This document shows positions 1 through 43,528 of a stretch of 43,528 bases of DNA, piece by piece. Source of the DNA: Lysobacterales bacterium (GTDB lineage Bacteria; Pseudomonadota; Gammaproteobacteria; Xanthomonadales; Rhodanobacteraceae); assembly GCA_015655335.1 (NCBI GenBank), contig JAATFF010000027.1:1-43528 (forward strand). The letters are read 5' to 3'. Each line of letters starts with the position of its first letter. Within the stretch, counting starts at the first letter, position 1. The notes beneath the pieces were generated by a model. The model had not been told where the DNA came from and searched no databases. It worked only from the letters and a program-made list of their open reading frames with translations. The position numbers and the translations under genes are program-made.

Positions 1-515
1 CGCTGTTTGACCCGACCTGCCGTCTCGGCCTTCTCCAACCAGATAGGCCGCAGTACGTCTGCAATGTGGCGCGGCTGGATTTGATCCAGCGGCATAGGGC
101 CAATCAGAGGAAAGGCATATTCGGTCAGCGTGTTGATCCACTGCTGTGCGTGTTTAGTGTTCTTCCAGCCCGGTGCCAGTTCCGCGTGCAGCGTCTCAGC
201 GGCTTCGCTGAGGGTGGGAAGGCGCGGCCTAGTGGCCTCGTTGGCTTTGATTTCCAGAGGGTCCGACCCTCGGGCAAGTTGCTCGCGCATCAAGCGCGCC
301 TTTTGAGCTGCCTCGGCAACACTGACTGCTGGGTAGCTGCCTAGCCCAGCCTTGCGACGCTTCTTGGTGACGGGGCTGACATAGCGGAGAAACCACTTGC
401 CTTGGCCTTTGTGGGTGGGGGACGGATCAAGTGCCAATCCCGTGACGCCGCCATGAGCGATCGGTGCGCCTCCGGGTTTGACACTGCGTGCTTTGGTGTC
501 AGTAAGCAGGGCCAT
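1..515 (-). CDS. Phage/island integrase, P4-type tyrosine recombinase (partial, N-terminal part)
   Basis: The minus strand reads as an open frame of 171 codons from an ATG at 515 that runs off the left edge of the window. The N-terminal part matches the arm-type DNA-binding domain (DUF4102) of P4-like integrases: it opens MALLTDTKAR, has the LALDPSP and GKWFLRY segments, then KRRKAGLGSYPAVSVAEA and ARLMREQLARGSDPLE, all hallmarks of that domain. The SAM-like core-binding domain starts near residue 95 (PTLSEAAETL). The catalytic R-H-R-Y domain lies outside the window, so activity cannot be judged. A GGAG sequence lies about ten bases upstream of the start. Such integrases insert islands at tRNA ends and usually sit next to one attachment site; short repeats and a dyad at 650-704 fit that. 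Recognition is by sequence memory only; the family call is firm, the element type is not. Confidence 0.88.
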   Translation of the reverse strand, partial: MALLTDTKARSVKPGGAPIAHGGVTGLALDPSPTHKGQGKWFLRYVSPVTKKRRKAGLGSYPAVSVAEAAQKARLMREQLARGSDPLEIKANEATRPRLPTLSEAAETLHAELAPGWKNTKHAQQWINTLTEYAFPLIGPMPLDQIQPRHIADVLRPIWLEKAETAGRVKQ

Positions 516-649
516 GACGGAGGCTCCAGAATCAGTTTTGGTGTGCCATCCAGTGTACCATTTGAACTTGGATGTGATTGGTATTCGTTACGTGTCGTTG
601 GTCTATAACTCCTAAAAAAAGCTTAATTTAAAGATTAAACTTGCACCCC

Positions 650-667
650 ATTGATGTGGATTGATGT
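650..667. repeat. Tandem direct repeat ATTGATGT x2 beside the integrase
   Basis: Two identical 8-bp copies, ATTGATGT, start at 650 and 660, ten bases (about one helical turn) apart. The extended form GATTGATGT is shared only in part. Integrase arm-type sites are often short direct repeats of this size near int and the core site, so they may be arm sites. This is inference from position and spacing alone. Confidence 0.35.
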
Positions 668-683
668 TCGTTATAGATATTCA

Positions 684-704
684 TGGCGGTCACTCTCTCC
701 GCCA
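684..704. other. Candidate integrase attachment core (dyad, possibly a tRNA 3'-end remnant)
   Basis: A 6-bp dyad TGGCGG / CCGCCA with a nine-base spacer lies between the integrase and the terminator at 714. The right part, CACTCTCTCCGCCA, resembles the 3' acceptor end plus CCA of a tRNA-Ser and is followed nine bases later by an intrinsic terminator, as expected downstream of a tRNA. No T-arm (GTTCGAATC) is present, so there is no complete tRNA here. It may be the duplicated 3' fragment left by island insertion; proof would need the matching copy at the other end of the island. Confidence 0.35.
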
Positions 705-713
705 GCCATACAG

Positions 714-736
714 AACGCCCCTTGTGGGCGTTTTTT
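714..736 (+). terminator. Intrinsic terminator
   Basis: Perfect 7-bp stem AACGCCC / GGGCGTT with a five-base loop, followed by a run of T on the plus strand. No complete plus-strand gene lies immediately upstream, so it probably once ended a transcript (perhaps a tRNA) interrupted by the element to the left. Confidence 0.75.
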
Positions 737-1023
737 ATGGTTCATGAAGAAGGCCCCAGTGTAGATCTGACATGTTCGACGGTAGTGATTTAAGTGTCGG
801 ATAAGACAGAAATTGCGCGCTCATCTCAAATGGCGGCCGCACAAGTCCCTGAAGTCCGATCGTTTCGATGAAACGAGATCGAGATCTTCAAAGGGAAAAC
901 GTACCCTTAACCAGCTAGGTGGGCGGCCTGGTGACGTTTAGATTTTTTGCATTTCGTAAACATATCTGGATGCTACATTCGGATAGGCAATTGGTGCCGC
1001 AATCTATAGAGATAGGGGGTTTT

Positions 1024-1518
1024 ATGTTCCGCAAATCACTCGGGTTCGTTTCGCACAAAGCTGTTATATCGACCCTTTTTGGAGCCATCCTATCTACGTC
1101 GGCTTTTGCGTCCCAACCTCCTGCGACGGGTTTGGGTCAATCCTGGCCCAATGCGACGGATGTCAGCGTCAGCCCGCACTATCACGTATACGTTTTCATT
1201 CGCGATGGTATCCGCTACATCCAGGTCAACGATATGAACGGTACAGTGCGTGGTGCTGTCGCTGTAGCAGATCATGTGGTGTTGGTGTTGCCGATAGGCG
1301 CCGATGCGCAATATGTCAGTACGTCGCAAACCAATGTTCAAACCGACAAGGCGAGTTCAAGCATGACGGAGACGGTATACAACGATCGTTCCATGCAAAT
1401 CACCGCGACTCCGGTAAGTAGCGGTGGCGTGAACCTGAACGTGATGGCCGCAGATATTTGCACCAATCCTTTAGAGTGCGATGGCGGCAACGTAGTCAGC
1501 CGGATTCCCGGTGGCTGA
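1024..1518 (+). CDS. Small secreted protein of unknown function
   Basis: A 164-residue protein. The start at 1024 is preferred over an in-frame ATG at 919 because it has a strong ribosome-binding site (AGGGGG, seven bases upstream) and gives a classical signal peptide: basic MFRK, hydrophobic core around residues 11-25, and a likely signal peptidase I cut after AFA (about residue 29). The mature part is rich in Val, Ser, Thr and Asn, has no Cys until near the C-terminus (CTNPLEC), and shows no transmembrane segment. The two C-terminal cysteines could form a disulfide in the periplasm. I do not recognise the family. It lies alone next to the integrated element and may belong to it or to its border region. 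The gene is convergent with the MASE1 gene. Confidence 0.7.
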   Translation: MFRKSLGFVSHKAVISTLFGAILSTSAFASQPPATGLGQSWPNATDVSVSPHYHVYVFIRDGIRYIQVNDMNGTVRGAVAVADHVVLVLPIGADAQYVSTSQTNVQTDKASSSMTETVYNDRSMQITATPVSSGGVNLNVMAADICTNPLECDGGNVVSRIPGG

Positions 1519-1546
1519 GCGATTTACGCGATTAAGTAGTAAGTAG

Positions 1547-3190
1547 TTAGCGTATGTAGAGTTCGCGCGCGGGGGAAGCAGGTAGCGACTCCCGCAGTGG
1601 TCTGTTTGCGTCGTGCATTAGCGACGTGATTTGAATTTTGTCTTGTTGTGTTCGCACATGAAGTTCGCCGTCGTACAGACGTACGTGATCTCTCATGGCG
1701 CCAATACCAAACCCGTTCGTGCCAAGTTTGGAAGCCAATTGCTGGCTTTCGCACTTCTTGTAAACGGGGTCATTGATGTCGACCCGATTAGCAAACCCCT
1801 CAACGCGAAGTGCTGCCCAACGCTGTCCGTTTGTAAAGCCCCCACGCAAAGATATGGCAATCGTTGACCACGCCTGCTGCTCACAGATGTAGACGACGGC
1901 CTCGCACGCAAGACGATAGATTGCTGCGTGCACACTAGGCGACAGTTGGCTTAGTCCTCGGCCTTTAAGTTCGAAGCGGTAGGCCAGGCCCGTTTCATCC
2001 AAGGTGCGCGCAATAGTTTCACGCAATGCAGCGGGCAACCCGCGTTCGCGCCAAGCCATGGGGTGCATGGATTCTGCTAGTCGATACACCTGACCTTGCG
2101 TTGCAGCGACCTGCTTGTAATAGGTTTGACCCTCGGTCATGGGAAGCATGTGTTTGAAGCGGTTAAGTAGACGGGTCTGGGTAAGTTGAAGAGCGCCACC
2201 AATCTGCTCAAGTGCTTGGGCGGTTTGGCGCATGCGCACCTCGCACGTATACAGGCCTTGTTGAGCTAGTTTTACCGCTGCTTTGGCATCGAGGCGCTCT
2301 TGTTCTTCGGCGGCGTTTTGTGCGGTGATTCTCGCGCCGAGCGCGAATAGGCACGTTGCGGCAAATGCAATGAATGCCTGAATCTCGATGAGGTTAGGAT
2401 CAGGTCGCGATTCCAGGCTGAGGAAGATGCAGGTCATTACCATAGCCGTGCCCAGAGCAGCTGCGCGCCAACCATGTCTCGAAGTAAGCCATGCCACGGG
2501 AAGGAACATGGCCATGCGGATAACCTGGTGCGCGTCTATAGAAGAAGCGCTGTGATTCATCCAGATAAGTACAGCCAGCGTTGGCAGCAAAAGCAGCACG
2601 GTATCGAGTGTCAGCCGACTTTTCGTCCATTGATTTAGGCGAGTAGTCCAGGCAGCAGGCTTTTGTAATTTGTAAGCCAGCGCAAGCGGTACGATTGTCA
2701 AAATACCTACGTACTTGCCTAGAAAGTTATAGACGACATCCAATTTGTGGATATGGAACGGTACCTGTGAGATAGCAGTAGCCGCTTCTCCGAAAATGGA
2801 AATCGTCCAAGCTGATGACACCAACACGATGCAGATGAGAAGAGCTTTGACTCTAATCAGTCGCTTGGAAGGAAAAAGCGAAAGCTTGCGCCTGCACCAC
2901 CATACGATGGGAGCGGCGATGAGCATGGGTGGTATCGAGCTGGCGATGACCCAAGCAAGACCAAACTGATTCAGGCACTGATAATTGTTGTACGCAAGCG
3001 GGACGGCTTCACCCAGGATCAGCGCCGGCCAGTAGCGATAGGGGAAAAGCAGCATGCAGCTCAGGCGAAGTCCGGCGGTAACGGTCCAGATTCCGCCGGA
3101 GTAGGGCCGCAAAAGCTTATAAGCGATTGCGTAGCCGACGACCACCGCTATCTGGCGCAGCCACTTGTTCTCAGTGATCGATTTCAGCAT
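1547..3190 (-). CDS. MASE1-type membrane protein with degenerate histidine-kinase domain
   Basis: A 547-residue protein. The N-terminal half (about residues 10-285) is a MASE1-like integral membrane sensor with some eight hydrophobic segments; the C-terminal half resembles the NarX/UhpB-type HisKA_3 plus HATPase module. Key residues are missing: where the family has LHDELGQ the sequence is LEQIGGA, so the phosphorylated His is Glu (about E328); the N-box Asn is absent (RLACEAVVYICE), and the D-box DxGxG is replaced (RVEGFANRVD). The last glycine box (GFGIGAMRDHVRLYDGE, about 493) is kept. It is therefore probably not a working kinase but a signalling pseudokinase or ligand sensor. Start: the ATG at 3190 has AGGGG eight bases upstream; an in-frame ATG at 3244 lacks a ribosome-binding site. 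No response regulator lies beside it. Confidence 0.75.
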   Translation of the reverse strand: MLKSITENKWLRQIAVVVGYAIAYKLLRPYSGGIWTVTAGLRLSCMLLFPYRYWPALILGEAVPLAYNNYQCLNQFGLAWVIASSIPPMLIAAPIVWWCRRKLSLFPSKRLIRVKALLICIVLVSSAWTISIFGEAATAISQVPFHIHKLDVVYNFLGKYVGILTIVPLALAYKLQKPAAWTTRLNQWTKSRLTLDTVLLLLPTLAVLIWMNHSASSIDAHQVIRMAMFLPVAWLTSRHGWRAAALGTAMVMTCIFLSLESRPDPNLIEIQAFIAFAATCLFALGARITAQNAAEEQERLDAKAAVKLAQQGLYTCEVRMRQTAQALEQIGGALQLTQTRLLNRFKHMLPMTEGQTYYKQVAATQGQVYRLAESMHPMAWRERGLPAALRETIARTLDETGLAYRFELKGRGLSQLSPSVHAAIYRLACEAVVYICEQQAWSTIAISLRGGFTNGQRWAALRVEGFANRVDINDPVYKKCESQQLASKLGTNGFGIGAMRDHVRLYDGELHVRTQQDKIQITSLMHDANRPLRESLPASPARELYIR

Positions 3191-3548
3191 CTCCGCTACC
3201 CCTGAGCTCGAGATAACCGCATACCAGTCGTGCTTGACCTGCATCGCAATCTAACGGCGTGTTACCGCGAAGCTTAAATTGTGCCATCGCGCCGAAGATT
3301 GCCGGTCGCTGGCGGGTGTTCGCCAAAGGTCGTCTTAGGCGTAGCCATAATACGCAGCGGCGTACTTCAAAACGTGAAGGCGCGAGCCGGGAACTGGAGC
3401 GGCGTCACGCTTTTGTCAGAAGGTGTCAAAGCGGGGCCTTTTGAGAGCTCTTTCTGCGCTCTGCTCGGCGACGTATCCGACAGAACGAAAGTCTTGAAGC
3501 GTTACGTCATGTGAGATAATCCCCACCCCCGCAATACCCCAAGTTGCT
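3191..3548. promoter_or_regulatory. Divergent intergenic region
   Basis: About 360 bases between the MASE1 gene (minus) and the small basic protein (plus). Overlapping short open frames here have no ribosome-binding sites and no family resemblance. A GATAAT hexamer at 3515-3520, with TTGAAG at 3494-3499 (spacing 15, slightly short), could be the promoter of the gene starting at 3549. Nothing else stands out. Confidence 0.35.
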
Positions 3549-3860
3549 ATGACCCTCCCCAAAGACGCTTTTCGCCGCTTTCAGGAAGAACTCGCGGCTC
3601 TCGACAAGCAGATCGTAGACCGGACGGCCGAAAAGAAGGCTGCAAAAAAGGTGGCAAAGCAGTCTGCAAAACAGGCCGCTGCGTCAGCCATGGAGCGCGC
3701 TCGGCAGGACTTCCTCGTTCTGCGCGAACGCTACAAATTGTCTGTCGCGGACGTGGTGTCGTTCTTTCCAGAAGAAGAAGGCGTTGCTTACCTGCAGGCG
3801 TTGATTGCGCAGGCGCAAGCTAAACCGCGCCGTGGACGTAAGCCCAAAGCAAGTATTTGA
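3549..3860 (+). CDS. Small basic coiled-coil protein, possible H-NS-like nucleoid protein
   Basis: A 103-residue protein. The N-terminal half is helical and strongly charged (residues 5-60, with the run AEKKAAKKVAKQSAKQAA), consistent with a coiled-coil oligomerisation region. A middle segment RERYKLSVADVVSFF resembles the YGLTLADL stretch before the DNA-binding part of H-NS-family proteins, and the C-terminus ends in PRRGRKPKASI, an AT-hook-like basic patch close to the GRGRKPKW core of H-NS. The usual YRDPxxGxxWSG part is missing, so it is shorter than a normal H-NS. I infer a nucleoid-associated or DNA-binding role. The ribosome-binding site is weak. It stands alone between two minus-strand units. 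An unrelated Ala/Lys-rich protein remains possible. Confidence 0.6.
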   Translation: MTLPKDAFRRFQEELAALDKQIVDRTAEKKAAKKVAKQSAKQAAASAMERARQDFLVLRERYKLSVADVVSFFPEEEGVAYLQALIAQAQAKPRRGRKPKASI

Positions 3861-3871
3861 AAGACAACGTG

Positions 3872-4036
3872 CTATCGCAATATATTGCGAATAAGCACGA
3901 TCAGTTGCTCACCCGCGAGCATCCCAAAGAGCCCTATCAGGGCGACAGTGGGCGGCGCTGGTGATTTGACGCGCAGCAAGCCGTAGATCACGCCCACGAT
4001 CACGCCAGCTGCCAACGATACGAAATAAGCCTTCAT
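3872..4036 (-). CDS. XapX (DUF1427) small membrane protein
   Basis: A 54-residue protein with two predicted membrane helices, opening MKAYFVSLAAGVIVGVIYG and containing RVKSPAPPTVALIGLFGMLA, the signature of the XapX/DUF1427 family. The function of the family is not known; members are often found beside oxidoreductase or xenobiotic-response genes. The start at 4036 is chosen because GGGAG lies six bases upstream and because this is the conserved N-terminus; a longer frame would add residues unlike the family. It lies 43 bases downstream of the quinone-oxidoreductase-like gene on the same strand and is probably its operon partner. Confidence 0.85.
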   Translation of the reverse strand: MKAYFVSLAAGVIVGVIYGLLRVKSPAPPTVALIGLFGMLAGEQLIVLIRNILR

Positions 4037-4079
4037 GGTTGCTCCCGATGGCGGATGGTTTTGGGGCATGCGTGGCCGC

Positions 4080-5048
4080 TCAGGGCACAATCACGACGCG
4101 GCCGGGCGTTCCCTTGGCAACTGCTTCATACGCCTCACGCCCCTGGATGAGGGCATAGCGATGTGCGATGACCGGGGCGTCGAACCTGCCATGATCGAAG
4201 CCCTGCGCGACGCCCTGCATGTGACGGGCCGATTCCGCCACGCCGAGCTTTGCACTGTCCGCACCCAACAGCTGCGTTTCGTTGTGATAGAAGTCGATCA
4301 GATCGAAATCGACACGACGTCGCCCGGTGGCGCTGATTTCCACCACGCGCCCACGTCGTCTAACCAGACCCAGCGCGGTTTCGAAGGCGATACCTCCCAC
4401 ACTGTCAAAAACCACATCTACACCGTCGGCGAGGCCGTCCAGATCGCGGACACGAGCGACGGTGTGCTCATCGAAATGCACAAATGCATGGATGCGCTTA
4501 CCTGCCGGTGAGTTGGCGTCAACAGGCGAACGGTCGATCCCGATGATGCGGCAGCCGAGCGACTTGGCAATCTGCGTGACCGCGCCACCCACACCACCTC
4601 CGGCACCGATGACCGCGATCGTCTCGCCTTCACGCAATTGCGCGTAATCCACCGTGCCCAGCCATGCCACCACGAAATTGACGCCGATCGCTGCGGCCTG
4701 CTCGTGATTCAACGCGGCGGGTTTGCGCACCAGTGCGCCCACCGGCACCAAAATATATTCTGCGTGCGTGCCATCGATGGTGAAGCCGATATCGCCACCG
4801 GTGCCCCACACCTCCACGCCGAGCCAAGCCTCCGGTCCGCGTTCCACCACGCCGCTGAAATCGCGACCGGGAATTCGCGGCAGCACCGTATTGGAAAAAT
4901 GCCCGGCCACGTTCTTCACATCGCTGGGATTCACCGAGGCGGCGTGAATCCGTACCAGTGCCGTATCGCCATCGATGCGAGGCATGGCGACCTCTACGTA
5001 CTCCAGGACTTCGGGGCTGCCAAAGCGAGCGAATCGCAAAGCCTTCAT
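4080..5048 (-). CDS. Zinc-independent NADPH:quinone oxidoreductase-like MDR enzyme
   Basis: A 322-residue medium-chain dehydrogenase/reductase. The N-terminal GroES-like part includes ALVRIHAASVNPSDVK and the PGRDFSGVV motif typical of quinone oxidoreductases; the Rossmann fold carries the dinucleotide-binding glycine motif GAGGGVGGAVTQIAK (about residues 150-165). Zinc-binding cysteines of alcohol dehydrogenases are absent, as in the QOR branch. It likely reduces quinones or related electrophiles with NAD(P)H in the cytoplasm; the substrate is not deducible. The start at 5048 follows GGAG six bases upstream and the conserved MKALRFARFG N-terminus. It heads a probable operon with the XapX gene and is divergent from the two-component pair at 5203, so the 154-base gap holds both promoters. 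Confidence 0.88.
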   Translation of the reverse strand: MKALRFARFGSPEVLEYVEVAMPRIDGDTALVRIHAASVNPSDVKNVAGHFSNTVLPRIPGRDFSGVVERGPEAWLGVEVWGTGGDIGFTIDGTHAEYILVPVGALVRKPAALNHEQAAAIGVNFVVAWLGTVDYAQLREGETIAVIGAGGGVGGAVTQIAKSLGCRIIGIDRSPVDANSPAGKRIHAFVHFDEHTVARVRDLDGLADGVDVVFDSVGGIAFETALGLVRRRGRVVEISATGRRRVDFDLIDFYHNETQLLGADSAKLGVAESARHMQGVAQGFDHGRFDAPVIAHRYALIQGREAYEAVAKGTPGRVVIVP

Positions 5049-5202
5049 GGGGTTCTCCCTGGATGCGTTTGCCAATGTCAAGCAGTCTAGGCGACCCAGG
5101 CCAAACACCCCAAATATTCGGTAAGACCGGGCTAAGCTAATCTCTACACAATGGCGTGCTGGAGCAGTGCCTTTCGGTATGGACGGGCAGAGGAAAGAGC
5201 TT

Positions 5203-5868
5203 ATGCACATCATCCTGGTCGAAGACGATCTGCAACTGGGCACGGCGATCCAGCAAGCGCTGGAGCAGCTGTCCTACGCCGTGACGTGGTTGCGCGACGG
5301 GCGCGAGGCCCTGGTGGCGTTGCGCGATCAGACCGCCGACCTCGTCCTGCTGGACTTGGGGCTGCCGGGTAAGGATGGATTGGAGGTGCTGGCCGAGGCA
5401 CGCCGCGCACACGTCAACACGCCGGTGATCGTGATGACGGCACGCGATGCGTTGGAGGCGCGCGTGCGTGGTCTCGACGCCGGTGCTGACGATTACCTGG
5501 TGAAACCTTTCCATGTCGACGAGCTGAGCGCACGTATCCGCTCGTTGACACGTCGTGCGCAAGGCTTGGCGGCGAACCGTATCGACGTGGGTGTGATCAG
5601 TCTGGATATTGGAACATCCGAAGCAGAATACCGTGGCCGGCGGATCGAGCTGACGCGCCGCGAATTTTCGCTGATGCGCATTCTGATGGAGCGGGCTGGC
5701 CGTATTGTGCGCCGTGAACACTTGGAAAATTCTCTCTACGGCCTGGATAACTCCGTAGGCAGCAGCGCGCTGGAAGTGCAAATCCATGCATTGCGCCGGA
5801 AGCTGAGCTTCGATGCGATTCGTACCATCCGTGGCGTGGGCTACATGATTCCAAGGGATCCGACGTGA
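5203..5868 (+). CDS. OmpR/PhoB-family response regulator (QseB-like)
   Basis: A 221-residue regulator. The receiver domain (residues 1-115) has the acidic pair E7/D8-D9, phospho-acceptor D51 in LVLLDLGLPGKDG, the switch T in VIVMTARD and the conserved Lys in DYLVKPF. The C-terminal winged helix (about 125-220) has ELTRREFSLM and the HALRRKL and TIRGVGYM segments that contact DNA and polymerase in this family. The start has a purine-rich GAGGAAAGAG just upstream. The stop overlaps the start of the sensor kinase by four bases (GTGA), so the two are translationally coupled. The closest resemblance is to QseB/PmrA-type regulators; the signal and targets cannot be read from the sequence. Confidence 0.93.
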   Translation: MHIILVEDDLQLGTAIQQALEQLSYAVTWLRDGREALVALRDQTADLVLLDLGLPGKDGLEVLAEARRAHVNTPVIVMTARDALEARVRGLDAGADDYLVKPFHVDELSARIRSLTRRAQGLAANRIDVGVISLDIGTSEAEYRGRRIELTRREFSLMRILMERAGRIVRREHLENSLYGLDNSVGSSALEVQIHALRRKLSFDAIRTIRGVGYMIPRDPT

Positions 5869-7280
5869 GGCCTTTAAGTTTGCGCGGACGCTTGCGTTGG
5901 ATGATCGTCGCCGTATTAGTCGCCGTACTGCTTCCGGTAGGTCTGTACAGCTATCGACGCACGTTGACCGAAACGCACGAGCTACTCGACGGTCGCCTGG
6001 CCCAGTCGGCCCGCACACTGGATGTGCTGATCCAGCATGCCGGTATCGATACCGTGCGAAAGCCCGACCAGGGCGCACTGGTGGTGCCGATCATCGGGCG
6101 CAAGGCGGAAGAGCAACTGATGCACGGACGCACCTACGAATCGGAGGTGGGTTATCAGGTGTTCGACATGCACGGACGCATGCGTTTGGCGACGGCGAAC
6201 CTGGCCGAGCTGCCTTTGCCACGTACTCCCATATCCGGCTTCGAGAATTACTCTTTCAACGACTATGGCTGGCGCGTGTTTACGCTGGTCGACGATATCA
6301 GTGGCGTGGTCATTCGCATGGGCGAGCGCGACGATAGCCGGCGCGACATCACGCATGCCTTATGGTTCGATCTTGGCCTGCCGCTGCTGTTGGGCTTGCC
6401 GCTGCTAGCCTTGCTGGTGGGTTGGGCGGTACGGCGCGGCCTGCTTCCCTTGCAACGATTGACCCAGGCGCTGGCATCGCGCTCGCCGGGTAATCGCCAA
6501 CCGATCCAGCTTGAACGAGCGCCGCAGGAACTGCAGCCCGTGGTGGCGGCGTTGAATACGCAACTCGAACGTCTGGAGGATGCCCTGGAGCGCGAACGTC
6601 GCTTCAGCGCGGATGTGGCGCACGAACTGCGCACACCGCTGGCTTCCACCATGATTCATTTGGATGGCGCGTTGTCTACGCACGTTCCTCCCGACACGAA
6701 GGCTGCGTTGATCAGTGCACAGTCTGGACTTTTGCGACTCGCTCGCCGCATCGAACAGTTGCTGGCTTTGGCGCGGCTGGAAGCCGGTGCCGCAGCGGGG
6801 CAGCGCAGCGAGATCGATCTTGTCGTCGTTGCCATGAATGTGATTGACGAACTGGTGCCTCTGCTCGGAGAAAGCGGCGTGGATTTCGCTTTTGCCGAAC
6901 ACGACGAAAGCCTGAAGGTCATGGGCAACGAAGCTGCTCTTGCGGCGTTACTGCGCAATCTCATCGAGAATGCCATGCACCATGTGCCTGCAGGCGGGCA
7001 CGTGCAGCTGTCCTTGGGACGAACTGCAGACGCCGCGGTGATCGAGGTTGTCGACAATGGTCCGGGGATTCCTGCCGAACGCCGAGCGAGCGTGTTCGCT
7101 CGTTTTCATCGAGAAGCCAGCAGTAGCGGCGACGGTTACGGATTAGGTCTGTCGATCGTCCAGCGTGCAGCGCAATTGCATGATGCAACGATTGAGTTGC
7201 TGGATGGTCCGTTCGGGCGAGGATTGCGTGTGCGAGTCGCTATTCCAACGTCAACGACAGCGACTCCGCTGCATAGCTGA
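5865..7280 (+). CDS. Two-component sensor histidine kinase (QseC-like)
   Basis: A 471-residue membrane kinase with a GTG start overlapping the regulator stop. Membrane helices lie at about 11-28 and 168-187 and enclose a periplasmic sensor region (30-165) of the 2CSK_N type found in QseC/TctE kinases. The H-box is FSADVAHELRTPLA with phospho-acceptor H253; the ATP-binding domain has the N-box NLIENAMHHV, the D-box VVDNGPGIP and the G-box GYGLGLSIV. All catalytic elements are intact. It should phosphorylate the neighbouring OmpR-type regulator. The gene ends in a convergent arrangement with the yncE-like gene, with a 12-bp dyad between them. Confidence 0.93.
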   Translation: MRPLSLRGRLRWMIVAVLVAVLLPVGLYSYRRTLTETHELLDGRLAQSARTLDVLIQHAGIDTVRKPDQGALVVPIIGRKAEEQLMHGRTYESEVGYQVFDMHGRMRLATANLAELPLPRTPISGFENYSFNDYGWRVFTLVDDISGVVIRMGERDDSRRDITHALWFDLGLPLLLGLPLLALLVGWAVRRGLLPLQRLTQALASRSPGNRQPIQLERAPQELQPVVAALNTQLERLEDALERERRFSADVAHELRTPLASTMIHLDGALSTHVPPDTKAALISAQSGLLRLARRIEQLLALARLEAGAAAGQRSEIDLVVVAMNVIDELVPLLGESGVDFAFAEHDESLKVMGNEAALAALLRNLIENAMHHVPAGGHVQLSLGRTADAAVIEVVDNGPGIPAERRASVFARFHREASSSGDGYGLGLSIVQRAAQLHDATIELLDGPFGRGLRVRVAIPTSTTATPLHS

Positions 7281-7284
7281 ACCT

Positions 7285-7321
7285 GCTTTTGCCCTCCACG
7301 CGAAGGGTAGAGGGCAAAAGC
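7285..7321. terminator. Convergent-gene stem-loop, candidate bidirectional terminator
   Basis: Perfect 12-bp inverted repeat GCTTTTGCCCTC / GAGGGCAAAAGC with a 13-base loop, four bases after the kinase stop and just past the end of the convergent yncE-like gene. The T and A runs are inside the stem rather than after it, so it is not a textbook intrinsic terminator, but its position suits one for both transcripts. Confidence 0.65.
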
Positions 7322-7332
7322 GGCCTATTCGC

Positions 7333-8364
7333 TCAGGGTGCGCCGACGGTCAGAATGGCAAAGCTTTCCGGCACGGGCTGCAGTCGACCGTGCGCATCCT
7401 TGGTTGTACCCAATTGCGCGGACGACAGATAAACACGGTGCTTTTGCGGATCCAGCGCCTGAGTGCGTGCGCTCACCTGTGTAGGTACCGTTGCGACAAC
7501 GGTGTAATGATCGGCGTCGTCTTCATGCACGACGGTCAGCGTGCCGCTTTCGCCGTTGGAGCTGTAAATGATGTTGTCGCCGGAATCGAACGTCACCGCA
7601 TCCGGACCGTCCCCGATGGGCACACTAGCTACGCGATGGCCGTCTTGTGCATCCAGCACGGTCATGGTGCGGTTGTCGCAGACGGAGAACAACCGCTGAT
7701 GCGCCGCATCGATGGCCAGGCCGCTCGGCGATTCGCAAGGAGCCAGCGACCAGGTGTGCAATACCTTGTTGGTGCGGCTATCGATCTGGGCAAGTTCGGA
7801 CTTGTCTTCGATGTTGACGAAGATATGGCCGCTGTTGTCCGTCGCGGAGAATTCAGGCCTGCCGGGCAGCGCGATCGTCGCGATGACGGTGCTTTTAGCC
7901 GGATCGATAACGCTGGCATCACCCGTTTTCCCGTTGAAAGTGAAAACGTGGTGGGAGGCGTTGTCATAAAGAATGGCATCGGGTTTTTGCCCCGTGCCGC
8001 TGATCGTTGCGACGGTTTTGAGGGTGTCCAGATCGAACACCATCACCGAGTCGGTTTTGCCATTGCTGGTGAACCCGCGATGCAGATCCTGGGCAATGGC
8101 GATTCCATGTACGCCACTGGTGTCGGGAATGATGCCGACCTGCTTGTTACCGTCGACATCGATGACCAATACGCGATCGCCGCGGCTTACAAAAAGATGC
8201 CGATGCGCAGCATCGAAGCTTAGGTAATCCCAGCCACCGATGCCCCCGAGCTTTAGCCGGCTGATGACTTTGATGGGTGACTTGGCGCTGTCTGCCGCGG
8301 TACACGGTATCGCGGCAACGCAGGCCAGGGATGCAAGCACGGCAAGGGATAGAGATCGACGCAT
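7333..8364 (-). CDS. YncE-family secreted beta-propeller protein
   Basis: A 343-residue protein with a signal peptide (MRRSLSLAVLASLACVAAIPCTAA, cut near residue 24) and repeated blade-like segments: HRHLFVSRGDRVLVID, HRGFTSNGKTDSVMVFD, HHVFTFNGKTGDASVID, HQRLFSVCDNRTMTVLD. These are typical of YVTN/YncE seven-bladed propellers in the periplasm. The biochemical function of YncE is unsettled. In E. coli yncE is iron-repressed and sits by the TonB-dependent receptor gene yncD. Here it likewise follows a TonB-dependent receptor in a Fur-box operon, 163 bases downstream on the same strand, so iron-linked expression is likely. I infer a role in ligand handling or sensing alongside the receptor. 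Confidence 0.85.
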   Translation of the reverse strand: MRRSLSLAVLASLACVAAIPCTAADSAKSPIKVISRLKLGGIGGWDYLSFDAAHRHLFVSRGDRVLVIDVDGNKQVGIIPDTSGVHGIAIAQDLHRGFTSNGKTDSVMVFDLDTLKTVATISGTGQKPDAILYDNASHHVFTFNGKTGDASVIDPAKSTVIATIALPGRPEFSATDNSGHIFVNIEDKSELAQIDSRTNKVLHTWSLAPCESPSGLAIDAAHQRLFSVCDNRTMTVLDAQDGHRVASVPIGDGPDAVTFDSGDNIIYSSNGESGTLTVVHEDDADHYTVVATVPTQVSARTQALDPQKHRVYLSSAQLGTTKDAHGRLQPVPESFAILTVGAP

Positions 8365-8527
8365 GGGGCAAGCTCGTTGAATAAGTAGGCCAAGCTTGCC
8401 CCCATTTACTTACCGCTGCCTTAGGAGCGTCCTTGGCATGGATATCTGATGGGCTCGATGGGCCATCCCGCTGGACGGGCTCACCGAAATCGTCATGCGT
8501 ACCGCACCCGCAAAGGTTGTCGCGCAG

Positions 8528-10699
8528 CTAGAGGGTAAACGTGACACTTGCCCGAATCGTGCGCGGCACACCTTGATTGAGGATGAAACCGAAGCTCGTC
8601 AGCCAGTATTTCTCGTTGGTCAGATTGTCCACGCCAACCCGATACGTCACAGGATGCCCGTTCATCGATGTCGCGTATCTAGCGCCGATATCGAAGGTAT
8701 GGTATGCGCCGATGAAGTTGCTGTTGTCAGCTTCGATCGCCTCGTTGCCGACGTAGCGGCCACCTGCCGTCAATACGAGGCCGGGTACGCGCGGTACGTT
8801 GTATTCCATGTACACGTTTCCTTGCACACGCGGTGCGCCGTAGGCACGCTTTCCATCCACGTCCGACGCTGCTCGGACATTGCTTGCATCGAGATACATG
8901 ACGCCGCCGAGCAATGTCCAGTTGCTGCCCAAAGTGGTCTGCGTGGAAAGATCGATGCCCTGGTAGCGCGTTCGCCCATCTTGCACGTAGACGTTGTCAG
9001 CGTTGAGATACTGCAAGCCACGCTCAACCTGAAACAACGCCAGGTTCGCGCTCCACGCATCGAAATCTGTCTTGGCGCCCAGTTCGAATTGCTTGCTCGT
9101 TGTCGGTGCGAACGTCTGATAGGCATTGATGGCCGTTTGCGGCGCGCTGCTGGCCTGTTCCAACGATTCCACATAACTGGCGTATAGCGTGACCGGGGCG
9201 AGAGGCTTGTAGATCAGCGCGGCCGTAGGCGTTATTGGATCTTTGTCGTAGCGAGCAGTCGGAGCGGTACTGCCCGCGCCATAAGACTTGTCGACGTATT
9301 CCATGTAACGCAAACCCAGTAGTGCCGACCATTGTGAGGAAAAGGTCACCGTATCGCTGGCGAACAACGAGCGCTGCGTGGTGGTTTCCGCCACGTACGT
9401 GCCGCGGATCAGTGGCGTATCGGGATTGGAGAAAAGCGGCGCGTCGTAGATATTGCCGGTGCCTAGAACCGGCGATGGGGCATCGAAACCGAGGGGATAG
9501 TGTTCGGTAAGCCCTTGCCATGAGGCTCCGAACACCAGGTCGTGCTTGATGGAACCCGTCGTTACCATACCGGTGAACATGCCTTGCCATTGCTGATAGT
9601 TGTAGACCGAGTAGCCCAGATAATTGATATCGGTGTAACTGCCTTGGTTATCGGTAACGATCAACGCGCTGTCGCGGTTTTCGCGTGTCTGATCGGCGTA
9701 GCTATAGTCGAGGCTGAAACTCCAGTCGGGTGTGATGTCCCACTTCAGTCCGGTATTGGCAACGCGATAGGAAGTGTTGTAGCCCGTAAAGGGCTGACTT
9801 ACACGCTGACTGCCATCGAGCGGTGCTGGCACGTGTACCGGTTCGGCCACGGGAAATCCGAAATCCTGACCAAGGATGATGCCGTAGTAAGCACCCTGAA
9901 CATGGCGATCCTGATAGATGGTGTTGAGATGCCAGTGCAGGTTTGTCGTGATGTCCTTGGTGAGCGCAAGCGACGCGGCATGGCGTTTGATGTGACCATC
10001 CTGCACGAACGTATCGCCATCTTCATGCACGAGGTTGATGCGATATCCCCATCCACCCACGCCACCGAAAGTGCCACCAAGATCGACCGCTTCCTTGAAT
10101 ACACCATCGGAGAGATAACCCAACGTGAAGCTCGCATACGGCTTGGCAGTGGGTTGTTTGGAGACAAAATTGAGGATGCCGCCTGGTTCACCGAACCCGT
10201 ACATGAAGCCGCCCGGACCTTTCAGCAGCTCGATTTGACTAAACGGCTCCAGTGGCAAGTCACTCCCCCAGTTCGGTACCGACAAACCATCCATTTTGTA
10301 GCCATTGAGTAAATCCACGGGCAAACCGCGCACTGCAAAGCCGGATGCTTCGCCCGCGTAGCCGCTGGCCAGCGGCGTCACGCCAGGATCCGTCGCAAAG
10401 GCCTCGTTGATATCGATGGCTTGTCGGTTTTGAATCAAATCGGAAGTGATTGCATCGATACTGAAGGGTGTGTCGAGCAAGCTGCGCTGTCCAAGGGCAC
10501 CCGTATTGGCCTCGCTTGCACGATAGACATCTAACGGGCCGGATGCGGTGACGCTTACCTGTTCCAGTACCTTGGCGTTCTGCGGATCGTTGTCATCGGC
10601 ATATGCACTTGTGAAAGCAAGCGCGGAAAGAACGAACACCGCCAAGCGACGGCGCGGGCCAAAGGTATACAGTGCACGACGGCTGCCGGCAACGGACAT
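8528..10699 (-). CDS. TonB-dependent siderophore receptor
   Basis: A 723-residue outer-membrane receptor. A signal peptide precedes ADDNDPQ; a TonB-box-like segment EQVSVTA lies near residue 46. The plug domain (about 70-200) shows TPFSIDAITSDLIQNRQA, the FAVRGLPVD segment and IELLKGPGGFMYGFGEPGG, typical of ferric-siderophore receptors of the FpvA/FhuE/FiuA type. The rest is a 22-strand barrel ending with the aromatic outer-membrane signature RASVTFTL. It should import a ferric siderophore with energy from TonB-ExbBD (not in this window). AGGAG lies six bases before the start. It is the fourth gene of a minus-strand operon controlled by the Fur box at 12939. The exact siderophore cannot be read; no synthesis genes are present, so a xenosiderophore is possible. 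Confidence 0.93.
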   Translation of the reverse strand: MSVAGSRRALYTFGPRRRLAVFVLSALAFTSAYADDNDPQNAKVLEQVSVTASGPLDVYRASEANTGALGQRSLLDTPFSIDAITSDLIQNRQAIDINEAFATDPGVTPLASGYAGEASGFAVRGLPVDLLNGYKMDGLSVPNWGSDLPLEPFSQIELLKGPGGFMYGFGEPGGILNFVSKQPTAKPYASFTLGYLSDGVFKEAVDLGGTFGGVGGWGYRINLVHEDGDTFVQDGHIKRHAASLALTKDITTNLHWHLNTIYQDRHVQGAYYGIILGQDFGFPVAEPVHVPAPLDGSQRVSQPFTGYNTSYRVANTGLKWDITPDWSFSLDYSYADQTRENRDSALIVTDNQGSYTDINYLGYSVYNYQQWQGMFTGMVTTGSIKHDLVFGASWQGLTEHYPLGFDAPSPVLGTGNIYDAPLFSNPDTPLIRGTYVAETTTQRSLFASDTVTFSSQWSALLGLRYMEYVDKSYGAGSTAPTARYDKDPITPTAALIYKPLAPVTLYASYVESLEQASSAPQTAINAYQTFAPTTSKQFELGAKTDFDAWSANLALFQVERGLQYLNADNVYVQDGRTRYQGIDLSTQTTLGSNWTLLGGVMYLDASNVRAASDVDGKRAYGAPRVQGNVYMEYNVPRVPGLVLTAGGRYVGNEAIEADNSNFIGAYHTFDIGARYATSMNGHPVTYRVGVDNLTNEKYWLTSFGFILNQGVPRTIRASVTFTL

Positions 10700-10762
10700 A
10701 AGAAACTCCTTGATGAATAGTTGTCCGGTTGGCGTCGGCTGACCGATATAAAACGAAAGAAG

Positions 10763-12322
10763 CTAGGGTTGGGCGGTAAGCGCCCATACGCTGTGCGGAT
10801 CGCCATTGCGCGCACGCCGCGCGGCGGCGCGCGCTAGCGCCGCAAAGACCAGTCCGAGCGCGAGACCGGTTACGTCGACGCCGAGCACGACGCGACTTTG
10901 TGGAAGCGGCATGCTTAGCCATGCATTCGCGCTCCCGAGCAGATCGGCGCACGCGACGGCGATGGTCAATACGCTTGTTGCCGACAGCAATTCGATGGCA
11001 GCGCGTGGCACAGGACGCATAAATGCGTAGATGCAAGCACCGAGGAACAATGTGTAACACGTAACGCGCTGTGCTAGATCAGCATCGATGTCGATGTATC
11101 TTGTCGCGAGCGTGGCAGCAAACGCACCGGAAATACCCAGACAGGTTCCGATGCACACGCCAAGCGTGGCGCGTGCCATCACATAGGTGCGGCGTGGTTG
11201 GTGTATGTGGCGTCGCTTGCGCCGCGACTCGATCCACAAAAGATTGCCCGAATAGAACAAAAACGCACCGGCCAGCCCGAGCATAAAATACAACCAGCGC
11301 ACGATGCGACCGCCGAAGCTGCCGAAATGCAGCCCATACATGGCGGAATTGCTGATGCCGTTGATCGTATGTGTTGTGCCGACATGCGTCGTCAGGACGC
11401 GCCCATCGACGGCCGAGAGCGCGACGGTACCGTAAGTGCCAAGCGTATGTTGCGACAGTCCACGCACCTCGACGATGGCATTGCGATCGCCATAAAGCGT
11501 GTAGTGCAAATAATCAGGATTGAAGTTGCTGACGTTGCCGGCCACCGCCGCTTGCTTGGCGCGCTCAATCAGGACAGCGGGAGCCAACATCGTCGCCGAT
11601 ACATGGCTTGCGGAAACCGTGGGAGCCGTGGACGTGGCGCTGGCGAATGCGCCGTATAGCTTGCCGTCGAAGGCGATCGTATTCAGGGCGGCGAGGGTGA
11701 TCGTAAAAAGGCACAGAATTGATCCCGTCACGGCAAAGATGATGTGGAAGGGAAGGCTCACCACACCAATGGCGTTATGGGCGTCCTGCCATAGCCGCTT
11801 CAAATTGTGGCTCACTCGCATCGCGAAGAGATCGCCTACGAGTCGAGGTAGATGGATCAACAATCCTGAGATCAGCGCTAGTCCATAAAGCACGCTAACG
11901 ATGCCCATCAGATACAAGCCCACTACTGGGAGACCTAGCGAGTCGTGCAATGCATAGATGAAATCGGCGAGATCTCCCCGGTTGGCTTCGTCGCGTGGCG
12001 AAGCCATTTCACTGTATGTAGCGAAACGCGTGTCGCCATTGTCGAGCCAATATGCATAGACGGCGTGCGACGCATCGCTGGGAAGCACGATGCCGAAATC
12101 GTCTTTCGTCTGGGGATGTTCAGTGACGAGTCGTTCGATAAGTGTGCTGATCGGAATATCCGCATCACGCGCACTTCGCCAGGGCGGATTTTGCCAAGTG
12201 GCAATATCGTCGTGGAATACTGTCAACGCACCGGCGTAGAACGCTACAAACAACGCGAAACCTGCAATCAGACCCGTCCAGGTGTGCACGATCTGGAACG
12301 TTCGAAGCGTTGCGGCTTTCAT
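10763..12322 (-). CDS. PepSY-associated transmembrane protein (putative ferric-siderophore reductase or uptake partner)
   Basis: A 519-residue inner-membrane protein. The N-terminal helix carries FQIVHTWTGLIAGFALFVAF, the typical first segment of PepSY_TM proteins; further membrane helices occur near residues 130-155, 190-220, 335-355 and 375 onward, with a large periplasmic region between about 215 and 335. Extra helices after 380 end in AARRARNG. Proteins of this family are coded beside TonB-dependent siderophore receptors and are thought to reduce or release iron from the ferric siderophore at the inner membrane. The histidines within the helices (HTW, HNLKR, HNAIG, HIIFA) could bind haem, which is inference. 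It lies 12 bases after a small membrane gene and 63 before the receptor. Confidence 0.88.
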   Translation of the reverse strand: MKAATLRTFQIVHTWTGLIAGFALFVAFYAGALTVFHDDIATWQNPPWRSARDADIPISTLIERLVTEHPQTKDDFGIVLPSDASHAVYAYWLDNGDTRFATYSEMASPRDEANRGDLADFIYALHDSLGLPVVGLYLMGIVSVLYGLALISGLLIHLPRLVGDLFAMRVSHNLKRLWQDAHNAIGVVSLPFHIIFAVTGSILCLFTITLAALNTIAFDGKLYGAFASATSTAPTVSASHVSATMLAPAVLIERAKQAAVAGNVSNFNPDYLHYTLYGDRNAIVEVRGLSQHTLGTYGTVALSAVDGRVLTTHVGTTHTINGISNSAMYGLHFGSFGGRIVRWLYFMLGLAGAFLFYSGNLLWIESRRKRRHIHQPRRTYVMARATLGVCIGTCLGISGAFAATLATRYIDIDADLAQRVTCYTLFLGACIYAFMRPVPRAAIELLSATSVLTIAVACADLLGSANAWLSMPLPQSRVVLGVDVTGLALGLVFAALARAAARRARNGDPHSVWALTAQP

Positions 12323-12334
12323 CGAACGGAGGCC

Positions 12335-12589
12335 TTATGCCGCATGATGGGTCATCCAAAGCATCGCGTAGGCGACAACATTCGCACTACCCAAGGTGAA
12401 CCACGCGCGCGCCGCATTGCGAAAGGCATACGCGCCGATCATCAGTGTCATCCACAGCGGAAAGAACACGATGAGTGCCGGGATGAGCCAGTCCGCGCCA
12501 TCGTTCGGCAACGCGCGCAACGACAAACGCAGCAGCACAGCAGCAAGGGGAAAACCGAGCAACGTACCGGCCAAACAGCGGCCGATCAT
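12335..12589 (-). CDS. Small membrane protein of siderophore operon (DUF3649-like)
   Basis: An 84-residue protein with two or three hydrophobic segments (about 3-22, 34-54 and 62-80). The pattern GFPLAAVLLRL...AYAFRNAARAWFTL resembles DUF3649 proteins, which are found between TonB-dependent receptors and PepSY proteins. The start overlaps the stop of the preceding gene by four bases (ATGA), so they are translationally coupled. Function unknown; the operon suggests an accessory role in ferric-siderophore use at the inner membrane. The family call is tentative. Confidence 0.65.
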   Translation of the reverse strand: MIGRCLAGTLLGFPLAAVLLRLSLRALPNDGADWLIPALIVFFPLWMTLMIGAYAFRNAARAWFTLGSANVVAYAMLWMTHHAA

Positions 12590-12867
12590 CGTTTGCGCGC
12601 TCGCGCTGTCTTGGCGGATCTACCGCTCCACCAGGCCAAATAGGGGAGAGCGACCCACGTCAACATCAGGCTGCTTAGTGCGGTTGCTATGCCCGCACCG
12701 ACCCCGGAGACGACGCACCACATCGCAGTGCCTGCGGCGATAGATATGAAACCCGCGATCCTTACGGCAAAGGGCGCGGTCACATGCAGCCATTGTTGCT
12801 GTCCATGCGTGAGATACACGAGTACCGCGCCCAGAAAAATCGGTAGCAACGCGCAGACAACAATCAT
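12586..12867 (-). CDS. Small membrane protein of siderophore operon (DUF3325-like)
   Basis: A 93-residue protein with three hydrophobic segments (about 2-18, 32-52, 56-80) and a basic tail SGRSAKTARARKR. The motif LTHGQQQWL and the segment RIAGFISIAAGTAMW resemble DUF3325 proteins of iron-uptake operons, usually next to DUF3649 and PepSY genes. It is the first gene of the minus-strand operon, with GGAAGGA upstream of its start and the Fur box about 72 bases upstream. Function unknown; the family call is tentative. Confidence 0.65.
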   Translation of the reverse strand: MIVVCALLPIFLGAVLVYLTHGQQQWLHVTAPFAVRIAGFISIAAGTAMWCVVSGVGAGIATALSSLMLTWVALPYLAWWSGRSAKTARARKR

Positions 12868-12938
12868 GTGGCGGTCCTTCCATCAGCTGCCCGGCGATAT
12901 TCCGATCAGGTGGGGATATCGGGGGGGTGTCATTGCAT

Positions 12939-12963
12939 ATTAATAAGAATCATTCTCATTAAT
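12939..12963 (-). promoter_or_regulatory. Fur box of the siderophore-uptake operon
   Basis: A 12-1-12 inverted repeat, ATTAATAAGAAT - C - ATTCTCATTAAT, with 11 of 12 matching pairs and the GAATCATTC core expected of Fur-binding sites (GATAATGATAATCATTATC consensus). It lies about 72 bases upstream of the first gene of the operon running from 12867 down to 7333. Iron-loaded Fur should repress these genes. The promoter hexamers are not clearly visible next to it. Confidence 0.85.
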
Positions 12964-13299
12964 GCGCAGTGAGATGTCAATCCTGGAATCGTCTTTGGCA
13001 GGACCAGCGTCCCATCCACCAGAGGCTATCGGCCATAAAAAAGCCCGCAGGGGGAGCCTGCGGGCTTTAGGGTCATCCATCTTTCTTTGCGTCGCCGGGA
13101 GGGGAGCCTAGCTAAGCGGTGGGACTGATGTCTCACGACATGGGGAAACTATACCGGCTGGTTCGTTAATGAGATGTAACTTGATTGCAAGCCGCTGGCA
13201 ACACGGTAGCCGCCACTTATGGGGCCGTCGTTGCAAGTGACGGTTTCAATCGCGCACCAATGTGTTTTTGCTTTGATTCTTGCAAACCATTGGTGTGAC
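12964..13299. other. Intergenic stretch between Fur box and tRNA-Leu
   Basis: No coding frame is supported here. It holds the strong terminator at 13040-13068 and, next to the tRNA 3' end, an 8-bp dyad CACCAATG / CATTGGTG (13255-13295, 25-base loop) that may serve processing of the tRNA trailer on the minus strand. The 185 bases between these two show nothing recognisable; a small RNA ending at the terminator would fit but is unproven. Confidence 0.4.
13040..13068 (-). terminator. Intrinsic terminator (minus strand)
   Basis: Perfect 12-bp stem AAAGCCCGCAGG / CCTGCGGGCTTT with a five-base loop. On the minus strand it is followed by a run of six T, so it ends minus-strand transcripts, most likely the tRNA-Leu transcript that starts upstream of 13386. 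It also insulates the iron operon from that transcript. Confidence 0.88.
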
Positions 13300-13386
13300 T
13301 GGTGCCCGGAGCCGGAATCGAACCGGCATGACCTTGCGGTCGAGAGATTTTAAGTCTCTTGCGTCTACCTGTTTCGCCATCCGGGC
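13300..13386 (-). tRNA. tRNA-Leu (anticodon UAA)
   Basis: An 87-base tRNA read on the minus strand, from GCCCGGATGGCGAAAC to the encoded CCA. The acceptor stem GCCCGGA pairs with TCCGGGC; the D-loop includes GGTAGACGCAAG; the anticodon loop is CTTAAAA with anticodon TAA; a long variable arm (TCGACCGCAAGGTCA) marks it as type II; the T-arm has GGTTCGATTCC. It decodes UUA and UUG. No other tRNA is adjacent. Confidence 0.97.
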
Positions 13387-13485
13387 TGGAGGGCCGCTGC
13401 CGAGGGAAGGCTTGCAGGCGCGGGATCGTAACATGCGCTGGCGTGGGAACGGAGCGGGAAATGCTCCATCTGCTTGCGTTTGATC

Positions 13486-13725
13486 TCAGGCTACGGCGCT
13501 TTCGATGGGCGTGCCGGGGCGCGCGTATTGTGCAAGGCGGATCGTGGATGCGGGGCCCGGCATTTCGACGCAGGTGCTGCGGCCGGAGCGGTTGTGCTCG
13601 TCGCGAGCCGTTTCGCGTGCCAATTGGATAGCAGGTCCCAGCCGCAATTGACTGAATAAGGTTGCCGATTCGCGGCGAATGCTCCAATCCCCCTCAGGAG
13701 ATTGTTTGAGCGAGTAGATCACCAT
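13486..13725 (-). CDS. Small conserved-looking protein of unknown function
   Basis: A 79-residue soluble protein opening MVIYSLKQSPEGDWSIRRE, which resembles the N-terminal strand pattern of small DUF2188-type proteins, followed by an Ala/Arg-rich helix (LGPAIQLARETARDEH) and a C-terminal VEMPGPASTIRLAQYA. GGAG eight bases before the ATG supports expression. No signal peptide or membrane segment is visible. It lies upstream of tRNA-Leu on the same strand and could share its transcript. The function is unknown and the family link is weak. Confidence 0.6.
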   Translation of the reverse strand: MVIYSLKQSPEGDWSIRRESATLFSQLRLGPAIQLARETARDEHNRSGRSTCVEMPGPASTIRLAQYARPGTPIESAVA

Positions 13726-13969
13726 CGATACGCTCCATTCGGTTAGTACTGACTAGCCTTGCTGGGGTGTGCGATACGACTACGGGCAGGTGCTATACGT
13801 TAAATAATGACATTGTTTTTAGGACTCGTATGTAGGCAATTTCCGATTCGTTTCGTGAGTAATGGAGCTATCTGGAAAATCCTTGCCGGACGAGGGGTTA
13901 CGGACTTGCAATGTGTCGGTGACGCGCCTACTTTGCCTAGGCACAGTACCCATCCAGGGAGGGCGCAAG

Positions 13970-14620
13970 ATGATTGATGTTGTACTCGTTGATGATCACG
14001 AGTTGGTACGGACCGGCTTCAGGATGATCCTGCAGCAGCCGGATATTCGCATTTGCGGGGAAGCGGGTACGGCCGAGGAGGGGCTGCGCCTGATTCGGGC
14101 GACCAAGCCGCATATCGCACTGGTCGACGTGCATATGCCTGGTATGAGCGGTATCGAACTGACCGAGCGAGTAGCGCGTGCGAATCTGCCTACACACGTG
14201 ATCGTGGTAACGGTGGTGGACGATGCTCGTTTTCCGAAGCGGTTGTTGGATGCTGGCGCACACGGTTATTTGACCAAGAGTTGCGCTGCCGAGGAATTGC
14301 TCAATGCCGTGCGCCAGGTAGCAGGTGGACGGCGTTATCTGGCGCCCGCAGTGGCGCAGCAGTTGGCTCTGGCCACACTCGACGGTGAGGGGTCGCCGTT
14401 CGACGTGCTCTCCAGTCGTGAGCTGGAAGTGGCCATGATGCTGGTGCGCGGCAAGGCGCTGACGGCTATTGGCGAGCAGCTAAACCTAAGTCCTAAGACG
14501 GTATCCACGTATAAGCAGCGGCTGATGGAGAAGCTGCAGGTGGATCATGTCATCAGTCTCGCGCATTTAATGACGGTGCATGGGCTGCTGGATACGCACA
14601 ATAACCAGGTTGGAAATTAA
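13970..14620 (+). CDS. uvrY: LuxR/NarL-family response regulator, GacA/UvrY type
   Basis: A 216-residue regulator. The receiver has D8/D9, phospho-acceptor D53 in IALVDVHMPGMSG and the Lys in YLTKSCAAEEL; the C-terminal LuxR helix-turn-helix (about 150-210) reads LSSRELEVAMMLVRGKAL and LNLSPKTVSTYKQRLMEKL. This matches the GacA/UvrY/SirA group, which with a GacS/BarA kinase controls small RNAs that titrate CsrA/RsmA. The start at 13970 has AGGGAGGG upstream and the conserved MIxVVLVDDHELVRTG opening; a longer upstream frame lacks both. The kinase and uvrC, often neighbours, are not here. A strong terminator follows at 14644. Confidence 0.85.
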   Translation: MIDVVLVDDHELVRTGFRMILQQPDIRICGEAGTAEEGLRLIRATKPHIALVDVHMPGMSGIELTERVARANLPTHVIVVTVVDDARFPKRLLDAGAHGYLTKSCAAEELLNAVRQVAGGRRYLAPAVAQQLALATLDGEGSPFDVLSSRELEVAMMLVRGKALTAIGEQLNLSPKTVSTYKQRLMEKLQVDHVISLAHLMTVHGLLDTHNNQVGN

Positions 14621-14643
14621 ACCGGGAAGCTCGGCAGGTGACA

Positions 14644-14672
14644 AAAAAGGCCGGACAATGTCCGGCCTTTTT
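14644..14672. terminator. Bidirectional intrinsic terminator between uvrY and rne
   Basis: A 13-bp perfect stem AAAAAGGCCGGAC / GTCCGGCCTTTTT with a three-base loop. T runs occur on both strands, so it serves the convergent uvrY-like (plus) and rne (minus) transcripts. Confidence 0.93.
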
Positions 14673-14699
14673 GCTTGGCGTGAAGAGTGTCTTTACCCG

Positions 14700-17600
14700 T
14701 CAGGAGAGCTTGTTATCGCGCTGCCCTGCGTGCGTATCGTCGTTCTCGGATGACGACTCTTCCGTTTCTTCAACATGATGAGTAGATGCCGACGATGCCT
14801 GCTGGCGCAACGGTGAGGCGAGTAGGTCACCTTGTTCGGGCTGATGAACCAATGGCGTCGGTGATATCACTACCGGTTCGGGCGTAGCAGGAAGGCTCAC
14901 CAGTTCTGGGGTAGCCACGAAAGGCTCCACCACTACGATCGATTCGATCGGTGTCGTTAGGTTGGCCTCATTGGCAGCCGGTGTTTCGTCGTGGGGCACG
15001 GTCACCGTTACCATTTCTGCTTGCGATACGGGTGTCTCGGCGGCCGCCGACGTCACAGTGCTCTCCGATTCTTCGGCCACGGTATGCTTCGGAATCGGGG
15101 GTAATACAGGCAGGTTGAAGGAAGAAGGTACCGGAGCAGAAGCGACGATAAGCGGCTCGGTGGTGGCTTGCTCGACCGCGATCGTCGAATCGACGTGATG
15201 ATCGGTGGAAACGCTGAAGGTTGTTTGAGCTTCTGCAAACGGAGCGGAAGGTATGTGCTCGCGTTGATAGTCGAGTTGTTTAGCGACGACAGGCGCGGGA
15301 GTTTCTGGTGGCGGTGTCAGTGCTGCGCTCTCTGTTGCGGGAGCCGCGTGCACCACTGCTGATTCGGGTTGCGCATGCGATGTCTGTTCGACAGTCGTCG
15401 CAACGCTTTCATCCCGATCTTCGTCATCCAGCGAGTCGATTTGCTCGTTCGGAGCGGCACCGACTACGGCACCTTCGTGCCTGCGACGGCGACGGCCGCC
15501 GCGACGGCCGCGACGCCGCCGTGCCTGACCGTTTTCCAGCGCTTCGGCGGCCGCATCGGCGCTACCGTTTACGGCAACGACGGCTGTCGTCGCTTCGACG
15601 ACGGGCTTCGGCGCTTCGGCGGCTTTGGGCGTGGCTGGTGCATTTGTTTGCGCCGCACGTTCACCTTGCGGCACACGTGGCTGTCGATCCTGCTGCTTGG
15701 CGGCAGGAGCATTTGGTTTATTGCGCTCGACGGCTGCAGCTTCGTTCGCCTGCGCGGGCTTCGCCTGGCGTTGTTCCTGCTTACCACCTTGCTGTTGTTG
15801 GCGCGGTTGTGCTTGCTGCTCGTTGTTGCGCTGGCGCGGGGCCTGATTCTTACCTTGCTGCTGCGAGCCGCTGCGAGTACCGCTTTGTTGCGCGTTCTGG
15901 CGCTGCTGACCATCTGTCCGCGTGCGTTCGTTGCGGCGACCGTCCTGCGGCTTGCCGCGGGAAGCGTCCTGGCGTGTGGTAGTCGTTACGGGCGCGCGAG
16001 CGGGAGCGGCCGTCGCCGTATCGTTGCTGCGGAACCAACCGAACAGACGCGACAGAATGCCGCCGTTTGCGGGAGCGGCAGCGGCGGATGCCGTAGCGGG
16101 CTGCCGTTTCACCGTTTGGGCTGGCGCCGCGACGTCCGGCTCGTCCTCACGCATCGGGGCAGGGCTCGAAGGCACGATGCCACTGACGGCCGGCTGCTCG
16201 TTGCTGCCGAGCATCTGGCCCATCTTCGGTACGGCAGTCGTTTCTTGCGCGGTGAGGCGCTCGTAGCTCGGCTTGCTGTGTTCGCCCATGTCCACTTCGC
16301 GGATGCGCTGGATCTCGATGTGCGGCGTTTCGAGCTTGTCGTCCGCCACGATCACCACGTGCACTTTATTGCGCAGTTCGATTTCGACCACGCTGGCGCG
16401 TTTTTCGTTGAGCATGAAGTTCGCCACAGTAGGCGGGGCCTGCACCAGCACCTGACCGGTGTTGTCCTTCATGGCATGTTCTTCGATCAGTCGCAGGGTC
16501 GACAGGGCCAACGACTCCACGCCGCGAATATGGCCATGGCCTTCGCAGCGCGGACAGACGATCTGAGTGGCTTCGCCCAGCGAGGGGCGCAGGCGCTGGC
16601 GCGACATTTCCATCAGGCCGAAGCGCGAGATACGGCCAATCTGCACACGGGCACGATCCAGCTTCAGCGCATCCTTGAGGCGTTCTTCCACCTCGCGTTG
16701 ATGCTTGGGACTGTCCATGTCGATGAAGTCGATCACGATCAAGCCGCCGGCATCTCGGATGCGTAGCTGGCGAGCGATTTCCACTGCCGCTTCGCAGTTT
16801 GTGTTGAACGCCGTTTCCTCGATGTCGCTGCCTTTGGTGGCTTTCGAGGAGTTGATGTCGATGGCGGTCAGCGCTTCGGTCTGGTCGATCACGATCGAGC
16901 CGCCGGAGGGCAGGCGCACGCTGCGATCGAACGCGCTCTCAATCTGGGTTTCGATCTGGTAGCGCGAGAATAGCGGGGTGTCGTCCTTGTACAGCTTGAG
17001 CTTGCGCAGGGCGTTAGGCATCACCTGCTGCATGAAGTCGCGGGCGTCGTTAAAGAGCGACTCTTCGTCGACCAGGATTTCACCGATGTCCGTGCGCAGG
17101 TAGTCGCGCAAGGCACGGATGAACAGCTTCGATTCCTGGTAGATCAGGAACGGCGCCTTCTGGGCGTTGGCGGCTTGGGAGATGGCCTTCCAAAGCTGGA
17201 GCAGGTAGTCGAGATCCCATTGCAGCTCTTCGGCATCGCGGCCCATGCCGGCGGTGCGCACGATCAGGCCGACGTCGTCTGGAACGGTGAGATGTTCCAG
17301 CGCTTCTTTCAGCGCCTGCCGGTCTTCGCCCTCAATGCGACGGGAGACCCCGCCGGCTTTCGGGTTGTTCGGCATCAGCACCATGTAGCGGCCGGCCAGG
17401 CTGATGAAGGACGTGAGGGCGGCGCCCTTGTTGCCGCGCTCTTCCTTCTCGACCTGAACGACGACTTCCTGGCCTTCCTTGAGCAGTTCGCGGATGTTGG
17501 ACTTGTAAGGGTCCAGGCCCGGCGTGAAGTACTCGCGGGCGATTTCCTTCAGCGGCAGGAAGCCGTGGCGTTCGGCACCGTAGTCAACAAAGCAGGCTTC

Positions 17601-17759
17601 GAGGGACTGTTCGACTCGAGTGATGCGGCCTTTATAGATGTTGGCCTTTTTCTGTTCGCGGGACGGTATTTCGATATCGAGATCGTAAAGGGTTTGGCCA
17701 TCCACGATGGCCACACGCAACTCTTCACGCTGAGTTGCGTTGATCAACATTCTTTTCAT
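14700..17759 (-). CDS. rne: Ribonuclease E
   Basis: A 1019-residue endoribonuclease that starts mRNA decay and processes rRNA and tRNA, and scaffolds the RNA degradosome. The N-terminal catalytic half (1-520) has the S1 domain (about 35-125), the DNase-like domain with magnesium-binding Asp in [11 protein letters not shown] (D301) and [10 protein letters not shown] (D344), and the zinc-link CPRCEGHG (C402, C405). The C-terminal half is disordered: Gln/Ala-rich, an Arg-rich RNA-binding patch ([14 protein letters not shown]) near residue 770, and Pro/Val/Thr/Glu-rich tail. The start at 17759 has GAGGA upstream and the family [10 protein letters not shown] opening. A long leader (over 300 bases to rluC) suits the known autoregulation of rne through its 5' untranslated region. 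Confidence 0.97.
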
Positions 17760-18096
17760 TGTAATTCCTCGGCTTGGCCGCGCGTCGCGCGCCACGGTGG
17801 CGCCTGATGTGGCGGCCTATCCGGGGATCGCGCCGCTGCGGTAAAGCGGCAAATAAACGGTAACGTTCCCGATACCGGGTTGATTCTTGGCACGCACGCC
17901 AAATGTCTGTCTACGCAATGAGACCGGACAAGCGGCTACCCGAACCGTTACGATGAAAGGGTGTTTGCAACCGGCTGCCATGACGGCGACCGGCCCAAAC
18001 CTCGCCGATGTAACAGGCGGGCGCTAGGTCCTAACAAATGGTCAGTGGACCCGGCTGAGCGCTGAGCGAGTATCCTCTCTACCTAGGTTTTTTTCA
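17760..18096. promoter_or_regulatory. Divergent rne/rluC control region and rne leader
   Basis: About 337 bases with no gene between the divergent rne and rluC starts. In enterobacteria the rne transcript has a long structured leader through which RNase E cleaves its own message; the space here allows the same. Local dyads such as CCGCT/AGCGG near 17831-17847 could form hairpins in the leader. TATCCT at about 18071 may be the -10 of rluC. The structures are inference. Confidence 0.45.
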
Positions 18097-19065
18097 ATGC
18101 AGACGGTAACTTCCCCTGATGTACCTCAAGGGGTGCGTCAACTCGAGGTCGGCCCGGAGCGGGACGGTCAGCGCATCGACAATGCGCTGATGACCATCCT
18201 GAAAGGGGTGCCCAAGAGCATGATTTACAGGCTGTTGCGCACCGGCCAGGTGCGCGTGAACGGCAAGCGCGCGAAGCCCGACACCCGTCTCATCCAGGGC
18301 GATACATTGCGCATTCCCCCCGTGCGGGTGGCCGAGCGGACGGCCGAGCAAGTGGCGTCCCAGGGGGCCATTGCGGCGGCCGCTGAGGCGGTGATCTTCG
18401 AGGACAAGCATTTCCTGGTGATCGACAAGCCCTCGGGCATGGCCAGCCACGGAGGTAGCGGCGTCAGCCATGGCGCCATCGAATTGTTGCGTCAGGCGCG
18501 TCCGAAGGAACACTTGGAGTTGGTTCACCGTCTGGATCGCGATACCAGCGGCGTTCTGGTCTTTGCCCGCACTCGCTCAGGACTGACGGGTCTGCAGGCG
18601 GCGATCCGCGCTGGCGAGGTAACCAAACAGTATCTATGCCTGATGGTTGGTCATCCGTCCAAGGCTCGTTTCGACGTCAATGCGCCGCTGCAGAAGTCCA
18701 TCTTGCAGGGTGGTGAGCGCATGGTTCGGGTCTCCGAGGGGGGTAAGCCTTCGCTCACGTTTTTTCGCGAAATGGACCAATACCCGGGATCGCGTCTCAT
18801 GCAGGCGACGCTGGGCACGGGTCGCACCCATCAGATCCGTGTACACGCGGCCCACATCGGCCATCCGCTGGCCGGCGATGTCAAATACGGCGATCGCGAG
18901 GCGAATAAGCGTTTTCGCGATCAGGGGCTGAATCGGCTCTTTCTGCACGCCTCGAACCTGTCGTTCGAGCTGGATGGTCGCGCTTATGGATTTTCGGCGC
19001 CGTTGCCCGACGATCTGAAAAACTTTCTCGATAAGCTTGCCGCTAAAAGAAGAAGCGCGCGCTGA
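18097..19065 (+). CDS. rluC: 23S rRNA pseudouridine synthase RluC
   Basis: A 322-residue enzyme that makes pseudouridine at positions 955, 2504 and 2580 of 23S rRNA (E. coli numbering). An N-terminal S4 RNA-binding domain (about 22-85: RIDNALMTILKGVPKSMIYR and GQVRVNGKRAKPDTRL) is followed by the RsuA/RluA catalytic domain with HRLDRDTSGVLVFA, in which D147 is the catalytic Asp, and the conserved GRTHQIRVHAAHIGHPLAGD. Length and layout match RluC rather than RluD. The gene is the usual neighbour of rne, transcribed away from it. Its 3' end overlaps the convergent membrane-protein gene by 23 bases. Confidence 0.94.
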   Translation: MQTVTSPDVPQGVRQLEVGPERDGQRIDNALMTILKGVPKSMIYRLLRTGQVRVNGKRAKPDTRLIQGDTLRIPPVRVAERTAEQVASQGAIAAAAEAVIFEDKHFLVIDKPSGMASHGGSGVSHGAIELLRQARPKEHLELVHRLDRDTSGVLVFARTRSGLTGLQAAIRAGEVTKQYLCLMVGHPSKARFDVNAPLQKSILQGGERMVRVSEGGKPSLTFFREMDQYPGSRLMQATLGTGRTHQIRVHAAHIGHPLAGDVKYGDREANKRFRDQGLNRLFLHASNLSFELDGRAYGFSAPLPDDLKNFLDKLAAKRRSAR

Positions 19066-20554
19066 CTTCCAGCGAGCGCACCAAGCCGCCGACGAGTCCT
19101 GCTTCGACGAGTAGAGCGCAGGCGGCATGAGCCAGCCCGATAGGCAGCACGCTGCGCGATCGCTGGAAACACCAGGCCCACCAGAGCTCACTCAAGAAAC
19201 ACCATTGCATCAGCATGCCGTTGGGCGTGTGGAGCAGGCCAAATACGGTTGCGACTGCCAACGCGGCTAAATACGGTTGCCGCAGTGCCAGCTCGAAGCG
19301 TCGCATGAGTACCACCAGCATCAGCCATTGTTGCAACCACGCCCAGCCCACATACGCGGCGACGTGCGCCAGTGGCAGCCGATGGAGTGCATGGCCGTAA
19401 AACACGATCAGCAGCAAAGCGACCGGTATTGGCGCCAGAGGCCACAACCAATCGCGTCCGGCCGTCGGCCATCGCCATAGGCGCGGCAGATGATGTCGCT
19501 CGATGATCACCGCGAACACGAGGCCGCCGCCAAACGCGACTACGCCGAGCGGAGTGGGATAGAGCCCCCAATGGAGTCCGGCGATCAACCACAACGGCCC
19601 AAGTACGCAGCCTAATATCTCAAGCCAAGGACGCAGCCGACCTTTAACCGGCTTCAGTACAAGCCAGATCAGGACGCTCAGATAAAGGATGCAGATCACC
19701 CAGGCCAAGGCAATATCCGAAGCCTGGGCCGTGGGGTGGAGTGTGGCGCTAGCGGGCACAATCAACGCAGCTGGCCAGCGTTCGCGCATCTGATCGCGCA
19801 GTGCAAGCATCCTCTCGGCACTGATACCGGCGGGAAGCCGGAAGATAGGCATGGGCCATGCCTGCGCAGGCGCGACGATGCGTTCGATCTTGTCGCCGGT
19901 TGCGTATTTTGGCAGATCGATGATGGCGTTCTGCGGTTGCGACATGGGTTCTGTCGTTACCAGGGACACGGATTTCAACCGCAATATCGCGTTGCTGGGA
20001 ATCTGCACGCGTAAACGCAACATCCGCACGACACCGGGCGAGCGACAGGCGCTGCCATCAGCGGCGTGCCACGTAAGGCCGCGCAAATCGATGCGCAACG
20101 TTTGGGTATCGGGAGTGAGTGTGCTGGCGACCGGCACAAGACATGTTGGCGTGCCGTCGACACCTTGCCAAACGAGGCCTAGCGGGCCAGATCCTCCGCG
20201 CTGTAGTTCTATTTGCAGAATCGGCCAATGCGCCAGATCCAGCGACCACGCGATCGGCAAACCGACTTCGAACGGCGTGCCATCGAGACTGGTGATGGTT
20301 AGTCCATCGTCGTCAGCGGAAACTTTGGCCTGGCCGAATGCGCGTCCGGCAATCAGATCGCGTGGTCTGCGCAGGGACCATTGCCACAACGGCTGGTTGG
20401 CATCGACGCGTGCGAGCTGTCGCTGTGCCTCGTTGAGCAGCTGCGCCGCAGTGATTCTCGCCGCCAACATACCCAACGACATGCAAACGAGCGCCGCAAC
20501 CAGCACATAGCCAGCAAAGAGCCAGATTCTTGGTGTGCGCTGCGCTTCGTTCAA
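19043..20554 (-). CDS. Membrane protein with degenerate CPBP (Rce1-like) protease domain
   Basis: A 503-residue protein: one N-terminal membrane helix (12-32), a periplasmic region rich in beta strands (about 35-275), then at least seven helices. The C-terminal helices look like the CPBP/Abi intramembrane protease family: FGLLH (H442) and GLAHAACALL (H476) match motifs 2 and 3, but the motif 1 glutamates (EExxxR) are replaced by Gln-Gln (about 408-409, WLQQWLMLVVLMRR). Without them it should not be an active protease, so a binding or scaffolding role is more likely. The start overlaps the phhB stop by four bases (ATGA), showing co-translation, and the 3' end overlaps rluC by 23 bases tail-to-tail. 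Overall function unknown. Confidence 0.7.
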   Translation of the reverse strand: MNEAQRTPRIWLFAGYVLVAALVCMSLGMLAARITAAQLLNEAQRQLARVDANQPLWQWSLRRPRDLIAGRAFGQAKVSADDDGLTITSLDGTPFEVGLPIAWSLDLAHWPILQIELQRGGSGPLGLVWQGVDGTPTCLVPVASTLTPDTQTLRIDLRGLTWHAADGSACRSPGVVRMLRLRVQIPSNAILRLKSVSLVTTEPMSQPQNAIIDLPKYATGDKIERIVAPAQAWPMPIFRLPAGISAERMLALRDQMRERWPAALIVPASATLHPTAQASDIALAWVICILYLSVLIWLVLKPVKGRLRPWLEILGCVLGPLWLIAGLHWGLYPTPLGVVAFGGGLVFAVIIERHHLPRLWRWPTAGRDWLWPLAPIPVALLLIVFYGHALHRLPLAHVAAYVGWAWLQQWLMLVVLMRRFELALRQPYLAALAVATVFGLLHTPNGMLMQWCFLSELWWAWCFQRSRSVLPIGLAHAACALLVEAGLVGGLVRSLEVSARFFF

Positions 20555-20892
20555 CGGGCGAGCAAGGCGTCGACGCGCGCCGCGCAGATGAAATCGTTCA
20601 GTGACAAACCACCGACATCATGCGTCGACCAACGCAGCTTGCAATGTCCGTAACCGGCCTCAATGTCGGGATGATGGTCCTCATGATTGGCCATAAAGCC
20701 GACCGCGTTGATAAACGCCAGTGTGTGATGGAAGTTTTCGAAACGGTAATCCTTCACGAGAGCGTCGCGTTGCTCCGTGAGTTTCCAGCCGTGCACCATC
20801 GGCAGCAGCGCGGCGGTGGCCGCTTCGTCCAGCGCGTTTTCCTTGCCCTTGCGTGGCTGACAGTGTTGGGTGGCGAGCGGAAGGCTGGTCAT
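20551..20892 (-). CDS. phhB: Pterin-4a-carbinolamine dehydratase
   Basis: A 113-residue enzyme that dehydrates 4a-hydroxytetrahydrobiopterin, supporting recycling of the cofactor of phenylalanine hydroxylase. The active-site motif is visible as NHEDHHPDIEAGYGHCKLRW, with His residues that bind the pterin, followed by GGLSLNDFICAARVD. Length fits the family. The ATG at 20892 has GGAG six bases upstream; a TTG four codons earlier is less likely. It is the first gene of a two-gene unit with the CPBP-like membrane protein and is divergent from nfuA. No phhA lies in the window. Confidence 0.92.
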   Translation of the reverse strand: MTSLPLATQHCQPRKGKENALDEAATAALLPMVHGWKLTEQRDALVKDYRFENFHHTLAFINAVGFMANHEDHHPDIEAGYGHCKLRWSTHDVGGLSLNDFICAARVDALLAR

Positions 20893-20950
20893 GTCGATCT
20901 CCAAAGTTCAAGCGCGAAAGCGCCGAAACTGTACGCGAAAAAGCGTCGGC

Positions 20951-20980
20951 CGGACATTCGTGGCGAAAGAGGACTAAAAT
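20951..20980 (+). promoter_or_regulatory. Candidate promoter of nfuA
   Basis: CGGACA at 20951-20956 and TAAAAT at 20975-20980, spaced by 18 bases, fit a sigma70 promoter (4/6 and 5/6 consensus positions). They lie about 50 bases before the nfuA start in the divergent gap with phhB. Confidence 0.45.
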
Positions 20981-21031
20981 GGTGCTGTATGGCTCATGTG
21001 ACCGAGCCCAGATCGTAGTTCCGGAGTAGGC

Positions 21032-21640
21032 ATGATCGAGATTTCCGAACGCGCGCAGCAGCATTTCCTGCGCCTTCTCTCGCAACAGGGCACGGAAGGG
21101 CTCAGTATTCGCGTGCGCGTTACCGCGCCAGGCACGCCGGCGGCCGACTGCGAACTTGAATTCTGCGAGCCGCATGAGCTGACCGGCAGCGAATGGACCG
21201 TCGTGTGCACGGGTTTCGATTTTCATATCGAAGGCGACAGCGCGCCATGGTTGGAAGGCGCCACCATCGATTACGAGCCGAATCAGACCGGCGGTCAATT
21301 GAATATCCGCGCACCGAAAATCAAAGGTGAATTGCCGGGCATGGACGCAGGATTGGTCGAGCGGGTTCGCTACGTGCTCGATGCCGAAGTGAATCCACGG
21401 ATCGCGGCGCATGGCGGTCGCGTGAGTTTGCTGGAGATCGATGCGAACGGTGCCGTCTTGCTGCAGTTCGGCGGCGGTTGCCATGGTTGTGGCATGGTCG
21501 ATGTCACGCTCAAGAACGGCGTAGAAAAAACATTGCGCGAACGCGTGCCGGAAATCACCGAGGTGCGCGATGCCACGGATCATGCTGGCGGAAACAATCC
21601 TTACTACCGCAAGAAAGAAGGTGAATCGGCCATGGGTTGA
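21032..21640 (+). CDS. nfuA: Fe-S cluster carrier NfuA
   Basis: A 202-residue protein that carries and delivers 4Fe-4S clusters, important under oxidative stress and iron starvation. The N-terminal part (1-95) is a degenerate A-type carrier domain, opening MIEISERAQQHFLRLL and without the three A-type cysteines; the C-terminal NifU-like domain (about 108-180) has the cluster-binding GGGCHGCGMVDVTLKNGVE with C150 and C153. This two-domain layout is specific to NfuA. A GGAG precedes the start. It ends just before a small minus-strand membrane gene. Confidence 0.95.
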   Translation: MIEISERAQQHFLRLLSQQGTEGLSIRVRVTAPGTPAADCELEFCEPHELTGSEWTVVCTGFDFHIEGDSAPWLEGATIDYEPNQTGGQLNIRAPKIKGELPGMDAGLVERVRYVLDAEVNPRIAAHGGRVSLLEIDANGAVLLQFGGGCHGCGMVDVTLKNGVEKTLRERVPEITEVRDATDHAGGNNPYYRKKEGESAMG

Positions 21641-21662
21641 GGGTGGAAGCGTCGCACGGCGA

Positions 21663-21830
21663 CTACTTCTTAGGCTTATCGCGCCGCATCAGCCAAATAA
21701 ATACGCTGGCTGATAACAGACCCAGCGTAAGGCCAATGCCCGAACCCCAGAGCATGCCGTTGTTTCCCCAAAATGCCCGGCCGATGAAGGCGCCCAGCAA
21801 GAACAAGATAGGTAAGGGCAGGCAACCCAC
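21663..21830 (-). CDS. Small two-helix membrane protein (GTG start)
   Basis: A 55-residue protein. The GTG at 21828-21830 is chosen because GGAGG lies seven bases upstream; a longer open frame would run back through the terminator at 21877-21908, which cannot be coding. Two hydrophobic segments (residues 3-18 and 28-47) are separated by a Gly/Asn-rich turn (FWGNNGMLWGSG), and the tail MRRDKPKK is positive, so both ends are probably cytoplasmic. I do not recognise the family. It is convergent with nfuA and separated from the upstream cytochrome genes by the terminator. Confidence 0.62.
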   Translation of the reverse strand: MGCLPLPILFLLGAFIGRAFWGNNGMLWGSGIGLTLGLLSASVFIWLMRRDKPKK

Positions 21831-21876
21831 GACGCATCCTCCGAAAGATCCGAATCTGGATCTTCGTGCACAAAAG

Positions 21877-21908
21877 CAAAAGCCCGCAACGCGCGTTGCG
21901 GGCTTTTG
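21877..21908 (-). terminator. Intrinsic terminator of the cytochrome c genes
   Basis: A 14-bp perfect stem CAAAAGCCCGCAAC / GTTGCGGGCTTTTG with a GCGC loop, 54 bases past the stop of the downstream cytochrome c gene. The T run of the minus-strand reading lies in the stem end. A second short dyad AGATCC/GGATCT (21846-21863) lies between it and the small GTG-start gene and may be part of that gene's control. Confidence 0.85.
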
Positions 21909-21961
21909 TATGTCGTAGATACCGTTTCCGTACAGCGAAGCGGCTGTGCCGCTACGCAGGC

Positions 21962-22312
21962 TCAATCGCCCTGGATGTGGCCTTTCAGCGTGTCCAGCTT
22001 GGTCGGCATGGACGAGAAATACGCGGCGATATCTTCGATATCCTGATCGGAGAGCGTGCCTGCAAAACCCTTCATGATCGCATTGTTGCGGCGGCCATCC
22101 TTGTACTCATGCAACGCCTGCTGGATATATTCGTTGTACTGGCCGGCGAGGCGGGGATATTGCGGATCGACAGCGTTGCCATCCGCGCCATGACAGGCGA
22201 CGCAGGTAGCGGACTTGGTCTTGCCGTTGTCGGCGTTGCCGCTGGCCAACAACGGGGCCGAAGCCAGCGCAAGGGCAATACCGAACGAGAGCAGCGATAG
22301 CGCACGTTTCAT
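21962..22312 (-). CDS. Periplasmic class I cytochrome c
   Basis: A 116-residue monohaem cytochrome. A signal peptide (MKRALSLLSFGIALALASAPLLAS, cut near residue 24) exports it for haem attachment in the periplasm. The haem-binding motif is CVACH (C37, C40, H41); the distal axial ligand is likely the Met in NNAIMKGF (M80). The C-terminal helix has SDQDIEDIAAYFSSM, typical of c4/c5/c553-like proteins. It should carry electrons to a terminal oxidase or other periplasmic acceptor. It lies 21 bases downstream of a related, interrupted cytochrome gene, with which it shares the LAGQ-YI-AL-EYK pattern, so the pair arose by duplication. Confidence 0.92.
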   Translation of the reverse strand: MKRALSLLSFGIALALASAPLLASGNADNGKTKSATCVACHGADGNAVDPQYPRLAGQYNEYIQQALHEYKDGRRNNAIMKGFAGTLSDQDIEDIAAYFSSMPTKLDTLKGHIQGD

Positions 22313-22333
22313 GCAGATGGAATCCTTGGCTGA

Positions 22334-22660
22334 TTACTTCGGAGCGATGCTGGAGAGATAGGCGGCGATGTCGTCGATCTCCTGCTCGGAGAGGCTCTGC
22401 GCCTGCGCCGTCATGGTCGGGTGGGTGCGATCGCCCGACTTGTACTCGTGCAATGCGCTGATGATGTATTGCTAATTTTGGCCGGCAATTTTCGGTACCG
22501 GATACTGAGGATACGCATTGTTGGTGCCCGGAACGCCATGGCAACCATTGCAGGTATAGACGAGAGTGCGGCCATTGGCTTTGTCGCCAGCAGCATGGGC
22601 AGTGCCCGAGAAAAGAACAGCAGTGGCAACAGCCAGGCCAAACAATTGCAATCGAGTCAT
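22334..22660 (-). pseudogene. Cytochrome c gene interrupted by an in-frame amber codon
   Basis: Read through, this frame gives a 108-residue cytochrome c: ATG at 22660, signal peptide to AHAAG, haem motif CNGCH (C37-H41), VPKIAGQN, then TAG at 22472-22474, and on in the same frame QYIISALHEYKSGD, the likely axial Met in HPTMTAQ, SEQEIDDIAAYLSS and a stop at 22334. No base is gained or lost; only one codon is wrong. The paralogue downstream has AGQYNEYIQQALHEYK at the same place, so the codon was sense in the ancestor. Without readthrough the product has the haem site but lacks the distal ligand and last helices. It is either a recent nonsense mutation, an amber readthrough, or a sequence error. 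The rest shows no decay. Confidence 0.82.
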
Positions 22661-22751
22661 CAAGAGGATCCCCACGGTTCCAGCGGATGCGTGCAACGTA
22701 ATTGCCCGAGTATAGATGTTGCCCGGGAGTCGTCACAATGGGAGGGAGCTA

Positions 22752-22784
22752 TAACAGGGAGCGACAAAAAGCCGCTCCCTGTTA
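22752..22784 (-). terminator. Stem-loop after the TraB-family gene
   Basis: A 12-bp perfect inverted repeat TAACAGGGAGCG / CGCTCCCTGTTA with a nine-base loop, 35 bases past the stop of the TraB-family gene. No clear T run follows, so its strength as an intrinsic terminator is uncertain. Confidence 0.55.
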
Positions 22785-22819
22785 CGAGGTTCAATTATGT
22801 GATGTCGGTCCCTTGGAAG

Positions 22820-24052
22820 TCAGAACAGGCTTTTGAGGATATGAATGCCCGCGGCGTACTCGCCGACTATGGTGCCTAGGCTGACCAAAAAGAAGTTGAG
22901 CAGCGTGCGCGCGACACGGTTGGTCCACCAGCCGCTCCAGTGAACGATGTCGTCGCGCAGGGCTTCGAAGTCCGCCACACGCGGCCTGCGGATCCATGCT
23001 TCCGCCATCGCGCTGATGCCGCCTGCCGGGATTCCCGGGCGAAACGGTTTGATCGGTGCGGCGATGAAAGCTGCAAGAATGCTCACCGGATGAGCACGCG
23101 CGAGTAGTGCGCCGAGTGCCGCAAAGCCTCCCGTATACAGGACCCAGTCGCGTAGCGCCTGTGCGCCCAGCGCGGTATTGCGATGAAAGGCGTAGCCAAT
23201 CGCAACGAAAACGAGCAACACCAGCCCGATGGCCAGCCACTTCGGCCACTGCGCCTTGGGCGGCGCCTGTGCCAGCTCGGCGGCTGTTTTGGCGGGATCT
23301 GTCTGCTGCGTGCGCAAGTTTTCGCAGATACCTTTGAGGTGCCCGGCGCCGATGACCACCAGCACACGGCGTGGATCGGTGGTTGTCGAACGTGCGGCCT
23401 CCTCGCGCAGGCGAGCTGCCATGAACGTGTCGCGTTCGGCGATCAGGCTTCGATAAAGCGGTGCTGATTCGCTGGCGAATTCACTGAAGGCGCTTTCCAG
23501 CATGTCGCCCTGCTTGAGCTTCTCGATTTCCTTCTCATCGATCGTCTCGCGTTCGAACACACTGGCCAGCAGGCCGCCGAGCAGGCCGAAGCGTTGCCAG
23601 AAACCTACACTGTGCCAGGCACGCTTGAGCGTGGTGCCGACCTCGCGATCGATCAGCCACAGCGGAACGTGCTTTTCGTCAGCACCATCCATCGCCGCTT
23701 TCATCTCGGCGCCGGGCTGGATGCCGTATTGATCGGCCAAGCGCTTCTGGAATGTGGAAAGCACCAGGCTCGCCGCCACCATGCCGGCTTTGCCTTGACG
23801 GATTACCCGGAACAGATCCATCTGCTTGAAAGCTTCCGGATCGCGCATGCCCTGGGCGCGGCTCTCGCACAACTCCACCGCGATAGCGTCGAACGATTCG
23901 TTGGCCAGCAGCGTCTGCACCGCCTCGACGCTGGCGCGCGAGACGTGCGCGGTACCCAGCACCACGTATTCCACTCCGTCGCGCTGCACGCGTTCGATCG
24001 GTTGGTCGTGCAGATTCGGCGAGGAGAGGGGGGCGGTCTCGGTAACACTCAT
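22820..24052 (-). CDS. TraB/PrgY-family membrane protein
   Basis: A 410-residue protein. The N-terminal domain (about 20-250) has the TraB-family motifs VVLGTAHVSRASVEAVQ (GxxH) and VLVVIGAGHLKGI, plus the conserved AIAVELCESR with a Glu thought to be part of a metal site shared with the TIKI/GumN protease-like group. From about residue 278 there are hydrophobic segments (278-297, 303-325, 335-350, 383-405) typical of the PrgY-like branch. In enterococci such proteins reduce pheromone activity; in other bacteria the role is unknown, and a membrane-bound peptidase is a reasonable inference. It lies downstream of aguA-aguB on the same strand, 95 bases away. Confidence 0.85.
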   Translation of the reverse strand: MSVTETAPLSSPNLHDQPIERVQRDGVEYVVLGTAHVSRASVEAVQTLLANESFDAIAVELCESRAQGMRDPEAFKQMDLFRVIRQGKAGMVAASLVLSTFQKRLADQYGIQPGAEMKAAMDGADEKHVPLWLIDREVGTTLKRAWHSVGFWQRFGLLGGLLASVFERETIDEKEIEKLKQGDMLESAFSEFASESAPLYRSLIAERDTFMAARLREEAARSTTTDPRRVLVVIGAGHLKGICENLRTQQTDPAKTAAELAQAPPKAQWPKWLAIGLVLLVFVAIGYAFHRNTALGAQALRDWVLYTGGFAALGALLARAHPVSILAAFIAAPIKPFRPGIPAGGISAMAEAWIRRPRVADFEALRDDIVHWSGWWTNRVARTLLNFFLVSLGTIVGEYAAGIHILKSLF

Positions 24053-24147
24053 GCAATAGGGACGGCTTGAGGAGGGATGAGGCCAGCATGGGGATGCTGG
24101 GAGCGTGGCGCAAGTCGTTCTATGCCGGCGTGCCGAACCGAGACGTA

Positions 24148-25038
24148 TTAGTCGCGAAAACGGCGCAATAGGTCGCTATAAGCGTCGATACGGCGATCGC
24201 GCAGGAACGGCCAGATGCGTCGCACATGTTCGCTGCGCGCCATGTCGATCTCCGCGATCAGCAGCTGGCGTTGATCGGCGCCAGCGTGGGCCAAAAATTC
24301 GCCCTGAGGACCCGCCACGAAGCTGTTGCCCCAAAATTGGATACCCGCGCCCACACCCGCCGGGTCAGCCTCAAAGCCGGTGCGGTTGCACGCCAGCAAA
24401 GGCACGCCGTTCGCGACCGCATGGCCGCGCTGCACGGTGATCCAGGCGTCGCGTTGGCGATCTTTCTCGGCCTGTTCGTCGTTCGGATCCCAGCCGATGG
24501 CGGTGGGGTACAGCAGCAATTCCGCGCCCGCGAGCGTCATCAAGCGTGCCGCTTCGGGATACCACTGATCCCAACATACGAGTACGCCGAGGCGGCCGAC
24601 GGAGGTATCGATCGGTTCAAAGCCCAGATCGCCAGGAGTGAAGTAGAACTTCTCGTAAAACGCGGGATCGTCCGGAATATGCATCTTGCGATACTTTCCC
24701 GCGATCACCGCGGAACGATCGAATACCACGGCGGTGTTGTGATACAGCCCCGCCGCACGCTTCTCGAACAACGAAGCCACCACCACCAGCTTCAGTTCTT
24801 CGGCCAGCTTCCCGATGCGGGCGGTGCTGTGGCCGGGGATGCTTTCCGCCTGGTCGAATTCACCGACCGATTCGTGTTGACAAAAATACGGCCCGTTGTG
24901 CAGCTCCTGCAGCAGCACCAATTCCGCGCCTGCGGAAGCGGCTTCGCGCAGTCCGGCCTCGATGGCATCGAGATTCGCATCGCGGCTACCGCGATGCGTT
25001 TCCTGCAGCAGAGCGACTTTAAGGAGCTTGCGGGTCAT
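24148..25038 (-). CDS. aguB: N-carbamoylputrescine amidase
   Basis: A 296-residue enzyme of the nitrilase superfamily that hydrolyses N-carbamoylputrescine to putrescine, CO2 and ammonia. The catalytic triad is visible: E45 in LLQELHNGPYF, K118 in GKYRKMHIPDDP and C155 in LGVLVCWDQWYPEAARL. The segment PAFYEKFYFTPGDLGF is typical of this subfamily. It lies 54 bases downstream of aguA, so the two genes together convert agmatine to putrescine, one route of polyamine synthesis. The start fits the family N-terminus. Confidence 0.95.
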   Translation of the reverse strand: MTRKLLKVALLQETHRGSRDANLDAIEAGLREAASAGAELVLLQELHNGPYFCQHESVGEFDQAESIPGHSTARIGKLAEELKLVVVASLFEKRAAGLYHNTAVVFDRSAVIAGKYRKMHIPDDPAFYEKFYFTPGDLGFEPIDTSVGRLGVLVCWDQWYPEAARLMTLAGAELLLYPTAIGWDPNDEQAEKDRQRDAWITVQRGHAVANGVPLLACNRTGFEADPAGVGAGIQFWGNSFVAGPQGEFLAHAGADQRQLLIAEIDMARSEHVRRIWPFLRDRRIDAYSDLLRRFRD

Positions 25039-25092
25039 AAGGGCTGTCCTGACAACGGACTACAAGTGTAGGGGGTGCGTGTTAAACAGCGC

Positions 25093-26124
25093 TTAGATCA
25101 AGCCGGCCGGCAACTGCATGGTGATGCAGTGCAGGCTGCCGTTCTGCCAGATCAACGGCCGGCAAGGCACCTGCACCACGGTATGGCCAGGATGGGCTTC
25201 GCCGATGATTCGCGCCGCTTCATCGTCGGCGGCATCGCCGTAGGCGGGTACCAGCAGGGCGCCATTGACGATCAGGTAGTTCGCATAGGACGCGGCCAGG
25301 CGTCGACCTTCATCGATGACCGGCTTGGCCCAGGGCAACGGATAGAGCGTGTACGACTTTCCGTCCATCGTGCGCAAGGCTGCCAGTTCGACGCCCATGC
25401 GTTGCAATTCGTCATGATGCGCGTCGGCGGTGTCATCGCAAGCCTGATACACGATGCGGTCGCCGGGTGCAAAGCGCGCAAGCGTATCGATATGGGCGTC
25501 GGTGTCGTCGCCTTCCAGGTAACCGGCATCGAGCCAAAGCACACGCTTGGCGTGCAGGCTATCGCGCAGAATCGCGCTCATCTCCTCGCGCGATTGCTCC
25601 GGATGGCGCTGCACCAGACAGCGCCAGGTGGTGAGAACCGTACCCGCGCCGTCACTCTCGATACCGCCGCCTTCCAACGCCCAATCGATGCGCTTGTGCG
25701 CGGCCGAGCCGAACACGCCAGCGTCGACCAGTCCTGCGATCAGCGCATCGTCCTGTTCGGCGCCGAACTTGCCGCCCCAGCCCGTGAAGCGAAAATCCGT
25801 AAGCTGGAAACGATGGCCGTCGCGCAAGGTGATCGGACCGGAATCGCGTAGCCAGGTGTCGTCATAAGGCAGGGGCACGAAACGGATTCGCGTCAAATCG
25901 GCACCGGCGCTTTTCAGCTTCGCGGCGGCATGGGCGCGCAGGGTTTCGTCGGCGACCACGATGATCAGCGGCTGGAATCGTGTCACGGCCGCCGCGAGTG
26001 CCACATAGGTGGACTCGACCGCGTCGAGCCGTTCGGCCCAATCGGTGCCAGCATGCGGCCAGGCAATCAACACGGCAGCCTGCGGCTCCCATTCGGCCGG
26101 CAGGCGCAAGTTGGAATCGGTCAT
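25093..26124 (-). CDS. aguA: Agmatine deiminase
   Basis: A 343-residue member of the guanidine-modifying (PAD) superfamily that turns agmatine into N-carbamoylputrescine and ammonia. Visible are the N-terminal RLPAEWEPQAAVLIAWPH, the substrate-contacting YDDTWLRDSGPI, the ALEGGGIESDG segment, DAHIDTLARF with the active-site His, and the catalytic Cys in NGSLHCITMQLP (C333). The start at 26124 gives the standard N-terminus; an in-frame ATG 16 codons earlier would add an unusual extension. It heads the aguA-aguB unit. The origin of agmatine (SpeA) is not in the window. Confidence 0.95.
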   Translation of the reverse strand: MTDSNLRLPAEWEPQAAVLIAWPHAGTDWAERLDAVESTYVALAAAVTRFQPLIIVVADETLRAHAAAKLKSAGADLTRIRFVPLPYDDTWLRDSGPITLRDGHRFQLTDFRFTGWGGKFGAEQDDALIAGLVDAGVFGSAAHKRIDWALEGGGIESDGAGTVLTTWRCLVQRHPEQSREEMSAILRDSLHAKRVLWLDAGYLEGDDTDAHIDTLARFAPGDRIVYQACDDTADAHHDELQRMGVELAALRTMDGKSYTLYPLPWAKPVIDEGRRLAASYANYLIVNGALLVPAYGDAADDEAARIIGEAHPGHTVVQVPCRPLIWQNGSLHCITMQLPAGLI

Positions 26125-26262
26125 GGGGACGGCACTCGCGCAGAGGAAAGCGCCCGGAGCGATGCCGGGCATGGCAAGTGCATAAGTTTACGATGGGGAC
26201 GCAGCAGGGGCGAGGGGTAAATGGACGAGGGCACAGGCGGCCCTCACCCCTCCCGCTTCACA

Positions 26263-26607
26263 TCAGTTCACCGCGCTCGGATTCCGATTGTTACCCGCGG
26301 GCGTATTAAGCACTGAGTGGATCACCCGGTTCTGCTGGAAATAGACGATGAAGTCCGAGTACTCCCAGCGATTGATCGTCGGATGCTTGGCCGAATCGCC
26401 GCCGCGCGGGGCGAGCTTGCGCAAGGGCTGGCCGTATTTCTTTTCGACCTGGGCCATCGATAGGCCACGTGCCGGCAGGTTCATGCCCTTTTCTTCTTGC
26501 ACGCGGTGGGTCAGCGTGTCCTGAGCGTGGGCGGTCTGCGATCCGGTCAGGCCGGCGCCGATGACGATCGCTGCCAGCAATGGCAGGCTGTAACGGTGCT
26601 TGAACAT
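26263..26607 (-). CDS. Conserved periplasmic protein with BamE-like repeat motif
   Basis: A 114-residue protein with a signal peptide (MFKHRYSLPLLAAIVIGAGL, cut after AHA near residue 28). The mature part has LPARGLSMAQVEKKYGQPLRK, a pattern seen in BamE/SmpA-type small domains (helix, then a short strand after YGxP), followed by KHPTINRWEYSDFIVYFQQNRVIHSV, which fits two beta strands. The family is common and uncharacterised in Xanthomonadales as far as I recall. GAGAGGGG lies just before the ATG at 26607; a much longer upstream frame overlaps the divergent ABC-F gene and is not credible. Function unknown; an envelope role is inference. Confidence 0.75.
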   Translation of the reverse strand: MFKHRYSLPLLAAIVIGAGLTGSQTAHAQDTLTHRVQEEKGMNLPARGLSMAQVEKKYGQPLRKLAPRGGDSAKHPTINRWEYSDFIVYFQQNRVIHSVLNTPAGNNRNPSAVN

Positions 26608-26754
26608 GGTCCCCTCTCCGCGTAAAGCGATGCTGCGTCGTTGTAGCAGAACTGTTAGCGCCTTGCCATGAGCAAAAGCGGCTGATGTGACGCCCGCAAC
26701 CGTTATCATGCACGGCTGCGGGCATCGGTTGCCCGGTTCTTTAGTCGGATTCCC

Positions 26755-28650
26755 ATGATTGCGTTTCGTCATTTCGCCCTGCGCCGCGGCAGTCGGTTGC
26801 TGCTTTCCGATATCGACCTGGTGATCCAGAGTGGCTGGCGCCTGGGTGTGGTCGGACGCAACGGCTGCGGCAAGTCCAGCCTGTTTGCGGCGCTTCAAGG
26901 CCATCTGGAATCGGACTCCGGCGAGTTGGATATGCCCGCGAAGCTGCGCCTGGCCTCCGTCGCGCAAGAAACCCCGGCATTGCCCGATCCGGCCATCGAA
27001 TACGTCATGGGCGGCGATGTGGAGCTGGCCGCCGTGCTGCGCGATGAATTCGACGCGCAGGCGCGCGGCGATACCGAAGCAATGGCGCGCGCGCATCACC
27101 GCATCGAAGAGCTGCATGGCTACGACGCCCGCGCCCGCGCTGGCCGTCTGCTGCACGGACTTGGCTTCAGCGCCGAAACCCACGAACGCGCCGTGCAGGA
27201 ATTTTCCGGTGGTTGGCGCGTGCGTCTTAATCTGGCCCGCGCGCTGATGGCGCCCTCCGAACTATTGCTGCTGGACGAGCCCACCAACCATCTCGATCTC
27301 GACGCCGTGCTCTGGTTGGAAGAATGGTTGCGCCGCTACCAGGGCACGTTGTTGGTGATTTCGCACGACCGCGAATTCCTCGACGGTGTTATCACTCACA
27401 CGCTGCACCTCAACGAGGGCAGGGCGAAGCTCTACGCCGGCAACTACAGTTCGTTCGAATTGCAGCGTTCGGAGCAATTGCGCCTGCAGCAGATCGCTCA
27501 CGAGCGCGAGCAGACCGAGCGAGCGCACTTGCAGTCTTTCATCGATCGCTTCAAGGCCAAGGCCAGCAAAGCCAAGCAGGCGCAATCGCGCATGAAGCGG
27601 TTGGAGAAGATGGCGGGTACCGAAGCGGTACGCGCAGAACGCGCGTTTCGATTTCAGTTTGCGGTGCCCGATCGCTTGCCCGATTCGATGTTGCAGCTCG
27701 AAGAAATCGAAGCCGGTTATCCCGGCGAAGCGGGCCAGCCGCCGGTCGCTATTCTGCATGACGTGCGCTTTCGTCTTGAGGCCGGCGAACGTATCGGCTT
27801 GCTGGGTCCTAATGGTGCAGGTAAATCCACGCTGGTGAAAACGCTGGTCGGCGAACTCGCGCCGCTTGGCGGCGAACGCAAAGCCCACAAAGATTTGAAG
27901 ATCGGCTATTTCGCTCAGCACACGGTGGAAAGTCTGCGCGAAGGCGCGAGCCCGTTCGAACATCTACAGGACAAAGCGCCTGGTATTGCTTCGCAGGTGC
28001 TACGCGATTTTCTTGGCGGCTGGAATTTCGCCGGCGATCGTGCCTTCGAATCGGTGGACGGTTTCTCCGGTGGTGAACGCGCGCGACTCGCCCTGGCGTT
28101 GATCGCCTGGGACAAACCGAACCTGCTGCTGCTCGACGAACCGACCAACCATCTCGATCTCGATATGCGTGAAGCTTTGGCCGACGCACTCGCTGATTTC
28201 GATGGTGCATTGGTACTCGTCTCGCACGATCGTCATCTGCTCGGCATGGTTTGCGACAGCTTCTGGCGCGTCGCTGACGGCAAGGTCGAATCCTTCGATG
28301 GCGATCTGGATGACTACGCCCGTTGGTTGCGGTCTCGCGGCAATGCGCCCAAAAAGAGCGGCGACTCCACCGCAGCACCCGCCGAATCGGCGGCCGACCG
28401 CCGTCGCGCTGCCGCTGCGCAACGCGAAAACGAAAAAGCCACGCGTCAGCGCGTAAAGAAAATCGAGACGCGCGTCGCCGCGATCGACGAGGAACTGACG
28501 ACGCTGGAAGGCAAGCTCGCCGATCCCAGCACCTACAACGGCTCTACCGCGGAGCTGATGAAACTCGGCCAGCGCCAGACCGAGTTGCGTAAGGAAAAAG
28601 AAACACTCGAAGCCGAATGGCTTCAGCTGTATGAAGCGCTCGAAGCCTGA
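26755..28650 (+). CDS. yheS: ABC-F ATPase, YheS type
   Basis: A 631-residue soluble protein with two ABC domains and no membrane segment, as in ABC-F ribosome-binding translation factors. Domain 1 has Walker A GRNGCGKS (34-41), signature FSGGWRVRLNLARAL and Walker B LLLLDEPTNHLD; domain 2 has Walker A GPNGAGKS (about 350-357), signature FSGGERARLALALI and LLLLDEPTNHLD. The linker between them is Arg/Lys/Gln-rich (SKAKQAQSRMKRLEKM), as needed for reaching the tRNA sites of the ribosome. A charged coiled coil forms the C-terminal end (about 545-631). Length and tail fit YheS rather than EttA. The next gene starts four bases after its stop. Confidence 0.92.
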   Translation: MIAFRHFALRRGSRLLLSDIDLVIQSGWRLGVVGRNGCGKSSLFAALQGHLESDSGELDMPAKLRLASVAQETPALPDPAIEYVMGGDVELAAVLRDEFDAQARGDTEAMARAHHRIEELHGYDARARAGRLLHGLGFSAETHERAVQEFSGGWRVRLNLARALMAPSELLLLDEPTNHLDLDAVLWLEEWLRRYQGTLLVISHDREFLDGVITHTLHLNEGRAKLYAGNYSSFELQRSEQLRLQQIAHEREQTERAHLQSFIDRFKAKASKAKQAQSRMKRLEKMAGTEAVRAERAFRFQFAVPDRLPDSMLQLEEIEAGYPGEAGQPPVAILHDVRFRLEAGERIGLLGPNGAGKSTLVKTLVGELAPLGGERKAHKDLKIGYFAQHTVESLREGASPFEHLQDKAPGIASQVLRDFLGGWNFAGDRAFESVDGFSGGERARLALALIAWDKPNLLLLDEPTNHLDLDMREALADALADFDGALVLVSHDRHLLGMVCDSFWRVADGKVESFDGDLDDYARWLRSRGNAPKKSGDSTAAPAESAADRRRAAAAQRENEKATRQRVKKIETRVAAIDEELTTLEGKLADPSTYNGSTAELMKLGQRQTELRKEKETLEAEWLQLYEALEA

Positions 28651-28654
28651 GCCG

Positions 28655-29575
28655 ATGACGGATAACTCGCCTCGTCCTTTGGAATGCTGGCTGCCGAATC
28701 TGCAGCGTTTCGAGCCGTCGCATCCGCTACGAACATGGCTGCATCGTGCGAATCGTCTCGATGATGGCCCGCTGGGTTATCTCGGCGGCCTTGCGTTCTA
28801 TTTTCCGTGTGCGGACGGCATCCCTGCGGCGGCACTCACGCGCGAACATTTGCTGGGCGACGCCGCAGATGCCTCTTGGCTGAGCGCCGATCCCGCGTGG
28901 GTGCAGCCCGATCTCACTGGCGTACGATTGTTGGCATGCGGCCAGATGCAATTGAGCATGGACGAAGCGCAATCGCTGGCGACACCGCTGAAGCCGATAT
29001 TCGGCGACGCGGGCATGATCCTCGAAATTTCGTCCCCGGATCGTTGGCATCTGCGCATGCCGTCGCACGATAAGCTCCCCGATTTTGCTGCGCCCGAACA
29101 GGCGCTTGGCGAAGATCTGTTCGAACACTTGCCACAGGGTCCGGATGGCAGGCGTTGGCGGGCGTTGTTGAATGAAGTGCAGGTGATGTTGCATCAACAT
29201 CCGGTGAATACCGACCGTCGCGCGCGCGGTCTTCCTCCCGTAAACAGCTTGTGGCTTTGGGGGGGCGGCGTGTTGCCGCAGCGCGTGAGTACAACGCTCA
29301 CCGGCGCTATCAGCGAAGACCTGCTTTTGCTGGCGCTGGCAAAGCGCGCCGCGATATCGGTACAAGCACGCAGCGAGGCTTCCGTCCGCGCGGCCGCTGC
29401 AGGTTGGCTTGTCGACTTACAGGATCAAACGGTAGCGGACATGGCCGATACCTGGTGGCCCATGTTGCAAGCGCTTGCGAAGCGCCAGACGATGATTTTG
29501 ACGTTCGCCAGTGGCGAACGTTGGCTGCATCGTCCCTGGCATCGTTTGCGCTGGTGGCGGCGAAGCGCCCGATGA
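28655..29575 (+). CDS. Conserved protein often labelled phosphoglycerate mutase (function uncertain)
   Basis: A 306-residue soluble protein. It has ECWLPNLQRF, LRTWLHRANRL, LLACGQMQLSMDEA and the well-conserved LNEVQVMLHQHPVNTDR followed by PPVNSLWLWGGG. Proteins of this type next to recJ in betaproteobacteria and Xanthomonadales are commonly annotated as phosphoglycerate mutase, but I see no alkaline-phosphatase-like metal site or RHGE motif that would support such activity, so I treat that label as unproven. The gene sits between yheS and recJ: its start is four bases after the yheS stop and its stop overlaps the recJ start by four bases. An ATG at 28631, inside yheS, is also possible. Confidence 0.75.
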   Translation: MTDNSPRPLECWLPNLQRFEPSHPLRTWLHRANRLDDGPLGYLGGLAFYFPCADGIPAAALTREHLLGDAADASWLSADPAWVQPDLTGVRLLACGQMQLSMDEAQSLATPLKPIFGDAGMILEISSPDRWHLRMPSHDKLPDFAAPEQALGEDLFEHLPQGPDGRRWRALLNEVQVMLHQHPVNTDRRARGLPPVNSLWLWGGGVLPQRVSTTLTGAISEDLLLLALAKRAAISVQARSEASVRAAAAGWLVDLQDQTVADMADTWWPMLQALAKRQTMILTFASGERWLHRPWHRLRWWRRSAR

Positions 29576-31293
29576 GTAGGTTGCAATGGCGACGGCGTCC
29601 ACTGATGGGCGAACCCGCAGGTTGGGGCGACGCGATACACCCTCTTTTGCAACGCATCTACGCAGCACGCGGCGTGCTGGGTCCCGATCAGGCCGAGCAT
29701 CGACTGAATCGCTTGTTGTCGCCGCAACAACTCGGCGGCATGCAGGAAGCGGTAGATCTGCTGGCGCAAGCCATTGGCGACGATACGTCCATCATCATCG
29801 CCGGCGATTACGACTGCGACGGCGCCACGGGCACCGCGGTCGCAGTGCGCGGACTGCGTCTGTTGGGCGCGCGCCGTGTGGACTATGTGGTGCCCAATCG
29901 CTTTATCCATGGTTATGGGTTGACGCCCGAACTCGTCACGTCCTTGCCCGCACATGCGCAACTTGTCGTGACGGTCGATAACGGCGTTGCCAGTGTGGCG
30001 GGTGTCGCCGCGGCGAAAGCACGAGGCATGCGGGTGATCGTGACGGATCATCATTTGCCCGGCGAGCAGTTGCCGGCTGCAGACGCTATCGTCAATCCCA
30101 ACCTGCGTAACGATGGTTTTCCCAGCAAGGCGCTAGCGGGCGTTGGCGTGATGTTCTACGTGCTGCTGGCGTTGCGTGCGTGCCTGCGAGAACGGGGCAA
30201 ATTTGCAGCGAATACGGAGCCGGATCTTTCGGTTTTGCTGGATCTGGTCGCGCTGGGAACGGTGGCCGATTTGGTGCCGCTGGATTTCAACAATCGCGTT
30301 CTGGTTGAAGCGGGCATGAAGCGCCTGCGCAGCGGCCGAGGTTGTGCAGGTATCAGCGCATTGATTGAAGCAAGCCAGCGCAATGCTTCGACCTTATGTA
30401 CCAGCGATCTGGGTTATGCCGTGGGTCCGCGCCTGAACGCGGCCGGTCGTCTGGAGGACATGCGACTAGGCGTGGAATGCTTGCTCACCGACGACGCCGT
30501 ACAAGCGAGGCACTACGCCGAGATGCTGAGTTCGATCAATCAGGAGCGACGCGACCTGCAGGCAGCGATGGTGGCCGAAGCGGAAGTGATGGTGGCGAGT
30601 GCTGTCAGCATCGATGTGCAAGCCATGGGCGTGACGTTGTACGAGCCGAGCTGGCATGCTGGTGTCGTTGGCTTGGTAGCGTCCAAACTGAAAGAACGCC
30701 TGCATCGTCCGGTGATTGCCTTCGCACCCGCCGGTGAGGACGATCAAGAGCACTTGCGTGGTTCGGCGCGCTCGATTTCCGGATTCCATATTCGCGATGC
30801 ACTGGCGGCCGTCGACGCGCGTCACCCTGGATTGATTGAGCGCTTCGGCGGCCACGCGATGGCTGCGGGACTCAGCTTGCGCACAGAGGACTATCCGCGC
30901 TTTGCCGAGGCTTTCGATACCGTGGCGCGCGAGTGGTTGAATGAAGAGCAGCTTCAGGCCGTGCTCTATACCGATGGAGAGATGCCCGCGGGCATGTTTA
31001 CGTTGGACATTGCACGAATGCTGCGCTTCGCCGGCCCATGGGGCCAGTCGTTTCCTGAACCCGTGTTCGACAACCGCTTTGAGGTTTTCAGCTGGCGCCC
31101 CATGGGTGAACGTCACCTGCGCCTCAGTCTGCGCGATCCGCGCGATGACGGGTTATACGATGCGGTGATGTTCAACGCGTACGACGGCCAGCCGCCCCCC
31201 GCGATGTTGCGTGCCGCCTACGAGTTGACTATCAACGATTGGCAAGGACGGGAATCACCCCGTTTACTCTTGCGGCATATGGAACCGGCATAG
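29572..31293 (+). CDS. recJ: Single-stranded-DNA-specific exonuclease RecJ
   Basis: A 573-residue 5'-3' exonuclease for recombination and mismatch and base-excision repair. DHH-family motifs are clear: DYDCDG (79-84), TVDNG (135-138), VTDHH (158-161, the DHH signature), and in the second part GPRLNAAGRL, the DHHA1-type HAGVVGLVASKLKERLHRP and GGHAMAAGLS. Length equals E. coli RecJ (577). The start at 29572 overlaps the previous stop (ATGA), pointing to coupled translation; a longer frame upstream lies within the previous gene in another frame and is not credible. Confidence 0.95.
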   Translation: MSRLQWRRRPLMGEPAGWGDAIHPLLQRIYAARGVLGPDQAEHRLNRLLSPQQLGGMQEAVDLLAQAIGDDTSIIIAGDYDCDGATGTAVAVRGLRLLGARRVDYVVPNRFIHGYGLTPELVTSLPAHAQLVVTVDNGVASVAGVAAAKARGMRVIVTDHHLPGEQLPAADAIVNPNLRNDGFPSKALAGVGVMFYVLLALRACLRERGKFAANTEPDLSVLLDLVALGTVADLVPLDFNNRVLVEAGMKRLRSGRGCAGISALIEASQRNASTLCTSDLGYAVGPRLNAAGRLEDMRLGVECLLTDDAVQARHYAEMLSSINQERRDLQAAMVAEAEVMVASAVSIDVQAMGVTLYEPSWHAGVVGLVASKLKERLHRPVIAFAPAGEDDQEHLRGSARSISGFHIRDALAAVDARHPGLIERFGGHAMAAGLSLRTEDYPRFAEAFDTVAREWLNEEQLQAVLYTDGEMPAGMFTLDIARMLRFAGPWGQSFPEPVFDNRFEVFSWRPMGERHLRLSLRDPRDDGLYDAVMFNAYDGQPPPAMLRAAYELTINDWQGRESPRLLLRHMEPA

Positions 31294-31396
31294 TCGCGAG
31301 TTGTGTGAATAAACACGCGCGCTTTCACGTTTCGTCACTTGTGCGCCGACGTAAATAGCGTTTGGATAGGGCAGGCGAGCATGAAGGAGCAACATC

Positions 31397-31762
31397 ATGA
31401 TCGAGCAACTCAGTCCTTTACCGGCTGGCATATTGGGCTTCCGCATGCGGGGGCTGGTTACGGCGGACGACTACGAAAGCGTGATGGTGCCGGATATCGA
31501 GGCCGCCTTCGCACTCAATCGTAAACTGCGCCTGGTGGTTCATATCGGCGATGATTTCACGGGCTTTGCGCCCGGCGCCATGTGGGACGACGTCAAGCTT
31601 GGTTTTCGTCACCTCACGGGTTGGGAACGCACCGCGCTGGTCACCGATGTGGGTTGGGTGCGCGTGATGTCCAGCATGTTCGGGTTCGCCATGCCCAGCC
31701 AATTCAAGCTTTTTACCAACGCCGAGCTGGACGACGCGCTGCGTTGGGTGGCACAGCTTTAG
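31397..31762 (+). CDS. SpoIIAA-like (STAS-type) protein
   Basis: A 121-residue soluble protein with the SpoIIAA-like fold: MIEQLSPLPAGILGFRMRGLV, then DDYESVMVPDIEAAF, LRLVVHIGDDFTGF, WDDVKLGFRHLTGWERTALVTD and a C-terminal DDALRWVAQL. The family is widespread in bacteria; the role is unknown, though STAS-like folds often bind lipids or partners in stress responses. GAAGGAG precedes the start. It has its own 100-base upstream gap after recJ and its stop abuts the stop of the convergent CDF gene. Confidence 0.85.
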   Translation: MIEQLSPLPAGILGFRMRGLVTADDYESVMVPDIEAAFALNRKLRLVVHIGDDFTGFAPGAMWDDVKLGFRHLTGWERTALVTDVGWVRVMSSMFGFAMPSQFKLFTNAELDDALRWVAQL

Positions 31763-32665
31763 CTACATCCACGCGCGATTGCTGGTGAACATGATGTTCA
31801 ACCATTCGGCGCGGATATCGCCTCCTAGCCGCGTGGCAATCTCCGCGCGCACTTCATCGACGGCGGCGATCGTTCCGAGCTCGACGTCTGGCGGCAGCAG
31901 GATATGGATGTCGATAAAACGCATCCGGCCGATCTTCGCAACATAACTGGCAAAATCCAGATAGCCGCGCTCGCTGACGATGTTGCGCATCACGGCCTGC
32001 ACTTGGCTATCCAAAGCGTTGGGCGCCAGCTGCAACACTTCGCGCATGGCTTGCCACAGGCTGCCCAACGGCAATGGCAGCAGCGCGATGGTCAGCAGCA
32101 ACAGCACGCTGGAATCGATATACGGCGTCCAATGATCGAAGGGGCCGCCGCGGATGATCGCCGCAACACCAAAGCCCAGCAGCACAGCGACGCTGATGCT
32201 TGCGCCGATCAGCCAGCCGCGCGCATCCAGATCCAGCAGGGCAGAGTCGAGCACGCGCGATTTGCGCCGCATCGTCAGCGCCATTCCCATGCTGAAAACA
32301 CCGATCAGCGCCGCCCACGCTGCGCCGATGCCGAACTGAATCTCATGCCCGCCTTCTGACAGATCGTGCACCGCCGTGATCGCGGCGTAGCCGCAGGTTG
32401 TAGTCAGCACTGTGGCGTTGAGCACCACGACCAACGGCTCTAGATGCCAATAGCCGAACTGAAAACGACGGCTGCCGTCCTGCGTAATCAGTCGCGATAC
32501 CGCGAGTGAACCGGTTGTCAGTACGACATCGACCATGGAATAGAAGCCGTCGAAGGCGATCGATTGCGAATGCAGCAATAGGCCGATGACAATGCTGGAT
32601 ACGCCCACCAGCAAAGTGATCGCAATCGATAATCGCAGCTGTGCTTGTTCGAGGGTGGTATCCAT
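31763..32665 (-). CDS. Cation diffusion facilitator family transporter
   Basis: A 300-residue inner-membrane efflux protein. Six membrane helices are visible (about 12-31, 36-56, 80-101, 114-132, 151-170, 183-202), with the metal-site motif DGFYSMVDV in helix 2 and a cytoplasmic C-terminal domain (from about 210) with RFIDIHILLPP. The second metal-site helix reads LDLDARGWLIGASIS rather than the HxxxD of zinc transporters, so metal choice may differ (Mn2+ or Fe2+-type CDFs have D-rich sites); this is inference. It starts 31 bases after the dcaP-like gene stop on the same strand, so the two may be co-transcribed. Confidence 0.88.
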   Translation of the reverse strand: MDTTLEQAQLRLSIAITLLVGVSSIVIGLLLHSQSIAFDGFYSMVDVVLTTGSLAVSRLITQDGSRRFQFGYWHLEPLVVVLNATVLTTTCGYAAITAVHDLSEGGHEIQFGIGAAWAALIGVFSMGMALTMRRKSRVLDSALLDLDARGWLIGASISVAVLLGFGVAAIIRGGPFDHWTPYIDSSVLLLLTIALLPLPLGSLWQAMREVLQLAPNALDSQVQAVMRNIVSERGYLDFASYVAKIGRMRFIDIHILLPPDVELGTIAAVDEVRAEIATRLGGDIRAEWLNIMFTSNRAWM

Positions 32666-32696
32666 GCCTGTCGCATCAGTGCCACAAGGTGCGGCG

Positions 32697-34190
32697 TTAT
32701 TTTATGAAGCTGTACTGCAACGAACCCTGGATGCGCGTGTCGTCGTTGTAACGATTGTCCTGCTCCAGCAATCTACCGTGCAGCAACTCCAGGCCCACGG
32801 TCAGCGTCGGTACGGGGCTCCAAATCAGGTTGGCGGCACCGTAGTTGCTCTGATGAAAATCGCTGGTGGTCAACCAAGGCGACTGCTGGATGCGCGCCAC
32901 GCCGTAAACAAGGTTGCTGCGCCAATTACTGCTCCAGTAATGCGTATACGCCACATAAGTACCCCATCCAGTGAGTGCGTAAAGCTTGCCGTCTGGACCG
33001 ACCACGGCGTCCAAGCCTAGGCCGCCGGTATCGGCGAGATAGCGCGCGATACCTTTACCGCCATTGGCGCCGAACATCAGCAAATCGCTGTAGGACGAGA
33101 ACATGCCCGTCTTTATGGAGCCGGTCAGTTGGACGCCTCCACCCAACACGCGGCGACTTTGTTCGTCGTTGGTATAGCCCAGCTGCCGCAGCACGCCTCC
33201 CAGCTGTAGATGTCCCCACTCGTGTTCGGTGCGGGCCGCCACGATTAGATCGGGCATGCGCTGCGTTCCACGCAGATTGCCGACGGGGTCGTTTGCGCTT
33301 ACTTCCGAAGAAGGTTGTTCCGCGGCGACGGTCAGGCTGCTGGTTTCGCCGAGGCGAAAGAATTGGTGGATACCCGCTTGCCGTGGTGCGATGGCCCCTC
33401 CTGGCCCTTCGAAATCCAGGGTGTCAGGCAGCGCATCGGTATCGGCGAAGGCGGACCAGCCGAAGCCTGCATACGTATTGCCGAGCTGTCCATAAGCCTG
33501 CCTCAAGCGAAATCCGTACGCGCCATTGCCACCGCCATAAAAATCGTTCTCGAAGTAAAACCGCATGGTTTCATCGAAAGTCGTTGGGCGCCGTATATCC
33601 AGGCTGAAGCGGGTCTGGCGTGCCTGCATGTTGAAGTTGCCGCTGTTGTCGTGTGGCGAAGGTACCGGAATGGCAGAGGTGACGAACGCATCCGGAGTGC
33701 CAATGCTGCCCGTGTCGTAGATCATGTCCAACTTGGCATAGCCGCCTACGCGCACGATCGTCTGAGTGCCGGGAATCTGGATGAAACCCTTCAGGTCGGG
33801 ATCGGTTGGCGGTGCCTCGTTATCGATGCGCGAGGCTGAGTCGGCATTTTCCGAAACGCTTTGCTGCGGCGGCAACGGCGAGCGCGTTGCATCGCCCAAC
33901 TGTACGGCGTTGACTTGCTCACTAGGCGTTTCAGTGAGCGCAACAGGTGCCGTTGCCACGGCGGGCGCTGACGAACTTGGCGCGGGCGTGGTGGCGGCCA
34001 CGGCAGGCTGCGCCGGTTGTGCGGGTTTGGTCTGCTGCGCTTTCAGCTCTTTCACCTCGGCTTGCAGTTCTTTCACGGTGGTCTGCAAGTCGTCCACTTC
34101 TTGTTGCAGCTTATGCGTATCGTCCTGCGCGTACGCAGGCGACAACGCGGCCAACATCAGCAAACCACTCAAGCATTTCATCCGTCCCAT
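32697..34190 (-). CDS. DcaP-like outer-membrane porin
   Basis: A 497-residue outer-membrane protein. After a signal peptide (MGRMKCLSGLLMLAALSPAYA, cut near 21) comes a coiled coil (about 25-52: KLQQEVDDLQTTVKELQAEV), a Pro/Ala/Thr-rich linker to about residue 105, and a 16-strand-type barrel from GFIQIPGTQTIVRVGGYAKLD on, with the barrel signature FNMQARQTRFSLDI and a C-terminal LQYSFIK. This layout matches DcaP-type trimeric porins, which take up dicarboxylates and similar anions in Acinetobacter. The coiled coil probably supports trimer formation in the periplasm. AGGAG sits just before the ATG at 34190. It is divergent from asnB. Confidence 0.85.
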   Translation of the reverse strand: MGRMKCLSGLLMLAALSPAYAQDDTHKLQQEVDDLQTTVKELQAEVKELKAQQTKPAQPAQPAVAATTPAPSSSAPAVATAPVALTETPSEQVNAVQLGDATRSPLPPQQSVSENADSASRIDNEAPPTDPDLKGFIQIPGTQTIVRVGGYAKLDMIYDTGSIGTPDAFVTSAIPVPSPHDNSGNFNMQARQTRFSLDIRRPTTFDETMRFYFENDFYGGGNGAYGFRLRQAYGQLGNTYAGFGWSAFADTDALPDTLDFEGPGGAIAPRQAGIHQFFRLGETSSLTVAAEQPSSEVSANDPVGNLRGTQRMPDLIVAARTEHEWGHLQLGGVLRQLGYTNDEQSRRVLGGGVQLTGSIKTGMFSSYSDLLMFGANGGKGIARYLADTGGLGLDAVVGPDGKLYALTGWGTYVAYTHYWSSNWRSNLVYGVARIQQSPWLTTSDFHQSNYGAANLIWSPVPTLTVGLELLHGRLLEQDNRYNDDTRIQGSLQYSFIK

Positions 34191-34444
34191 CGTTCGCTCC
34201 TGTGAATGAACGGACGACCCGTGCGACGGATCGTCAGGCGATGTCATGTGCCGGTGCTGCAACGATTTGCGTTGTCCCCAAGGCCGCCTGGTTCGAGGCG
34301 GAGCCAGGCCGGAAGAAGGCTGGCTTAGATGAAATCTGAGCAAGATTGAGGCTAAGGCTATGTGAAGAACGGGGAGGTCCCACGCCGCTGTATCGGAACT
34401 GTTACAACTTGCGCGCGGAAACGCCTTGTGGTCTAGTCGGGTTC

Positions 34445-34570
34445 ATGAACGCTCTCGTCGCCATCCGCATTCCTTACGCCGCCATCGTGGCCGCCAGGGT
34501 CGTAGCTGCGAACGGCCTGAATAACAACGCCAATAATAATCCCCGTAACCATGGGTGGGCCGGCGTGTAG
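34445..34570 (+). CDS. Asn-rich leader peptide of asnB
   Basis: A 41-codon frame upstream of asnB. After MNALVAIRIPYAA... the second half reads NGLNNNANNNPRNHGWAGV: eight Asn codons between positions 23 and 35 (AAC and AAT mixed), plus N2. The stop (TAG, 34568-34570) is 24 bases before a strong terminator, and asnB follows. This is the layout of the his, trp and leu leaders, with codons of the amino acid made by the downstream gene. Ribosomes held at Asn codons when tRNA-Asn is poorly charged would favour antitermination. The ribosome-binding site is weak (GGG before ATG). The start codon could lie elsewhere, but the Asn run and stop are fixed. Confidence 0.8.
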   Translation: MNALVAIRIPYAAIVAARVVAANGLNNNANNNPRNHGWAGV

Positions 34571-34622
34571 ACGAAAGCAACAGATACACACGCAAAAGGG
34601 CCCGCCAAGTGCGGGCCCTTTT
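34513..34622 (+). promoter_or_regulatory. Candidate transcription attenuator of asnB (four pairing segments)
   Basis: Segment 1, CGGCCTG (34513-34519), overlaps the first Asn codons and pairs with segment 2 at 34556-34562 (five GC pairs, two GU). Segment 2, GGTGGGCC (34554-34561), pairs with segment 3, GGCCCGCC (34599-34606), in eight pairs with one GU. Segment 3 belongs to the left arm of the terminator (34594-34605), which pairs with segment 4 (34611-34622). A ribosome held at the Asn run covers segment 1 and frees 2 to pair with 3, so asnB is read; a ribosome that reaches the stop covers 2 and the terminator forms. This matches the classical amino-acid attenuator logic. All pairings are my reading by eye, not folded by software. 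Confidence 0.75.
34594..34622 (+). terminator. Attenuator terminator upstream of asnB
   Basis: A perfect 12-bp stem AAAAGGGCCCGC / GCGGGCCCTTTT with a five-base loop and a further GTTTTTAT tail on the plus strand. It lies between the Asn-rich leader frame and the asnB start (40 bases downstream), where a terminator would be pointless unless conditional. Confidence 0.92.
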
Positions 34623-34662
34623 GTTTTTATGGTTTGACCAACCAAGCGAAGGGAAATTTGTC

Positions 34663-36339
34663 ATGTGCGCCATCTTTGGAATGTTCGATCTGCAGCCGGG
34701 CGATGATTTGGCTGCGTTACGCCTACTGGCGCTAGAGCTATCGCAGCGCCAGCGCCACCGCGGACCGGATTGGAGCGGCGTATTTGTGGATGCCGGCGTG
34801 ATCCTGGTGCACGAGCGCCTCGCGATTGTCGATCCGGCCAGCGGCGCTCAACCATTGCGTTCCCGCAATGGCCATCTGGCGCTGGCGGTGAACGGTGAGA
34901 TCTACAACCACCGCGAGTTGCGCGCCGAAAGCGACTTTGACTTCACCACCGGCTCGGATTGCGAGGTCATCAATGCGCTTTACCAGGAACACGGCGCCGA
35001 TTTTCTCGACAAGCTCAACGGCATCTTTGCGTTTGCGCTGTGGGACGGCGATGCCCGGCGCTATCTGATTGCACGCGACCCCATGGGTGTTTGCCCGCTC
35101 TATTGGGGCCACGATGTGCAAGGACGGTTATGTGTGGCATCGGAGATGAAGGCCTTGGTCGGTGTCTGTGCCGACGTTGCGCCATTTCCGCCCGGGCACG
35201 TCTATGACAGCACTGTCGGCGAACTGCAGCGTTATTACAGCCGCCCCTGGCGCGATTACGCGCAGACAAAAGGACAATCGCCAGCCCCCGGCAAACTGCG
35301 GGAGGCGTTTGAGCAGGCTGTGCATCGTCAACTGATGACGGACGTCCCCTATGGCGTGTTGTTGTCCGGTGGCTTGGATTCCTCGTTGGTTGCCGCATGC
35401 GCCGCACGCTACGCGCGCGAACGTGTCGAAGACGACGATCGCAGCGAAGCGTGGTGGCCGCGACTGCATTCCTTCGCCATCGGTTTGGAAGGTTCGCCCG
35501 ACCTCGCGGCCGCGAAAGTGGTGGGCGAAGCACTGGGCACGGTGCATCACGGTTTCGTCTACACGTTCTGGGAGGGGCTGGATGCCTTGCCGGAGGTGAT
35601 TCGGCATATCGAAACCTACGACGTCACCACCATCCGCGCCTCCACGCCGATGTACCTGTTAGCGCGCCGCATCAAGGCGATGGGCGTGAAGATGGTGCTA
35701 TCGGGCGAAGGCGCCGACGAAATCTTCGGTGGCTACCTCTATTTCCACAAAGCGCCTTCGGCCGAGGCCTTCCACGAAGAAACCGTGCGCAAGCTCGACG
35801 CGTTGCATAGCTACGACTGCTTGCGTGCGAACAAGTCGATGATGGCCTGGGGTGTGGAGGCTCGCGTGCCGTTCCTCGATCTGGAGTTCATGGAAGTCGC
35901 CATGGGCATGGACGCGGCGCACAAGATGGCGGGTAAAGGCCGCATCGAAAAAGCCGTGTTGCGCGAAGCTTTTGACGGCGCGTTGCCCGAAGCGATCCTG
36001 TGGCGCCAGAAAGAGCAGTTCAGCGACGGCGTGGGATATGGCTGGATCGATGGACTGAAAGCGCACGCCGAGCAGGCCATCAGCGATCGCGAGTTCGCTG
36101 CTGCCGCCGCGCGCTATCCGTTCAATACGCCGGCGACCAAGGAGGCTTATCTGTATCGCCGCATCTTCGAGAAATACTTCCCAGGCGAAGCGTGCGCGGC
36201 GACGGTGCCGGGCGGCAAATCGATTGCGTGCTCTTCGCCAGCCGCACTGGCCTGGGATCCGGCGTTTGCCGCCATGGCCGATCCGTCGGGACGTGCGGTG
36301 CGGGATGTGCATAGCCATGCGCTGGAAACAACGCTGTAA
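34663..36339 (+). CDS. asnB: Asparagine synthetase B (glutamine-hydrolysing)
   Basis: A 558-residue enzyme that makes asparagine from aspartate, glutamine and ATP. After Met removal Cys2 (MCAIFG) is the N-terminal nucleophile of the class II glutaminase domain (1-190), with RHRGPDWSG and LAVNGEIYNHREL. The synthetase domain has the PP-loop SGGLDSS (235-241), then MVLSGEGADEIFGGYLYF and the conserved Arg/Lys-rich ARVPFLDLEF. The start at 34663 is fixed by the need for Cys2 and has AAGGGAAA upstream; a longer frame upstream would read through the terminator. Expression is probably controlled by the attenuator at 34445-34622 in response to tRNA-Asn charging. It is divergent from the dcaP-like gene. 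Confidence 0.96.
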   Translation: MCAIFGMFDLQPGDDLAALRLLALELSQRQRHRGPDWSGVFVDAGVILVHERLAIVDPASGAQPLRSRNGHLALAVNGEIYNHRELRAESDFDFTTGSDCEVINALYQEHGADFLDKLNGIFAFALWDGDARRYLIARDPMGVCPLYWGHDVQGRLCVASEMKALVGVCADVAPFPPGHVYDSTVGELQRYYSRPWRDYAQTKGQSPAPGKLREAFEQAVHRQLMTDVPYGVLLSGGLDSSLVAACAARYARERVEDDDRSEAWWPRLHSFAIGLEGSPDLAAAKVVGEALGTVHHGFVYTFWEGLDALPEVIRHIETYDVTTIRASTPMYLLARRIKAMGVKMVLSGEGADEIFGGYLYFHKAPSAEAFHEETVRKLDALHSYDCLRANKSMMAWGVEARVPFLDLEFMEVAMGMDAAHKMAGKGRIEKAVLREAFDGALPEAILWRQKEQFSDGVGYGWIDGLKAHAEQAISDREFAAAAARYPFNTPATKEAYLYRRIFEKYFPGEACAATVPGGKSIACSSPAALAWDPAFAAMADPSGRAVRDVHSHALETTL

Positions 36340-36563
36340 GTGCTGCCGCGTGGTGGTCTACGCGTCGTGAACCCGTGCGCCGACCACCTTGTGCAAGCGT
36401 GACCTGGGCTGCCCGCTTCACGTGTCAGCGCGCGCGATCCTGTCGGCTAGCTAGGTAAATAGGGTGCGCTGCGACGCTTGGCTAGGCGCCCGCGCACCCG
36501 GTTTGCTACGATAACCGTTTGATTCGCGCCCGAATGGGCGTTACCACTTCAGGTTCAACCAAC

Positions 36564-37689
36564 ATGATCGAAACCAATCCGATCCTCGCGCAGATCACGG
36601 ACCTCAAGGGCCGTATCGAGTCGCTTAGGGGGTATCTTTGACTACGACACCAAGCGTGAACGTCTCGAAGAAGTAAGCCGCGAGCTGGAAAGCCCCACCG
36701 TCTGGGACGACCCGCCGCGCGCGCAGGAACTGGGCCGCGAACGCGCCCGTCTCGACACCATCGTCAGCGGTATCGACCGCATCAAGGCCGGCCTTGCCGA
36801 TGCTGGCGAATTGCTGGAAATGGCCGCCGCCGATGGCGACGAGGCCACCGTTCAATCCGTGGTCACGGATGTCGGCCAGATCGAAGGGCAGGTCGGCAAG
36901 CTGGAATTCCAGCGCATGTTCTCCGGCAAGATGGATTCGGCTAACGCTTTCGTCGACATCCAGGCCGGTGCCGGTGGCACCGAGGCGCAAGACTGGGCCG
37001 AAATACTGCTGCGCATGTATCTGCGCTGGTGTGAATCGCGCGGCTGGAAGACCGAGTTGATGGAAGTGAGTGCGGGCGAAGTGGCCGGCATCAAATCCGC
37101 AACGTTTCGGGTAGAGGGCGATTACGCCTACGGCTGGCTGAAAACCGAAATCGGCGTGCATCGCCTGGTGCGCAAAAGCCCGTTCGATTCCGATAACCGC
37201 CGCCACACCAGCTTCACCTCGGTGTTTGTGGCGCCGGAAGTCGACGACGACATCGACATCGAGATCAATCCGGCCGACCTCAAGACCGACGTGTACCGTT
37301 CGTCCGGTGCCGGTGGTCAGCACGTCAACAAGACCGAATCGGCCGTGCGTATTACGCACTTGCCATCAGGCGTGGTCGTTGCCTGCCAGACCGAGCGCAG
37401 CCAGCATGCCAACCGCGATCGCGCCCTGAAGATGCTGGCCGCGAAGCTGTACGAGCTGGAGATCCAGAAGCGCAATGCCGAGAAGGACGCGCTGGAAGCG
37501 TCCAAGTCGGACATCGGCTGGGGCAGTCAAATCCGCAACTATGTGCTGGATCAGAGCCGCATCAAGGATCTGCGCACGGGTATCGAGCGTACCGATACGC
37601 AGAAGGTGCTCGATGGCGATCTCGATGAATTTGTCGAGGCCAGTTTGAAATCCGGACTGGATGCCGGCGCTAAACGCCTGGATGCGTAG
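36564..37689 (+). CDS. prfB: Peptide chain release factor 2 (with programmed +1 frameshift)
   Basis: The coding sequence is 36564-36638 joined to 36640-37689, 374 residues. It recognises UGA and UAA stops. Domain 2 carries the tripeptide SPF ([12 protein letters not shown]), which reads UGA/UAA, and domain 3 the GGQ loop ([18 protein letters not shown]) that triggers peptidyl-tRNA hydrolysis. The first 25 codons end in CTT before an in-frame TGA; a +1 shift continues into the main frame, as in E. coli and most bacteria. The gene lies before lysS, as is common in gammaproteobacteria. Nothing looks damaged. Confidence 0.96.
36627..36641 (+). promoter_or_regulatory. prfB programmed +1 frameshift site
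   Basis: An internal Shine-Dalgarno-like AGGGGG (36627-36632) lies three bases before the slippery CTT (36636-36638), followed by TGA C (36639-36642). This is the canonical autoregulatory frameshift signal: low RF2 lets the ribosome shift from CTT TGA to the +1 frame and make more RF2. Confidence 0.96.
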
Positions 37690-37698
37690 TAAACGGCG

Positions 37699-37770
37699 CC
37701 CCGGCAAAAGCCGGGACACGGCGACTTACGGGAACGTTTAGAGTCACTGGGTCCCGGCTTTCGCCGGGAC
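37699..37770. repeat. REP-like pair of CCCGGC dyads (BIME-like)
   Basis: Two dyads lie between prfB and lysS: CCCGGC/GCCGGG with an AAAA loop (37700-37715) and GTCCCGGC/GCCGGGAC with a TTTC loop (37751-37770). The second, reverse-complemented, matches the first at 18 of 20 positions, so they are inverted copies of one unit, as in bacterial interspersed mosaic elements. Such units are spread by RAYT-type enzymes and can act as terminators or mRNA stabilisers. Confidence 0.75.
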
Positions 37771-37840
37771 GACGGGGTACTCTCTCTGACGACAGCAGCG
37801 GCCGTCGTTTTCATCATCACTTTGCTAGATCGGAATCCGC

Positions 37841-39382
37841 ATGAGCAGCGACAACGCCACACCCGCCAACGCAACCGCCGAAACGACGGTGCAGGATGAG
37901 AACAAACTCATCGCGGAGCGTCGCGAGAAGCTCAACGCGTTGCGCGGGCAGGGCATCGCGTTTCCCAACGATTTCAAGGTCGACAGTTTTGCGGGCGACC
38001 TGCAAACCGAATTCGCCGACAAGGACACGCACAACGCCGAGGCCATCGAAGCGGCCGCACGCCGCGTGAAGGTGGCGGGCCGCATCGTGCTCAAGCGCGT
38101 GCAGGGCAAAGTCAGTTTCGTGCAAATGCAGGACTTCTCCGGTCGCATTCAGTTGTTTATTCATGCCGGTACCGTCGGCGATGCCTACGAAGCCTTCAAA
38201 GGTTGGGATGTGGGCGACATCATCGGTGCCGAAGGCGTGCTGATGCGCACCAAGACTGGCGAGTTGTCGATCAAGGTCGATGTGCTGCGCCTGCTGACCA
38301 AGAGCTTGCGTCCGTTGCCGGACAAGTTTCACGGCCTCGCCGACGTGGAACAGCGTTATCGTCAACGCTATGTCGATTTGATTGTCACCGAAGACGCGCG
38401 GCGCACATTTGCGTTGCGCTCGAAGATCATCGGCTTCATGCGTCAATGGCTGGAAGCGGAGCCGCGCCGCTTCATGGAAGTGGAAACGCCGATGATGCAC
38501 ATCATCCCCGGCGGTGCCACGGCGCGCCCATTCGTCACTCACCATAATGCGTTGGACATCGACCTGTTCCTACGCGTGGCGCCGGAGCTGTACCTCAAGC
38601 GCCTGGTCGTCGGCGGTTTCGATCGCGTGTACGAGATCAATCGCAATTTCCGTAACGAGGGTGTGTCCACGCGTCACAATCCCGAGTTCACGATGCTTGA
38701 GTTGTATCAAGCGTATGCGACCTATCACGAAATCATGGATCTCACTGAGGTCGTGATTCGCGATACGGCGCAAAAAGTATTAGGCACCACGCAGCTCACC
38801 TGGGACGGTGCTGAGATCGATGTCGGTCCGGCCTTTCGTCGTTGGCGCATGGAGGATGCGGTGCTTGAGCTCAACCCGGAGATCAAGCGCGAAGAGCTTC
38901 GTAGTCGCGATGCCATGGTGGTGCATGCCAAGCGTCTGGGCGTGCAAGTGAAGCCCGGTTACGGATGGGGCAAATTGCTGCTGGAAATCTTCGAGAAAAC
39001 GGTCGAACACACTCTGGTGCAGCCGACCTTCATCATCGATCATCCGGTAGAAGTGTCGCCGTTGGCGCGCGAGAACGACACCGACAAGGGCATCACCGAT
39101 CGTTTCGAACTGTTCGTCAACGGTAAAGAGTTGGCTAACGGCTTCTCGGAATTGAACGATCCGGAGGATCAGGCGGCTCGCTTTCAGGCGCAGGTCGACG
39201 CCAAGGATTCCGGCGATGACGAGGCGATGCATTTCGATGCCGACTACATTCGCGCGTTGGAAGTCGGCTTGCCGCCAACGGGTGGCCTTGGCATCGGTAT
39301 CGATCGTCTGGTGATGCTGCTGACCAATTCGTCTTCGATCCGCGACGTGCTGCTGTTCCCGTACATGCGGCCCGAGGCGTAA
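37841..39382 (+). CDS. lysS: Lysyl-tRNA synthetase (class II)
   Basis: A 513-residue enzyme charging tRNA-Lys. The N-terminal OB-fold anticodon domain (about 70-170, [20 protein letters not shown]) is followed by the class II core: motif 2 is visible as [18 protein letters not shown] and motif 3 as [12 protein letters not shown] near the C-terminus. Length is normal. It follows prfB, with the repeat pair in the 150-base gap, and ends convergent to the DUF2461 gene. Confidence 0.96.
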
Positions 39383-39390
39383 CGCTTAAG

Positions 39391-39422
39391 CTCGTCATCC
39401 CGGCACAGGCCGGGATGACGAG
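39391..39422. repeat. REP-like dyad and possible bidirectional terminator
   Basis: A 14-bp perfect inverted repeat CTCGTCATCCCGGC / GCCGGGATGACGAG with a four-base loop lies between the convergent lysS and DUF2461 genes. Its CCCGGC core recalls the units at 37699-37770, so it may be a member of the same repeat family. No T run follows. Confidence 0.7.
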
Positions 39423-39449
39423 TACAAAACTTGTAGCAAGGGTGACTAC

Positions 39450-40136
39450 CTAAAAGTCCAACTCCTGCGCCGCACACAGATAATCGATCATGGGTGCGAT
39501 GCGCTTAAAGCTCGCCACCATGTAAGGCAGCAGTTCGGCTGAACACGCAAGCGAGTCTTCGAGCGCTTCGCCTGCCGCAAAATCCTTACGCTTCAAATCC
39601 TCGATCAACTCATGCTCGGGGTCGAAACCACGCGGCGGCCGCGTTAGCGATTCACCCCAGAACGCAAAATGATCGCGAAACGCCTTGCTCTGCGTGGCAC
39701 GCTTCCAAGCGGCGGGGTTGTCTGCGAGAAAGGCGCGAATGCGCTTCAATGCATCCGATTCGGGATGCCACATGCCGCCGCCGATAAAGCAGTCGCCGGG
39801 CTGGATGTGCAGATAAAACGACGGTGCCGGAATCTCGTGGCGGCGCTCATGAAAGAAGCGCGCGCTGGCCCATGGCTTGTAAGGATCTTTATCCCCCGAA
39901 AAGCGCGTATCGCGATAAATGCGAAACAGCGAGCCACCGTTCTTGCGCGTGTCGGCACGGTAGTGCGCGCTGATCTTGGCCAGCGGCGCTTGCAAGTCGG
40001 CAATGAGCTCGAGAAACGGATCGCGGACGTCACGCTCGTAATCGGCTTTGTGAGCGAGGAACCACTCGCGGTTGTTGTTGCGGTCCAGTGCGCGCAGAAA
40101 TCGGAAAGTGGCGGTCGAGAAATAAGCACGTGGCAT
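39450..40136 (-). CDS. DUF2461 (TIGR02453) family protein
   Basis: A 228-residue soluble protein matching the TIGR02453/DUF2461 family: FLRALDRNNNREWFLAHK, YRDTRFSGDKDPYKPWASA, FYLHIQPGDCFIGGGMWHPES and the Trp/Phe-rich C-terminal part. The biochemical function is not known. The start at 40136 gives the usual opening MPRAYFSTATFRFL; an in-frame ATG 13 codons earlier overlaps the end of sbcB and is possible. It follows sbcB on the same strand, probably in the same transcript. Confidence 0.88.
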   Translation of the reverse strand: MPRAYFSTATFRFLRALDRNNNREWFLAHKADYERDVRDPFLELIADLQAPLAKISAHYRADTRKNGGSLFRIYRDTRFSGDKDPYKPWASARFFHERRHEIPAPSFYLHIQPGDCFIGGGMWHPESDALKRIRAFLADNPAAWKRATQSKAFRDHFAFWGESLTRPPRGFDPEHELIEDLKRKDFAAGEALEDSLACSAELLPYMVASFKRIAPMIDYLCAAQELDF

Positions 40137-40152
40137 GGTTTGGTTCCGTGGG

Positions 40153-41598
40153 TCAGGCGGCGATGCCGGCTTCAATAGCGAGTTGCTCGCCCCAGGCTTG
40201 CAGTTGGTCGAGCAGGGCGAATTTATCGCCTTGGACGGGGTCGTTGCGCAAGACGGTTAGCTGAGCGAAGTAATCGGGGAGTGTCAGCGTGGTCAGCGGC
40301 GTTGGGCGCGTCAGCCGTTCGAGACGGAAACTTTCCCAGCGTGTCTGTTCTTCGGGCGTCAGCGTTTCAGGCCAATTCCGCGCGCGGTAGCGGAACAGAA
40401 GCTCCGCATAGCGGCCGTCGCGAAAGTCGAACTTGCGTTGACTTAGCTGTTCCGGCGGCGTGGTACGGACGTCACGCAGCAAGCGTTTGTCGGAGTCCGG
40501 TAGAAAACCGCTGTACAAGGCCAGCTCGGGATCTTCCGGGGGCGGCAATTGGGCGGCGTTCTGGAAAATGCTGCGCACCTTGTCGATTAACCCGTTCGCA
40601 GCGCGCAACTGATCGGCATGTGCAAGGCAGCGATCCAGATCCAGCTGCAAGCGCTGCGTATCCACGCCCTTTAACACCGACAGCGGCGCCAAAGCCGGCG
40701 AGCGATTGGCGTGCACGGTGCGCAACGGAATGCGCTCGACGCCTTCGGGCAGGTCCGCACGCGCCGTGAATATCCGGTCGGCGATGTCGTCGGCATCCAA
40801 TGCCAGAAGCTCGGCGGGATCCTGCGTCAGGTCGTACACGATGATCTCGCCCGACCGGCTTGGATGCACAGCCAGCGGCGCGATCACCGCCACGCAATGA
40901 CGACTGGCCGGGTAGCGCGACGACACGTGCACCAGCGGCGTCATACCCGCTACATCCAGCAGCTCGAATACACGCTGTTTGCGACGAAGTCCGTAATGCC
41001 ATTCCCACAAGCGCGGCTGGCGTACTCGAATCAGGCGTGCCAGATCGATCAATGCGTGCACATCCGACAACGCATCGTGCGCGCGCTCCTGCTGCAAATG
41101 ATTGGCGGTGGCGAGATGTTCGAGCTTGAAGCTCGGTGCGCCGTCGTCGCGCGTGGGCCAGATGATGCCTTCCGGCCGCAGTGCGGCGCACATGCGTACA
41201 AGGTCGATCAAATCCCAGCGTGAATTGCCGTTTTCCCATTCGCGCGCATAAGGCTCGAAGAAGTTGCGGTAGAACAGCTGGCGCGAGAATTCGTCGTCGA
41301 AACGTAGCGAGTTGTAGCCCACGCCGCAGGTGCCGGGAGCGGCGAGCTGCTCATGTACCCGCGCGGCGAAGTCGGCTTCATGGATGCCATCGCGTTCGGC
41401 CTGCTGCGGGGTGATACCGGTGATCAGGCAGGACTCGGGACTGGGCGGCATATCGCGTGGAGGCTTGCCGTAGAACATCACCGGCTCGTCGATGATTTCC
41501 AGCTCCATGTTGGTACGGACACCGGCGAACTGGATCGGCCGATCGCGACGAGAGTCGGTGCCGAAGGTTTCGTAGTCATGCCAGAAGAGGGTCTGCAT
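40153..41598 (-). CDS. sbcB: Exodeoxyribonuclease I
   Basis: A 481-residue 3'-5' single-strand exonuclease (E. coli ExoI is 475). The DEDDh exonuclease domain opens [13 protein letters not shown] with the metal-binding D and E, continues with [13 protein letters not shown] and ends with [13 protein letters not shown] holding the catalytic His and Asp. The rest is the ExoI-specific SH3-like and C-terminal domains, with [16 protein letters not shown] near the end. It acts in recombination and mismatch repair. A longer frame upstream would overlap orn and is rejected. It is divergent from orn with 49 bases between starts. Confidence 0.95.
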
Positions 41599-41647
41599 CA
41601 CCCGATCATCGCACGCGGTGCTGCTAGACTGCGCGCCAGGAGGGCGC

Positions 41648-42208
41648 ATGAGCCAAGTCAACGAAGAGAATCTCATCTGGATCGATCTGGAAATGACCGG
41701 TCTGGATACGGACAACGATTCGGTCCTGGAAATCGCCACCATCGTTACTGACAAGGATCTGGCCATTTTGGCCGAAGGTCCGGTGTTCGCCATTCGTCAT
41801 GAGGCGGAGCGGCTGGAGGCGATGGATACCTGGAACCGCAACCAGCACCGTCGATCGGGCCTGTGGGAACAAGTGCTTAATTCCACTGCCACGCACGCCG
41901 ATGCGGAGCGGGCCACGCTGGAATTTCTCAAGCCCTGGGTGATCCCCGGCAAGTCGCCCATGTGCGGCAATTCGATTTGCCAGGATCGTCGCTTCCTGCA
42001 TCGGCAAATGCCGCAGCTTGAGCGTTTTTTCCACTATCGCAACCTCGACGTCTCCACGCTCAAAGAGCTGGCGCGTCGCTGGGCGCCATTGATCGGCCGT
42101 GGTTTCAACAAGGAATCCGCGCACACCGCGCTGTCGGATATCCGTGACTCCATCGACGAATTGCGCTATTACCGCCAATACATGGGGCCGCTGGGCGGTT
42201 CGGAGTAA
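41648..42208 (+). CDS. orn: Oligoribonuclease
   Basis: A 186-residue DEDDh enzyme that degrades the last two- to five-base RNA fragments, including pGpG from cyclic-di-GMP turnover. Visible catalytic residues are D13 and E15 in [11 protein letters not shown], the Asp in [11 protein letters not shown], and the His and Asp in [22 protein letters not shown] lies just before the ATG at 41648. It is followed five bases later by folP, so orn-folP-glmM form one run on the plus strand. Confidence 0.96.
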
Positions 42209-42213
42209 CCCGC

Positions 42214-43119
42214 ATGTCGACGGATCTGTTCGCCACCGTGCTCGATTGCAACGGTCGCCCGTTGACACTCGATCGCCCGCGCGTCGTGGGCATTATTAAC
42301 GTGACGCCGGATTCGTTTTCCGATGGCGGCCAGTTCGCCGACGTGGAATCGGCCGTCGCATATGGACTGCGTTTGGCTGAAGAAGGCGCCGACATGCTCG
42401 ATGTGGGCGGCGAATCCACACGGCCAGGTTCCGACGATGTCGGCGCCGAGGAAGAGCTAAGCCGCGTATTGCCGGTTATCGAACAATTGATCGCACGCAC
42501 GTCGCTGCCGATTGCAGTGGACACCTCCAAGCCGGAGGTGATGCGCGCGGCCGTCGCCGCCGGCGCAGGCATGATTAACGACGTCTACGCGTTGCGTCGT
42601 GATGGCGCTTTGGATGCCGCGGCCGAATTGCGCATGCCGGTGTGCCTGATGCATATGCAAGGCGAACCGCGCAGCATGCAAGATGCGCCGCACTACGACG
42701 ACGTGGTTGGCGAAGTTCACCGATTCCTTACCGATCGCCTGTTCGCCTGCGAACTGGCCGGCATCGATCGGCGCAAGGTGATGGTCGATCCGGGTTTCGG
42801 TTTCGGCAAGAACCTGGAGCACAATCTGGCCCTGTTGCGCCGCTTGGAGCGTTTTGCCGATTTGGGCAGTGGCGTGTATGTGGGCCTTTCGCGCAAATCG
42901 ATGATTGGCACGCTTACCGGCCGCCAAGATCCGGCCGAACGCGCGGCCGGATCGGTCGCGGCGGCGCTGATTGCGGTTCAGCACGGTGCGCGCATGGTAA
43001 GAGTGCATGATGTCGCCGCTACGGTAGATGCCTTGAAGGTGTGGCATGCCGTGCAATCGGGCGACAAACCCGAGCGCCGCGATGCACCCAAGGCGCCACG
43101 CTGGCCGGACGACGAATAG
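42214..43119 (+). CDS. folP: Dihydropteroate synthase
   Basis: A 301-residue enzyme joining p-aminobenzoate to dihydropterin pyrophosphate in folate synthesis; the sulfonamide target. Motifs include GIINVTPDSFSDGG, the substrate-site GADMLDVGGESTRPGS, AVDTSKPEVMRAA, MINDVYALRRDGAL and VMVDPGFGFGKN, and the C-terminal GARMVRVHDVAAT. All TIM-barrel binding residues seem present. It lies between orn and glmM; the folP-glmM order is conserved in gammaproteobacteria. Confidence 0.96.
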   Translation: MSTDLFATVLDCNGRPLTLDRPRVVGIINVTPDSFSDGGQFADVESAVAYGLRLAEEGADMLDVGGESTRPGSDDVGAEEELSRVLPVIEQLIARTSLPIAVDTSKPEVMRAAVAAGAGMINDVYALRRDGALDAAAELRMPVCLMHMQGEPRSMQDAPHYDDVVGEVHRFLTDRLFACELAGIDRRKVMVDPGFGFGKNLEHNLALLRRLERFADLGSGVYVGLSRKSMIGTLTGRQDPAERAAGSVAAALIAVQHGARMVRVHDVAATVDALKVWHAVQSGDKPERRDAPKAPRWPDDE

Positions 43120-43131
43120 ACAAGGCAATCG

Positions 43132-43528
43132 ATGAATCAACGCAAATACTTTGGTACCGATGGCATTCGCGGACGAGTCGGACAGTGGCCGATCAGCGCG
43201 GATTTCATGCTGCGTCTCGGTCGGGCGCTGGGCGTCGTGCTTCGCGAACAGAAGAAATCGCCGGGTCGCCCGTTGGTGTTGATCGGCAAGGACACACGTG
43301 TTTCCGGCTACATGTTCGAATCGGCGCTGGAAGCCGGCCTCGCCGCCGCCGGTGCGGACGTGCGCTTGTTCGGCCCCATGCCGACGCCCGCCGTTGCCTA
43401 CCTCACGCGCAGCCTGCGTGCCGATGCGGGCGTGGTGATCAGCGCTTCGCACAATCCGCACCATGACAACGGCATCAAGTTCTTTTCCACGCACGGCGAA
43501 AAACTTTCCGATGAGATCGAGCAGGCCA
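43132..43528 (+). CDS. glmM: Phosphoglucosamine mutase (partial, cut by window end)
   Basis: The first 132 codons of GlmM, which converts glucosamine-6-phosphate to glucosamine-1-phosphate for UDP-GlcNAc and cell-wall synthesis. The opening [17 protein letters not shown] is characteristic, and the active-site Ser lies in ISASHNP (S106), followed by HDNGIKFF. The reading frame runs off the right edge. It starts 12 bases after the folP stop. Confidence 0.95.

Follow-up and report, generated by a model that had tools for sequence, protein, structure and literature searches.

The window analysed here, a stretch of 43,528 nucleotides from a Lysobacterales bacterium, very probably contains a ribosome-mediated transcription attenuator with Asn specificity that controls asnB, a reading that we draw from its sequence and those of its relatives. 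An Asn-codon attenuator of asnB had been proposed in the initial annotation, and this interpretation is now supported by the conservation of the leader frame and by an antiterminator kept in both clades of relatives. The features concerned are the following:

34409 to 34437, + strand: putative leader promoter, with a -35-like TTGCGC (34409-34414), a 17-base spacer, TG (34429-34430) and a -10-like TCTAGT (34432-34437); from the TTG[CT] spacing.
34445 to 34570, + strand: leader peptide ORF of 41 codons plus TAG, on a probably leaderless mRNA; from the sequence and the frames of relatives.
34511 to 34549, + strand: Asn codon cluster (control codons), codons 23-35 with eight Asn codons; from codon counts in leaders.
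34542 to 34555, + strand: predicted local hairpin, 34542-34546 with 34551-34555, joining segment 1 to the first bases of segment 2; from folding and shuffles.
34554 to 34568, + strand: segment 2, GGTGGGCC (34554-34561) plus GCGTGT (34563-34568), lying over the final codons of the leader; from alignment and folding.
34588 to 34606, + strand: segment 3, ACACGC (34588-34593) plus GGCCCGCC (34599-34606), with segment 2 (antiterminator) or segment 4 (terminator) as partner; from alignments.
34592 to 34628, + strand: intrinsic terminator, stem 34592-34605 with 34611-34624 and a T-rich tail to 34628; from a hairpin search, folding and an 88-row alignment.
34663 to 36339, + strand: asnB, asparagine synthase B, 558 aa; PRK09431 at 858.7 bits for a cut-off of 499.

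The leader frame runs from the ATG at 34445 to a TAG ending at 34570 and encodes MNALVAIRIPYAAIVAARVVAANGLNNNANNNPRNHGWAGV. Its coordinates and peptide were read again and agree with the frame described previously (41 codons, eight Asn in codons 23-35), the Asn codons being numbers 23, 26, 27, 28, 30, 31, 32 and 35. The sequence AAYAAYAAYGCCAAYAAYAAY occurs a single time in the window's own genome. We also counted small frames (15-60 aa from the first ATG) over 559,862 bases, i.e. the window and loci L001-L080. Of 4043 such frames, 74 had five or more Asn within 13 codons. In this group, 73 were asnB leaders and the remaining one was a minus-strand frame in L080. This census confirmed that the Asn-rich leader frame is more than chance.

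We investigated the conservation of this frame by scanning genome contigs with the AsnB protein, which yielded 460 relatives, of which the best 80 were used. In 76 of these 80 named relatives, a frame of 25-60 codons that opens with ATG and has three or more Asn within 13 codons was found no more than 900 bases upstream of asnB. Among the four misses, L022 and L051 are contig ends, with 60 and 123 bases upstream. The other two, L072 (250 bases) and L080, have enough upstream sequence yet carry an asnB without a leader frame, which counts against the attenuator. Dyella, Rhodanobacter, Frateuria, Fulvimonas and Dokdonella records all include Asn-rich frames before asnB, a conservation that the initial annotation had named as support for its reading. 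Two records have unexpected names: the asnB of L080 (Rhodococcus maanshanensis NBRC 100610) is 82% and that of L002 (Candidatus Eremiobacteraeota) 96% identical to the window's, probably through contamination or wrong binning.

The frame also extends to two further families of the order. In a sample of 200 genomes from the order, 160 had an AsnB match; some sampled genomes are the same strains as the named loci, so that the two sets overlap. Within the window's own family (f1, which we infer to be Rhodanobacteraceae), the frame precedes asnB in 28 of 29 other genomes with a full-length AsnB match, four more genomes with weak partial matches being left out; the AsnB of the single miss (G067) is 64% identical. 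For family f2, by the same inference Xanthomonadaceae, 33 genomes had a match and 25 were read, 24 of them with the frame (the protein of the miss, G091, is 63% identical), and all three genomes of family f3 have it. The minus-strand loci L087, L094, L096, L098, L102, L103, L106 and L111 all possess an Asn-rich frame, with only three Asn in L103. A short ORF with clustered cognate codons, a trait of leader-peptide attenuators, is conserved among these relatives. From the other families of the order, 52 upstream regions (L140-L149 and L151-L192; only 326 bases in L159) gave one borderline frame, that of L147 (G082, family f8). At this minus-strand locus, asnB is preceded by MFAIYNTINTTNNRLLRSAGSF, a frame of 22 codons, and by a GC hairpin that carries a run of T; this may be an Asn attenuator that is only distantly related or of independent origin.

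Codon usage in the leaders indicates that Asn codons are kept, and not merely an A-rich RNA. Out of 133 leaders collected, 121 were distinct, and their last 24 codons or fewer (2882 codons) include 796 AAC or AAT (437 and 359, respectively) vs. 7 AAA or AAG (1 and 6), while the other two frames together hold only 6 AAC and AAT. The number of Asn per leader ranges from 3 to 10 (median 7) and reaches at least 5 in 112 out of 121. Given an A-rich stretch in a GC-rich background, just before the structured part, the AAC/AAT-rich sequence could be imagined as an unstructured RNA linker or a protein-binding site next to a regulated terminator, the frame being incidental. This codon bias is at odds with such a role, as is the fact that the Asn codons differ in number and position among leaders but remain in frame with the ATG and the stop, and we give the linker almost no probability.

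An arrest peptide would be another reading of the same frame: like TnaC, which responds to tryptophan, an Asn-rich nascent chain could stall the ribosome on free asparagine or another small molecule instead of uncharged tRNA. Leader, terminator and antiterminator would then look alike, and the exit tunnel could accommodate the Asn runs. However, the peptides share little sequence beyond Asn. They range from 20 to about 45 codons and the N-terminal part varies while the Asn codons stay; common ends are LNNNANNN..GWAGV and NNNNRANNNANRWRARA, and those of f2 are quite different, e.g. NNALANNRARPMRVCD. Moreover, stalling on excess Asn would switch synthesis on when it is unneeded. We consider the arrest peptide extremely unlikely, and return to an attenuator that senses tRNA-Asn charging.

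Upstream of the leader frame, a TTG[CT] precedes the ATG by 34-37 bases in 74 of 76 distinct leaders, compared with 57 out of 1520 shifted windows for TTG[CT] at -34 to -38. The elements at 34409-34437 are presumably a sigma-70-type promoter. A start site is expected, from the usual spacing between a -10 element and the start, at the leader ATG or one base before it, given TCTAGT at 34432-34437. No SD-like 4-mer was present at -16 to -5 in any of the 76 distinct leaders, vs. 73 of 76 asnB starts. In the larger set, 111 out of 121 leaders have TTG[CT] at -34 to -38; an SD-like 4-mer accompanies 5 out of 121 leaders and 116 out of 121 asnB starts. The starts of the 76 leaders were chosen by Asn density and length, while the larger set partly used a promoter-like tie-break (and its starts for L085, L087, L112 and L137 are probably wrong); the counts we rely on are therefore those of the 76 leaders. 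Because of the conserved promoter spacing and of the lack of a ribosome-binding site, the leader mRNA is probably leaderless.

An intrinsic terminator, as expected of an attenuator, lies between the leader ORF and the structural gene in the window and in its relatives. The perfect 12-bp stem reported at first is present and GC-rich, with 12 pairs (34594-34605 with 34611-34622), and can be extended to 14. Over 88 rows of alignment, 99.7% of cells keep the terminator pairing and 63 cells are changed on both sides, a value reached in 0 out of 500 shuffles. The asnB gene had rightly been placed beyond this terminator, with a start at 34663 and a protein that matches PRK09431.

The pairing proposed between segments 2 and 3 (34554-34561 with 34599-34606) likewise exists, as 8 pairs including one G-U, and is conserved. 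The predicted fold adds a second antiterminator helix, 34563-34568 with 34588-34593, which was absent from the initial annotation. In f1, 97.3% of cells of the 8-pair helix are paired (88 rows), and at most 57.2% when the helix is slid; no pair is changed on both sides, and the observed values were attained in 500 out of 500 shuffles. The equivalent helix in f2 and f3 is paired in 88.1% of cells (27 rows; at most 41.4% when slid), with two-sided changes in 4 pairs (reached by 1 out of 500 shuffles) and 9 cells (0 out of 500). These two families differ from f1 both at the leader end, commonly GATGCGGGT, and in the terminator arm, ACCCGCATC. The clearest double change is that of L131, with GCAGGCC facing GGCCTGC. 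Covariation of the antiterminator, to which the initial annotation had looked for support, is thus found in the second clade (f2 and f3), f1 having too little variation to test it. The antiterminator excludes the terminator, with covariation only in f2 and f3. Single leaders have antiterminator mismatches, e.g. L048 and L063.

We also calculated duplexes between leader ends and terminator arms for 115 distinct pairs, with a mixed outcome. Cognate pairs averaged -22.5 kcal/mol in f1 and -22.0 kcal/mol in f2, vs. -19.8 and -19.5 kcal/mol for mixtures between f1 and f2. With leaders of f1 or f2, the f3 terminators formed duplexes at least as strong as with their own. Mean z values against base shuffles were -2.9 (f1), -1.3 (f2) and -0.2 (f3), and segment 2 paired more strongly than the preceding coding stretch in 105 out of 115 cases. 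L102 is outside both alignments and this test; L147 is in this test and in neither alignment. As the folding of the whole region of 271 nt is no better than that of dinucleotide shuffles (z = -0.00), the case rests on comparison.

These data also bear on the possibility of a leader that forms a separate small gene or sRNA, ended by its own terminator, with asnB transcribed from a promoter between 34628 and 34663 without attenuation. In relatives, terminator and asnB are separated by 22 bases to 384 or more, which would leave room for a second promoter. In the window, however, just 34 bases separate the T tail from asnB; the leader is linked to asnB in 76 of the best 80 loci out of 460, and its end complements the terminator arm, the two having changed jointly in f2 and f3. 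We regard an independent gene as very unlikely and retain a cis-acting attenuator. Repeats like CATGGATGGCCGGTATGCCGGAAACGCAGGAGCAG are inserted between terminator and asnB in L041 and also in L016, L026, L037 and L048, and put the two up to 384 bases apart.

For segment 1, the pairing first suggested (34513-34519 with 34556-34562) is part of the fold predicted for 34505-34562; its 5' side is, by eye, present in only some Dyella rows, and the local hairpin is more widely kept. The stretch of the local hairpin folds better than its shuffled mean in 86 out of 87 leaders of the GGYGGGCC type and in 6 out of 24 of the GCGGG type, in which the local 1:2 hairpin is largely absent. Ten of the 121 leaders (L006-L009, L067, L070, L075, L102, L130 and L131) are outside the segment-2 pattern and were omitted from these hairpin and spacing measures. 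The nearest Asn codon lies a median of 13, and the farthest 37, bases upstream of segment 2, a spacing that suits an attenuator, and the stop codon ends 9 bases past the segment-2 motif in 85 out of 111 leaders. In the predicted fold of the untranslated RNA (34445-34606), the local hairpin and the antiterminator are present at the same time. Since they coexist, the idea that 1:2 pairing blocks 2:3 pairing gains no support from the predicted fold.

The mechanism that we propose would operate as follows. The RNA polymerase would start at the leader ATG or right beside it, followed by a ribosome that translates the leader. With charged tRNA-Asn, the ribosome would pass the Asn cluster and reach the stop just behind segment 2; segment 2 being covered, the 3:4 terminator would form and transcription would end before asnB. 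When charged tRNA-Asn is short, the ribosome would stall in the Asn cluster and leave segment 2 free to pair with segment 3 through the two helices before segment 4 is made, so that asnB would be transcribed. Predicted folds of RNA stretches freed by the ribosome, chosen from its footprint, are consistent with this scheme. For RNA 34533-34606, free behind a ribosome near codon 26, the predicted structure is the antiterminator with its two helices (-21.5 kcal/mol), and for RNA 34581-34628, free with a ribosome at the stop, it is the terminator (-27.0 kcal/mol). Over 34539-34628, the terminator is favoured (-36.3 vs. -31.4 kcal/mol with the antiterminator enforced); therefore, the switch must be kinetic.

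We then considered the metabolic setting in 31 genomes, i.e. the window's own, 18 more from f1 and 12 from other families. The asnS gene scored over its cut-off in all 31 genomes and asnA in none of the 31, with one match below the cut-off in f5. The gatB gene was detected in 4 out of 31 genomes and in 0 out of the 22 belonging to f1-f3. With asnS present, and gatB and asnA not found in f1-f3, free Asn should therefore set tRNA-Asn charging in these families. It is likely that these leaders form an undescribed class of Asn-specific leader-peptide attenuators on leaderless mRNA, controlling asnB and at least as old as the ancestor shared by the three families. The genomes concerned would obtain their Asn-tRNA from free asparagine, with AsnRS present and neither GatB nor AsnA found.

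Around asnB, prfB (release factor 2) lies on the 3' side (36564-37689 in the window) and is split by an in-frame TGA (36639-36641) within CTTTGAC after AGGGGG, a context that we take to resemble the usual RF2 programmed frameshift site. The part of prfB from 36811 matches positions 73-353 of the prfB profile, and lysS starts at 37841, after prfB. A second, distant gene of the asparagine synthase family is found in the window's own genome (G000:C74; L082 and L083), as two pieces with 42% and 32% identity, the first matching TIGR01536 at 185.6 bits, under the cut-off of 267.1. With this second gene present and an assembly that is 86% complete, we do not claim asnB as the sole synthetase of this genome.

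Searches of known families agreed with the initial annotation, which knew of no leader-peptide attenuator for asnB. With Rfam on the whole window, only a tRNA reached its gathering score, and no T-box matched. A permissive search of 34300-34700 and of 20 relatives returned matches only below the family thresholds, and no T-box in 34300-34700 up to an E value of 10. Two leader families were considered and rejected: Thr_leader (RF00506; 27.3 bits at 34515-34625, + strand, for a gathering score of 55) and Trp_leader (RF00513; 20.7 bits at 34550-34624, + strand, for a gathering score of 41). A survey of the open-access literature, based on titles and the openings of abstracts and with the two most relevant published surveys outside its scope, yielded no asnB leader-peptide attenuator. 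The parts of PMC4833913, PMC11282234, PMC2965389, PMC1183508, PMC2494555 and PMC1262725 that were covered mention none either. The mechanism is a known one; the amino acid and the gene appear to be new, this novelty being provisional.

A covariance model (R1) was built from the f1 leaders and matched 172 out of 369 genomes of the class, many of the matches listed covering the terminator part only. None of the 29 matched loci read (L196-L224) has a frame of 10-60 aa with at least 5 Asn in 13 codons. The second R1 match in the window's own genome (L226) is a terminator beside what by eye resembles a tRNA gene, with no leader.

Ribosome-mediated transcription attenuators are described for trp, his, leu, thr, ilv and pheA in PMC1183508. 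As in these systems, the asnB leader has codons for the amino acid of the downstream gene, a segment 2 at the leader end, and a mutually exclusive antiterminator and terminator. Unlike them, it involves Asn and asnB, a probably leaderless mRNA, and a single synthetase gene instead of a long pathway operon. In Firmicutes, genes under T-box riboswitches include those of asparaginyl-tRNA synthetase (PMC2494555). T-boxes also sense tRNA charging and switch a terminator, but they bind the tRNA directly and have no leader peptide, whereas the window has a leader peptide and no T-box match. A parallel for the 5' end is Sinorhizobium meliloti trpL (rnTrpL), a leaderless attenuator RNA that begins at the leader ATG and from which, according to PMC7298713, a trans-acting sRNA and peptide derive. 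The asnB leader would share this 5' end, predicted here from promoter spacing, but reads Asn instead of Trp, has 41 codons instead of 14 and belongs to another class of Proteobacteria. Following that precedent, the asnB leader might also affect other genes in trans, through its terminated RNA or through its peptide. This appears very unlikely: the peptide is not conserved outside Asn, and such action would come in addition to attenuation, not replace it.

If an Asn-specific attenuator of asnB is indeed at work, the short unannotated frames upstream of asnB would be explained and asparagine would join the amino acids read by leader-peptide attenuators. It would show how one group of bacteria without AsnA or the transamidation route sets its asparagine supply. 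The relatives would then offer a natural series for testing the rules of attenuation, with two antiterminator types, leaders of 20 to about 45 codons, 3-10 Asn and apparently leaderless mRNAs.
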